Both the position numbers and the translations under genes were made by a program. From Multifurca ochricompacta (Eukaryota > Basidiomycota > Agaricomycetes > Russulales > Russulaceae), in NCBI GenBank assembly GCA_022496185.1, contig WTXG01000071.1, forward strand, positions 99,882 to 163,881: a stretch of 64,000 nucleotides of DNA, read 5' to 3'. Below, one piece after another: positions 1 to 64,000 of the stretch (position 1 is its first letter; the number at the start of each line of letters is the position of its first letter). A model generated the notes under the pieces. That model did no database searches. It saw only the letters and a list, made by a program, of their open reading frames with translations, and was not told where the DNA came from.

Positions 1-81
1 GCTTTGCATAGTCACACGATTCACAACTAAGGGGAAAAACATCGTTTATTAGTCGCAGTCCGGTGACTGCATTGTTGTGGA

Positions 82-539
82 TCAAGCGCGGATGGAGTCC
101 ACTGAGATGTGTCTGAGGCGTCTGTGAAGCATGAGAATATCCACTCTCTTGGGTTCGGGTGCGACTGCTGCCGCGTGTACGTGCTCGACTTTGTATAGCC
201 CATTGGGGCTTGCGCTGATTTTGCCAATCTCATCTCCTTTTGTATTTTTGATCTTGCAATCCTGGCCTTCGAAGGAAACAGTGTAACCGGCATTTGCAAT
301 ACGTCCAATGGATACAACGGTGAGTCCAATTTCAGGTGCATATAAAGCATCTTTGAGAATAACTGGTGTGGTCTTCAGCCCATTTGGCACCTCGATTTGA
401 AGATCGCCAGTTCCGATGGCATAGAAAACTCGTTTGTCGGCTGCAGTGATTGCTCTGGGTGGAATAGATCAATAAGAAGTGAAACGTTGGAGAAATGGGG
501 AGATGTGTCATGAAGCACCAGAGTCATAAAGCTTGGTTT
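82..539 (-). pseudogene. Copia element A, protease/GAG-pre-integrase remnant
   Basis: The minus strand encodes a piece of a Ty1/copia polyprotein. It has a post-protease stretch (LKDALYAPEIGLTVVSIGRI) followed by a GAG-pre-integrase-like motif (LHRRLRHIS, residues about 87-95 of the longest open stretch), then a stop. It is the downstream part of the element whose gag lies at 5435-6388. The two were one locus until element 1 inserted at 540-544. The rest of this polyprotein lies left of the window. Family membership is clear from motif order; the copy is a dead fragment. Confidence 0.8.
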
Positions 540-544
540 CAGTG
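540..544. repeat. Target site duplication of element 1 (left copy)
   Basis: CAGTG directly precedes the TGTTA start of the 5' LTR. The same five bases follow the 3' LTR at 5440-5444. A 5-bp duplication is usual for copia integration and fixes the element ends. Confidence 0.95.
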
Positions 545-851
545 TGTTAGAATACAGCCACGGCACGCAGCCACATAGATACCAGAGATGGCGGCCCGAG
601 ATCGATCATATCAAGGCTGTCCTACACAATGCACGAGGTGTTGTGCAAATTTCTTTACTTTAATATAGGACTATTCGCATAGTTAGTGTCCTCAGTCTTT
701 CTGTTCCAAAGACTGAGGTCAGTATCATTCTCTTCGTAGCTACATTGTCTTTTACTAATTCTTTCTGTAGCTACTCGCTTTTCTAGGTATTACCTAGCAA
801 TATAGTCTTTCTGTTCCAAAGACTGAGCTACTCGCTTTTCTAGCTCTTACA
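545..851 (+). repeat. 5' LTR of element 1
   Basis: The LTR starts TGTTA and ends TTACA. A TATA-like AATATA lies near 662. Downstream is a repeated module: exon a (696-717), an intron-like GTCAGT..TAG segment (718-770) with a TACTAAT branch-like site, exon b (771-786), a spacer that starts GT and ends AG (787-805), then a and b again directly joined (806-843). Differences from the 3' LTR at 584, 613 and 618 all turn a CpG into TpG or CpA. Confidence 0.95.
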
Positions 852-867
852 GATTATGAGACCTGAG
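852..867 (+). promoter_or_regulatory. Primer binding site of element 1
   Basis: GATTATGAGACCTGAG follows the 5' LTR. It resembles the complement of the anticodon half of initiator tRNA-Met (GGTTATGAGCCCTG), with 12 of 14 positions alike. Priming from an internal half of this tRNA is known for Drosophila copia and yeast Ty5. The match is imperfect, so the assignment is likely but not certain. Confidence 0.6.
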
Positions 868-925
868 TTTCTCTAAATTGAACCAGAATACATACCAGAC
901 AGAAAACCACCACGCACCATAAACA

Positions 926-3900
926 ATGAGTTCCCCAATCAGCACAGCGGCACCCAAAGCGGCAGCAGCACTGTCTACAAAAGGAGCACGTCAATATGAC
1001 ATACCATACTTGGAAGAAGATGGTGGCAATTTCATGTTCTGGAAGTACAGAGTTCAAATGGTCTTGAAACTGCGGAGATTGTGGTCCATGGTTGATGGAT
1101 CAGAGCCTCAGCCAAATCCTACAGCACCTCCTGAAGCACAGGAGGAATGGGCATTCAAAGATAGCGAAGCGCAAGCACAGATATCGTTAACTCTCAAGGA
1201 CGAACCCCTAAGTACTGTCTTATATGCTAAGATGGCCAAGGAATGCTGGGATAAGTTATTAGTCCGCTACGAAGGCAAAGGAGAACAAAAGATAGTCTAC
1301 CTTATCAACGACGTCTTCCGCTCCACCCTCTCAGACACAGAATCCCTGGAGCCCCAGATAAATGCCATAGTCAGGGCTGCCCATACAATTTCCAACATTG
1401 GCTTACCACTGGATGACAAGCTCGTCGCCTTCGCAATCATTTCCTCACTCCCAACCTCTCTATCCACCTTAAAAACCATCCTTTCCACGACAAATCCCTC
1501 TTCCCTCACTGTTGAACACGTTAAATCACAGATAATCCTTGACGAACAGCGCTGCGTCCAAGAATTGGGCCTTGGCGCAACCGCTTACTTCACACGCTCA
1601 GCAAAAGCAGCTAAAAAAGGAAAAGGAAAGTCAGAAGAGGACAAGCCAAAGAAACGGTGTACTCACTGTAAAAAGCGTGGGCATGTGGTGGAAGAATGTT
1701 GGAAGCTCAAGAAGGAAAATGAAGCCAAAGCTAATGACTCAGGTGCCAATGCTCAGCAATCCTCCTCTAACGCTAAGGTCGCGGCAAAAGTCGCTTTAAT
1801 GGATAGCCAGCCCATCCAAAGCGAAGACCCCGTACTCCTGTTCAAAGTGCTACAAGTCCTATCAGCATGCGTCGACCTCAATCAGCAATGGATAATCGAT
1901 TCAGGGGCATCACATACCATGTGTTCCCATAGGAATTGGTTTTTCCAGTTTAAATCACTTTCAATCCCAGTCAAGATCGTCCTAGGCGATAACAGCTCAA
2001 TTCTTGGCACCGGCATCAGTAGTATCCACATCCGAATGAGGGCAAACAACAAGTGGACTAACACAATTCTCCAAGATGTCCTGTACATTCCCGAATTGCA
2101 TGGAAATCTACTGTCCGTTGCCCAACTTGCAAGCCGCGGAGCCGATGTCCGCTTTGCTAAGAACACCTGCCAAATCTATAGTCAGACTGGGGTATTTACC
2201 TGTGAGGGACGCCTCGAAGGAAACCTCTACATCATGGACACACGTACTGTCGCACCAGAGACAGTGCACATCGCCAGGGTGGACGCTTTCCCAGCTGAAG
2301 GAGACGAAATTAGCCCTAAAGATGAAACCGCATTAATCGCACTAAGCACAGTCGCAAAGGCAGACCTACATACCTGGCATCGAAGACTCGGGCACCTCAA
2401 TGCTGACGCCGTTCTCCGCATGGTTCAAAAGGGAATGGTCAAGGGAATGGACATTACCTCGGAGTCAAGTCCACCTGGCCCCTGCGAGTCATGCCTTAAG
2501 GGAAAGCAAACACGCGCTGAGATCCAGAAGTCCACGGAAACCAGAGCCACTGTAGTCTTAGGCTGAGTCTTCTCCGATGTGTGCGGAAAGCTACCACGGC
2601 GATCCCACCAAGGGTATGAATACTTTGTGACCTGGGTGGATGACAAGTCGCGGAAAGTCTTCGTAGCCAGCATGCGCGAAAAATCCAAGGTCGTGCGACA
2701 CTTAAAAACCTTCATTGCACGCGTGGAAGTCGAAACTGGGGGGAGAATCAAAGCCCTGTGTACAGATGGAGGGGGCAAGTACACTGCAACCACAGTCCAG
2801 AAGTTCCTGCAAGATAAAGGCATCAGACATGAGATGACGACACCTGACACTCCACAGCACAATGGCGTTGCTGAACGGATGAATCGAACACTCCTCGACA
2901 GGGTCCGAATGATGTTACTTGATGCTGATCTGCCTGAAACCTACTGGTACAACGTGCTAGAATATGCTGCTTACCTGCACAACGTCACCCCTACTCGCGC
3001 TCTAGATGACACCACCCCAGAAGAAGCTTGGAGCGGCAACAAACCAGATGTCTCTCGCCTGCGGATTTTTGGATGCCGAGCGTTCATGTATATTCCTGAG
3101 AGGTATCGCACCAAGCTGGGTGCACGATCCCTCCAATGCACTTTCCTCGGCTATGCGCGGCAGCGCAAGGCATTTAGATTGGTACATCACTCGACAGGCC
3201 GATTTTTTGAGTCCCGTGATGTCATATTCGATGAAGGGGGGCCGGGAAGTCGTCATGAACGAGTAATCATCGAAATTGACAACGCCGAACATGCAGAGCC
3301 AAGGGAGGAAGGCAAAAACAGTAACATTCAGCCGCATACAATAACTACGCCAACAAAAACTACTAGCCAACATCAGCCAAGTAGCGATAGCGAAGTCGAG
3401 AGTGCACTCACCGAACCCCCAGCACCAGAACCAATGCCCATCTCCACCATTACCACCCGACTCAAACGATCCACACGTCCTCCTGTCCGCGATGATGACC
3501 CTCGCTATTCTGTCAGTTCTTACGCAACTAGACGGGACCCTGCAGAACAAGTCAATATTGCGACATCTGACCTAGCAAGTGACCCACGCACCTACAAAGA
3601 AGCTATGGCGCGACCCAACGCCGGCAAGTGGGATGCAGCCTGCCAGGAAGAAATGCGATCATTCGAAAGCATGGGAGTCTACGAGGTTGTCACACGCCCA
3701 AATGGACGTAAAGTTGTTGGCAGTAAATGGGTGTTCCGTACGAAGCGTGGACCCACAGGGGAAGTCTTAAGGCACAAAGCTCGCATTGTGGCACAGGGTT
3801 TCACACAAGTCGAAGGCGTTGACTACGACGAGACTTTTGCGCCCGTTGTGAAGTTTGCATCTCTTCGCGCAATTCTTGCATTGGCAACGCAGTTTGATCT

Positions 3901-5125
3901 TGAAGTACACCAAATGGATGTGAAGTCGGCATATCTTAATGGTGAGCTCAAGGAAGAAATATATATGGAACCACCCCCGGGTTTCGACATCCCTGAGGGC
4001 ATGGTACTCTGACTAGTCAAGGTGGTATATGGCACTAAGCAAGGCGGCTGCGTATGGTACCAAGATATCAGAGCGAAGTTAGAAAGTATAGGATATCAAC
4101 GCACCGAGGCCGACCACGCCGTGTTCGTCCACCACAGAAACAATACCCCATCCATCATTGCCCTCTACGTTGACGATATCACCATGGTGTCTAAAACTCT
4201 GGAGGAAATAAATGAGGATAAGGAGGCACTCAAAAGGGTCTATGAAATGACAGACCTTGGTGAGCTTACCTGGATTCTTGGGATGCATGTCACTCGCGAC
4301 TGGAAAGCAGGTTGGATGGCACTCTCCCAGAAAAAATACATTGTAGAAATCTTGGCGCATTACGGAAAATCTGATGTTCGACCCATCAGCACCCCTGCTC
4401 TCGCGAATGAGCACTTAATCAAACTTGACTCACCCACTGTCGATGTCAAGGCGTACCAGCAAGCCATTGGCGCCTTGATGTATCCCATGCTCGGCACCCG
4501 CCCGGACCTCGCATACACAGTCACTGCACTCGGACGACATGCTGCGAATCCTGGAGAGGAACATAAGCGAGCCCTAGATCGCGCGTTCCGTTACCTTAGA
4601 GCCACAAGCGGCACGAAGCTAGTCTTCACACGCAGTGCACCTAGAGGAACTGAGCTGCAAGGTTATGTTGATGCCGATTGGGCTAGCGACGTGAACGATC
4701 GAAAATCAACTTCGGGCTTTGTCTTCATGCTAGCTGGAGGCGCGATAAGTTGGAGCTTGAAAAAGCAACCTTCAATTGCGCTATCGAGCACTGAGGCAGA
4801 GTATATTGCAGGAGCCCATGCCGCGAAGGAGGCCGTCTGGTTGCGTCGGCTACTAGCTGAAATCCACCAGAAGGATGACTTACCAACTACCCTTCACATG
4901 GACAACCAATCTGCGATATCAGTCACCCGAAACCCCGAATTCCATGATCGCACCAAACACATTGAGATCAGACACCACTTCTTGAGGCACATGCACGAAC
5001 ACCAAGAGATCAAATTGAAGTATGTACCAACAGAAGAACAACTTGCAGATGTGTTGACAAAGGGCCTTGTGCGGGAGAAACATGAGAAGTTCACTGAAGC
5101 GATGGGCATTCAGCGTGCAGGCTGA
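926..5125 (+). pseudogene. Copia gag-pol polyprotein, two in-frame stops
   Basis: One frame runs 926-5125 and is interrupted only by TGA at 2564 and 4010. Domains in order: gag with a CCHC knuckle (CTHCKKRGHVVEEC, residues 245-258); protease with WIIDSGAS (Asp at residue 325); GAG-pre-integrase with WHRRLGH and a CESC zinc site; integrase with TDGGGKY and QHNGVAERMNR; reverse transcriptase with HQMDVKSAYLNG and YVDDI; RNase H with DADWASD and STEAEYIA. Both TGA codons fall where relatives usually have Arg, so CGA-to-TGA changes are likely. All domains are otherwise present. The copy is probably inactive unless the stops are read through. The start at 926 is the first ATG with a copia gag-like N-terminus. 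Confidence 0.93.
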
Positions 5126-5132
5126 GGGGGCG

Positions 5133-5439
5133 TGTTAGAATACAGCCACGGCACGCAGCCACATAGATACCGGAGATGGCGGCCCGAGATCGATCATATC
5201 GAGGCCGTCCTACACAATGCACGAGGTGTTGTGCAAATTTCTTTACTTTAATATAGGACTATTCGCATAGTTAGTGTCCTCAGTCTTTCTGTTCCAAAGA
5301 CTGAGGTCAGTATCATTCTCTTCGTAGCTACATTGTCTTTTACTAATTCTTTCTGTAGCTACTCGCTTTTCTAGGTATTACCTAGCAATATAGTCTTTCT
5401 GTTCCAAAGACTGAGCTACTCGCTTTTCTAGCTCTTACA
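5133..5439 (+). repeat. 3' LTR of element 1
   Basis: This is the second 307-bp LTR, with 304 of 307 positions equal to the 5' copy. It starts seven bases after the gag-pol stop, behind a short purine-rich tract (GAGGGGGCG) that would serve as plus-strand primer. It carries the same a-intron-b-spacer-ab module. CAGTG follows at 5440-5444. Confidence 0.95.
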
Positions 5440-6388
5440 CAGTGGTAAGTGCTGCACTCGCCATGTCATGTACTGATGTGTTTTGTAGATCGCTTTGATC
5501 TTGCATCATGATCGAGGACTCGTTCTCTTGATCACCTAGTTCTTCTATCACGGCCCAAGACTCAATATCGTTGGTCTTCTCTGCGATTGCAGCAACAGTG
5601 TTCGCGCTATTGCCTTTCTTCTTTGGCCATTGTCCCTCCTTTCCTCCTCCTTTTGCCCAGCACTCCGCTTTAACATGCCCCTTCTTGTGGCAGTTAAAGC
5701 ACTCGACATCGCGCTTGCTCTTCTTTTTGTGCTGGCTACTGGCTGCAAATGCTTCATCTTGAGGCAATTTGTCTTTGCGGAGGAGCTTCTTTTCATAAGT
5801 GTTGATAGCGACCCTTTTGACAGCTGCAGGTGTCAAGGCCAAATTACTGGAGTCGTATGTGGTTGTGAGGGAATCGATGGCGGCATCGTAAGATGGTGGA
5901 AGGGAGCCTGTGAGGATGTCTACATATTCGTCCTCGCCAATAGTTCTCCCAACAGATGCGAGCTTCTCTCGCATGTCATCAAGGTTGTCAAGGTGGGCAT
6001 GTACATTATCATCCTCCCCACACTTCAAGTTTCTAAACTTCCTTCCCAGATTGACCATCAAACTACTTGATCACTTCTCGAACAAGTTCTTCAGTGAGTC
6101 CCAAACGTCCTTTGCTGTGGTCTTGTCTTTGATCTGGTTGAAGATTGTGTCAGGTACAGATACGCCAATAAGCTCTTTCACTGAAGCTTCATGCATTGCC
6201 CATCGTTCATTGGGGGAACATCCTCCAACTGTGCCGGCATTGGTGTAAGTGGCTGTTATTGTGGCACTTGTGATGATTTCGGATAGCCCCTTCACATTGA
6301 AAGTCCACTTCATGCGGTCCCAGTAAGTGATCCAGTTGGATCCATCTGCAGCTAACTTGGTCAGGATGATCTTCATGTCGTCTCCCAT
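5435..6388 (-). pseudogene. Copia element A gag, one in-frame stop
   Basis: Minus-strand gag begins at 6388. It has the DUF4219/UBN2-like start (residues near GSNWITYWDRMKW), a central helical region, and a CCHC knuckle (CFNCHKKGHVKAEC) near its end. A TGA at 6071-6073 interrupts one frame at a position where copia gags usually have Arg (LFEKRS), suggesting another CGA-to-TGA change. The frame is then cut at 5444 by the insertion of element 1 and resumes at about 539 on the far side. Confidence 0.88.
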
Positions 6389-6478
6389 AATGTGAAAAGA
6401 GGGTGGTGCAGATAAAAAATGCAGGGTAAGTTTTCAAGGTTTGTCTTTGGTCTTTTGCATTGATTTAATTGGCGACAG

Positions 6479-6492
6479 CAGGGCCCATAACC
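6479..6492 (-). promoter_or_regulatory. Primer binding site of copia element A
   Basis: The minus strand reads GGTTATGGGCCCTG, 13 of 14 matches to the complement of the initiator tRNA-Met anticodon half. The same 14-mer occurs next to elements B, C and D. It lies just upstream of the gag leader and directly after an LTR end reading ATACCA. Confidence 0.85.
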
Positions 6493-6890
6493 TGGTATGA
6501 TTATGGACGCAAAAGAAGACAAGTGGAGACACGCAAGTGGGTTTAGAGGTGGACACAAAGCAAGAAACTCTGATTTGATACAAGCAAAACTAATAGGTTT
6601 TTTATACAGTTTATACTATAGGAGTCAAATAGGAGACACAATACAAAGGAGTCGAAGCAGAAAGCCAAAAGCAATGGCTAGGGGTTCATACAATGTAAAC
6701 TACAAGTCCTTTAGAATGAAGCGTGTGCGATGCTGAGTAAAAGGGGGTGTGCAATAGAATGATTACTGAAACAGATTTAAGTCGTGCTTGAATAAAATAA
6801 AACCAGAGTAATAAAATGGAAAGGTAGAATGCATTTACTCTTCCGAACATGAAACCTTAGACCATAGAATCTTGAGCGGTGTCCAAAGAA
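6493..6890 (-). repeat. LTR of copia element A (outer end approximate)
   Basis: The LTR of element A must abut its primer site and so begins at 6493 on the plus strand with TGGTAT. In minus-strand sense it has a TATA-like TATAAAAAA near 6600. The far end cannot be fixed because the partner LTR is outside the window and a LINE begins near 6900. No a-b splice-like module was seen in this LTR. Confidence 0.55.
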
Positions 6891-6935
6891 TTAAGCTTGT
6901 CCGATTTGCACGTCTTGAGATCCAGATCCATCAGA

Positions 6936-8724
6936 CCCCTCCCTTGCCTCTTGGGTCCTCTCTTTCCTTTCGGGCCGCTCCGCCTCCCTCTCGTTCAATG
7001 GGGAGGTGGGATCTCCCCACCCTGTTTCCATTGGGACACCCCAGGGCTCTCCCCTCTCCCCAGTGCTGGCCACCCTATACTGTGCTCCACTTCTTGCTTT
7101 GGCTTCCTCTTGGACAGGCTGCCGGCTTTCGATGTACATCGACAATGGCCTCCTCTTTGCTTGGGGAACCACCTGGGATGCAGTCACCTCCTCCCTCCAC
7201 TCCCACTACAAGGTGGCAGTTGACTGGCTTGCCCGTGCAGGCATGTCAATTGACCCTGCCAAGTCAGAGACCCTCTTTTTCTCCCGCGCACGTAAGCGCA
7301 ACTTACCCCCTGCAGGCATTTTCTTGCCCCAGCCATCACACTCCACATACTATTATGTGGTGGCTGGGGCCCAGGTGCACTATCTTGGTTTTTTTTTCAC
7401 TAAGAACCTGTCCTGGCGCCCCCATACACAAATCATGTGCCGATGCGCACAAGCTTCCCTGCGTGGCCTCTGTGTCCTGGGCAACACTGAACGGGGCCTT
7501 TCCATGGCCAACTGGCATTTGATCCTTAATGCCATTTGCCTACCCGTACTGACCTATGGCTCCCAGCTTTGGGTCCACTCCCACCAGGCCACTGGCCTCA
7601 TCAAATTGCTCCAAGGTGTTGCCAACATTATGGTCAAGACAATCTCAGGGTCCTTTCATACTGCCCCTCACCAACCACTCCACGAACTTGTGTGGCTCCT
7701 TCCAATGAAGCACTATGTTGCCAAGCTTGCCGACACTACCTCCTTACAGTATGCCATGCTCCCTGCCCACTCCCAGCTGTCCCTGCACCTCTGTGCATCC
7801 CATGACAACTTGCTCTGGGCCCCCTCCTCCAGACCGCACTCCCGCCGCACCCTGGTCCACCCAACCCCCCTGCGCATGCTCGCTGCCCGCACACCCCCAC
7901 TGTCCTGCCCTGCAGACGTCCTTGCCTTCCAGCCATGGGACCTCCCTGACTGGGGTGACCGCATTACCCTGGTGGGCACTACCCACCAACAGACTTGTAA
8001 AGACGAACTGGCAGCCCTCATCTGGGTCCCCTGCTCCTCTGTTGCATTGGCTCATGTCAGTGTTTGCCTTGCACATGAAGGCCGGGCCGACAACAAGAAG
8101 GTGGGTGCAGCTGCAGCCACACTCATGGACTGCCAGGGGGAATGGACAATGGAATGGTGCCGTGGCACCAATGTGTCACGGAGCGAGGTGGAGCTGTTCG
8201 GTTTGGCACACACCCTCAGTTGGCTGTGTAGCTTCCTGCGTGGGTCCCCTGTTCCTGACCGTCTTGTGCTCACATCGTCCTCATCAGCTGCCCTACTTGG
8301 CTTACACTCGCGGGACCCCTGCAAGTTCACTGGTGATTTCATTCTTTTCCATCACTCATTGGCTGACTTCCTTTCCTCCTTTCCTGACACCTCCCTTACC
8401 TTCATGTGGGTCCCAGGGGGTGCCTCGTACCGGGCCTCAACTGTCTCTGCCAAGGCGGCCACCCATGCCCGCGTCCACACTCCACTCAGCGATATGGAGC
8501 AGAAGCCCTCCCCACTCCAGTGGCGGGCTCTCTCCCGCCTCCGCACCTATGACAACTGGCATGAGGAATGGCTCTGTGCCCGTGCCCTCTCCTCTCCTTC
8601 TGACCCTGACTCTGCTGGCTCTGACTTCCATGCCTACTCCCTCTCTATTTCTCAGCCCCCAGATGGCTCCAACCACCCCCTTTGGACTGCGGCTACAAAG
8701 AAGCATGATGTGCCTTTCACCTGA
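6936..8724 (+). pseudogene. LINE reverse transcriptase/RNase H fragment
   Basis: The open frame covers the C-terminal half of a non-LTR reverse transcriptase. Visible are motif GTPQGSPLSP (near 7030) and the catalytic C motif as YIDN (near 7140) instead of YxDD, so the second catalytic Asp is lost. A thumb region with YGSQLW and a region resembling the Tad/I-clade RNase H (about 8050-8430) follow. The frame ends at TGA 8722-8724, where the reading shifts to the next segment. The missing N-terminus, the active-site change and the frameshift make it non-functional. Confidence 0.85.
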
Positions 8725-8729
8725 CACAC

Positions 8730-9035
8730 ATGCTCAACAGCCATGCGTTTACTGCAGAGTACCACGAGTGGTTCTTCCCAACCCAGCCTGTCTCCGCCCG
8801 CACCTGCCCCTGTGACTCTACCACCCTGGCGACCTTTATCCATGTCCTGGTCGAATGCCCCTTGTATGCCCAAGCGCAGGCAACATGGATGCTTACCCCT
8901 CAAGATCTGGATGATCTCACCATCCCCCAGATTTTCAACCAGCATGGGGTTGTTGGCCATTTACTGGAGTTTCTGCAAGAGACACGGGCTTTCTTCAAGC
9001 CCATCTCCTCATGCCGGCCTCGCGAGCCCGACTGA
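8730..9035 (+). pseudogene. LINE C-terminal zinc-knuckle segment (frameshifted)
   Basis: This frame continues the LINE after a frameshift near 8700-8720. It shows CPCDS then FIHVLVECPLY, the C-x-C...H...C pattern found at the end of many fungal LINE ORF2 proteins. A similar tail (LFTTPP..IRAFTRPPSSL) is seen on the minus strand near 30080-30260. The segment ends at TGA 9033-9035, followed by an untranslated tail and the poly(A). Confidence 0.8.
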
Positions 9036-9290
9036 GTTTGTGTTTCAGCAGACTGGGACTTAGGTTAGTTCATTCTTTTCTGGGTTCTTGAATGGTCTCT
9101 GTTTTCGGACAGCCTCTCTACTTTACACATATACTTCAAATTTTTCCTTCGGGGTTTTTCACCATGTCCCTGCTGACTTTCCCTCATGTCCATAGTACTT
9201 AATAGTTACATTGTACCCTGATGTAGCCGCGTGATTGGGCATCGTCCCGCAAGCACATCAATAAACTCAATCCAAAAAAAAAAAAAAAAA

Positions 9291-9610
9291 GACCAACTCC
9301 AAAAAATAGATTGCACGTTGCGAGTGAAACTGCCCACTTGGATTTAAAAAATCAATGGTAAATCACAAGGACATAGCCAATAAATCTAAGTGTGTTCCCT
9401 GAAATGCCTCAAAATGTTAGGCTCGACTTGGACATCGTGGTCTTAGCAAGGTGCACCTGTAATCCCCCAATGGTAGGCCAAAAACAGTAAGGTAAGCCGA
9501 TAGAACATAATTTATACACATAGTAGGTCCTTAATTCCCAACTGCGTAATTGATTCAATAAATAAGGTTATGAGAGTGAGATCCGAGAGTCAAAACGCAT
9601 CGAAGCCTGA
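9291..9610. other. Non-coding stretch after the LINE
   Basis: AT-rich DNA with no open frame worth calling. No recognisable repeat was seen. It separates the LINE tail from the decayed copia gag that begins near 9610. Confidence 0.5.
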
Positions 9611-10660
9611 ATGGTCCTCACTAAACGTATTGCCTCTCTACATTGCTGCGTAGCCCTTCGGATCTCAATTCCAATAGTTGAGGTCAAGAATGAGACCGAT
9701 AATGGTAGAAGGGATACTTTAGATGGGTCCGGGGCCAATTTTCACGACGAACGGATCGCGGAGTATGTAAATGGAAGCGAGTCCAAGAGCTTGGAAATAA
9801 AGGGTGTTGAGACGAGCCGGACTCCCGGGTGGACCCGATCTAACGATCGTGATAAGATAAGCTAAAGTGCGTCCATTAACTGATTGAGATACAATTCCAC
9901 ATTGCACGCACAACACATTCCTTCTTATATCTTGTCATGAACTATTTACTGTTATGATTGTCACACCTTTATGTAGTATAAAAGGTTGTTATATTGTATG
10001 CATTCACTTCAGTTTTGACCACAACAACTGAAGTGAGTATCAGTATCTTATCTTTACTGTAGTTAGCTAACGCTTAGTAATAGCCTATCCGCTATCTACA
10101 TAGGTAATGATACTAATTAATATATAAGTTTTGACCACAACAACTGAACCTATCCGCTATCTACATAGATAGCTAAACCCTTTCACAGCTGCGTTTCGTC
10201 AAAGGGCATGTCCAAATTCTCTGAATCGTAGGCCCCCGAGTCCAGGACGTCCTGCCATGCCTTTGTCAGGCGCTGGACGTGAGCGGGGACATCCCCGTCA
10301 GAATAAGATTATTAGATCAGAATTTCGAATTGTTGTCCATATTTCTTTGGCCGTTGTGGACTGTCCGATTATATATAGAAAGTCGTCTGGGATGTTCGCC
10401 ACGAGTTGAAGCCGCGCACACGCGTCTCGCATTTTCCAGCGCCTTCGCTCAGACTCTTCCGTCGGAGCTACTTCTGTACCATCGACGAGACCCCACAGGC
10501 CGCGAGACTGGAGTATGAGCTTAGTCCTGCATGACCAAATCGAATAGTTGCCCATTTCGAGCTTCGATTGGATTGTAATGGGGTCGAGTTGCCAACTCTC
10601 TAAGCCATAAGCGTTAAACATGCTGGGTGCCATAGGGGTTTTCGCGCGGTGTGTGACCAC
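9610..10660 (-). pseudogene. Decayed copia gag, split by a solo LTR
   Basis: The minus strand carries a copia gag N-terminus (10298-10660: residues like LESWQLDPITIQSKLEMGNY, then GLWGLVDGTE and ERRRWKMRDACARLQL). Its continuation at 10195-10300 and 9610-9880 aligns base by base with the second gag relic at 14830-15530. The solo LTR at 9881-10195 sits inside it. Many stops and indels are present. An LTR of the same element may be 10696-11046. Confidence 0.75.
9881..10195 (+). repeat. Solo copia LTR with splice-copy module
   Basis: TGATT...TTTCA, 315 bp. TATAAAAG at 9977 is followed 36 nt later by exon a (10013-10032). Next come an intron-like GTGAGT..AATAG segment (10033-10083, with GCTAAC branch-like site), exon b (10084-10103), a spacer starting GT and ending AG (10104-10128), then a and b joined (10129-10168). 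Both copies are identical (20/20 and 20/20). It interrupts a gag relic. A clear target duplication was not seen, so the ends may be off by a few bases. Confidence 0.8.
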
Positions 10661-10695
10661 TTAGAGGTAAATCTACTGGTTATTCGAGTGGGAGT

Positions 10696-11046
10696 TGTTA
10701 GTGACCTGGCGTCAGGTAGTTGTCTAGCTTACCGGGGCTAGAGGCGCCTGTTTTAAACTGTTTTTTGTTACGTTCAAGCTCGATGATCGTTCTATGGTCA
10801 GAGATAGTTCGGGTGATTAGAAGAAAAGGAGATAGATTCCAGGAGACAAGAGCTTGTAGAGATACAAGGAGCTCAAGACTGGAGAGTCTGAGCGTAGTAA
10901 CTACAGCTTATATACATGTACACTGCAGAAAGTGACGTCGTGTTGAAGACGTCGTTGAGACAAGGCTAGGCCTATACTTGTTGAAGTACGTGTGACGAAC
11001 GAAGGAAAAAGGAATACAAATGATGTCATACATAGCAGGTTGTAAC
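10696..11046 (-). repeat. Probable LTR beside the gag relic
   Basis: 351 bp bounded by TGTTA and TAACA. In minus-strand sense it starts TGTTACAACC, has a TATATAAG promoter-like box near 10910 and ends GTCACTAACA, 35 bp upstream of the gag relic start. This is where the 5' LTR of that minus-strand element should be. TGTTAGTGACC at its edge recurs as TGTTAGTGACG at 15625, next to the second gag relic. Confidence 0.6.
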
Positions 11047-11704
11047 ATATCTTTTCATGTGACCGGGGCCGAGACCACACGGAAATGGAATGGAACGAAC
11101 GGCACAAAAAAATGAAGCACCGCCAGTGTTGTGGATAATACATTCTAAAATCTCCCATGAAAATGTTCCTGATAACGCAATGACATTGAGTACAGATGCT
11201 CATCTGTGTTCCCCAAGAGGTCGACAGATGTCTAAGGACAGACGACAGGCATCGGGAGGAGTTTGGAGATATCTGTATGACTGCAACGTGGTGGTGGTTC
11301 ATCACGCACTGCAAGGAGCAACCACATTAGGAGCAGTTAAATGTAGGGGCAGGAATAGGAGTATCGGAAAGGGAAGGTAGAGGCGAGTGGAAAGAAAGGA
11401 AAGGGAAAAGAGAAAGGAAGACTTTGCGATGTGGCAGTCAGGTGATCCCTGTAGGGCGCGGGTGAAGTGGAAAGAGATCATGGTCACTCTATACACGCAA
11501 ATGAAAATGATCGCTCATCTGAATCAAAGAGGAACCGCAAGCATTACATTGTCACACCGAGCTAGCTTCCTCCCTGACCCAAATCACGAACACGAACTTC
11601 CAACAAACAAACAAACAGTACTGTTATTCTTATTGTACAATGATTTTTGAATACGATGATGGTCCGATGGCTAATCACAATTGTACAACAGAGACCCGAG
11701 AGAG
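11047..11704. other. Intergenic region downstream of the FAD oxidase gene
   Basis: No supported gene. Short open frames on both strands lack any recognisable motif. It lies beyond the 3' end of the minus-strand FAD oxidase and should contain that gene's terminator, but no specific signal was identified. Confidence 0.5.
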
Positions 11705-13516
11705 TCAGGCGCCGCCTGCGTTGGGAGCGATGGCGAACCATTTCCAGAACACGTTCTCGGGATCATATCGATGTTTAAGACGCTGCAAGGGGCCGTAGTT
11801 GGGCCCGAACAACGTCCGTGACATAGACTCTTGGTCCGCCGACTCCGCTTGAGTCTCAGAATCTATCACACGAATCGTCAATAAAAAAAACTGACCAGCG
11901 GATCCATGATACCCACTAAAGTTTCCGTATCCGCTATTGCTCTTCCCATCTGATGCCTGGGCCTCCGCAATCGCGACGATGTCCGTGAGTTCCCGCGCAG
12001 CTTTCTTCGCAGCCTGTTCCACTGCAGGTGTATTGTTGGTCCACTTCAGGGCGCTTCCCGTCATGCCGCGATGAGAGCGGAGATGTGAAGTAGCGTTCTC
12101 GGGTAGAGTCATGACCGTGTGATGCGGAACGTATTCGAACAAATATCCGTGCTCAATCTCATTTCCCGGAGCCGCGTTAAGCTGAGTGATTTTTTCGAAA
12201 ACACTCTTCACTACATGGGCACGGGGACTCGATTGAAAAACGCTCTTCAGGTAATAGCCATAACCGTGCGCAAAGGTCTCATTCTGGGCATCAGTAGTTT
12301 CAGATCGCATTCTGAGAAAGTCAGAAAGTGACGAACCATAATACCGTTGAGTTGTTCAAAAGGGATCTCGCGCGCACCGTCAACAATGGGCCCTAGTCAC
12401 ATAAGTTGGCTTGTTGTAGTGACGCATTATTGCTACACTTACCAAGGTCATAGAACCGCTTGAAATTTTTGCGACCTTCATCCTCGGAGCCATTATAGAA
12501 TAAGTTGAGAGAGATGCATTCCTACAAAGGTGTCGTAGGTTGCTCCGAAGTGGCGATAGAGAGAGATCAATCACTAACCCTGCCACCTGGACCTCTCCCC
12601 AGAATCTGTAAAATGCCTTCGTTATTCTTGACAGTCTTCCACCATTTTGTGAGCACGGCCATGAGTGCATCCAAAACTTCCGCTGGAAAGACGACTATGC
12701 CGGCAAAGACAGTGCGGCGCTGCGGGTGCAGTCTGAGGACAAACTCGGTACAGACACCAAAATTTGAGCCGCCTCCGCGGATGCCCCAAAACAGTTCGGT
12801 ATTTTCTGTGTCAGACAGAGTGAGGACCGTCCCATCCGCTGTGACAAGCGTAGCCTGTGCCATTTTGTCAACAAGTTCGGTTACTAAGATACCACAGGAA
12901 GACAAACGTGCCTGTATAAGATTATCGACAACGAGGCCATGTTGACCGGTAAGAAAGCCGTAACCTCCCCCGAGGAGGAGCCTTTGGTTGTCATTAAATT
13001 ATGAAAGTTATCATCGCGAGATGGCAAGACGTACCCTGAAACCCCTGTCTACAATCCAAGTTCAGTTCTCTGCACCGCAGAACGGAAAACAAGAGTGCGG
13101 CCAAAAGGCCAAACGCGTACATGATTGACAGTCCCAGCTACAGTTGCTAGACCGTGCTTGATGGCCTCTTTATCAACGGTTTCCCAAAGTGAACCTCCCC
13201 CTATACGCACGGTGCGCTTAGCTGGGTCGACAACCGCATAATTGTAATAACGAGAAAGATCGATGATCAGTCCGTCTTCTGCAGACGAGGCGCCAGAAGG
13301 GCTGTGACCACCGCAACGGATCGCAACTTGGAGTTTGTTCGTCCGAGCATACTTCAGCGCGAGCGCAATGTCATCGATATCTTTCACGAAGGCCACGATG
13401 CTAGCAGGACGCTCCGCGTTGACTGCCCATCGAGCTATCGCCTGCTTGTAATTCGGATCATTGGGGGTTACGATGTCCCCTTTGAAGGACTGCATGAACG
13501 TGTGAATGTCAGACAT
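11705..13516 (-). CDS. Berberine-bridge-like FAD-linked oxidoreductase
   Basis: A secreted- or metabolite-type flavin oxidase of the BBE/PCMH fold. I place eight exons: 13516-13121, 13048-13035, 12981-12912, 12854-12579, 12521-12443, 12392-12337, 12283-11896 and 11847-11705. They sum to 1422 nt with consistent phases, giving 473 residues, normal for the family. Visible are the FAD-binding PCMH start, the RCGGHSPSG motif whose His is the usual covalent FAD anchor, LLLGGGYGFLTGQHGL, ADGTVLTLS, and the C-terminal BBE segment RYDPENVFWKWF. No Cys is seen at the second flavin-linkage site, so mono-covalent FAD is likely. Exon 2 is only 14 nt, and intron 3 would be GC-AG. No signal peptide is evident from this start (MSDIHTF). 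An upstream in-frame start at 13594 is less likely. Substrate unknown. Confidence 0.9.
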
Positions 13517-13963
13517 CCTGGACAGACAGAAGGGTCGATGAGACGTCCAGATAATAGACACAATTCTTCTTATAGGAGCGCGTACGTAAAACAAAACTAT
13601 GCCCGCCCATATAAAGAGGAGTCAAAGGAATTGAATTGAATTTAATTGCGGCGGATCAAGAAATTAGGGGCTTAGCATGAACAAGAAAGGGGGGGAGGGG
13701 TTGTTGCCTGGAACTCTAGTAACTCTAGTATGGAGGATATTCTTTGCGTTTGTTTTGACAAGCATTTAGAGAGTACAACATCTTGGTGGGTGGTAATGGT
13801 AATGGTAGCTGTAGCTACGAATAGCAGAGGCGAGCTCGTGGCGGTGAAGAAGTAAACACAAGTCAGGGCTGACCGGGACCCGGCTATTGGGCTCCATGGC
13901 TCAGTGCTCAGGTTCCTTTCACACCGCCACCCGCCGCCCACGCTATTTGATGATTGATTGACC

Positions 13964-14603
13964 ATGGTTAGCAAAATGACTTGTCCAGATCACATCGTCC
14001 GTGTGCAACATCCCAATCATTACTTAAACAGGCTACAGAAACGCAAACAGTATCCGAATTACCAACAGAGACGATCGATTTCGCTCACCGCATGTTCGAC
14101 GCCGCGCGCGAGGGCAACACACAGTTGCTCCTCGCCGCCGTGGACGCAGGACTACCTCCCAATCTCATGAATCAGAAAGGTATCTACTATATTTGTCCTA
14201 CACGGATGTGTTATGTGTCTCTTTTTTCCACAACTATGTGTGTATGTTTGGATCGCTCACCACTATGCCTCTGTTATTTTGCCAAAACAAAAAAAAAAAA
14301 GGTAACACGCTATTGATGCTCGCCGCCTACGCGGGCCACGCCGAGCTCGTGCGTGGCCTCATCGAGCGCGGGGCGGACCCAAACCGGCTGAATGATCGTG
14401 GACAGGCGCCGATTGCTGGAGCAGTATTCAAACGTGAGGATGAAGTCGTACGCGTGCTCATAGAGGCAGGCGCGGACCCCCGGGCGGGTGAGCCAAACGC
14501 GATTGCCAGTGCGCGGATGTTCGGCCGCACAGACCTGCTTGTCGTATTTGGTGCACGGGAGGACGAAAGCACCGATGCGGGACCAATCAGACAGGCGTCA
14601 TGA
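13964..14603 (+). CDS. Small ankyrin-repeat protein
   Basis: A protein of about 150 residues with tandem ankyrin repeats. The first repeat (FAHRMFDAAREGNTQLLLAA) lies upstream of an intron at 14180-14301, whose acceptor is a poly(A)-rich ...AAAAAG. The second exon (14302-14603) encodes NTLLMLAAYAGHAELVRGLI, then GADPNRLNDRGQAPIAGAVF and GADPRAGEPNAIASARMFGR. Splicing joins G|GT to keep the frame. The start is unsure. ATG 13964 could be followed by an intron ending at AAACAG 14031-14036, or a later ATG (14090) could be used. Short stand-alone ankyrin proteins of this form are widespread in fungi; the role is unknown. Confidence 0.75.
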
Positions 14604-14689
14604 GGGCAAGGCTGGCAAGGGCTGGGGCTTAGATGTTTTGATGTTTGTAATTATCTCGTTCAACAAAAATTGAGATGATGTAACCTCAT

Positions 14690-15530
14690 AAAACTATTTA
14701 AACAAAGCAGAGATAGAAAGTAAAAGTATATATAACACATTGCCGAGAACTCCAGGGCTCGTCTCTGGGTCTGAGTATATCAAGTAAATAACGTTATGAA
14801 AAGGAGAGTGGCTTTCGGAAGACACCCGTCTAGTCTTCGACAGGTTTGTTGGCCCGCGGCCTGCGGTGCCCCGCGGCTCGCCCATTGTGTGCCTCAGAGC
14901 GACCGCGGTTCCAAGCGTCAAGGTCAAGAATATGACCAATGACGGAAGAACGGGATACTTTGGATTGGTCTGGGGCTATCTTCCACGCTCCAACGAACAC
15001 GGACCACGACGGGGGAAGCGAGTCGAGGAGCGTGGTGACGAAAAAGACGTCTGGGTTTCTAGACGTGTATGCCTTCGAAGCTAGGACGTCCTGCCAGAAC
15101 TCACCCATGTGCTGGATGTGGGCGGGGACGTCACCATCTTCATGAAGCTTAGTAGAGGTGAACTTGCGCAAGGCGAGAGATTCTTGAATGAGGATTCAGG
15201 TTGGAAGTGCTCGTGCAATGTGATCCAAATGTCCTTAGCCGACGCGGTTTGTCTAATTATCCATAACCATTTGTCTGGTATGTTTACTACGAGTTGAAGC
15301 CGCGCACACGCGTCTCGCATCTTCCAGCGCCTTCGCTCAGACTCTTCCGTCGGAGCTAGTTCTGTGCCATCGACGAGGTCCCACAGACCGCGAGACTGGA
15401 GTATGAGCTCAGTCTTGAATGACCAGTGCGAATAGTTGTTATAATCTAGCTTCGGATGAAGTGAGATGGGATCGAGTTGCCAACTCTCCAAACAGTGTAG
15501 ATTAGGATTAGACATGGTGTACACTGGCAA
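14690..15530 (-). pseudogene. Second decayed copia gag relic
   Basis: The minus strand from 15516 reads MSNPNLHCLESWQLDPISLH, GLWDLVDGTELAPTEESERR and later MGEFWQDVLAS, LLDSLPPSWSVFV and HILDLDAWNRGRSEAHN. This is a copia gag closely related to the relic at 9610-10660 but better preserved. Two frames are used, so it is frameshifted near 15100. It ends near 14830, before any protease. A possible LTR edge (TGTTAGTGACG) lies at 15625. Confidence 0.8.
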
Positions 15531-15564
15531 AACAGGTCGTCAATCCGTGACTCTGGGTTCTTGC

Positions 15565-15599
15565 ACAGCGGCGGTGGTGGTGGTGGTGGTGGCGGTAGT
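15565..15599. repeat. (GGT)n microsatellite
   Basis: A run of GGT/GGC triplets between the gag relic and its presumed LTR. It is a simple sequence repeat; no coding role was seen. Confidence 0.85.
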
Positions 15600-16317
15600 C
15601 AACACGAGGGATACTCTTATAGGTTGTTAGTGACGTGGCGCCATGGAAGTGGCTCTCACTCACCTATGAGTTATGTTAATAAGAAAGCAAAAACAAGACC
15701 TCCAGACGCGCCCTTATTTCGAATAGGTAATGGGTGGAGGAGCAGCGTAACGCGACCGTTTGTTCAAACGGATGATGTAAACAGGTTTCGCGAGAACTGC
15801 GCTCACTCGATCAGATTCAAGTGCAAGTGAAAAGCCGGTGAAATGTAGTGGTAAGGCAAGGTGAAGGCAAGTGAGGATTACTGTTCCTCCTCTACTCGTC
15901 CTCATCCTGTAGAGTCTTTCCACACGTGACCGTCTAGCACGTGACCGATTTATCCTACTCCTATTGTATATGCCAGTCGGGACGTATGTGGATAGGGATG
16001 ATGAGATTTGAGGGATTGGGGATTGAGAAATCAAGCATACTGACCAGCTAGACAGCGCCCAGGGCATCCCTTGTAGGGTTGTCATGACATGATGTGTCCA
16101 GTTGGCTTCGCTTCCTCTTCGTTCGTTTATTGTATCAGCTGGAACTGGAACAACCGGCCCGCCTTAGTGACCCCTTTGCCTCGTTCACCGACTATCAACC
16201 ATGTTCTGTGTCCCTTGAATAAGGACACGTCTCTGGCACGCCCTGTCGCTCTTCTTTTTAAGTCCTAGAAATTATACTTTTCATCAACCCTCCCTTTTTC
16301 TGACTAGAGAGTCCGGC
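15600..16317. other. Intergenic stretch with LTR edge and promoter region
   Basis: TGTTAGTGACG at 15625 looks like the end of an LTR for the gag relic on its left, but the other LTR end was not found. Two CACGTG E-box-like sites occur near 15923 and 15940. The right part should be the 5' flank of the membrane-protein gene that begins at 16318 or 16500. Confidence 0.45.
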
Positions 16318-17747
16318 ATGGAGTCCAACTCACAAATTATGGCACCTCGTGACGACGCTCATATTAACGGCCCCGTGTCTGGCCACTCACCATCAGGCAA
16401 TGCTGTGCTCCAAGAAGGATCTGACGCTGAACTCGCTTCACTTTCTCCCACCGACGACCAATTTTCAGAAAACCTCGTCCACAGCTGGAGAAAAACCTGA
16501 TGTCCTTCGAGGCTTCCCCTCTACCCCATACTAGTCTAGAATCACGTCGGGGAACTGGGTTACTAGATTCATCTCAAGTTGGTGATATCTCGGACATTCC
16601 AGCAGTAGCTCGTCAACTGCATACGCCACCTACAGGATCCGCGGCGATTGATGCCGCGATTTCCGAGGGTTCAAGTTCTGGGGACAAATATCATGAAGTA
16701 GAATCGAGTTCAATGCATGTGAGCTCAACCTCAACAGTGGGTCGAGGTAAACAGAGTGGGCCGGCGCCTTGTCCTCTGCTTGTCCCTCTTCCTGAATCCG
16801 ACGAAGAAGATTCATCAGAATCTATGAGACACGGGGGTGCTACAAGGACCATGGATGGAAAAAGCCAGGATGGAGACGCATATAGCACTCATATAGATGA
16901 GAGGCCGACTCCGCAAGGTAACCCAGCCATACAAAGCCTTACCCGCCCAAGTAAGTCTTACACGACTTCGGGATCCCGTTCCCGGTCACACTTTGTTTTG
17001 TCAGGCGATACGGATGACAGCCAGGCGCTTTGGGTGATTGGTGACTCCGCCCTGGAAAGACGTGATCGACGCGTACACGAGCGTTGGCAAGCAGGGTTAG
17101 GCGTGACATTTGTCTTGGCACGTCCAATAATAGGCAGTACGATCACTACTGACTAGAGCTCCTCTCAGTCCAACATCCTCTCCGTTCTCATCCTCTGCAT
17201 CGCACTCGAACTCTATCGTAGAACGAAGGCGGCGCATCCAGGCCTAATTGCGAGGATTCGAGCCCGACATATTGCCCGCGCCGGTAGAAACACTCCATTC
17301 TCCCCTATCATCAGCCTCTTTTTCGAGGCTGACGCACCTTTTGTCCACTCGAATACCGCATTCCTTACTGGCCTCTGTACTACTCTGGTCTGCACACTCA
17401 TGTCAGACCTGGCCCTGCGCTGGGTAGCGCGTTACGAGACTCGCCTGCTACCGCCTCGAAACGCCTCGCCACGCGACCGAATGATCGCGCGCATGGAGTG
17501 GAACGAGCGCATGGAGCGACTAGCAGTACCTTGGTTGCTTGAGGTTGGCATACCGGGGTTGTTGTATGTCGCGATCTGCCTTTTCTACACGGGAGCCATC
17601 ATGCGCGCCTTTCCTTATCTCAGCAATCCCATCTGCGCAGCACTCGGTATTTTACTCATGGTCTTCTCTATAAGCGCCTTGTGGTCATTTGAGCCGGCTC
17701 TTGACGCCAGGTTTCGTCCGCGACCTGTATCTTCTGCCGGGCGTTGA
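16318..17747 (+). CDS. DUF6535-like multi-pass membrane protein
   Basis: The core CDS is 16500-17111 plus 17169-17747 (396 residues), joined across a 57-nt intron with a CTGAC branch-like site. The N-terminal 200 residues are Ser/Asp-rich and low in structure. After ERRDRRVHERWQAG come four hydrophobic segments (near NILSVLILCIALEL, GLCTTLVCTLMSDLAL, LLEVGIPGLLYVAICLFYTG and CAALGILLMVFSISALW). The spacing, and a charged stretch ARYETRLLPPRNASPRDRM between segments 2 and 3, resemble the DUF6535 membrane domain common in mushrooms. An upstream frame (16318-16500) may be a 5' exon or an upstream ORF; I could not settle the splice. Function unknown. Confidence 0.65.
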
Positions 17748-18067
17748 GAGTATTGTAGCTCGGCGTCCGCATATTTTGTCAATATGTATGTACTTATCGA
17801 CCGTGCAGCTGCTGACTGCGTAATCTCAGCTTAGAGCCAGTTTTTTTGTTTCATGATTGAGTTGTCCTACTCGGAACTGCATAACTCTTGGACTCAGTTT
17901 TACTTTATCCAATAGGCAATGCTATCTAATTCCGGGGCGATTGCACGAGCTTTCTTGAGGAGGAAATTACAAGCGAAGAGCGACACCGGTCAGCAATGAA
18001 TAAGAAAATGTTTTGTGAAAAAGGTTTTTGGTGACTCTCTCTTGGGTGCGAGTGGCTACTTTATCTA
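17748..18067. other. Convergent intergenic region
   Basis: Lies between the 3' ends of the plus-strand membrane-protein gene and the minus-strand IDO gene. No ORF or repeat was recognised. Both genes must terminate here. Confidence 0.6.
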
Positions 18068-19587
18068 TTAGGTTCGGCGGCGTCTCTCTTCTGGCATATT
18101 AATCGCACCCTCACCTGTGCGATCCCTCACCCCTTTCAAAAACGGTACCAATTCGGTACCTCCTGTGCCTTTCTCGTCAAGCAATGTCTCCCTCTCTCCA
18201 CTCTTGTCTTTCTCAGCAATTCCACGCGCCTGATTGACAACGTACAGCGTCGCGATCCTAACATGCGTCGTTCTCCAATCGCGGAGGGCGGTGACGACGT
18301 CATTATAAGCCTTTACCTCCGCCTCACTCATGATACCTCGCTTCCGGAATCCACGTGTCTCCAACGCGAGCGCGTCGACGAAGCATCGATCCGCTAGGGG
18401 GAAGAAAGCGCGCATGCGCATGAGAAAGTTACCGCCTTTTTGGGTCTCATGCGTGTGCTCTTCGATATTCAAGAACACGTCCAGCGCGTGAAATAGTGCG
18501 CTTTGCGCCGCCGTACTCCCAGCCATCGGTTCTACGACGCCGTCAGCGGATACCCAACGGCTTCGTAGGGTCTCTCCTCCCTCCTCCTCCTCTACCCTCC
18601 TCCTCTACCTCCTCCTCCCCTCCTAGGTCGAATATCCAAGCTCCGCGCGTGGGACAACCGACGTACCACGGTCGAACGGAGTGGTAGAACACGCTCGGCG
18701 CGCATCCATTCCGCACATTTGCGAGCGTCGCGTTCATGGTGCGGATGTGGCCCGCTAACGCGGTGAGTTGCTCTGCTCGAGCGTCGTAATTCTGGTGTTG
18801 GTGCTGATGCTGGTGCTTGTGCTGACGTTGATTGTCGAGTAGGATGCGTATCGCGTTTAGTGCCTTCGCACCAGCCGCCTCGATATGCAGTGAGGTGAGA
18901 TAGAAGTGCGCTTCGTCTTCGGTCCCCGAGAAATTGTTCAGCACGCGTAGGCGTTTTTTTCCATCTTCGGTATTGGTATTGGTATCGTCCACGGCGTAAT
19001 TGTATTGCGTGGTGTCGGCATAAGTGACCACGGGGGGTACGCCGAGCGCACGGGAGAGTGCTAAGAGCGGTCTTGCGAGGCAAGAGGGCACACGTGCTGG
19101 GGTGGTCGGCGTTGGCTCGACGGGGAGGGAATGGATATAGAAGTGGAGGAGACAGACGAGTACCTGGCGCGCGCGGATGAGCACGTCCATGTCTGCTCGT
19201 TGTATGAGCGGAGACGGAGAGATGTATGGCATCTGGTAAGTGAGGGGACGTTCAGTAAGTCTGTTGGGATCTTGCTAGGGTAATGAGAGAGTGCAGGGCT
19301 CCCCCGCGTGTTTTTACCTTTCTGATGCTCTCTCTCCAACCCTCAGCTACTGGAGATGGATCCCGTAGCCTCACGGGGGCAGATTTGGCCTGCGCCAGCA
19401 GGTCGGCCCAGACGGCATACAGAGGTGGAAGATGCTCTCGCACATTCGAGGGCCCTCGAGCTAGAAAACCATATTTCCAAATGTACGAGTGGTCTGCCGC
19501 GGCAGCGATCGCGCCATCGGGTAACGAAGGCGCATTTTCACGCCATGGAAGCTGTGGGGAGCCTATAGAGATGTCGTGGGGTGCCAT
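18068..19587 (-). CDS. Indoleamine 2,3-dioxygenase family protein
   Basis: A heme dioxygenase that opens the indole ring of tryptophan (first step of the kynurenine route). Three exons, 19587-19318, 19232-18596 and 18531-18068, sum to 1371 nt in frame, giving 456 residues. Seen: LSRALGVPPVVTYADT, LNNFSGTEDEAHFYLTSLHI, FYHSVRPWYVG, GSTAAQSALFHALDVFL and the proximal heme ligand His in RTTHVRIATLYVVNQA. All follow IDO order. Odd points are a His/Gln repeat (HKHQHQHQHQ) in a loop and a Glu-rich linker encoded by a GGA microsatellite (about 18575-18625) in which intron 2 (64 nt) starts. Unspliced, the frame breaks there, so the donor choice rests on phase. The start ATG at 19587 is the only in-frame candidate seen. 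Paralogue class is not assigned. Confidence 0.88.
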
Positions 19588-20255
19588 GAAGAGTCAGTTC
19601 GAGCTGGGGTAACGATACCTGGTAAGTAAAAAATCTCATAAGCACATTTATACTATAGTAACGCCGGAATTGCAAGATCCGAAAGTCACTACCCCCTCAG
19701 GCTCAATCGGGCCATCACGGCTAGGCATCAAAGTACCCTCGTGTGCTCTCCTTGACTTTAAAATTCTAATGATGAAGATGAACAAGACCCTTAAGTCGAG
19801 GAAGGGATCATACTCAGTCGCGCTTATTATGATTGGCGTGAGTGCGAGTCCAGATGGGTTTGCGGTTCATAGCTGCAAGGGATTGGATAATCTTGGCAGT
19901 TAGTCCTTACTTAAAGACAAAAGACAAACAACCTTCTTAGCAATTTCTTAGCAATTTCTGCCTCAGCCTCGTTCCTCAGAACCCTGGTCCCTGGAAACCG
20001 GTGACCTGCCAATGAGCCGTGGAGGTGGATACCGGGTATGCCGGACCGTGCCGGAACTTGTTATCGATTGCTTCCGCTCTTACGCTTGCCAGTTAATTGC
20101 CTTCTCATCTTTTGATGCGCTCACTAAGAACCTTGTATGAGAAGATACACATTGCACTAGCCAATCAAGTTCCGGAACAGAGAAAGGTCCGCCATGGTGA
20201 TTGAAGTTACGCCGTAACCGTACAAGAGCTCAGAGCTTGAGCTTAAGATGGCACG
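19588..20255. other. Intergenic region upstream of the IDO gene
   Basis: No supported gene. It should hold the IDO promoter on the minus strand. A short open frame at 19670-19903 lacks recognisable motifs. Confidence 0.5.
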
Positions 20256-20989
20256 TGTCCTGGATGCGCATTTTTGCCATCCCGGACCGATTGAAAACCA
20301 TCCTGAGGGCATCACGCGATTGCGTGTCTTGCAAAGTCGACCTTCTTAGACTTAGATAAGATAAGGAGGAGTTCGGACCGATCTGACCCGGTCCACGCGA
20401 TGCAAAGTAGTCGCTGCCCTATGCAGCAATGGACACTGATAGATACACGCGGCCATTGTTTGAGTAATACAATTTGATGATTTGATTATAGAGTGATCTA
20501 AAGTAGTCTAGTATGTATTTTAGATAATGCCAGACCAGCGGAAAGGATCGCGCATTGGTAAATAAGATGTGTCAGGGCACTCAGGAGAGCGGGCCACTGA
20601 TAACTAATTAGATTTACATGCACGCTCGATCGGCTTTGGTATTTCATAGAGTAGTACTAGGACATATTTAAAGACACCCTGTAGCATGCTGCAGACCCCA
20701 TCTTGTCCTCTTGGGCTGTAGGTGCACTTTATCACTTTATCTTTGTATTTACTTAGGCCCAACTGATCTTGTCCTCTTGGGGCTGTAGGCTCTTAGCAAA
20801 GTTCAATATAGGTCTATTCTTGCTGTATAAGCAAGGCAGAGTCCTCTGACTGCTTCAAGCCTTACGCGTGCATTAATCTCCGCGTTCTGGGCAGCTTTCC
20901 GACTAGGATATTTTCACCTCTGAGTTACCACGATCTCTACATCTTATCTAATCTTACATAGCAAGCGCGGGATAGAAGCACCCGTTACA
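20256..20989 (+). repeat. Left arm (LTR-like, family X)
   Basis: The promoter-like box reads rightwards. The 36-nt distance from TATA to the repeated block is the same as in the copia LTRs. The block is followed first by GTGCAC (20722) and, at its second copy, by GCTC after AG (20787-20788). Confidence 0.75.
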
Positions 20990-21493
20990 GCACGCCGCTT
21001 CTAGCTATCCTCACATGCAAAGTGAAAGAAAACCCCATTGAGGCTGTCCATGTTGTATCTACGAGGCGCCTTTTTTCTTGGACATAGGCGATCATTTGGC
21101 CTTGGGACCCTATCGGGTCAACTTCAGGTCTCCACACGTTCTCACTAGATCGCTACTGCCACACCAAGGCTGTGGCTGTTCCATTTTTTCTCTGAGCGAA
21201 GGGAGCCTTGTTTCCGACAGTTTTTCTTTTCAACTCTAGATCTGTAACGGACCGCTATCCACTGAATCAGCTGAAGACCAACTGATCTCCCATCTAACGC
21301 TCAGGTCGTTTCCTTCTCACTTGTGTCACCTTTTTGGGATTATACCCAAAAAACGGCTTGTAAAATGATGTCCCCAAGGTCCCGGAAATTACCCAGTGCA
21401 ACCTCCGTTTGCGCGCACGTAAGGTCTAGCGCTGTTGTTCCCCCGCTCTCAGAAGCAACACATGTCTCTAAATATAGAGACAGCTGAACTAGG

Positions 21494-22228
21494 TGTAACG
21501 GGTGCTTCTATCCCGCGCTTGCTATGTAAGATTAGATAAGGTGTAGAGATCGTGGTAACTCAGAGGTGAAAATATCCTAGTCGGAAAGCTGCCCAGAACG
21601 CGGAGATTAATGCACGCGTAAGGCTTGAAGCAGTCAGAGGACTCTGCCTTGCTTATGCAGCAAGAATAGACCTATATTGAACTTTGCTAAGAGCCTACAG
21701 CCCCAAGAGGACAAGATCAGTTGGGCCTAAGTAAATACAAAGATAAAGTGATAAAGCGCACCTACAGCCCCAAGAGGACAAGATGGGTCTGCAGCATGCT
21801 ACAGGGTGTCTTTAAATACGTTCTAGTACTATCCTACGAAATACCAAAGCCAATCGAGGGTGCGATGTAGATCTAAGTAGTTATCAGTGGCTTACTCTTC
21901 TAAGTACCCTGACACATCTTGTTTACTAACGCGCGATCGTTTCTGCCGGTCTGGCATTATCTAAAATACATACTAGACTACTTTAGATCACTCTTTAATC
22001 AAATCATCAATTTGTATTACTCAAACAATGGCCGCGTGTATCTATCAGTGTCCATTGCTGCATAGGGCAGCGACTACTTTGCATCGCGTGGACCGGGTCA
22101 GATCGGTCCGAACTCCTCCTTATCTTATCTAAGTTAAAGAAGGTCGACTCTGCAAGACACGCAATCGCGTGATGCCCTCAGGATGGTTTTCAATCGGTCC
22201 GGGATGCCAAAAATGCGCATCCAGGACA
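21494..22228 (-). repeat. Right arm (LTR-like, family X)
   Basis: Reverse complement of the left arm with scattered substitutions. In this copy the two 22-nt blocks are identical, whereas in the left arm one G is missing from the first. Confidence 0.75.
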
Positions 22229-22372
22229 CTAGGCATGCTCGTGCCAGCAATTCCTAGAAGTAGATACCGGCTCGCGTCTTAATAAGCTAAACCGTGGGTG
22301 AATACCGTTTCTCCGTGTACTTGAGCACCTGTCAAGTAGAGCTAGGGCTGATAAGGCTCTGAAAGTCCCACC

Positions 22373-23634
22373 ATGTCCTACGAAACAGACATTTTGAAAG
22401 GTTCTGATGAAACCCTCCCTGTCACCCATCGTCACGAGTATGTACTTTCTATCCTCTACCTTCTTGGATCTATCATCTTTGCCGTACCTCAGTGTCTATC
22501 CTACTATCGATCCCAAGCCATTCTACGCTGCACAATCATACAAAGGAAAGGTAGTTCTCATCACTGGCGCATCACGTGGTATCGGGCAAGAGACAGCTTT
22601 GCATTATGCACGCGCGGGTGCTTCACTTGCCATAGTAGCGCGCAGTGAAGAATCCCTCAATGAGACGAAGGGCACGATCCTAGCTGCCGTACCCAGTGCG
22701 GATGTACTAGTGCTCACCACGGACGTGCGGAACGTGACTGGCGCGGAGGTGGCCGTACATCACGTGATTGAGCATTTTGGAAGGCTGGACATACTCATCG
22801 CTAACGCCGGGTTCATATCGTTGTGGGCAAGCGTAATTCAATTCCTTCACCCCCCTACTCGCCCACCCTCTCACACGCCGGCGGTCTCTCTGAATGATTC
22901 ATTCCTTTTTTATTTCTAGCACTGAACGAGAAAGACCCGAATGCGTGGTGGAACACCTTTGAGGTCAACATTCGCGGGATATTTAATTTTGTCAGGTGCG
23001 ATCATGCCATGCCCCCTCCCCCCCTTCCGGAACCCTATCTCCATGTTTATCTGAAGCTTCTCTATCCCGCATATAGCGCCGCCATCCGTGCCTTGGAAAA
23101 AGTAGAGGGATACATCGTGGCCGTCTCTGGAATCGCTGCGCAGGTACGATTGCCCGGATGCAGCGACGGGTGCATCTCGAAGCACGCCGTCAACCGACTT
23201 GTCGAGTTTATCGCACTTGGTAATATTGTCATTGTGGATATGCGGTAGCAGAGTGACCATTGATATATGGACGGCAACCGCCGTACCACCTCCGTTGACA
23301 TAGAATATCCCTCCGTACGCGCCTTTTCCCTCGCGCCTGGATACATCCCTACACGTTTAGCCAAAGAAGCTGAAGCGGGAGATGGTCCCGATACCCTTGC
23401 CCTCCCCGCCGCCACGATGCTCTATCTTACCTCTGGACGTGCGGACTGGCTCACTGGGAGGTTAGTGAAAACAAATGGGTACGTTGACGAGTTCGCTCAA
23501 ACGTTGTTGACTCCTTTGCGGATAGACACTACTCCGCGAACTGGGACATATCGGAGGTTGAACGTGATTGGAAGGATGTTATTGTAGAGAAGGGCGGGCT
23601 CGTAAACAAGCTGTATATTCCCCCTCGTGCCTAA
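22373..23634 (+). CDS. Short-chain dehydrogenase paralogue 1
   Basis: An SDR of 295 residues in six exons: 22373-22437, 22493-22830, 22920-22995, 23077-23219, 23304-23460 and 23526-23634 (888 nt, phases consistent). The NAD(P) site TGASRGIGQE and the NAG motif (ANAGFIS) are intact. At the active site, where SDRs have YxxxK, it reads SDGCISKHAVNRL: the Lys is kept but Tyr is replaced by Gly. Intron 2 keeps the frame only if it starts GC at 22831. The GT two bases later breaks the frame, so either a GC-AG intron or a one-base deletion is present. Paralogues lie at 24951, 26792 and 37828. Substrate unknown; activity as a classical SDR is doubtful. Confidence 0.75.
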
Positions 23635-24950
23635 CAGGTCGGGAGGTTTCACGTGGACACGCTCCCAAAAATAAAAATGGCGCCGTTCTATATCCTCAGA
23701 TCCTAATATGAGCTTATATCCATGATACAGTGTATTACGCGCTCTCCAAGAAGGATGTCCACATTATAATACTATAAGATGCTGCCCTTGAAGTGCTCCG
23801 AGATTCAGGTACCCGAGAATAGTCAATAGACGGCGCAAAAACTGTCGCGCGGTGCCCAGGCTCAAGGATTTATCGTATGGGTTATATGTGTGCGCGAACG
23901 GCCAAAGGCTGGAGTGTTTGCAGCGAACCATGACAGCAACCTGGGCACTGCTGCTTGTCGGACCAGAAATATTGGTCTCGATTCGGAGTGGAAAGTAGAA
24001 GAACTGTTGCTGAAGGATAGACTAGGCACCCACAGGAGTAAATGATTCCCGCCCTGCTCTCTCGGTTTTCCCACGTCATGAATGACCAGCGGTTCTTGTT
24101 GGATTGCTTATGATCTACCGTCACCCTCTGGGTTACTACCCGTGTCGATTCGTTCGTCATCCTTTCCACTGTCTTCCAACCAAGTCAGACTAAGGATGGG
24201 ATGGAGGGCAACCGACCCAAGACATGAATTTAGAATCTAGGAGAAAGGAGGTAGGATGATAATGGTGGTCTTTCGAGGCCAACCCCCAAGCACCATGTTT
24301 GGGGGAGACTCGGGTCCCACCCAGTACAATGAAAGATTAACGGAGTGCACAACCTGTTGTCCAAATGTTGCATGCTCTTTGTTACCTGGAACGGAAAAGG
24401 TATTGATATTGACTTGATGGGTTGATAGTTGGAGATATGAGTTGTAGAGCGTGATTGTCGAGTAGCTTGCCTCGTGTCAGTTTCAGTCACGTTCACTAAC
24501 AATCGGCAGAGCTGGCTGGTATTCGCGCGTGTTTCTTTCATCACTTGGTCCATAAAGACACTGTCCCAATTCTGGATATGCAGACTGGCCCACTGCGTCA
24601 CAATTCGTTGAAAAAGGACGCGATACTTAAGCGCCTTGATGAACACGCGTCGCTAAGCGGACTGGAGGGATCGGGATGACGTGCCATTTACAGTCGGAAT
24701 AAGGGCACGTATAAGTAATACAAGTAGCTGCACTTACACGCACTGTACCGGTAAGGTCCCGACTTCAGCACTTCGACCGTCTGCTTGATCGGTAAACCGC
24801 GCTAAATGTGGGTACGTTTGTGCCAATACAGTTTCTATGAAGATGGCATTCCACTTGCCAGTTGCCGCGTGCTTTATCCTGCATTCTGCTATAAATTGGT
24901 AGAGCCGACAAGCTCCATATTGTTGTTCTTCACACGGAAATCCCGCCACT
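23635..24950. other. Intergenic between SDR paralogues 1 and 2
   Basis: Several open frames of 60-138 codons occur but none has a recognisable motif or family. No repeat was identified by eye. The right end should contain the promoter of SDR 2. Confidence 0.45.
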
Positions 24951-26157
24951 ATGCCTTTTTCTTTGGACGGTATCTTAGGTGTCGATGAAGACCTCCCCGT
25001 CACCAACCATAACGAGTGAGTGCCCTTCTTATCTACCCCATCTCATCCTTGACATCGCGCAGTGTCTACCCTGCTATCAATCCTGAGAAATTGTACGCCA
25101 CACAACATACAAGGGAAAGTAGTCCTTGTTACAGGTGCATCGCGTGGTATCGGGAAAGAGACCGCGTTGCAATATGCACGAGCTGGCGCCTCACTTGCGA
25201 TAGTGGCCCGCATTAAGGAATCTCTCAACGAAACGAGGGATGCAATTTTAGCCGCCGTACCGGATGCGGAGGTACTGGTGCTGCCGGCAGACGTGAGAGA
25301 CGACGAAAGCGCGGAATATGCAGTGCAGAAAGTTCTAGAGTGCTTCAAAAGGCTAGACATACTCATTGCCAACGCCGGGGCCATAACTCCTTACTCAGAG
25401 AGTGAGCACTATCACATCTATCTCCTCGCTTTTTCCAAGATTTTCTGTGACGCTCGTCATTTTTTTAAGCCATTACCAAGAAGAACCGAAGTGCGTGGTG
25501 GAATACCTTTGAGGTTAGCGTCCGTGGGATATTTAATTTTGTGAGGTGCAACCTGGGATGATGGCCTTCTCTTCCCATGCCCGAGTAACATCTGTTCTTT
25601 AAACTCTAGCGCCGCACTACCCGCCTTGGAAAGTGCGCGGGGTTATGTCATCGCTATCTCGTCAGTGGGCGCGCAGCTACGCATCCAGGGAGGTAGTGAT
25701 GGGTGTATAGCGAAACATACTGTGAATCGCCTCGTGGAGTACATCGTTCTTGGTAATTGTTTTCATCCTGTCTCTTTGGTGAAGAATGATAACCAATACG
25801 CAAGCGCGTTGTCGCCATATGACGTAGAGTATCCCGGCGTGCGCGCGATTTCGCTCGCACCGGGCTTCGTCCCCACGCAGTTGTCCAGGACATCCAACGC
25901 TGGTGAACCCCCTGATACAGCTGCCCTCCCTGCGGCGACGATGCTGTACCTCACCTCTGGTCGTGCAGACTGGCTGTCTGGAAGGTCTGGACATTTCATT
26001 TTACGTGAGAGAGTGAGATGTTTTTTTGGAGCTCACTTGCTGGGCTGTCAGATATTATTCCGCGAATTGGGACATATCAGAGGTAGAACGCGATTGGAAG
26101 GATTTGATCGTCGAGAAGGGTGGGCTTGTGAACAAACTGTGCATTCCCCGTGCCTGA
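24951..26157 (+). pseudogene. Short-chain dehydrogenase paralogue 2 (frame disturbed)
   Basis: Same six-exon plan as paralogue 1: 24951-25015, 25063-25401, 25470-25545, 25610-25752, 25828-25984 and 26052-26157. TGASRGIGKE, ANAGAIT and the C-terminal WDISEVERDWK are present. The catalytic site reads SDGCIAKHTVNRL, again without Tyr. Exon 2 lacks two bases against its paralogues near 25097-25115, which shifts the frame just before GKVVLVTG. An alternative acceptor at 25087 would restore the frame but drop about eight residues. Its last two exons are duplicated at 36990-37332. Confidence 0.7.
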
Positions 26158-26791
26158 GTGAGTGTCGAGTCTTAATGGGTTGCTCTGCATTTTTAAAGCC
26201 ACTGATAGTACCCAATAGCGGACGCCATCCTTACGCAGCTGAAGAGATCATGACCAAACGTGCAATAGCCCTCATTATTGGTACACTCCGAGGCATACAT
26301 ACCATCCCCAAGCTGAAACATTTGTTATCATAGGGACTCGATGTGCTTGATCTGGAGAAAAAAGAGGGTCTTACGATCGTAAAATCCATTGTGCCCTGGC
26401 GGGTCATGGGTGAACATTGAGATTCGTGTGCGCGTGGCGTGAGAATGTGAGTGAGAGAGGTACGATGCACGCAGTCATGTGATTTAAATTTACCTTAATA
26501 AGATAAGATATGAGATGAGACTCATTAATCAAACCGGAAAGAGGTCACCATGATAGGACAATATATTAACAAAAAAAGATAACTTGGCCTTGCAGTTTAT
26601 TCATTCGTGTAAACCTTCATTTATAACTTGGAAGGCTCACTTACATATAGAACACTATATATTATTCCTACATTGCATTTGGTTGTCACTGGTCACTTGG
26701 TCACAAATCATCAGACATGAGGTGGTGTTTTAAAGATGTATTCGTGCGATAAACTTCACTCTTTTTTCACCTGCCGACAACCCCCCCCACC
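26158..26791. other. Intergenic between SDR 2 and SDR 3 (duplicated)
   Basis: Non-coding. The sequence recurs with small changes at 37333-37827, as part of the block duplication that includes the end of SDR 2 and the start of SDR 3/4. Confidence 0.75.
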
Positions 26792-27895
26792 ATGTCCCTC
26801 GATAACATCATAGGTTTTGATGAGAACCTCCCCGTATCTTATCGCAACGAGTACGCACTCAGATTTCCTCATCATTATCCCCAGATGAAGCATTTCTCTC
26901 ACCACACCCACATCACAGTGTGTATTCTGCCATCGATTCCAAGCCACTGTACGCCTCGCAATCGTATAAAGGCAAGGTCGTTCTCGTTACTGGTGCATCG
27001 CGTGGGATTGGGCAAGAGACAGCTTTGCAGTATGCACGGGCGGGTGCTTCACTTGCCATAGTATCGCGCAACGAAGAATCTCTCAATGAGACGAGGGACG
27101 CGATCCTATCTGCCGCATCGGAGGCCACCGTATGACTTTGGCCGCGGACGTACGAGAGGCAAAGTGGCGCGGAAGCAGCGGTGCAAAAAGTACTTGAGCG
27201 GTTCGAAAGGCTAGACATACTCATCGACAACGCTGGATTCATATCCGTTCTGGGCACCTGTAAGAAGAAAGAAAAAAATAGTGCTGTTGTTCTGCCATGG
27301 TCCTCTTTTTTTTTTTTCTGATTCAAGGCTGTTTCTTTCTTTTTTTTTTTTTTAGCACTCAACAAGAAGGACCCGGATGCGTGGTGGACCTCTTTCGAGC
27401 TTTCGAGGTCAACATCCGCGGGGTATTCAATTTTATCTGGTGAGCAGTGCGACGGGGAGGCCGTGCCGCACCGCTCACTCGACTGACGTTATTCATTCAT
27501 TCCCAAGCTCTGCGATCCCCGCATTAAAAAGGGGCAAGGGTACATAGTAGCGCTCTCCACTGTCGGCGCACAGCTGCGCATCCCAGGAAGTAGCGTTTCG
27601 CGAACATATCCAAGCACGCTGTGAATCGCCTAGTCGGGTTTGTAACGCTTGGTAGGACTCTTTTTTTTTTTTTCTGCAACGAGCTGCTGCAGAAAGAGAT
27701 GATTAAGTGTGCTCGGGGTGCGTTGGTTTAGAATATTCCAAGCGTGCGTGCGTTCGCTCTTGCGCCTGGCTTCGTCCCTACGCGCCTTGGCCACGGACGC
27801 CCAAGCTGGTGACGCGTCAGACACTCCCGCGCTTGCTGCGGCGACGATTGCTCTATCTTCACTTCTGGACGTGCGGATTGGCTCTCTGAAGACTT
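26792..27895 (+). pseudogene. Short-chain dehydrogenase paralogue 3, exons 1-5 (decayed)
   Basis: Starts MSLDNIIGFDENLPVSYRNE and keeps TGASRGIGQE, then loses frame at 27135 (GTATGACT where paralogue 4 has GTACTGACT) and again near 27165. NAG is present as DNAGF. Exon 4 is damaged at the active-site region. Exon 5 stops at about 27890, where foreign sequence of about 1.6 kb begins. The last exon is found beyond it at 29605-29708. It is the allelic or duplicate counterpart of paralogue 4 (37828). Confidence 0.85.
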
Positions 27896-29503
27896 GAGTT
27901 GAGATTGCGCTGGAAAGAATCAGTGGACAAGAAAGACAAGAAAGAAAGAAAGAATTCACCATTACAGGCGGTAACCCTAGTAACACTAAATGGCAAAACT
28001 CCATAGTGGCGAGTTGATCCAAAAGCCTACACATTTGACACTTGCTGGGGGAAATTGAGGACCGGAACAAGAGGTCGGGACTCCGGTCAGCTTGTTCAAC
28101 AACAAAAAACACAAGAGATAGCATAAAACACTGGAATCCTAGTACAGTCATGTTACGGGACACCTAACCTAATTCGGACAATTCCCTCCTTACTACACCT
28201 TCACCCTGCACTCAGAACAGAATCTCGCCCGAAATATTTATGCACATCACATAGTTTCTAACCTAGGCGTTATCATTGGCACCCGGCGCATTTACATTAG
28301 CGCGAAACGGATCCTAAGGCACGCCAGGATCAGCGTTATCGGACGGGTTCATCCCCCATGGAGGAACGCAGGTGCACTACTTACTGCGCCATCGGGGCGG
28401 ACGCTACGACGACCATGGGTAACCGGCACGGTGTCTGGGTCAAACTCGACGGCAGGCGCGTTCGCGGTCTCCGACTCGGCAGTCTGACCAAAAATCGCGT
28501 TACCAAGTTTCTGATTTTGATTTCCGTTGAGCGCGAGGAATATATGTTATGAATACGTGCAAGGGAGAGAGATACTGACCTCGGCTACTGAATTGGCTGT
28601 ATCTTCAAGGCTGCCTTCAGCGCTTCCCTGCGTCCCGACCGCGCTTTCTATAATTCCCTGCAAAACGTTCAGAATTAGCATAGGGACATTCGCCCCGCTC
28701 CCCCCCCCCTCTGGCGATGACATGGCTAGCGGGAACACCAATACTGACTTTGATACCGTGGTTGTTCGACATTTCTTTGTAGGCAACGACGTGTTGAGGT
28801 TTAGAGATCGAGGTTTGTGGAAGAGGTGAGGGGCTCAAGTTGATGGGTATCTGGTGTGGTGGGTTGAGGTAATTATACTGTGAGATATCGCCAGTATCAA
28901 TTTGTATCAATATGCTGTCGTAAAAGGGAAAACGTAAAAGAGCGGAAGACGTGAAGTACGGAGGCAACATGTGGTGGGCTGATGGACTAGGTTTAACAAT
29001 AAGGTTAATGAGTGTGGATAACGTCTTACTCCGCCATGGCAGATGTATGCGCCCTTCTTGAGGAAAGGGAGTGGTTGAGGGTTCTGCTCATGGATAATGA
29101 CAGGAAGACCAGAAGAGGACTAAAGCTTTTGAGTTGAATGGAAGGATGGTCATAATCACTTGGCAACAATTATATCTCGAAAAATCACGAGTCACGAGGA
29201 ACCTAGACCCCTTTTCTTCCAATTCCGTAAAATAAATGAATGATATGATTGAAAAGGCGGCGCGGTGGTAGCGACATTGGCGACGCACAAATAGAATGAT
29301 AGAGCTGTCACTGCTAGCATCTTTTGGGGATTTAGGGTCACATCCGCTAGCCGGTTCAAGAAGGTGAGTGAGGTGATAGAACCAAGATCGTAGATGACAC
29401 CAAGCCTGTTCGAGTCCAGTCCGGAGTGGGGGAGCTAAGAAAGTCAACTTCACGTAGCTCGCACTCTTTTCGTGTAGTAGAGGATGAGGATGGGGATGGG
29501 GAG
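27896..29503. other. Insertion splitting SDR paralogue 3
   Basis: About 1.6 kb absent from the matching place in SDR 4 (between 38918 and 38923). The flanks CTCTCTGAA and GGTTCGTACC are contiguous there. No TIRs, LTR ends or poly(A) tail were recognised, so the origin is unclear. It carries a possible small minus-strand gene near 28370-28786. Confidence 0.6.
28370..28786 (-). CDS. Possible small hypothetical gene in the insertion
   Basis: Two minus-strand open segments fit together by splicing in phase. The upstream one includes MSSPEGGGSGANVPMLILN and EGSLEDTANSVAE. It is followed by GTCAGT..CAG (about 28500-28568), then KLGNAIFGQTAESETANA to a TGA near 28370. The product would be about 110 residues, small and acidic, with no known domain. 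Composition is reasonable for coding DNA, but there is no homologue in the window, so this is tentative. Confidence 0.3.
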
Positions 29504-29708
29504 GTTCGTACCGCTATTTCATGATGGGGTACTTTCTTTTTCTCCCTTTCTTTTTATTTTCGTCCTTTGTCGATTATAACTGCCACCGAACCCGGGCACC
29601 AGGTTTTACTCCGCGAACTGGGATATTGCTGAGGTGGAGCGTGATTGGAAGGACTTAATTGTTCAAGAGGGAGGACTCATAAACAAGTTGTACATCCCTA
29701 GTGTTTAG
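29504..29708 (+). pseudogene. SDR paralogue 3, final exon
   Basis: After the insertion, the intron 5 sequence resumes (GGTTCGTACCGCTATTTCAT). The last exon follows (about 29605-29708), encoding FYSANWDIAEVERDWKDLIV and ending IPSV-stop. It matches the last exon of SDR 4 almost exactly. Confidence 0.8.
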
Positions 29709-29839
29709 GTGAGACCTTTCGACTATTTTCTCTGTAATAACATCCATCATTCGAACGGAATGAAGTAAAGGTTTGAGATTGCAATTAGAGTGGCATGACT
29801 CACGTGACCTAACACGAAATCGAACGCGCTTCAGGGTGT

Positions 29840-30264
29840 GTCCCAAATCGCGCGGCTACTACAGGACAAAGTAGCTACTAGTTGACAGTTGGAAAGTACT
29901 AAGGGATGTACAGAAGGGTAAAACCTCACTTGGAGGAAAAGGGTTAAGTGAAAGGGTGGAAATAAAAAAAAAGGGGGGGGGTGGTAAAAGAGAGGCGTAA
30001 AGAAAGTAGTGGTAAGGACGTAAAGGTTTACGTAAGACTTCCTGATGTCGCCTACTCAACCTAATCTGGCTCGCGAGGTCATAGGGAGGAAGGGGGCCTG
30101 GTGAAGGCACGTATGTTCTGGATGAAGACCAGGAGGTCGTCGATCAGGGGCGGGGTGGTAAAGAGCTGAAAGCTGCCATTGGGTAAGGAAAGGAAGGTGA
30201 CCCAACACTTTGGCCAGGTTTCTCCACTCTTACGTTCGTTTCTGACAATTGGGCCTAACTTCAA
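29840..30264 (-). pseudogene. LINE 3'-end fragment
   Basis: The minus strand reads LFTTPPLIDDLLVFIQNIRA then FTRPPSSL-stop, similar in form to the C-terminal tail of the LINE at 8730-9035. A homopolymer-rich stretch (about 29965-29985) follows. It interrupts sequence that is otherwise duplicated at 39160-39300. Only the extreme end of the element is present. Confidence 0.5.
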
Positions 30265-30344
30265 TTTGAATTCGACCTTCTTTCTTGATTTATTATTGTC
30301 CCTGACCCCCCCCCCCTTTTTTATTTTTTATTCTTTCTCGGAAA

Positions 30345-31030
30345 ACGGAAACAACCTGGAGTTCAATCAACAAAATAAAACAATTGTTGCCTATGTCATG
30401 TCTGGCGGGTGTGACCCATACTTCACACAGGAAAAGGCAACCACGCCGACTATATCACCACCACGTGTGGGCATTTTTAATACAACCCTGGAATCTGATC
30501 GCTGGTTGGCATTAAGGGCCCGAAACCGGATTGGATTGTTAAAATCCCCGCAGTGTGTGTATGTATACCGCTCGGTGCTGACTGCCAGCAAAAGGTAATG
30601 AAGCAGAACAGAGGTGCGTACACCGAGAAGAGGTAATATACCCATGACGATTAACTTGAGGGATTTTGGTCGCCAAGAACTTCATGTCGTGTCTGCCAGC
30701 CAGACATAACCTAACCTTAACCTTGCTGTGTAGTAGCATACACGTGCGGTCATGCTCAAAAACGCGTATCATCATTTATCCTTTCATCCTGTTCTCAGAA
30801 GAACCTCGCTGTCGCGTGCTAAATTTGATAATTTATCATCTTAAGGACAAGCCAACTGTATTGTGTATAAGCAAGTGAACTTCAAGATTACAAAGTGACA
30901 GAACAAAATGTATGGAATGTGAGAAAATCATGCCCAAAAATTGATGTCGAAGCATAGCAAGCATATCCGTCATCCGCCAGCAAATGTGGATATTGAGTAA
31001 AGCGTAGTTCGGCAGAGGTAGTGGGCAGAA
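30345..31030. repeat. Triplicated intergenic segment, copy 1
   Basis: This stretch recurs at about 39430-40040 in the same orientation; its right part also recurs inverted at about 47340-47680. No gene was found in it. A shared landmark is TATGTCTGGC-type sequence near 30700 and TTGATGTCGAAGCAT near 30938. Confidence 0.75.
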
Positions 31031-31079
31031 ATTATTCGAGGCCAATAATTTACTAAAGGGTCTGATGGGAAGGTGGTAA

Positions 31080-31625
31080 TTTAATTTACTGGTAATTTAC
31101 CAGTAAAAAATTCCACGTGATACTCTCACGTGATGTTTTCATTCCATCGGGAAGTCATTGTCTAGAGGCTCTCCAAGAGCTTCTGGAGGGTTAGGAGCAG
31201 CCACAGAAGGTGTCACTTGATGAAAGAGCTGCTGTAAGACACCGAGATGACAGATCAATGGTTGGTGAGACCTCGAGAGAATGTTCAGGATGGAACATCT
31301 CAAGATTCAGCTCATCCAACCAACTATCATCCTTGTCGTCACGGTCATCTGGATTCTCATCCAGTTTGCCATCTGACTTTGAAAAGAACCTGTTCTTGAT
31401 ATCAAACAATTTCACAGATCTCAAGACTATTGAGGTTATCAGCAGGTAGGGTGTTTCCTTTCACATATTCCAGGATATTTTCCATGGCTTGACAAGAACA
31501 GAGTGTTGCTCATATATTTAGTTGAACTTTTGAACATTTGATGCTCATATATTACAGTCACGTTGGCACGTGACCTGGTAAATTACTGGTAAATAAATAT
31601 TGGGTTGGGTTGGTAAAAAAGTACC
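31080..31625. mobile_element. Probable MITE with TTACCAGTAA termini
   Basis: The left end has TTTACTGGTAATTTACCAG (31087-31105) and the right end TGGTAAATTACTGGTAAA (31576-31593), in inverted arrangement with CACGTGA motifs just inside each. The roughly 0.5-kb interior has no transposase. The size and termini fit a non-autonomous DNA transposon, family not assigned. Confidence 0.5.
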
Positions 31626-31638
31626 TTTACCCTAATCT

Positions 31639-31994
31639 TGTTACGATTAGTGTCACGTGACTCAAATGAATGATTATCGATGACGCTATACACCTTTTGT
31701 TTCTTTTTGTTTCTCCACTTTTCTCGACTCCGTATCCACTTGTCTCGGACTTATACAGCAGCGACTTCAATGTATATGATGTAGGGTACGACGTCACCCC
31801 TTTTCTTCTATTTAAACCACAGTATATTCCTTGTATTCTTTAGTCTTGAGCTCTCTGTTTCTACAGACCTTAGCACTCAGGAATAATACTTATTTCTTGC
31901 TTTACCTAGCACACTTAGCACAGTCTCGTCACCCGAACTCGGTCGATAACCTCGACATTGAACTCCGAGCGCTATACGGTCTGTCACCGTAACA
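31639..31994 (+). repeat. Solo LTR (TGTTACG..CGTAACA)
   Basis: 356 bp with a 7-bp terminal inverted repeat. It has a TATTTAAA box near 31810 and a pyrimidine-rich region after it. Flanks AATCT and CATCT agree at four of five positions. A related solo LTR is at 40041-40338. No a-b splice-like module was seen. Confidence 0.7.
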
Positions 31995-32367
31995 CATCTT
32001 GAGTAATTACAAACATCGAAAGTTTCATAAAACGATTGAGGCGTTCCAATGGGAGGCGAAAGGACGAAGTAAAGGATTTTCCTTGATCGACATCCATTAA
32101 AGTAGAGGAGACGAGTTCTTGCCTGGCATACTTTACTGGGGGGGAGCTTGGAGAAGGATGGCGCTTTGACATGATGAGGAACACAAATCGAACAAAATGT
32201 GACATGACATGACATCACGTGATTCGGCATACAAACTCTCCCTCGCCCACCTTGTCCTCCAAACTTTCCATCTATCAGCTCGTCTCAACAACACGAAGTT
32301 AACGTCTGGCAGAAATTCAAGGAGTTTTAAAATGACAAAATCCTAAATGCGTCAAATGCGTCAGGAA

Positions 32368-32561
32368 TGATTTAAACAATTCCACACTGCAGGCACAACA
32401 CTTTCCTTCATATCTTGTCACAAGTAAATAGTCTTATTTCTCTTATGTCTATCATGCTCTTTTGTGTGGTATAAAGGGTCGCCATTTTATACTCGTTCAC
32501 TTCAATTTTGACCACTTAAATTGGACTTATCCACTAACCTAAATAGGTAACTAAACCCTCA
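32368..32561 (+). repeat. Short copia solo LTR, joined a-b form
   Basis: Related to the 9881 LTR: it shares the start (TGATT..AATTCCAC), the TATAAAG box (32470) and the end (CTAAACCCTCA). At 194 bp it is about 120 bp shorter. The module has a single a (about 32516-32525) joined directly to b (32526-32546), with no intron, spacer or second copy. No clear target duplication. Confidence 0.65.
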
Positions 32562-32848
32562 CTGGTATGCCTCGTCGTTGTGTTTTGTGTCTCAAAAACA
32601 TCATCCACTTGTCTGATCAATTTAATAAGTTTGATCAGATCCAGGACACACGTCTCTGCGCATCTGCGCGTCTATCATCATTTCATCCATCGAAATCAAG
32701 GCCGAGGTCACCTGCCCGTGTCCTTGTATGGCGATCTGTACGTACACAAGGCTATGCGCTATGCGCAACCACCCAGAGATTCACCTCCCTTCCCATTCAC
32801 CGACACTATCATACCTTCCCTGCGAACCAATTCTTTCCCACTCTTACC

Positions 32849-35800
32849 ATGTCCCAGAACCAACCTACTGCCACATCCAATTCCCACTTCCAATCCATTT
32901 TAGATCATGCATTGAAAGCGTACAAGAAGCAAACAAAGAGAGATCTTATCGCACATCCGCTAGCCGTCCAATTCCAATCATGCGACTCTCCTACCGCAAT
33001 TATCGCCATACTTCAGAACCAGGTCCAGGAGTTTGATCAATCACGAGGCAGTGACGAAAAGTGGAACAAAAGGCTCAGCCCAACCATAAATGTGCTCTAT
33101 GCATTTTCTGCGACCCTCGGAGAAGGGGTTGGCCTAGTAAGTCTCAAGACGATATATATCTTCTGACCTTCGTGCTCAACTGTCTGCCCTACAGGTATTT
33201 TCGCCCGCGAAAGTGATATTTGCTGGAATCGGCGTCCTCCTCTTAGTGAGCATCTCATGCCCTTTATATTATTCTGCGTTCTGAAATCTGTTAGGCGGCA
33301 AAAGATGTGAGCGGCAGCCAAGAAGCTCTCAGTAACCTGTTCGAGCGTGTACGGAAGTACCTCCGACTGCGGCAATGACCGATATAATCGTGAAGATCAT
33401 GGCCGAAGTGCTTGGTGTCCTTGCTCTGGCAACCAAAGAGATTAAACAAGGATCAGCAAGTGAGTTTATTTACAGTGAGATATAAACTTTGACAGGTTTC
33501 GTTCAGAAAAATATTTGAAGAAATTGGCAGGAAGGACGGATATTGAAGATTCGCTTGGAAGGCTGGACAAATTGACGCATGACGAGGCTCTAATGGCGAC
33601 GGCGCAGCTTCTGAAGCTCGCACACAACGTTGATAACAAGGTCACGGGTGTTGATGACAAAGTTAAGGTAGTCATCGAGGGTGCGTACGGCATTTGACCA
33701 TGTCTTGAGCTATGGTAACCGTAGATGTGGATAGACGGCAGGGAAGCGAAAGTGGCGGCAAAGGAGGCCAAAGTAATTATGCAACAAACGGCCAACACTG
33801 TAGATCAAGTCAAAAGTTCGTATTTCCCTTTTTTTCTGACCGTAGAGGCTCAAGTGTATTTATTCTTAACAGGAAATCAACTGCGCCAAGATCTTCGAAG
33901 ATGGCTCTCTCCACCTGACCCATCTATAAATCATAACATCGCCCGCGGTGCTCATCACACTGGAACGGCCTCTTGGTTCTTCCAAGGTAGCATCTTCAAC
34001 AATTGGAAGTCATCTGGCTCACTGTTATGGGTCCACGGAAAGCGTACGCTCCCTTACCGTTTATGACTTGGATCTCCTTGACGACGCCGCACTTCCGTAG
34101 CGGGGTCAGGGAAAAGCATCCTTTGGTTAGTGAATCTTCAGTCAGTAGCTAATTTCAGGGGAGAATTCATGTCACTCGTCAGCTCCACGATCATCCAGGA
34201 CATCGAATTAATATGCAAGGCAGGATTGGCTTTTATGGCGTATTTCTATTTCGACTTTAGGGATACCGCCAAACAAAATCGCCACAATCTGCTTCCCTCG
34301 CTTCTAATTCAATTTGCTGAATGGTCCGATCCTTGTTGCGCCATACTCTCTCGTATCTATTCTGAACACGGCGGTGGGACACGACAACCCAGCGATGAGA
34401 TTTTAATCCAATGCCTAAAAGAGATGATTTTAATCCCGGATCAATTTCATAAGTATATTGTTGTGGATGCGCTAGACGAATGCTCGAACACATCTGGCAT
34501 GCCAACACCGCGAGAACAGGTCCTTGACCTCGTCAAGGATCTCGTTGGTCTTTCCTTCCCAAATCTTCATGTATGCGTCACAAGTCGCCCAGAGATCGAC
34601 ATAAGATCTTCCCTTGAACCTATCACCTCTCTCCATGTGTCACTTCACGACCAAAGTGGGCAGAAGGAGGATGTCATCCAATATGTCAGTTCCGTCGTTC
34701 AATCTGACACAAAAATGCGCAGATGGAGACAGGAAGATAAGAACATCGTTGTTGAGACCCTATCCGAGAGGGCCGACGGAATGTAAGGCCATTTATGTAC
34801 TATTATTACACTTGCTTACAGTATGAAGCAGGTTTCGATGGGTTTTCTGTCAGTTGGAAACTCTCCGGCACTGTCTTCCACCAAGTGTTCGACGTATACT
34901 CGAGGAATTGCCAGAAACCCTAGATGAAACGTACGAACGAATATTGAACGATATCAACAAAGCGAACAGGGATCACGCTCATCGTCTCTTACAATGTCTC
35001 ACGGTCGCCGTACGGCTACTACGTGTGGATGAACTTGCAGAGATACTTGCAGTTGACTTTGGCTCTGGGAAAGGAGTAATTCCAAAGTTAAATTCGGATT
35101 GGCGATGGGAGGACCAGGAACAGGCAGTACTTTCCACGTGCTCCAGTTTGATAGCCGTTGTGGATGACAGCGGCACGCAAGTGGTCCAGTTTTCGCACTT
35201 TTCGGTCAAGGAATTTTTGACGTCGAGTCGGCTTGCGATTTCAAATGGAGATGCGTCGCGATATCATATTTCCTTCGAGCCAGCTCACACCATCCTCGCG
35301 CAAGCTTGCTTAGGTGTTCTACTGCGATTGAACGATCAGGTTGACATGGAAAGCATGGACAGCAGGTTTCCGTTGGCTGTATATGCTGCTCAACATTGGG
35401 TTGATCATGCGCAATTTGGGAGTGTGTCATCGCGAATAAGCGAGGGGATGAAGGATATCTTTGACCCGGACAAACTACATTTTTCTGCATGGCTTCGGCT
35501 GCACAATATAGACAAAGGCTGGGGCAATTCCTTCGATCGGATCAAATCTGCAAAACCCAAAGAAGTTACCCTGTACTATTCCCCCCTGTGCGGTTTCCGT
35601 GATCTATCGGAGGAGATGATAATGAAGAATCCAGCTCATGTTAATGCCATGTGTAGTAACCAATCGACACCGCTGGTTGGGGCACTGAAGAGGGGACACC
35701 TAGACGTTGCAGCGTTGTTGTACGAAAAGGGTGCAAGCTTGGATATGCATGGCAACAGGAACAGGACCCTACTACATGCAGCATCGATGGACGGACCTGT

Positions 35801-36332
35801 AGAGACTGCGCGTTGGCTACTCGACCATGGCGTAGATGTGAATGCACAGCAGGTTGATGGCTGGAATGCATTGCATCTGGCGGCAACCAACGGACACCTT
35901 GAGATCGTCAGTATGTTACTGCAGCGCGGTGCACCCGTCAATTCCAAGGCAAATGATGGCTGGACTGCGCTGCATGGGGCGGCAAATAATGGTCACCTCG
36001 AGATTACACAGTTTTTACTGGAACATGGTGCAGAGTTGAACGCGCAAGATAGGAACCTCGATACTCCATTGTACCGGGCGATAGGGAACCACAGTGTGGA
36101 GTTATTATTGAAGCACGGAGCAGACGCAAATATAAAGGATAAGGCCGGCCGGACTCCGTTGCACCTGGCAGCACGCGAAGGGTTTCTCGAACATGCTCGC
36201 CTGCTTCTTGATCACGGTGCGAGCATAGAAGCGGAGGATAACGAAGGTCGTACCCCGTTCCGAGTCGCGTCGAACGAAAATAATCGCAACGTCGTGAAGT
36301 TTCTTTCAGAACGCGGTGCCAAGGGAGGATAA
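32849..36332 (+). CDS. NACHT-ankyrin NLR-like protein
   Basis: A STAND-type NTPase related to fungal NLRs, which sense non-self or stress. The N-terminal helical region starts MSQNQPTATS and is split by several small introns (exons 32849-33136, 33195-33245, 33295-...). Walker A (GKPGSGKSIL) is assembled across a 57-nt intron ending at CGTAG 34100. Walker B is KYIVVDALDEC. A winged-helix-like region follows, then about seven ankyrin repeats from 35640 (NQSTPLVGALKRGHLDVAAL to NNRNVVKFLSERGA), ending at TAA 36330-36332. Introns also lie at 34127-34183 and 34785-34832. In the N-terminal part the frame shifts near 33352 (VRK then VPPTAAM), with a short stretch missing against usual relatives, so the protein may be impaired. 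It sits between two copies of a duplicated block. Confidence 0.85.
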
Positions 36333-36572
36333 TCTAAGTATCTACATGTCTTAAAGGACAGAGTAATCAGAGCGGATTATCTTATACGTATTTTAGTATG
36401 TACGGGGCCAACACGGTACAAGAATGAATAACTTCTTACTGTGGCCGGCTGGCATTGTTTTGTTCCATCTTTTGTTTTTTCTCTTCCTGCTTCTTGAATG
36501 GGTACAGTAGCACGCTCTTTGTTCATTCACGAAAAGGACACACAGGATGCTGATACCTCAAAGAGCCTATCT
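36333..36572. other. 3' flank of the NACHT-ankyrin gene
   Basis: Non-coding; no repeat recognised before the foldback element. Confidence 0.5.
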
Positions 36573-36886
36573 ATTGAGCTGGGAATAGATCAGAGTAGGC
36601 CAGACCAGATCAGAGGTGACTGGTGTTGGCAGTGCAAGATGATACTTACACTTGTTTTTTATGATTAAATACAATCCTTATGATCACAGCACAGCACACT
36701 CCTTAAATACTATAAAGAGCATGCTGTGCTATGGTCATAAAGGATTGTGTCTTAATCATAAGTAATCATAATAAACAAGTGGAATGTCAGTAAGTATATT
36801 ACAATGTCCACTTAAGTCCATCTTGCACTGGCAACTCAAGTCACCTCTGATCCAATCCAGCCTACTCTGATCCATTACTGGCTCAA
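36573..36886. mobile_element. Foldback MITE
   Basis: About 310 bp forming an imperfect hairpin. The left arm contains GATCAGAGTAGGC and GATCAGAGGTGACT; the right arm contains their reverse complements, and the AATCCTTATGATCA-like centre folds as well. No coding sequence. It is a typical non-autonomous foldback element; the family is unknown. Confidence 0.7.
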
Positions 36887-36959
36887 CAAAAACTAGATTA
36901 TAAGTGCTCTAAATTCAGGAGAGGCAATAGCTGGCTGTTTCATGCTCAACACCTGAGCC

Positions 36960-37332
36960 ATCCTTACACCAATACACAAGCGCGCTGTCGCCATGTGACG
37001 TAGAGTATCCCGGCGTGCGCGCGATTTCGCTTGCACTGGGCTTCCTCCCCACGCAGTTGTCCAGGACATCCAATGCTGGTGAACCCCCTGATACAGCTGC
37101 CCTCCCTGCGGCGACGATGCTGTACCTCACCTCTGGTCGTGCAGACTGGCTGTCTAGAAGGTCTGAACATTTCATTTTACGTGAGAGTGAGATGTTTTTT
37201 TTGGAGCTCACTTGCTGGGCTGTCAGATATTATTCCGCGAATTGGGACATATCAGAGGTAGAACGCGATTGGAAGGATTTGGTCGTCGAGAAGGGTGGGC
37301 TTGTGAATAAACTGTGGATTCCCCGTGCCTGA
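36960..37332 (+). pseudogene. Duplicated end of SDR paralogue 2
   Basis: Nearly identical to 25793-26157: the end of intron 4, exon 5 (AISLALGFLPTQLSRTSNAG..LTSGRADWL) and exon 6 (NWDISEVERDWKDLVV) to the TGA. Exons 1-4 are absent. It marks the left edge of the second copy of the duplicated block. Confidence 0.85.
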
Positions 37333-37827
37333 GTGAGTGTCGAGGTCTTAATGGGTTGCTCTACATTATTGGTACACTCCGAGGCATACATACCATCCCA
37401 AGCTGAAACATTTGTTATCATAGGGACTCGATGTGCTTGACCTGGAGAAAAAAGAAGGTCTTACGAAGTCGCTGTAAAATCCATTGTGCCCTGGCGGGTC
37501 ATGGGTGAACACTTCAGATTCGTGTAAGCGTGCGTGAGAATGTGAGTGAGCGAGAATGAGAGCGAGCGAGAATGAGAGCGCACGCGGTCATGTGATTTAA
37601 ATGTTACCTTTAATAAGATAAGATATGAGATGAGACTCGTTTATCAAACCTTGGAAGGCGTCACTTACATATAGAACGCTTCCATATATTATAATCCGTA
37701 CCCGTACATTGCATTTGGTTGTCACTGGTCACTTGGTCACAAATCATCGGACATGAGGTGGTGTTTTAAAGTCGTATTCGTGCGATAAGCTTCAACCCGT
37801 TTTTTCACCTGCCGACAACCCCCCACC

Positions 37828-39141
37828 ATGTCCCTCGATAACATCATAGGTTTTGATGAGAACCTCCCCGTATCTTATCACAACGAGTACGCACTCAGAT
37901 TTCCTCATCATTTATCCCCAGATGAAGCATTTCTCTCACCACACCTTCATCACAGTGTCTATTCTGCCATCGATCCCAAGCCACTGTACGCCTCGCAATC
38001 GTATAAAGGCAAGGTCGTTCTCGTTACTGGTGCATCGCGTGGGATTGGGCAAGAGACAGCTTTGCAGTATGCACGGGCGGGTGCTTCACTTGCCATAGTA
38101 GCGCGCAACGAAGAATCCCTCAATGAGACGAGGGACGCGATCCTATCTGCCGCACCGGAGGTCGCCGTACTGACTTTGGCCGCGGACGTACGAGAGGCGA
38201 AGGGCGCGGAAGCGGCAGTGCAAAAAGTACTTGAGCGGTTCGAAAGGCTGGATATACTCATCGCCAACGCTGGTTCATATCCGTTCTGGGCACCTGTAAG
38301 AAGAAAAAAAAATAGTGTTGTTGTTCTGTCGTGGTCCCCTTTTTTCTGATTCAAGGCCGTTTCTTTCTTTTTTTTTTTAGCACTCAACAAGAAGGACCCG
38401 GATGCGTGGTGGACCTCTTTCGAGGTCAACATCCGCGGGGTATTCAATTTTATCTGGTGAGTTGCAGTGCGCTCTCAATCCGGCGACGGGGAGGCCGTAC
38501 GCACCGCTCCACTCGACTGACGTCATCATTCATTCCCAAGCGCTGCGATCCCCGCATTGGAAAAGGGGCAAGGGTACATAGTAGCGCTCTCCTCGTCGGC
38601 GCACAGCTGCGCATCCCAGGAAGCAGCGACGCGAACATATCCAAGCACGCTGTGAATCGCCTAGTCGAGTTTGTAACGCTTGGTAGGACACTCTTTTTTT
38701 TCTGCAACGAGCTGCTGCAGAAAGAGATGATTAATTGTGCTCGGGGTGCGTTGGTTTAGAATATCCTAGCGTGCGTGCGTTCGCTCTTGCGCCTGGCTTC
38801 GTCCCTACACGCCTGGCCGCGGAGGCCCAAGCTGGTGACGCGTCAGACACACCCGCGCTTGCTGCGGCGACGATGCTCTATCTCACTTCTGGACGTGCGG
38901 ATTGGCTCTCCGGAAGGTTCGTACCGGCTATTTCATGGATGGGGCACTTTTTCTTTCTTTCTTTCTTTTGCTTCCTTTATTTCTTTTTATTTTCGTTCTT
39001 TGTCGATTTTAACTGTCACCGAACCCGGGCGCCAGGTTTTACTCCGCGAACTGGGATATTGCTGAGGTGGAGCGTGATTGGAAGGACTTGATCGTTCAAA
39101 AGGGAGGACTCATAAACAAGTTGTACATCCCTAGTGTCTAG
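37828..39141 (+). pseudogene. Short-chain dehydrogenase paralogue 4 (near-intact)
   Basis: Exon 1 is 37828-37886, exon 2 is 37956-38295, and further exons extend to TAG 39139-39141. TGASRGIGQE, the ADVREAKGAEAAV region and NAG are present. The active-site stretch reads SDANISKHAVNRLVEF: the YxxxK Tyr is Ala, with Lys kept. Two single-base deletions against its sister copies (GGTTCATA for GGATTCATA near 38270, and TCCTCGTCGG near 38592) shift the frame. It is the best-preserved of the MSLDNIIGF-type pair. Whether the deletions are real or sequencing errors cannot be told from one sequence. Confidence 0.75.
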
Positions 39142-40040
39142 GTGACATCTTTCAGCTTTTTTCTCTGTAATAACATGCGTCATTCATTCGTTATACGGAA
39201 TGAAGTAAAGGTTTGAGACTGCGATTAGAGAGTGGCATTCAAGTTGGCATGTGTGATAATGATGACTCACGTGACCTGACGCTTTGACCAGGTTTCTCCA
39301 CAATTGGGCCTGACCTAAGTTCAATTTGAATTCGACACGCCTGACTGTGGGCGTGACGCTCGCCACTCTTCTCTCTTTATTGTACCTGACCTCCCCCCCT
39401 CTTTTTTCCTTCTCGGAAAACGGAATCAACCTGGTCATATTGGAGTTCAATCAACAAAACAGTTGTTGCCCACGTCATGTCTGGCGGGTGTGACCCATAC
39501 TTCACACAGGAAAAGGCAACCACGCAGACTATATCACCCCCACGTGTGGGCATTTTTATTACAACCCTGGAATCTGATCGGCTGGTTGTCATTAATGGCC
39601 CGAAACCGGATTGGATTGTTAAAATCCCCGCAGCGTGTGTATATATACCGCTCGGTGCTGACTGCCAGCAAAAGGTAATGGAGAGGAACAGAGGTGGATA
39701 CACCAACAAGAGGTAATATACCCATGATGATTAAACTGAGCGGAATTTGGTCTCCAAGAACTCCATGTCCGTGTCTGCCAGACATAACCTTAACCTTGCT
39801 GTGCTGGCAATTGTAGTAGCGCTGCTTGCGGTCACGCTCAAAAACACGTGTTCTTCATCCTTTCATCCTGTTCTCAAAAGAACGTCGTCGTCGCACGCTA
39901 AAATTGACGATTTATCATCTTAAGGACAAGCCGACTGTATTGTGTATAAGCAAGTGAACTTCAAGACCACAAAGTGACAGAACAGAATGTATGAAATGTG
40001 AGAAAATCATGCCCAAAAATTGATGTCGAAGCATGGCAAG
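39142..40040. repeat. Duplicated intergenic segment, copy 2
   Basis: Matches 29709-31030 without the LINE fragment. It contains the same landmarks (GTCATGTCTGGCGGGTGTGA at 39474, GATGTCGAAGCATGGCAAG at 40022). The part from about 39750 also matches the inverted right arm ending near 47677. No gene. Confidence 0.75.
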
Positions 40041-40338
40041 TGTTACGGTTTCCTAGTACACATGACTGATGATTTATCTATCCTTTTCTTTTCCCTCTCC
40101 TCTTTCTTTATTGATTACATTCCTGACATTTTCACTATGATGATCTTGCTCTAGGCAGTGAGATCAACGCTTTGTGACTCTATCTTGTTTTGAGCTCCTG
40201 TATCTACAGGCTTCGTTGACCCAGGAATCCGATTCTTTTCTTGCTTCAGCCTTGGGTGCTCAAAGCATTGTCTCATCATCAGAACTGTCAGATCTATTTT
40301 GACATTGAATCCATGCAGAACGGTTAGCCACCGTAACA
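40041..40338 (+). repeat. Solo LTR with GCAAG target duplication
   Basis: 298 bp bounded by TGTTACGG and CCGTAACA (8-bp inverted repeat) and flanked by GCAAG at 40036-40040 and 40339-40343. The sister copies of this segment (near 30950 and 47390) lack it, so it inserted after the duplication. It is related in layout to the 31639 LTR. Confidence 0.9.
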
Positions 40339-40714
40339 GCAAGTGTAATCCACTGTAATCCCCCATCTGTCATCTGTCATCCAAGCAAATGCGATATTGA
40401 GTAAAGCGTAGAGGTAGAGCTTTGCCTAATACTGAACTAAAGTGTTAGTGTAGGACCCTTGACCCAGCACACGGCATGAAGGCATATGGGCAGTGGTTGA
40501 GGTAGAGGATTACCTTGTATAGGACACGAGAAGCAGGAAACGTTGAGTTGAGTTGATTGTTGAAAAGTTGAAAAGTTTCAGCCGCCGTGGGGGGAAGAGT
40601 GAGTGACGTCACGTTACCAGCGAGATTTGTGACTAGGCACACGGAAGTATAAGAATCGTGGAGGATCCGATCTTATCTTTCACAAGCACCTACTCTCAGT
40701 GGTCACATTTCAAT

Positions 40715-41533
40715 ATGTCCTTTAAACTTTACAGTACCTCCTTTTCCGATTGCACACGCCGCATAACCCTCGTCGCCAAAGAGCGCAACATCCCATACGA
40801 ATTTGTTCCCGTTGACTTTAAGTTATCCGAGCAGAAGACACCGGCTCATCTTGAGCATAATCCCTTTGGCCAGGTGCCATACATCCAGGTGCGCCATTGT
40901 GAAACCTCTCCGGATCTTACCCCGTATGAACCTAATCTGCCCTCGGACCGTTTAGCAAGACGATGGATTCGAGCTCTACGAGTCCCGCGCTATTGGCCGT
41001 TACCTCGCCACCCAAGGGTCTGGTCCAGAGCTGATCCCCACTGACCCCATCGCATATGCCAAATTCGAACAGGCCGCCAGCGTTGAATATTCACAGTTCG
41101 ACCCCATCGCTGCCGGCATCGCCACGGAAAAGGTATTTAAGCTTCGCCGTGGCCTGGAGACCAATGAGGAGCGTGTTAAGGAACTGGTTCCTCTCCTCGG
41201 CTTTAAACTCGACGGTTATGAGATTATCTTGAGCAAGCAAAAGTACCTTGCCGGTAATGTGCGTTTGTGTGAAATTTCGTTTTTTCGTCAATCGCCGGAT
41301 ATTGATGGTGTTCTTGCTCTGCAGGAACTTACCCTCGCGATCTATACCACTTGCCTTATGGTACCATCGTCTTTGAAAATTTGATTTTAAATATCTAGAG
41401 AGTCGTCCGAACCTACGGAGGTGAGCGACAGGACAGTGCTTTGGTTGTGATGATGCTGACGAAAGTGTGTGTTAGATGGTGGAATGATATCTCGTCCAGG
41501 GAATCGTGGAAGGCTGTGAAGGGTAGTGCTTAA
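40715..41533 (+). pseudogene. Glutathione S-transferase copy A (two 1-nt deletions)
   Basis: Inverted copy of the intact gene at 46070-46898. Exons 40715-40888, 40956-41258, 41325-41420 and 41476-41533 follow the same plan. The thioredoxin-fold half (MSFKLYSTSFSDCTRRITLV, NPFGQVPYIQ) and the linker DDGFELYESRAIGRYL are in frame. Exon 3 has lost a G (GCGATC for GCGGATC, near 41340) and one further base (GAAAATTTG for GAAACATTTG, near 41375), so the C-terminal 35 residues are out of frame. The fold resembles fungal phi-type GSTs. Confidence 0.85.
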
Positions 41534-42896
41534 GTGTATACAGGCATAGTGAGAAACCCACTAAACGTTGTATGTCGTAACGTTAGGTCGGAACTCATGT
41601 TCATTGAATGATGAATGAAACGCTCGGACGATGGACGAAGGAAATCCGCCCGATGTCTTTCCTATCATTGAGCCCCGCTCTCACTGCGGGAATAATCCAG
41701 AATTGGCAGCAGCTGTTGAATCGATTCGCAACTTGCCAAGGACTTCGGCTGAGAAGTTAGATACTTGTAGAAGTTTATTCGTGAGCTTCCCTCAACAACG
41801 GCGTTCAGGACTCTCCGGGGGTTGGATGTCTTTCTTCACTTGGCAACAGCGTTTACTTTTTTTTCGACGTATGATTTGTCATCTCATCCACATCAATTTG
41901 TTTCGCGAGGACTGAACGCTTTGCAAAGCTCAGCATGATGGGAGGGTAGTTGGGACTTTGTATGTAAGTAACTGAGTTCCTGGAATGCCTAAAATGACAT
42001 ACAAAAATGGAATTTGTAATCTTCCTGATGACTTGGCCCATGAATTACATCATCATCGCCCACCGTCAGACTGTCTCACATATGGAAGTAGCCCGAGCTG
42101 CCATACTCACCAATTAATGTTTGCATGGTACGTATGAAGCGACGAAAGTGAATGTTATCTCCTAAACAACAACAGTTGGGGAATGTATACACCATGTTTC
42201 GTTTTCTTGGACTTGGACGAAGATCTTTTTAAAAGGCAGTCCACTGGGATCCGAGAAGGTTTCACCAAGCAGCCATCGCTACCGTGGTACTGGCCTCCAA
42301 TCTATTTATTATCGCCTTGCTCCAGGTTCGTGATTCATGTTGTAAGGATTAAGGATAGCTTAGGCTTCTTACGCCTAAAACCCACTTTCTCCCACCACTT
42401 CTGGCTGAACCTGTTTCCTGTCTCTTCCATTAAAATTGCTGGTAATAGAATTTCTGACATTAATTTGACTTTATTTTTAGAGACTCTGATCTCATACAAA
42501 TGCGATTGATGCATGGCACGAACAATTTACTTTAGGCTTTTAGACGGTGCGTGTTCCGGGCCGCTTGCCCGTTCATTCTTTTACAACTGGTTTTTTTCAT
42601 CTACCGTGAGAGGCGAGATGAACGCACGGTTTCACTCTCTTTCTTAATTCTGTTTTATACCACGCGCCTAGGTCTCTCCACAAGTATATAAAGGTTCATA
42701 CTTTGCTTGGAGTAGGATCAGCCAGCAAAAGCAGAATCAATCAGTGATTCTCTCTGTCTCACCTTCTCTTGAGTTCTGCACAACTTTTCTCAACAACGAC
42801 AAACACAAGGTCAAACGGAACCAGCAGCAGCGAGCCAGAAAAAAGTCTTGGACGTATTCAACACACCGACACATTCGGTGTATCTAGCATTATCGA
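41534..42896. repeat. Left-arm copy of the GST/CFAS intergenic region
   Basis: Mirrors 45117-46069, including the TATATAAAG promoter box (about 42687) and the first bases of the CFAS-like transcript. The match stops at about 42896, so only the promoter and leader of that gene were copied. Local indels are present (for example near 41850-42180). An open frame at 41631-41915 is not conserved in the mirror copy and is not called. Confidence 0.75.
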
Positions 42897-43058
42897 CACA
42901 TCAGCACTATGAGCATTTCTATTTTTATTCTTGGTCAGCATGGCTACCCACATTGCAGGCGTCGATAACATTATCTATTTTCCAGCTCTGACCCACTACT
43001 CTTGTGCTAAAAATGGCCCAGGTCCGCTATCTCGAAAAATGTAATGACCACAAGTTGT

Positions 43059-44994
43059 TTATGCTTGTACAACCCGAGTGAATGTGAACATATGGGAAGA
43101 AATCCACCCCCACTCCAACCCCACAGCCGTATAAGCAAAGAGGTAGCGCCACTTCCTGCGGAACAATTCGAACGCTTCGGGATCTCTTGCCACAGAGGGA
43201 AAGTCCCTGACAAGCAATTCAGGAGTGACATTTTTACAAAGCGCCTGTCCCATTCCCTGAGGGTCCTCGCATAATCTGTCGCTCGAGTTTTTTTTACGTG
43301 TTCCGAGTGAGAACTACAATAACTTACAGCGACCATGGTTCTCCACGCCATTAATGGTGAGGCGACCCTGCGACCCTGCATTCGCGGCAAGTATAATAGC
43401 TGTTGGGGATGGAAGACTCCCATTCGGCCAAAAATATTTCCTCGCGAAGTCCTTGGCCCTACGGGAAAAAAAAGGAAGAAAAAGACATTAAATCAAGACA
43501 AATGAGAATGAGGATATTGCTTACTGGTATTGTGTATATTTCGCTTCCGGGAGGGTCGAGCAAGTCACAACAGCGACGGCATCTCTCGACTTCAGCGCCT
43601 TATCCACAGCTTTGAAGTAAGTCTGGTAATACTTATTAAACGAATACTCTTGTCAGCTTTTGACCCCTGCCAAGAGCGGAGGTTCATTCAACCTTTGTGC
43701 CAACGTGCTATGAGGGCGTATTCAATACCAATGAGCTATTTTTCCGATAAACACCGGGGGGAGGGGGTTTGACTTACCTCCAGCATCTCAACGCTTACAA
43801 GCGCATCAAACTTTTTTTCAAACTCAGGAGGGATTTCACGGTAATCCATGAGATGAACCCGAACGAGATCTTGCAGGCCAGCTTCGCATATGCGTTCCTC
43901 CGCTAGTCTTTTCTGTTCGATCGATAGCGTGATTGTGTCTACTTGACATCCATAGGTTCGGGCCGCCTGTGGGACATCAAACGAATGAGTTGGCCATGCA
44001 GCCATAAGATTAACAATGCCCCCCATCGAACCTCTATTGCCAGACCTCCCCAGCCAGACCCAAATTCTAGGACACGGTGTCCAGGTTTGACGCGTGCCTT
44101 CCGAAGAACGTGATGAATCTTCCGTAACTGCGCCGCCTCAAGGTCTACACCCAGTAGATTATCCTGGACACCGTCACCCTCATCGTCGTTCCACAGGGCA
44201 CTCGAGTACATCATTTCTTTGCTCAAGAAGGCCTAGCATGAGACAAGTGGTTAGCAGCTTTCAGTGGTATGGATCAGTGATAGCCCCCCCCCCAAGGAGA
44301 GTGTACCTTGTAAAGTTCATTTGACAGGTCATAACTGGCGACAGCATTGAGCCGGGACTGAGTGCGGGTCTGTCCGAAGAGTGCATTGGATAAGCCAGAC
44401 ACTGCGGAAGTGAATCGGTTGAACAGGGAGTTGAGACCGGTCATTCTAGACTCATTCTCGAGCCAGAGCTGGAAGACAGATAATGTTATCGACGCCTGGA
44501 ATGTGGGCGGCCATGCCGACCAAGAATAAAAATAAAAATGCTCACGTTCATTACATTTCTAAATTGTCCGAATCAAGTTTTATATCCCCGATCACGTACG
44601 CTTCGCCGACTGTAAAAGATAGTCTCGTGTCATTGGGGATTCATCTGGCTAGAAGTGGACACAAATACGAACAACCTAGATCACCATGACTGATTGCCTC
44701 AAGTTGTCAGTCAACCGCTGAGTAAGGGTAAAGACAAAGGCATACAGAATTATTCGGTTCCAGAAAGAATCGTTCAGAACAGTGATGTGAACGCGGCTTG
44801 CGCCATCTTTGGAAGACCCAAAACGATGAACCACTCCAGATTCTTCAATCTCCAAGTATCCAACTTCAACAGCTCGCTGGAGAGTTGTCAAAATCAAGTT
44901 CCTGGCTATCGAATATTTAGCACATATGAACCCATGTTAGCCTCAGCAAAATGCAAGGGAGGAGGTAAAGCAACTGACCAAAGGAAGTAAACAT
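43059..44994 (-). CDS. Cyclopropane-fatty-acyl-phospholipid synthase-like methyltransferase
   Basis: An SAM-dependent enzyme of the CFAS/mycolic-acid-synthase family, which methylenates or methylates lipid acyl chains. In minus-strand order: ATG 44994 (MFTSF, first intron), ARNLILTTLQRAVEVGYLEI, GEAYVIGDIKLDSD, WLENESRMTGLNSLFNRFTS, LNAVASYDLSNELYKAFLSK, VLEFGSGWGGLAIE (SAM-binding), DTITLSIEQKRLAEERI, VSVEMLEAVDKALKSRDAVA and TLREWDRRF, ending at TAA 43059. At least six introns fit GT-AG. Near 43228 the frame shifts after RRFVK, where one A seems missing from a run, so the last 55 residues need a correction. The 5' end is uncertain; a longer open frame continues upstream. Confidence 0.8.
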
Positions 44995-45116
44995 TGTACA
45001 ATCGTGGGACAGTGGGAGTTCGTTGCGGAGAGGAGTCCAGGGAGAGAGAGAGGAGAGTTCAATGTTGATGATAACACCGAATGGCAGAATACTGGTGCGA
45101 TAGATGCCGAAAACGT

Positions 45117-46069
45117 CGATAGTGCTAGATATGCCGAATGTGTCAGTGTGTTGAATACGTCCAAGACTTTTTTCTGGCTCGCTGCTGCTGGTCTTTTGAC
45201 CTTGTGTTTGTTGTCGTCGAGAAAAGTCGCGTAGAACTCAAGAGAAGGTGAGACAGAGAGAGAATAGCTGATTGATTTTGCTTTTGCTGGCTGATCCTAC
45301 TACAAGCAAAGTATGTACCTTTATATACTTGTGGAGAGACCTAGGCGCATGGTTATAAAACAGAATTAAGAAGAACGAGGATTAACGTGCTAAAATCGAA
45401 TAAATGTCAGAAATTATAATGGAAGTGGAAGAGACATTATATTGGAAGACATCAAATAGGTTGGTTTGAGGCGTGAGAATGTGAGACAAGCCGGAGCGGG
45501 CAGAGGCGGATGGTTTTCTTAATCCTTACAACATGAATCACGAACCTGGAGCAAGGCGATAATAAATAAACTGGAGGCCAGTAGTACTACGGTAGCGATG
45601 GCTGTTTGGTGAAACCTTCTCGCCCAGTGGACTGCCTTCAGTCCTCGCGAAGCAAAATAGTGTGGAATGAGATGATGACAGATTCCAAGAAGCTGTCACA
45701 AACATTGACTATTCCATCTAACCATCTACTAATAGTGGCAGGATGAGAGCTAATCCACTTGCTAACGGTCTACAGACGCTCATAAAACACATCTAACCCC
45801 CGGAGAGTTCTGAACGCCGTTGGTTGAGGGAAGCTCACGAACAAACTTCTACAAGTACCTAATTCCTCGGCTCTTGGCAGTTGCGAATCGATTCAACGCC
45901 TGCTGCCCATTTCTGGTCTATTCCCGCGATAAGAGCGGGGCTCAATGATAGGAAAGACATTGGACCGATTTCCTTCATCCGTCGTCTTCATCATTCAATG
46001 AAGATGGGTTCCGACCCAATTACGACACGACATACAACGTTTAGAGGTCGTCACTATGCCTGTATACAC
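45117..46069. other. Divergent promoter region between CFAS-like gene and GST B
   Basis: Contains a TATATAAAG box (minus strand, near 45332) about 170 bp upstream of the presumed CFAS transcript start region. The whole stretch is duplicated in inverted orientation at 41534-42896. No gene is supported. Confidence 0.6.
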
Positions 46070-46898
46070 TTAAATGCTATCCTTCACAGCCTTCCACGAT
46101 TCCCTGGACGAGATATCATTCCACCATCTAACACACACTTTCGTCAGCATCATCACAACCAAAGCACTGTCCTGTCGCTCACCTCCGTAGGTTCGGACGA
46201 CTCTCTAGATATTTAAAATCAAATGTTTCAAAGACGATGGTACCATACGGCAAGTGGTATAGATCCGCGAGGGTAAGTCCCTGCAGAAGCAAAGAACACC
46301 ACCATCAATATCCGGCGATTGACGAAAAAAAAAAACGAAATTTCACACAAACGCACATTACCGGCAAGGTACTTTTGCTTGCTCAAGATAATCTCATACC
46401 CGTTGAGTTTATGGTTTAGGACAGAAACCAGTTCCTTAACACGCTCCTCATTGGTCTCCAGGCCACGGAGAGGCTTGAACACCTTTTCCAGGGCGATGCC
46501 GGCAGCGTAGGGGTGAAACTGTGTATATTCAACGCTGGCGGCCTGTTCGAATTTGGCATATGCGATGGGGTCAGTGGGGATCAGCTCTGGACCAGACCCT
46601 TGGGTGGCGAGGTAACGGCCAATAGCGCGGGACTCGTAGAGCTCGAATCCATCGTCTTGCTAACGGTCCGAGGGCAGGTTAGGTTCATACGTGGGTAAGA
46701 TCCGGAGATATTTCAGTGACACACCTGGATGTATGGCACCTGGCCAAAAGGATGATGCTCAAGATGAGTCGGTGTCTTCTGCTCAGATAACTTAAAGTCA
46801 ACGGGAACGAATTCGTATGGGATGTTGCGCTCTTTGGCGACGAGGGCTACGCTGCGTGTGAAGGTGGACGAGGACAAACCATGAAGTTTGAAGGACAT
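46070..46898 (-). CDS. Glutathione S-transferase copy B (intact)
   Basis: A soluble GST that conjugates glutathione to electrophiles. Four exons, 46898-46725, 46659-46357, 46280-46183 and 46127-46070, sum to 633 nt, giving 210 residues, the usual length. N-terminal thioredoxin-like domain: MSFKLHGLSSSTFTRSVALV, VPYIQ and the glutathione-contacting ELYESRAIGRYLA. C-terminal helical domain: LAGN, LTLADLYHLPYG, and the end RWWNDISSRESWKAVK. The exon 2 donor is GTGCGT after GGTAAT, the choice that keeps LAGN-LTLADLYHLP in frame. The catalytic Ser/Thr near residues 9-13 fits phi-like fungal GSTs. Its damaged copy A lies in the mirror arm. Confidence 0.92.
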
Positions 46899-47680
46899 AT
46901 TGAAATGTGACCACTGAGAGTAGGTGCTTGTGAAAGATAAGACCATGGGTAGGATCCTCCTCCATGATTCTTATACCCCCGTGTGTGAGAAATTTGATCT
47001 GTCTGACAAGCTCGCCGTTCCCATTACGCGTTCGTGGTCTTCTCCGCCTCTGCACTGCTGGATGACAAGACAGCAGTGCTTAGGCTTAAGCTTAGACATA
47101 AACGTTTAGTCACTCATACCTTAATTATTACGCGCTGGTAACGTGACGTTACTCAATCTTCCCCCCGCAGCGGCTGAAACGTTTCAACAATCAACTCAAC
47201 CTCAACGTTTCTATACGAGGTAGGCCCCTCTCTCAACCACTGCCCGTATGCCTTCATGCCATGTGCTGGGTCAAGGGCCCTGCACTAACACCTTAGTTCA
47301 GTATTAGACAAAGCTCTACCTCTGCCGAACTACGCTTCACTCAATATCCGCATTTGTTGGCGGATGACAGATGACAGATTACAGCTTGCCATGCTTCGAC
47401 ATCGATTTTTGGGCGCGATTTTCTCACATTCCATACATTCTGTTCTGTCACTTTGTAATCTTGAAGTTCACTTGCTTATACATAACACAGTCTTTAAGAT
47501 GATAAATCATCAATTTTAGCACGCGACGGAGAACAGGATGTAAGGATGAAGGATACGCGTTTCTGAGAGTGAAACGCGTGACCGCACGTGGATGTAAGCA
47601 GCGCTATTACACAATTGCCAGCACAGCACAGCAGGTAGCAAGGTTAAGGTTATGTCTGGCTGGCAGACACGGACCTACGT
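46899..47680. repeat. Right-arm outer part of the inverted duplication
   Basis: Promoter region of GST B followed by the inverted copy of the segment at 39750-40714, minus the 40041 solo LTR. No gene is supported. Confidence 0.75.
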
Positions 47681-47997
47681 ACCTACTTCCCCCGCCCTTT
47701 AGACTTCAACCCTCGACCGATGTCCTACTCGTGGTATTCTCACATTCTGTGCGCATCACCTCCATGATCAACCCATTGCAATGCAGTCGTGAATCTTCAC
47801 TTTTTCGATGGACCTCACCGGCACCGGATGCCCCTGCAACAACTGATTTTTTCAACACCACCAAAAATGGTGACCTCCTCTCCACTCCTGTTCCTTTTTT
47901 TTCTACACCAGTACCACCACCACCACCACCACCACCACCACAAGCCCAACCCATTGATCTGCCCCTATTTCACCTATTCCTTTGCATTTCTTCTGAT
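47681..47997. other. Non-coding stretch with (CCA)n microsatellite
   Basis: A CCA run at about 47912-47942 gives a poly-proline frame on the plus strand, but the long open frame through it (47569-48000) starts inside duplicated intergenic DNA and has no domain, so it is not called. Confidence 0.5.
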
Positions 47998-48158
47998 TGA
48001 AGAAACAGGCATGGTGCAGGCTTATATTCTAGATACTACTGTACTACTATCTATCTCACCTTGTTAATTCAGAGACTTAGCTGCTTGCAATAATGTGATA
48101 ATGACTGCTTCATCTATAGCAGTTTTACTGACTTTATATACATTTTTAGATGTACTAT
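47998..48158 (-). repeat. LTR of copia element D, left copy
   Basis: Begins TGAAGAAACAGGCATGG on the plus strand, as does the right copy at 52892. In minus-strand sense it has a TATATAAAG box and ends TTTCTTCA. It is cut at 48158 by the large palindrome. Confidence 0.7.
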
Positions 48159-48784
48159 TGTTATGTCCAGTGTGGGATGTTCCACACAACTTGTGTGACA
48201 GCGTGCTATGCGGGTTCAGATAAGAGACCAATAAGATCTCTTGGAGTTCAGAGGTTATGAGTCAAAGTCCTAGAGGCTGTACTCTAAGACGATGTTGAGT
48301 GGAAAGTGCCGAAAGCACCGAGACAGGCAGATATCAAGAGACAAGGGGAAGTCCAGAAGACAAGCACTGATGTATTCAATAAGTCGAGTCTGAGGTCTAC
48401 AAGGTAGTTACAGTGGACTTATATACGTAATCGAGTGAGCGTCTAAAGATAAGATAACCCGGAGTCATGTGGGCCCGAATATACGAAAGCGGAGGGCGTA
48501 AAGCCGCGCTTCTGATAGGGAATTAAGTAAGTGTCCGGTTGTAAAGATAACGGATAAGAGATAAGCAACGGTAGGTCAAACACAAGTACAGTAACATCAA
48601 CAGAGACAAAGACGATCACGGGGAAGGAAGCAGGGCACGTGAGGGATCCCACGATGGAGACATGATCTGGTAGTGAAGAGTGGGCGGCAAGGAGGGGTCG
48701 TCGTTGGGTAAGAAGAAAAGACAGGAAGAGACGGGGTTCATAACAACTATTATCAGCTACTAATTTAAAGTAAAACAAACATGT

Positions 48785-48950
48785 TATCTTGCTCGTTGAT
48801 AGTGATTGTCAAGGGTTTTCATACCTGTGTGGGTAAGTGCCACGGGTTTTGCTGGGTATGGGTATGGGTATATGGCTCCCAACCTGTGGAAACCCATACC
48901 TGCATGGTGGGTTTGGCGGGTATAGGCACCAATCATGCATTGACAAGATC
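48785..48950 (+). repeat. GGGTATGGG-rich MITE, left copy
   Basis: Runs from TAGTGATTGTCAAGGGTTTTC to CATTGACAAG and contains GGGTATGGGTATGGGTATAT. The inverted copy is 51555-51705, and a degenerate third copy lies near 50270-50350. The termini resemble a small non-autonomous DNA transposon; the family is not certain. Confidence 0.6.
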
Positions 48951-49359
48951 AGTAGAAATTCTAAGATAAAACACATCTGCAGCCACAAAAATAAAAGATC
49001 TCGTCTGATGTATGCTATAGGGTATCTTTAAATATGTTCTAGTATTATCATATGAAATATCAAAGCAGATCAACAGTGCGATGTAAAATAAAAGTGTTAT
49101 CAGTGATCCACTTCTTGAAAATCATGATGCACCTGTTTTATCAACACACGACCAATTCTGCCGGTCTGGCACTATCTAAAATACTCTCTAGACTACTTTA
49201 GACTATAATATAATCTAATTATCAAATTAGTTTACTGAAACAAGGCCCATGTGTATCTACAAGCTGCATGGGGCAGCGACTACATTGCATCACATGGTGG
49301 TCTGACCTCCTTCCTATTAAGGAAGGTTGACTTAAACACACCAGGACAGTTGTGCTTGT

Positions 49360-51160
49360 ATGAAATGAAACCAGAATAATAAAATAATAATGTAAATAAA
49401 GGATCCTTTCAATCTTCTGAACATAAACCAACAATATTTGAGGGATCTTGAGTAGCCATAAATGAATGTGTTGTGTCCAAGTGCTTATCTCCTCGACCGG
49501 GATGGCCCGGGCCATTTATCCGAAATGTGCAGAAATGCAAAGAACAGTCACGCTCGTATAAAATTGAAAGCAGAATAATAAAATAAAAATGGAATAATAA
49601 ATTATCTTAATCTTATGAACATAAAACAGGAATTTTTGAGGGATCTTGATGATGGATTGCAATCCATTGACGAGCAGGAGGAGCGCGAAAGCGCACCACA
49701 CTCGTCTATGATTCTAGCTTCGGGCTAGAATGACTAATTTTTGGAGCGCCCCTCAGGGGTGATGAACTTCTTATTCATCCTGTTGAAATAAATCTTTCAT
49801 ATGATTTTACAGACTATGGCCTCTTGTCTTGATTATTCTATGTTGCTGATTCAAGCATGACCAAAATTTAGCCCCTATATTACAAAGATCTTGTGTTCAT
49901 ATTGAAATAAGCTGTAGTGTAAAATGTATAATAAAGCTCGAAAATTGAGCAAGAAATAAGTAACAAATAAAAATTGTTTTCTTCGCACGCATCTACAAAG
50001 CCTATCTCATGCTCATAACTATACCACTTGAGTAGCCATAAATGAATGCGTTGTGTCCAAGTGCGTATCTCCTTGACTGGGATGTCCTGGGCTGGATGTC
50101 CGAAATGCGTGATGCAAGTAAAGAACTTGCACGTGTTTCATTTTATGGGTAACCCAGGTATCAAAACAATTATCCAGGGGTTACCCCTGCAAATTGCTAT
50201 GTGTTCATCAAATTATTTTGCATTCTGTGTGGTTATCTGACAGGCTTTTCACCAATGTTCTATAACATCTAGTGATTGGCAGGGGTAACCCTGGGGTATC
50301 CTCATTGGTACCCATACCTGTACCCATACCCGCGGGTTACCTGCGGGTCACCCGTGAAAATGCGTGCAAGTTCTTTACTTGCATCACACATTTCGGATAA
50401 CTGGCCCGGGCCTTCCCGGACCAAGAAGATACACAACACATTCATTTGTGGCTGCTTAAGATCCCTCAATGACTCTTGTTTTATGCTCAGAAGATTAAGA
50501 TAATTCATTATTCTATTGTTATTTTATTATTCTGGTTTCAATTTTATACAAGTGCAACTAAAATCCACCCCAATATACAAAGATGATTAGATAGATGTTA
50601 TAGAACATTGATGAAAAGCCTGTCAGATAACCACACAGAATGCAAAAATAATTAATGAATGCATAGTTATTGGCAGGGATGACCCCTGGATATTTGTTTT
50701 GATACCCAGGTTACCCATAAAATGAAACACGTGCAAGTTCTTTACTTGCATCGCGCATTTCAGACATCCGGCCTGGGACATCCTGGTCAAGGAGATACAC
50801 ACTCAGACACAACACATTCATTTATGGCTACTCAAGATCCCTCAAAGATTCCTATTTTATGTTCATAAGATTAAGATAATTTATTATTCCATTTTTATTT
50901 TATTATTCTGCTTTCAATTTTATACGAGTGTGACTGTTCTTTGCATTTCTGCACATTTCAGGTAAATGGCCTGGGCCATCCCAATCAAGGAGATAAGCAC
51001 TTGGACACAATGCATTCATTTATGGCTACTCAAGATTCCTCAAAAATTGTTGTTTTATGTTCAGAAGATTAAAAGGATCTTTTATTTACATTATTATTTT
51101 ATTATTCTAGTTTCATTTCATACAAGCATGACTGTCCTGGTCCCTGGATGCACATTTCTG
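49360..51160. repeat. Palindromic array of a ~170-bp repeat
   Basis: The unit has the landmarks AAATTGAAAGCAGAATAATA, ATCTTATGAACATAAAA, TTGAGGGATCTTGAGTAGCC and CTCCTTGACCGGGATGG-like text. Units read rightwards at 49360, 49555 and 50025 and leftwards near 50430, 50830 and 50980, so the array is itself mirrored about a centre near 50300-50600. A segment at about 49650-50025 interrupts one unit. Confidence 0.7.
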
Positions 51161-52298
51161 TGCATTTAAGTCAACCTTCCTTAATAGGAAGGAGGTCAGA
51201 CCACCATGCAATGCAATGTAGTCGCTGCCCCATGCAGCTTGTAGATACACACAGGCCTTGTTTCAATAAAGTAATTTGATAATTAAATTATAGAATAGTC
51301 TAAAGTAGTCTAGAGAGTATTTTAGATAGTGCCAGACCGGCAGAATTGGTCGTGCGTTAATAAAACAGATGCATCATGATTTTCAAGAATGTAGATCACT
51401 GATAACACTTTTATTTTACATTGCACCATTGATCTGCTTTGATATTTTGTAGGATAACACTAGAATATATTTAAAGCCACCCTGTATCATACATCAGATG
51501 AGATCTTGTATTTTTGTGGCTGCAGATGTGTTTTATCTTAGAATTTCTACTGATCTTGTCAATGGATAATCGGCGCCTATACCCACCAAACCTGCCGTGC
51601 AGGTATGGGTTTCCACGGGTTGGGAGCCATATACCTGTACCCATACCCGGCAAAACCTGTGGCGCTTACCTGCGCGGGTATGAAAACCCTTGACAATCAC
51701 TAGTGTTACAAACCCCACCAAGCACGCCTCTTTTCTTCACACTCCCCTCTGAGAACCCAGACCTCCCACCTACACTACACTTTCTGATTACGTCTCTGTC
51801 CTGGGACCCATCACATGCTCTCCACCCATCCCCATGACCTGTTGATACTGTGTTGACCCCTGTTTGCCTATGTTTACGTCTTCATCTTTTATCCGCTATC
51901 TTCTTATCTTTACAACCGGACACTTACTTAATACCCTATCAGAAGCTCGACTTTACACCCTCTGCTTCCGTATATTTGGGCCCACTTGACTCCGTATTTC
52001 TTATCTCCTAGACGCCCATTCAATTACGTATATAAGTCCACTGTAACTATGCTGTAGACCTCAGACTCGACTTATTGAATACATCGGTGTTTGTCTTCTG
52101 GACTTCCCTTTGAAACCTCTGACTCGCTTGTCTCAGTGCTTTTGGCACTTTCCCCGCTTAACATTGTCTTAGGGAACAGCCCCTTTGACTTTGACTCATC
52201 CCCTTGAACTCCAAGAGGTCTTATTGACTTCTTATCTGAAACCCTTGACCAATGCTGTCGCACAAGTCATGCAGGACATCCCACACTGGATGTAACAA

Positions 52299-52568
52299 CT
52301 AGGTAGAGGTGTGTTCATGCTGAATAGAGGCAGATAACCTCAGGACCATAGTGCCAATTGCCCTATTGTCTATGCAATCCCATTCTTTCTGAAGGGAGGT
52401 TTCATCCTCAGTGGGTTTGGCAGGATCCTTGGGAAGAGGGTGAAGTTCAGAGCCATCAGTGATCTCCCAAAGGCCATTAGCCATGAGGTAGGCCTTCATG
52501 ATGTTGGCCCACATGTAGTAGTTGGAGCCATCGAAGACAGGAACAACTGTGGTGAGTTGGGATGACAT
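52299..52568 (-). pseudogene. Copia element D, gag N-terminus
   Basis: The minus strand from 52568 reads MSSQLTTVVPVFDGSNYYMW, MKAYLMANGLWEITDGSELH and later WDCIDNRAIGTMVLRLS, the standard copia gag start. It is cut at 52299 by the palindrome. No pol was found on the other side (48158), so most of the element is missing. Confidence 0.85.
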
Positions 52569-52877
52569 TGGTTAAGATTTGAAGGGTTTTTGAAGAAGGT
52601 TTGAGTAACTGGTTTCTGTAAAAGAAGCCATGGTCAGCATTGAATGCGACAACTGGTACTCAAAACCCAAAACAAAGGCCCAGGCTCTTAGAACTCATTA
52701 ATGCGGCCATAAAGGCACAAGTGGTGAGTTAAGTAGCCTTATGCAGCCTTAAAGGTGCATGAACATTGTGTTCACTGGTAGCATCTATTTTGCAGCTGCA
52801 TAGGCGCAGAAAAAACATTGCAGCCATTGAAGGCACAGAGGATATTTGTTGCAGCCATTAAAGGCACAAGATGCCCA

Positions 52878-52891
52878 CCAGGGCCCATAAC
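52878..52891 (-). promoter_or_regulatory. Primer binding site of copia element D
   Basis: The minus strand reads GGTTATGGGCCCTG, identical to those of A, B and C, directly next to the LTR start at 52892. A leader of about 310 nt separates it from gag. Confidence 0.85.
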
Positions 52892-52948
52892 CTGAAGAAA
52901 CAGGCATGGCACAGGCTTATATTCTAGATACTACTGTACTACTATCTA
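52892..52948 (-). repeat. LTR of copia element D, right copy (truncated)
   Basis: 57 bp matching 47998-48054, then broken at a TA (52947-52948) by the Tc1-type insertion. Confidence 0.8.
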
Positions 52949-53740
52949 CAGTGGGTCAAAAAACTGTCCCAATGTTTGCACCATTTCTAGTATTCACTCT
53001 ATAGCACCTCAGCATTTAGGAATCTGGTTATAGTGTGGCTGTATGTCTGAAAGCCCTGCTTCCTGGCTACCATGCCCAATTTGGATCAAAGAGATTGGCC
53101 ATGATATAAGCATTTTATGATCAAATCAAATCAATCAATCATTGGGACAGTTTTTTGACCCACATTTTTAATCCACTATCTGCCCAATTACTCCTTTTTT
53201 TCACCCCTTTTTGCCTTGGTAACTCCTTGAATCCTTTTAGTTATCCTTTCTATAACCTTTTGCCATCATTCTGGTGCATTTTTATTCCACTCCTCCACCA
53301 CCCTCTCCCACAACTCAGGTACCCCCTTGACTGGTTAAGAACCTTCTTCAGATCCACCCAGAGGTGTCCAATGGGGCTAATATTTCAAGGGATTGGGCTA
53401 TCCATACCAGGCTTCAATATTCCTGTCTTAAAACTGCTGGTTTGCCTTCTTGGAATTGTGTTTTGGGTCATTGTCCTGCTGAAACATGCTTTCACCCTCC
53501 ACCATTTCCAACTTTTCAAACCTTTCCACCACTCCACCATCCAAAATATCACAGTACTGGCATGGATTCATGATCCCCTAAACCCCTGTAAGCATTCCTA
53601 GTCCATTCCACCCCATACAAGACCAATACCATAAGTTCTTCCTCCTCCATGCTTGACTGTCAGGGTGGTGGTTCTGTCAGAGAGTGGTTACCATGAAAAT
53701 TGGACAGTGGATGACTGGAAAAGGATCTTGTGGTCAGGTA
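52949..53740 (-). mobile_element. Tc1/mariner remnant with inverted termini
   Basis: CAGTGGGTCAAAAAACTGTC starts at 52949 after TA, and its reverse complement lies at 53140-53163. The 215 bp between them holds no gene and resembles a MITE. From 53165 to 53740 the minus strand carries a broken transposase with HGGGR, WGGMDW and QQDNDPKHNSKKA (the second-Asp region of the Tc1 DDE domain). Several stops and frameshifts are present. The right end is replaced by the LTR of element C at 53753. Confidence 0.8.
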
Positions 53741-53752
53741 AGTGTTGACACG

Positions 53753-54255
53753 GGACGTGTCTGGAGATGCTTCAGGCATCTGAGGATCGCTTCAGCTGTA
53801 GATTAGATCAGATTAGATTTCGGAGTATCGGACTTTTTATGTTATCTTTATTACATTTCTTTCTCACCTTACTCAGCTGATTAGTGATGGACTTAGTAAT
53901 GTGCAGTAAGCATGTGATATCTCATTAGCCAATGGCCTTTATCCCTCTCTGTTTATTGTCCAGCACTTGTGGACTTATTCCCAGTGCGCACAGACCATTT
54001 CCCCTGGCCCCTATGGGTATATAAGGGTGTCTGTTTTGTCCCTTTCACTTCAGAGTTCTTCTAACCTCTGAAGTGTAAGTTCTTTCTTTACTATACTGTC
54101 TTTTCCTTTAGACTAACGCTTCATATAGTACTTGTCTTTTCTAGGTCAGTAGTGTAGTAATATAGAGTTCTTCTAACCTCTGAAGTTACTTGTCTTTTCT
54201 AGCCTAACCCGCTACTAACCACAGTCAGTATAACCAGCAGCATGATTGTTTGACA
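53753..54255 (+). repeat. 5' LTR of copia element C
   Basis: 503 bp, TGTTGACA..TTTGACA. TATATAAG at 54018 lies 36 nt before exon a (54054-54074). Then come a GTAAGT..ATAG intron-like segment (54075-54128, branch-like GACTAAC), exon b (54129-54144), a spacer starting GT and ending AG (54145-54165), and a plus b joined (54166-54202). Both copies match perfectly (21/21 and 16/16). Confidence 0.92.
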
Positions 54256-54269
54256 GGTTATGGGCCCTG
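54256..54269 (+). promoter_or_regulatory. Primer binding site of element C
   Basis: GGTTATGGGCCCTG immediately follows the LTR and matches the anticodon half of initiator tRNA-Met in 13 of 14 positions. Confidence 0.88.
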
Positions 54270-55197
54270 CCGCTCATACTGATCTGTAAATTCCCTTTTG
54301 TTCATTACAGCTCAACTCGCTTTTCGCACACAAGCTCACAAAAGCTTCCAAGTTTATTTCCCACCAGCTTCTCCCTGTGAGCTTTTCTATTTACTGTCTG
54401 TGCACCTTAACACCCCACAGGATGATGCAGTTTACTGCTCATCCTGAACTGTTTGGCTAGCCCTTCGGGGTTCTTGCAAAAGGTGATGAGGGACCCTAAG
54501 CAGGTGAAACACCTTGAGCTCCTTGAGTGCACACTAGGTATTAGTAACATTCATAGTTGTAGCTGGGTCTTTGTCCCATAGATAGCTTTAGTAGGCCTAT
54601 AGCCAGAAGCTTGTGGCTTTAAGTCCAGTCAATGCTTGGCTCTGTCTGTAAGCTGGGTTTAGCGACCCGCATGTGGAGTTTAGGGTCTAGAACAAGGCAT
54701 GGGTAGTCACTCCCATGACGCTTGGGCTCAATACAAGTAGGCTGCACTACTATAGTCTATACATAGTAGATATAGTCTTCATCTCTGGGCATAAGCATCC
54801 GTTGCCTTGTAGGGTAACCACGCCCTACCAGAGACAGACTTGGCATCTACTCAGTCATGGCCCCAATCATCTAGGGCTTAATCATGGACTCCACCACCAG
54901 CATTAGAGGAAGGGCTATACACCCTTTGTCTCTAATGGAACTTGCGGTTGGCTCCTCCATGACATGACTCCCAGTCTTGTTTACACTAGACACTCTGGCT
55001 AGTCTACCAGAGCTTATGTCTAGTTACAAGATTGCGCTAGACAGCTTTACTATACCTAGAAAGTCGCACAACAGAGGCAGGACCTTCCTAGGTTCTGAAG
55101 CATAGCGCCACAGTATGGGGTGGCACTCTTAAGCGAGACCTGGGCACTGGTTCTAACTGCTCCTTGGAACCAGGAACATTTATAACATCTCACAATG
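54270..55197 (+). other. Long leader of element C
   Basis: A non-coding leader of about 930 nt between primer site and gag, similar to the leader of B (55852-56769). Shared blocks include GATGAGGGACCCTAAGC, GTGAAACACCTTGAG, CCATGACGCTTGGGCTC and GAACTTGCGGTTGGCTCCTC. Some, such as AGGTGAAACACCT, can form hairpins. A packaging or translation-related RNA structure is possible. Confidence 0.7.
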
Positions 55198-55332
55198 CCG
55201 TCTTCAATTGTCTTCCCTCCCTCCTCCAAGATGGAGCGCCTTGATGGCTCCAACTGGCAGGTTTGGTCTGCCAATTTCAATGCCCTTTTGAGGATGAATG
55301 GGCTCAGAAGGCACATCCTGACGCCTTACCCT
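55198..55332 (+). pseudogene. Element C gag, first 45 codons
   Basis: MPSSIVFPPSSKMERLDGSN, WQVWSANFNALLRMNGLRRH, then interrupted by element B after LTPYP. The continuation is at 61909 (DMPLLPEDKEEKEK). Closely similar to the start of the B polyprotein. Confidence 0.88.
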
Positions 55333-55837
55333 TGTTGAACACAGGAGATGTTCGGTGATGCTTCAGGCATCAGGTGATTAGATTAGCTACTTAGTAGATT
55401 AGATTAGATACCGGAGTTTCGGACTATTTACATTATCATTATTACTTTCTTTCTCACATTCTGCAGTAGCTGACTGATACACCATGTAACATGTGATTCC
55501 TGTAGTGGCCAATGGCCTTTCTCCCTCTGTTTGTTGTTTGGACTTTGTCCGGCACTTGTGGACTTATTCCCAGTGCACAGACCATCCCTTGGAAATGTAT
55601 ATAAGGGTGTCTGTTTTGTCTCTTACACTTCAGAGTTTCTTCTACCTCTGAAGTGTAAGTCGTCCTCTCTACTATCATCACTACCTTAAGACTAACTCTG
55701 TATATAGAACTTGTCTTTGTCTAGGTGTGTAGTATAGTATAATAGAGTTTCTTCTACCTCTGAAGTAACTTGTCTTTGTCTAGCCTAAACCGCTAACTTT
55801 CCACAGTCAGTATGCTGCGCCTCATGCCTGTTCAACA
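55333..55837 (+). repeat. 5' LTR of element B
   Basis: TATATAAG at 55598, then 36 nt to exon a (55634-55654), a GTAAGT..ATAG intron-like segment (55655-55707, branch-like GACTAACT), exon b (55708-55724), a spacer starting GT and ending AG (55725-55745), and a plus b joined (55746-55783). Copies are identical (21/21 and 17/17). Confidence 0.94.
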
Positions 55838-55851
55838 GGTTATGGGCCCTG
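55838..55851 (+). promoter_or_regulatory. Primer binding site of element B
   Basis: GGTTATGGGCCCTG directly after the LTR, identical to A, C and D. Confidence 0.9.
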
Positions 55852-56769
55852 GGCACGCTTTACTGATCTGTAACTTCTTTTGATCAGTCCAACCTTACTT
55901 CTTCAAGCTCACCAAGCTTTAAGACGCCCTTCCCAATCAGTCTTCTTTGTGAGCTTTGATTTTCTCTCCCTTGCCCTTAACTGTCCACAAGGTGGTGCGC
56001 TTTATGTGCCCACCTTGATCTGTCTGGCTAGTCCCTCAGGGGATTCTTGCAAGAGGTGATGAGGGACCCTAAGCGGGTGAAACACCTTGAGTTCCTCATG
56101 TGCACTCTAAGTAAATAGTATTCTTAGTGATAGCTGGGTTTTCGTCCCATCCATAGTCTTAGTAGGCCCCTTGCCCAGAAGGCTTGGAGCTATAGGTTCG
56201 GTCAATGCTTGGCTCGATCTGTAAGCCAGGTTTAGCGACCTGCAGGTAGAGTTTAGGGTCTAGAACAAGGCATGGGTAGTCACTCCCATGACGCTTGGGC
56301 TCGATACAAGTAGGCCTGAACTACTATAGTAGACACACAGTAGCTAGAGGGTCTTGTCTCTGGGCAGAAGTACCCGCTGCTTTTATTGGGGGTTCGCCCC
56401 AACCAGAGGAGATCTGATAGTCTACTATAGTCATGGCCCCAATCATCTAGGGCTTAATCATGGACTCCACCACCAGCACTAGAGGAAGGGCTCTATACCC
56501 TTTGTCTCTAGTGGAACTTGCGGTTGGCTCCTCCATGACATGACTCCCCATCTATTTACACAACGTCCCCCTGATGTGGGCTTAGGACTTGTTGTAGATG
56601 GCGCTAGACAGCCTACTATACTACTTAGAAGTCGCACATCAGAGGCAGGACTTTTTTAAGTTCTGAAGCATAGCGCCACAGAATGGACGGGCCCTCTTCA
56701 ATGAGACCTGGACAACTGGTTCTAACTGCTCCTTGGAACCAGGATCAAACCCTTTTTTAAATCATCTCA
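55852..56769 (+). other. Long leader of element B
   Basis: 918 nt without an open frame, homologous to the C leader (54270-55197). The conserved blocks are in the same order. Confidence 0.7.
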
Positions 56770-59442
56770 ATGTCTTCCATCGTCTTCCCTCCCACCTTCA
56801 AGTTTGACAAGCTTGATGGCTCTAATTGGCAGCAGTGGTTGGTGTCCTTCACTGCCCTGCTGAGGATCAATGGGATGAAGAGGCACATCACGCATGATGC
56901 CCCTGAATTCCTTAATCCGCCCAAGCCAGAGGATGGTGAAAAGGATGATGAATATGCCAAGTGCTTCACACTTTGGTCGGAGCCGATGTACCTGGAGTGG
57001 AATAGAGTTGAGGAAGTCCTCATGGGAGTTCTGGTGATGGTCACATCGCCAGAAACATACTCCCAAATTGCCTCTGACAGAACTTATCCTTCTGTCAATG
57101 CCAAGTATGAGCGTTTGGAATCGCTCTATGGCTCAGTAGGTAGCATGGCCACCTACAACTTGTGGTGTTCTGTGTCCTCCTTCCGCTTGGAGGAGGGTAA
57201 ACAATTCAGACCCCAGTTGCAGCGTGTGTTGGATGTGAGGAGTACCCTCAAGGAAAATGGGATGGAGATCTCTGATCTCCAGATGAGCTTCATTTTGCTC
57301 CAATCCCTACCTCCATCCTACTCAGCCATTGCTGGCTCAATCCTGGCGTCAGGTCCTCCTGACCGCCTTTCCCCTCAGGACCTTGTACAAAGGTTCCTAA
57401 ATGAGGAAAGCCGACTTGCCGGCCCCGCAGGAAGTGGTGTTGGGGTTGCCCTTAACAAGGCAGCCCATGTCAACAAAAATAAAAACAAAAAACAAGTAAC
57501 TTTCACGCCACAACCTGCAGGTGCATCATTGTCCAATGATGTCACCTGCTTCTATTGCCAGAAGCCGGGCCACAAGGCTAATGAATGTCGGCAAAGGAAA
57601 CAGGACAGAGCCAATGCTGATGCAGGCAAAAAGGGCAACAAGAGGAAGGGGCAAGGCCCCAGTGTACAAACAAACTCCACACAAGTAGCTACCGTAGTTA
57701 ATGGTAGTGGCAGAATACAGGAGGTGCATGAGACACCTCGCATTTCACTTTATATGATGACAGAACATACGCAAGAAGTCGATGATGGCAGCAATCCTTG
57801 GATGATGGATAGTGGAGCTACCACCCATTTTACACCATACTTAGATGATTTCTCTGAGTATTTCCCACACAAGGGACATCAGGTGACAATTGGTGATGGA
57901 TCCATAGTCCAAGTTGAAGGAACAGGCAAAGTCATACTCAAAACTCGCAATAATTATGAGTTAGAGTTAAATAATGTCTTCTATATGCCTGGCAGTGAAA
58001 GAATACTGTTGACGAGCTGCATCACTGACAAAGGCCGTTCAGTGGAATTCTCTCCATCTGAAGTCAAAATAAAGTACAATAATGCAATTATAGCGGAAGG
58101 TGTCAAGGCTATGGGACTCTATTGGGTCTTTGGGAAAACTATGCACAATTTAAATACTGCTTCCCACAAATCTGCATCAAGTAGCCTTGATACCTGGCAT
58201 TTGCGCATGGGTCATATGTCAAAAGAGGCCCTCAAAAGACATGCTCCTAAGGCTGTAAAAGGCCTTAGTATAGATAATAGCCAAGTGGAAGACAAGCCAT
58301 GTTATGGCTGTGAAATGGGAAAATCACACCATCTTCCATTCCCTCCCTCTCAAAAGAGAGCTTCAGCACCCTTGGAAGTCATTCATAGTGACCTAGTTGG
58401 TCCTTTGCAATCCACTTCAATTCAAGGGAACCTATACTTTGCCACCTTCATAGATGACTTTAGCAGAACTGCTTTAGTTGTTGCTATGAAGGCTAAAAGT
58501 GAATTTACATCGGTCTTCTGTAATATTAAGGCATTCCTGGAAAATAAAACAGACAGGAAAATAAAGACCTTACATACAGACCGAGGTGGCAAATTCGTCA
58601 ATAGAGAGCTGAAGTCAATTCTTGAGAAGGCTGGCATAGAGCATAAATTGACAATGCCATATTCCCCACAACAGAACGGAAGAGCTGAAAGGTTCAACAG
58701 AACCATCATGGAAAAGGCCACCAGCATGCTGCATCATGCTGGTCTTTCCCTTGGTTTCTGGGAATGTGCAGTGCGAACAGCCTGTCACATATACAATAGA
58801 ACACCAATCTGCTCTAATAAGTGGAGGACACCGCTTGAGCTTCTGGATGGGGACATTCCAGATGTCTCTTACTTTAAAATATTTGGCTGCTTAGCCTACT
58901 ATACTGTCCCAGAGGACAAAAGATGTAAACTGGATCATAAAGCCAGGGAGACAGTCTTTGTTGGGTATGTGCCCCACTCTAAAGGATATCTTCTTTGGGA
59001 CATGCATACTCGATCCTTCGTATTGTCAAGAGATGTGACATTTGATGAAGGATCCTTCCCATCCAACCTTGCCAAGGACAGCAAGGGAAAACAAAAGGAG
59101 AAAGTTACACCTTTTGTATTAGAAGTAGAGAGGCCTGTCCAGCCTCAACCAGCAATAGCCACAGTTCCTCAGGCTCCTGAAGACAAGGATGCCGAGGTTG
59201 AGGAACAGGAGGTAGTGGAACCTCCTCAAATAAATCCTGAGCCTACCACCCCTGAAAATGAGACACACGACATAACCATCTATCAGACGCCTCCATCCCA
59301 GATCATGGAACCATCTGAACTCCCCCAAAGAACCTGTGCCAAAAGACAATCTAAGAAGAATGTTGGCAAAATTTCCCAACCAGTATTTACTAGGGAAAGT
59401 CCACGCTCTCAGCAACGTGACAGGCTGTGCAGGAAGATTTAG
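56770..59442 (+). CDS. Element B gag-protease-integrase
   Basis: 890 codons, open. Gag N-terminus (FDKLDGSNWQQWLVSFTALL), CCHC knuckle CFYCQKPGHKANEC (about residues 260-273), protease WMMDSGATTH (about residue 344), GAG-pre-integrase WHLRMGHMSKEALK with CYGCEMGK, and integrase with HSDLVGP, HTDRGGKF and SPQQNGRAERFNRT. A GKG-less linker rich in Glu/Pro follows. It ends at TAG 59440 by frameshift before RT. The first ATG after the leader is taken as start. In an intact copy this would be one polyprotein with RT. Confidence 0.92.
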   Translation: MSSIVFPPTFKFDKLDGSNWQQWLVSFTALLRINGMKRHITHDAPEFLNPPKPEDGEKDDEYAKCFTLWSEPMYLEWNRVEEVLMGVLVMVTSPETYSQIASDRTYPSVNAKYERLESLYGSVGSMATYNLWCSVSSFRLEEGKQFRPQLQRVLDVRSTLKENGMEISDLQMSFILLQSLPPSYSAIAGSILASGPPDRLSPQDLVQRFLNEESRLAGPAGSGVGVALNKAAHVNKNKNKKQVTFTPQPAGASLSNDVTCFYCQKPGHKANECRQRKQDRANADAGKKGNKRKGQGPSVQTNSTQVATVVNGSGRIQEVHETPRISLYMMTEHTQEVDDGSNPWMMDSGATTHFTPYLDDFSEYFPHKGHQVTIGDGSIVQVEGTGKVILKTRNNYELELNNVFYMPGSERILLTSCITDKGRSVEFSPSEVKIKYNNAIIAEGVKAMGLYWVFGKTMHNLNTASHKSASSSLDTWHLRMGHMSKEALKRHAPKAVKGLSIDNSQVEDKPCYGCEMGKSHHLPFPPSQKRASAPLEVIHSDLVGPLQSTSIQGNLYFATFIDDFSRTALVVAMKAKSEFTSVFCNIKAFLENKTDRKIKTLHTDRGGKFVNRELKSILEKAGIEHKLTMPYSPQQNGRAERFNRTIMEKATSMLHHAGLSLGFWECAVRTACHIYNRTPICSNKWRTPLELLDGDIPDVSYFKIFGCLAYYTVPEDKRCKLDHKARETVFVGYVPHSKGYLLWDMHTRSFVLSRDVTFDEGSFPSNLAKDSKGKQKEKVTPFVLEVERPVQPQPAIATVPQAPEDKDAEVEEQEVVEPPQINPEPTTPENETHDITIYQTPPSQIMEPSELPQRTCAKRQSKKNVGKISQPVFTRESPRSQQRDRLCRKI

Positions 59443-61108
59443 ATCTTGATACTGCCCGTCCCAAACGTTCACGTCGAATGAATCCTCGATTCTATAATGA
59501 GGATAATGCTGAGTTTGTGCAGGGTTCTTCCAGACTTGGGCAAATGGAATTGCTTAATGCTGCAGGAGTCTCTTATAGAGACCCCTGACTTTTCAGGAGG
59601 CAATGCAGTCTGACAATGCCAGTGAATGGCTTGAGGCATGTAAATATGAGATTGATGCCTTAGATAAACTTAGTGTGTGGCACCTTGAGGATCTTCCTAA
59701 AGGAAGAAAGGCGGTAAATCAAAATGGGTTTTTAAGCTGAAACCGGATGGACGGTTTCATGCTAGGCTCGTGGCAAAAGGTTCACCAAATAGAAGGGTGG
59801 ACTTCGACGAAACATTCTCACCAGTCGCCAGATTTGAATCACTTAGATTATTACTAGCGCTAGCTACGCTAGAGGATTGGGAAATCCACCAGATGGATGT
59901 CAAATCGGCATTCCTTCATGGCGATCTGGACGAAGAGATTTATATGGAGCAACCAGTTGGTTTCATCGTTGCTGGTCAAGAATCCAAAGTTTGTAGGCTA
60001 CAAAAAGCATTATATGGCCTCAAACAAGCCTCCCGAGCATGGAATCTACAATTCCATGCAGTTCTTAATGAACTGGGCTTTACTCGACGTACTCTGATGC
60101 AGGAGTATATGTGTTTCATCAAAAGGAGGAGGGTGATTCACTGTATGTCATTCTCTATGTAGATGACATTACTATACTTGGGTCTTCCAATGATAGAATA
60201 ACATGGCTGAAGTCGTCTCTATCTAGTCGATATGAGATGACTGACTTGGGAGAAATCCAGTCATACCTTGGAGTTAACATCACCAGGGATCGTCCTAATA
60301 AGATGCTGGAAATTGATCAAGCAGCCTATGTTTTATCTATTATTGAGAAGTTTGGGATGAGGGATTCCAACCAAGTATATACTCCTCTTCCCTCTGGCGC
60401 TGATATACATCTGGTCAAATTTGAAGGCCAGGCATCTGCTTCTGAAATAAAGAAGTATCAACAGTTGATGGGGTCTCTGCTATGGGTGCAGATTGGAAGC
60501 AGACCTGATATCAGTTTTGCTGTTGCACGCCTTAGTCAATATGCTTCCAACCCCTCTCAAGATCACATGCGACTTGCAAAGTATGTCTTAAAATATCTTA
60601 ATAGTACAAAAAACTGCAAGTTGCGGTATTCTGGAGGGAATGGGGAGAGTGGCCTTCATGGCTTTGCAGATTCCTCATGGGGAGATCAAGAGGACTGCCG
60701 CTCTACCTCAGGCTATGTGTTTTTCTTAGCAAATGGTGCTATATCTTGGTGTTCCAGAAGGCAGAAAACCGTAGCACAGTCCACCACAGAAGCTGAGTAC
60801 ATGAGCCTCTCTGAGGCTGCAAATCAGGCAGTGTGGTATAGGACTTTTATGGAGGAACTAGGGTTGAGGTATCCTCCCCTATACTACTCCACTGTGATAA
60901 TAAGGGTGCCGTGGATTGGCATTAAACCCAGTCACAGGAAGGCGGTCAAAGCATATTCCAATCAAGTACCATGCCATTAGGGGGTACATTGAAGCGCACA
61001 TAATTGAGTTAGTGCGTACCCCCACAGGTGAGATGCTGGCAGATGGCTTTACTAAGTCTCTACCAAGAGCATGTTTGAAACCATGGTCAATGGACTTGGA
61101 CTTATGCT
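59443..61108 (+). pseudogene. Element B reverse transcriptase/RNase H (frameshifted)
   Basis: Pieces in different frames: RPKRSRRMNPRFYNEDNAEF (59490), EAMQSDNASEWLEACKYEID (59600), KWVFKLKPDGRFHARLVAKG (59730), VDFDETFSPVARFESLRLLL with HQMDVKSAFLHGDLDEEIYM (59800), YVILYVDDITILGSSNDRIT (60145), RNase H with FADSSWGDQEDC and STTEAEYMSLSEAA, and a final HAIRGYIEAHIIELVRTPTG (60965). At least five shifts, each explained by loss of one or a few bases. Catalytic motifs are otherwise conserved. Confidence 0.88.
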
Positions 61109-61400
61109 GAAATGAGAGAGCTGGAATCTGGAGACTTTGTATACCAGTTTCACTTTCCCACCATGCCATATGAGGACGTTCTCGACCTCGAGAGTGACGC
61201 AAGTGGTGTGTACAAAGTAGATATGTCAAGCATTCAGCTTGCATAAGCGAATCTACAACTTGTACGCAAAGCTCACAACCGCGCTTGAGAGTTAGAGGAA
61301 GTTGGATCTCTGGCTGGTGATATGCTCATTTAATTGTGATGGCAGTGTGCTCATCCAACTCATTTCCCATCCATGACCAGATGCCTTCAGCATGGAGGGA
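61109..61400. other. Element B 3' non-coding region
   Basis: About 290 nt between the RNase H stop and the 3' LTR. The purine-rich CATGGAGGGA just before 61401 is the likely plus-strand primer site. Confidence 0.65.
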
Positions 61401-61903
61401 TGTTGAACACAGGAGATGTTCGGTGATGCTTCAGGCATCAGGTGATTAGATTAGCTACTTAGTAGATTAGATTAGATACCGGAGTTTCGGACTATTTACA
61501 TTATCATTATTACTTTCTTTCTCACATTCCGCAGTAGCTGACTGATACACCATGTAACATGTGATTCCTGTAGTGGCCAATGGCCTTTCTCCCTCTGTTT
61601 GTTGTTTGGACTTTGTCCGCACTTGTGGACTTATTCCCAGTGCACAGACCATCCCTTGGAAATGTATATAAGGGTGTCTGTTTTGTCTCTTACACTTCAG
61701 AGTTTCTTCTACCTCTGAAGTGTAAGTCGTCCTCTCTACTATCATCACTACCTTAAGACTAACTCTGTATATAGAACTTGTCTTTGTCTAGGTGTGTAGT
61801 ATAGTTAATAGAGTTTCTTCTACCTCTGAAGTAACTTGTCTTTGTCTAGCCTAAACCGCTAACTTTCCACAGTCAGTATGCTGCGCCTCATGCCTGTTCA
61901 ACA
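61401..61903 (+). repeat. 3' LTR of element B
   Basis: 503 bp. Against the 5' LTR it has C for T at a CpG (CATTCCGC), one G fewer (GTCCGCAC) and one A fewer (TAGTTAATAG in the spacer). Exon a starts at 61701, and the a-intron-b-spacer-ab module is kept. ACCCT follows at 61904-61908. Confidence 0.94.
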
Positions 61904-61908
61904 ACCCT

Positions 61909-64000
61909 GACATGCCCCTCCTCCCAGAGGACAAGGAGGAAAAGGAGAAAATGCAGAAGGAAGTCATAGACCCATCCTTAGGGAATGGATGGGAGAAGAG
62001 GAAATGCTAATTGGGCTCCTCTTTCTTAATGTCACCCAAGAAGTCTACTCTCAAGTAGCTTCTGATGCCAATTATCCTTCTCTTAGTGAGAAGTATAATA
62101 AGTTGGAGCAGCTGTATGGCTCTGTAGGTAGCATGGCCATGTATAATTTGTGGCTTGCCCTGGTGTCCTTCTGTCTTGATGAAGGACAGACATTCAGAAC
62201 CCAATTACAAAAGGTTCTGGATGCCAGGAGTACCCTTAGGGAGAATGGGATGGAGGTCAATGACCTCCAGATGAGCTTCATTTTATTGAAGGCTCTCCCT
62301 GACTCCTACAGTGCCATTGCTGGCTCCATACTGGCATCTGGCGATCCAGAGCGTCTCTCCCCTCAGGACCTTGTGCAGAGGTTCCTGAATGAGGAAGTCG
62401 CCTGGCGGGTCCCTCGGGAAGTGGTAGTGCAGTCCTATCTAAGGCTGCACCCGTCAAATCAAAACCAAAAAATATAAATTTATCACCACTTCCTGCTGCT
62501 GCCCCTGGTTCACAAGGGGTGGTCTGCTTCTATTGCCAAAAGCCTGGACACAAGTCCAATGCTTGCGCAAAGAAGAAGAAGGACCTGGAGAATGCCAAAA
62601 GGGCAAGGCAGGGAACAAGAAGAGGGCTGAGGCCCAAAATTTACATACTATAGCCACTGTAGTTAACAGTAGTGGCAAAATAGAGGAGGTGCAAGAAGCA
62701 CCTCGCATTCGCCTTTATGCACACACTATAATCTGGATATCAACTCAGATTATTGGATGCTTGATAGTGGAGCAACGTCTCATTTCAGTCCAAACCTTGA
62801 AGACTTTGATACATATAAAGTTGACAGTACCCATGAAGTATCACTAGGTGACAACTCCATAGTCAAAACAAGTGGAGTTGGCACTGTGATCATCAGGACT
62901 GATCAAGGTTTTGACTTGGAATTGAGCAATGTGCTCCATATGCCTGGAGGACATAAAATACTCTCCGCCAGTGCCCTAGTAGAAAAAGGCGCAACTGAAA
63001 TATGGCGACAATATAATAGCAGAAGCATGGAAGTTTGGCAAATTGTATTGGGTACTAGGCAAACACGTCCTAAACAGTATCCATACATCTGCATCTGCCT
63101 CACTAGAAATCTGGCATCAAAGAATGGGCCATATGTCTAAAGAAGCCCTGAAGAGATATGCTCCTGAGGTGGTAAAAGGCCTCAAAATTAATAATAGCCA
63201 AGTGGAAGATAAGCCATGTTATGGCTGTGAAATGGGCAAGTCCCATCATCTTCCATTTCCCCCATCTTCAAAGCACGCATCAGCCCCCCTTGAGATCCTT
63301 CATAGTGATCTTGTAGGTCCCTGCAGTGCAGTTCAATACAAGGGAATCTGTACTTTGCCACCTTCTTGGATGATTTTAGCAGATACGCTCTAATCATTCC
63401 AATGAAGTCTAAAGATCTGTTCACACCAGTTTTTAATAAACTGAAGACACTACTTGAAAACAAATTCAATCATAAAATCAAGTGTCTCCATACAGATCAT
63501 GGTGGTGAATATGTGAACAAGGCGCTGAAGGCAACACTTGAAGATTTTGGCATAGAGCATAAACTTACGATGCCGTATAGCCCACAACAGAATGGAAGGG
63601 CTGAGAGATTCAATAGAACCATTATGGAAAAAGGCACTAGCATGCTGCACGATGCTGGCCTGTCTCTTGGTTTTTGGGAGTGTGCTGTTGAGACAGCATG
63701 TCATATATATAACAGAACTCCCATCTGTTCTAACAAGTGGAAAACTCCACTAGAGCTTCTGGTTGGGAACAAACCAGATGTCTCATACTTTAAGGTCTTT
63801 GGTTGCAAGCCTTTTATCATGTTCCAGAGGGCAAGCGGCGTAAGTTAGATCCCAAAGCCAGGGAAGCCGTCTTTGTCAGGTATGAGCCCACTTCTAAGGG
63901 CTATACACTTTGGGATAGTTGTACCCGGTCTCTCATCTCTTCACGAGATGTTACATTTGATGAGAGATCCTTCCCATCCTGCTCTGATAAGGACAACAGA
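61909..64000 (+). pseudogene. Element C gag-pol after the B insertion (decayed, partial)
   Basis: Gag resumes as DMPLLPEDKEEKEK and then, in other frames, as EEEMLIGLLFLNVTQEVYSQ, NGMEVNDLQMSFILLKALPD and FYCQKPGHKSNAC (knuckle). Protease is WMLDSGATSHFSPNLEDF, GAG-pre-integrase WHQRMGHMSKEALKRYAPEV with CYGCEMGK, and integrase HTDHGGEYVNKAL and QQNGRAERFNRTI. Several frameshifts separate these. The window ends inside the integrase C-terminal part. Confidence 0.9.

Follow-up and report, generated by a model that had tools for sequence, protein, structure and literature searches.

When RNA is copied into DNA, introns are expected to be lost, and the R region of a long terminal repeat (LTR) is expected to be set by the transcription start site (TSS) and the poly(A) site alone. 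The LTRs of element 1, a retroelement in a 64,000-nt stretch of the Multifurca ochricompacta genome (contig WTXG01000071.1, hereafter the window), raise the question of how a leader interrupted by an intron-like sequence can stand next to a copy of the same leader from which this sequence is precisely missing. A preliminary description had reported that two segments, a (696–717) and b (771–786), which lie on either side of the intron-like sequence, recur in joined form at 806–843, and this is exact, letter for letter. The edges of the unit needed correction. The identity stands, whereas the start does not: the copied unit begins at 694 and 804 rather than at 696 and 806, and the AG that had been read as the 3′ end of the spacer already belongs to the copied unit, which it opens (694–695 and 804–805).

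Structure of element 1 and its neighbors

Searches with three individual pieces of element 1 detected the domains Retrotran_gag_2, gag_pre-integrs, rve and RVT_2 in the order gag, integrase, RVT_2 that is characteristic of Ty1/copia elements, and paired TG..CA LTRs with a 5-bp target site duplication (TSD) point to the same group. The layout is present in both LTRs of element 1 and at further sites in the window that belong to two other LTR groups, F2 and F3 (Table 1); the layout finder returned no second F3 unit within the 64 kb. We take the sequences following the LTRs to be putative complements of the anticodon regions of Met-tRNAs, namely of the elongator for element 1 (group F1) and of the initiator for the F2 element (at ~55.84 kb), which would point to half-tRNA priming in both. 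ARAGORN and Rfam found neither tRNA genes nor Rfam families in the window. The F2 element at 55.3–61.9 kb is a second copia element with the TSD ACCCT, as read by eye, and the spacer before a′ is not the same in its 5′ and 3′ LTRs (GTATAAT versus GTTAAT). On the minus strand beside element 1 (5435–6070), an open frame that includes a zinc-knuckle-like stretch probably represents what is left of a different copia gag.

Table 1. Features of element 1 and further occurrences of the layout in the window
Feature	Position	Strand	Remarks
TSD CAGTG, element 1	540–544 and 5440–5444		Flanks the LTR pair
5′ LTR, element 1	545..851	+	TGTTAG...TTACA; 304/307 identical with 5133–5439 (3 differences)
TATA-like motif TAATATAGG	661..669	+	33 nt 5′ of A694
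a, predicted 5′ exon	694..717	+	Begins at predicted TSS A694; CTGAG end precedes the 5′ splice site
Predicted intron 1, 53 nt	718..770	+	GTCAGT...TACTAAT...CTGTAG
b, predicted 16-nt micro-exon	771..786	+	Ends TTCTAG, followed by GT
Spacer, upstream portion of predicted intron 2	787..803	+	Begins GTATTA
a′, exact copy of a	804..827	+	Start of R; predicted branch point for intron 2
b′, exact copy of b	828..843	+	Pyrimidine-rich; TAG 841–843 is the acceptor of predicted intron 2 (787–843)
U5 (CTCTTACA)	844..851	+	Follows b′; end set by TSD and LTR pair
Probable primer-binding site GATTATGAGACCTGAG	852..867	+	Directly 3′ of the LTR
copia-type gag-pol	926..5125	+	In-frame TGA interruptions at 2564–2566 and 4010–4012
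3′ LTR, element 1	5133..5439	+	Paired with the 5′ LTR, layout repeated
3′ LTR, a, intron 1 and b	5282–5305, 5306–5358, 5359–5374		
3′ LTR, spacer, a′ and b′	5375–5391, 5392–5415, 5416–5431		
F3 unit with layout	10011..10168	+	a 10011–10032, intron 10033–10083, b 10084–10103, spacer 10104–10126, a′b′ 10127–10168
F2 unit with layout	54052..54202	+	Layout finder
Layout in 5′ LTR of F2 element	55632..55783	+	Followed by putative primer-binding site GGTTATGGGCCC
Layout in 3′ LTR of F2 element (55.3–61.9 kb)	61699..61849	+	Layout finder

Occurrence of the layout beyond chance

A finder that requires GT and AG at the ends of the intron returned six units in the window and none on the reversed sequence, and a similar finder returned six units with GT/AG and none with any of five alternative dinucleotide pairs. 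In the units outside element 1, a ends at positions 10032, 54074, 55654, and 61721. Across 107 regions (250 kb) of the genome, 114 hits were obtained versus two on the reversed sequence, both of which came from loci apparently containing tandem arrays (L089 and L115). Among the 114 hits, one antisense hit was judged spurious (L077) and one place had been counted twice (L101/L033). When no dinucleotides were specified at all, 120 units were found, 12 of them from the two tandem-array loci, and GT..AG was among the equally best placements for 104 of the remaining 108 (the exceptions are L044, L045, L125, and L127). The GT..AG ends are therefore not imposed by the finder, and a chance repeat is ruled out by the reversed-sequence, other-dinucleotide and dinucleotide-free controls taken together.

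The layout is not a peculiarity of the window. All LTRs analyzed stem from a single genome of 53,808,675 bases. An RVT_2 search, in which 150 of 1159 candidates were scored, provided 48 best-scoring Copia reverse transcriptase (RT) loci for examination, and a finder for the order a, GT..AG, b, spacer, ab recognized the layout at 45 of these, with one hit on reversed sequence over 70 regions. Outside these 45, L102 has the layout apart from a single mismatch at the 3′ end of a′, L109 carries a collapsed LTR (see below), and no layout was seen at L061/L087. The LTRs fall into three groups between which a and b are unrelated: in F1, which includes element 1, a reads AGTCTTTCTGTTCCAAAGACTGAG; in F2 it begins with AGAGTT and ends with CTCTGAAGT; in F3, represented by eight mostly closely related LTRs, it runs from AGTT to AACTGAA. 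A pattern comprising the start, a and the donor of F2 occurs at 1424 places genome-wide and the a segment of F1 at 273 places with up to three mismatches, compared to none for either when read backwards. In a protein collection, at least 4548 RT relatives (the best at 72%) were present among 7993 candidates listed, seen there without LTR context; among 120 of these relatives that were listed, those with a named source come from Bondarzewia mesenterica and Hericium alpestre, which both belong to the Russulales. The viral_contigs collection contained no match to the RT protein or to the F2 LTR pattern.

Two sets of LTRs were used for the counts that follow. The 110-LTR set is counted by place and consists of the 114 hits minus L077, the L101/L033 duplicate, and L124 and L127, which are real LTRs but were unreadable for the parser, as b lacks its final AG in the former and a is changed at +2 in the latter. 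For the 93-LTR set (37 F1, 48 F2, 8 F3), rows sharing a 140-nt stretch were removed.

Splice signals

The sequence between a and b resembles a spliceosomal intron in its GT..AG ends, in a branch motif near its 3′ end and in its length of 48–57 nt across the groups, which is the usual length of fungal introns. A YTRAY motif is located 10–17 nt from the 3′ end in 37/37 F1, 45/48 F2, and 8/8 F3 LTRs, as tabulated by motif class. Among 40 aligned LTRs, 14 of the 53 columns of intron 1 are variable, the donor GTCAGT is invariant, and TACTAAT deviates in one row at position 753 and in one at 754. In 114 of 115 LTRs, the exception being L124, b ends with AG and is followed by GT; the parser demanded this for 110 of them, and four more were read by eye.

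In line with the proposal that the spacer and the copy could be spliced out in turn, splice signals for both proposed introns are present in all three groups. In the 93 LTRs, the predicted intron 2 (spacer, a′ and b′) is 55–65 nt long, starts with GT and in nearly all cases ends with AG. The motif CTGA occurs near the end of a in all 110 LTRs; in a′ it is situated 15–21 nt before the end of b′, and it is this position that makes the whole unit resemble a second intron. With CTGAA or CTGAG, intron 2 has a weaker branch site than intron 1 with CTAAC, CTAAT, or CTGAT. The R region thus looks as if it doubled as the 3′ half of the predicted intron 2.

A single long intron spanning everything between the 3′ edge of a and that of a′ would directly give a–b′–U5, and in F1 a′ does end with GAG and could offer an acceptor. 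We nevertheless regard this as extremely unlikely and reject it on the basis of F2 and F3, where the required terminal AG is absent, a ending with AAGT or AAGC in F2 and with GAA in F3; furthermore, b′ would then descend from b′, contrary to the matched versions of b described below.

Edges of the copied unit and the predicted transcription start

With +1 set at the A of AGTC, AGAG, or AGTT, the copy begins 33–35 nt 3′ of a TATA-like motif in 88 of the 93 LTRs (F1 32/37, F2 48/48, F3 8/8), the set of motifs having been chosen from these same sequences and having no member in five F1 LTRs. The 11 F1 LTRs with a distance of 35 nt match TATA poorly. Upstream of a, CACTTC (F2, F3) or CCTC (F1) is invariant in the 93 LTRs, whereas other bases precede a′. 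In F2, the bases upstream of a and a′ agree at positions −1 to −4 in 16, 5, 33, and 0 of 48 LTRs, respectively, which is low or chance-like and uneven between positions. Such an edge of identity at the start of a matches what a 5′ RNA end predicts. At the other side, the bases that follow b and b′ agree at the first and second position in 2 and 4 of 48 F2 LTRs and in 0 and 37 of 37 F1 LTRs, respectively. The edge is less sharp in F3, because there the first three bases after b and b′ agree as well, in 7–8 of 8 LTRs.

The base directly before a is C in all 48 F2 LTRs, as opposed to T in 25, C in 16, A in 4, and G in 3 before a′, where it varies even between elements with otherwise equal spacers. 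Reverse transcriptases can add a stray base at an end, and variability of this kind would be expected at a strand-transfer junction if strong-stop cDNA gains such a base. The C found before a′ in 16 of the 48 LTRs may also indicate that some transcripts start one base further upstream.

In element 1, the predicted start lies within an inverted repeat (691–717, CTCAGTCTTT/AAAGACTGAG). Shorter ones are seen in F2 (TTCAGAG/CTCTGAA) and F3 (TTCAGTT/AACTGAA), and in a relative at C1:587833 both arms are changed as a pair (CTCGG/CCGAG). The inverted repeat is possibly a conserved hairpin.

Matched variation of the copies

The preliminary description had suggested looking for independent drift of a and its copy in other LTRs, and the idea that the one is made from the other survived this test, given that a equals a′ in 108 of 110 LTRs (F1 53/54, F2 47/48, F3 8/8). 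For b and b′, identity amounts to 85 of 110 (F1 32/54, F2 46/48, F3 7/8) and rises to 105 of 110 (F1 52/54) when CpG decay is set aside by treating CG, TG, and CA alike, a lenient masking that is applied to every TG and CA. Differences beyond CpG occur in L032, L035, L085, L097, and L106; in the first two, which are the F1 exceptions, b′ also ends with TAA instead of TAG at the acceptor of intron 2, and their b′ changes are included in the 110-LTR set and missing from the 93-LTR set. After addition of the left-out real LTRs L044, L045, L102, L124, and L127, a equals a′ in 109 of 115 LTRs and differs from it in L044, L045, L089, L102, L127, and L136.

Among the 48 F2 LTRs, a occurs in 16 versions and b in 22, and each LTR carries its own version twice. 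Shuffled pairing gave a mean of 5.6 (maximum 14) matches for a and of 5.2 (maximum 13) for b. Among F2 pairs that differ in a, 1012 of 1013 differ in a′ too (93-LTR set). On a tree calculated from the U3 tail and intron 1 only (93-LTR set), a changes 20 times in F2, a′ 21 times, and b and b′ 22 times each, these being total counts that are not matched branch by branch. The layout finder is biased toward matching copies, a bias that is absent from an alignment of 40 F1 LTRs made by homology; in it, a′ is invariant and a varies in two columns (rows L044 and L045), while U3 is variable in 93 of 151 columns.

It is hardly credible that the copies are ordinary promoter repeats under selection with which splicing has nothing to do. 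A binding site could be marked by a, which is partly palindromic in all three groups, but the join matches splicing in each of the three, and a and b differ between elements and yet vary jointly inside each LTR.

A proposed replication cycle with a spliced leader

We consider it highly probable that this Ty1/copia LTR is rebuilt in every round from its spliced 5′ leader. In the cycle proposed here, for which we infer the transcription start, both splicing events, the poly(A) site and the transfer onto a′, transcription would start at A694, within the functional U3, and yield a nascent RNA with the order a–intron 1–b–(spacer–a′–b′)–U5. The spliceosome would then take out intron 1 as well as intron 2, with a′ providing the branch point and b′ the acceptor for the latter, such that the mature 5′ end would read a–b–U5–primer-binding site and minus-strand strong-stop cDNA would be a copy of U5–b–a. 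The 3′ end of the template RNA would retain U3–a–intron 1–b–spacer, extend into a′ and be polyadenylated before intron 2 is complete. Pairing of the a end of the strong-stop cDNA with a′, followed by extension, would join U3–a–intron 1–b–spacer to a–b–U5 and thus restore the original LTR. In consequence, a′ and b′ would be rewritten from a and b in each generation, the introns would outlast reverse transcription, and R would be made by splicing.

The matched copies and the splice signals lend strong support to the cycle of rebuilding contained in the preliminary description, with one amendment: the 3′ RNA end, originally placed in the spacer, must enter a′, because the a–b–U5 cDNA has no homology in the spacer. 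Intron 1 appears equally spliceable in the 3′ and the 5′ LTR, and the model therefore has to postulate a difference between the two ends. We are also fairly confident that this copia lineage needs the host spliceosome, in that double splicing restricted to the 5′ end would create R, the terminal redundancy on which first-strand transfer depends, and allow the introns to persist indefinitely. R would then serve as leader, as transfer site and as branch point and acceptor of an intron all at the same time. In L089, a contains CAACC and a′ CAATC, and the related L115 contains CAATC in a as well as in a′; the parent of L089 may have had unlike LTRs, which would match the lag of one generation that the cycle predicts.

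If the strong-stop a–b–U5 paired with the first a instead of a′, a collapsed LTR of the form U3–a–b–U5 would result. Such LTRs were found at 37 places in F2, 17 of which were read and all proved to have this form, with several subfamilies represented, and outside F2 in L135 (F1) and L109 (F3). We do not accept them as proof of splicing, since a deletion between a and a′ yields the identical product. Two collapsed LTRs, L143 and L144, share a version of a that is unique to them among the 37 and lie 13.5 kb apart on the same strand, and one of them adjoins a putative primer-binding site downstream. The pair may belong to a single interrupted element, in which case the collapse would date to reverse transcription.

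Other by-products are scarce. The combination intron 1–b–spacer is present at 869 places, and intron 1–b–U5 is rare, with one place in F2 and L134 in F1. In F2, collapse between b and b′ is rarer than collapse between a and a′ (1/870 versus 37/1461, Fisher p 5.5e-7), as counted with patterns that differ on their right side, the one for b requiring a U5 that starts with CCT. Forms with a–b–spacer were found neither in F2, where a slightly stricter pattern gave 0 hits, nor in F1, where all 34 hits of one a–b pattern search turned out to be a′b′–U5 and a second search gave 0 hits.

The last result bears on the idea that intron 1 alone is spliced, that the strong-stop cDNA consists of a–b–spacer–a′–b′–U5, and that template jumping then removes the additional copy. 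Intron 1 does have the stronger branch motif; full transfer, however, predicts a–b–spacer LTRs, which were not found with the patterns used, and the GT after b together with the CTGA and TAG of the copy is kept in nearly all LTRs. We judge this idea to be very unlikely. It is likewise improbable, though a little less so, that a spliced copy arose just once by reverse transcription and that gene conversion at the DNA level or template switching between the direct repeats has since maintained their likeness, with no splicing in each round. The repeats are about 110 bp apart, and the collapsed LTRs testify to exchange or deletion between a and a′. On the other hand, two separate tracts of 14–24 nt both stay identical through many versions, length changes included, the tracts have edges at the predicted TSS as well as, for F1 and F2, at the boundary between b and GT, and collapse between b and b′ is the rarer event in F2 and was encountered once among the F1 cases read (L134). 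The cycle with two spliced introns remains our preferred reading.

Significance and comparison with known systems

The literature that we searched, consisting of titles and abstract openings and with all bioRxiv preprints and most subscription journals outside its scope, contained no description of this layout. Two papers with similar designations, on a vector called LTR1 (PMC5542766) and a bacterial gene called ltrB (PMC4256276), proved to be unrelated. The sequences of about 100 LTRs indicate that R arises by splicing and that RNA has transmitted the introns over many generations. If this is true, a retroelement would use splicing as one of the steps of its replication, the 5′ copy of its 3′-end signals would be hidden by being spliced out, which might be a gain for the element, and the genome would keep legible traces of spliced leaders, of transcription starts, and of strand-transfer junctions.

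In HTLV, spumaviruses, and HIV, a splice donor is located in R or in the leader, splicing leads to subgenomic mRNAs, and unspliced RNA serves as the genome. The elements described here are like these retroviruses in that splicing would begin in an LTR-derived leader and unlike them in that, according to our prediction, the replicated RNA itself has a spliced 5′ leader. With Penelope-like elements they would share introns that are kept through retrotransposition; those, however, are a different class of retroelement with different priming and are not known to carry a spliced copy next to the intron-bearing original. Rearrangement of splice signals by reverse transcription is also known from engineered split-intron retroviral vectors, which are artificial and are not known to possess a self-renewing spliced copy. 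The closest relationship is with Ty1/copia elements such as Drosophila copia, with which integrase before RT, TG..CA LTRs, and a 5-bp TSD are shared and, presumably, priming by a Met-tRNA fragment, which we consider probable here. In the known copia elements, R is a plain stretch from the TSS to the poly(A) site. Here, in contrast, R appears as the spliced version of a leader carried by U3, and the LTR holds two predicted introns; the TSS predicted at A694 and the predicted intron signals at 718–770 and 787–843 are at variance with a collinear U3–R–U5 plan. The elements are copia by membership, and their LTR, judging from its sequence, departs from the plain U3–R–U5 plan.
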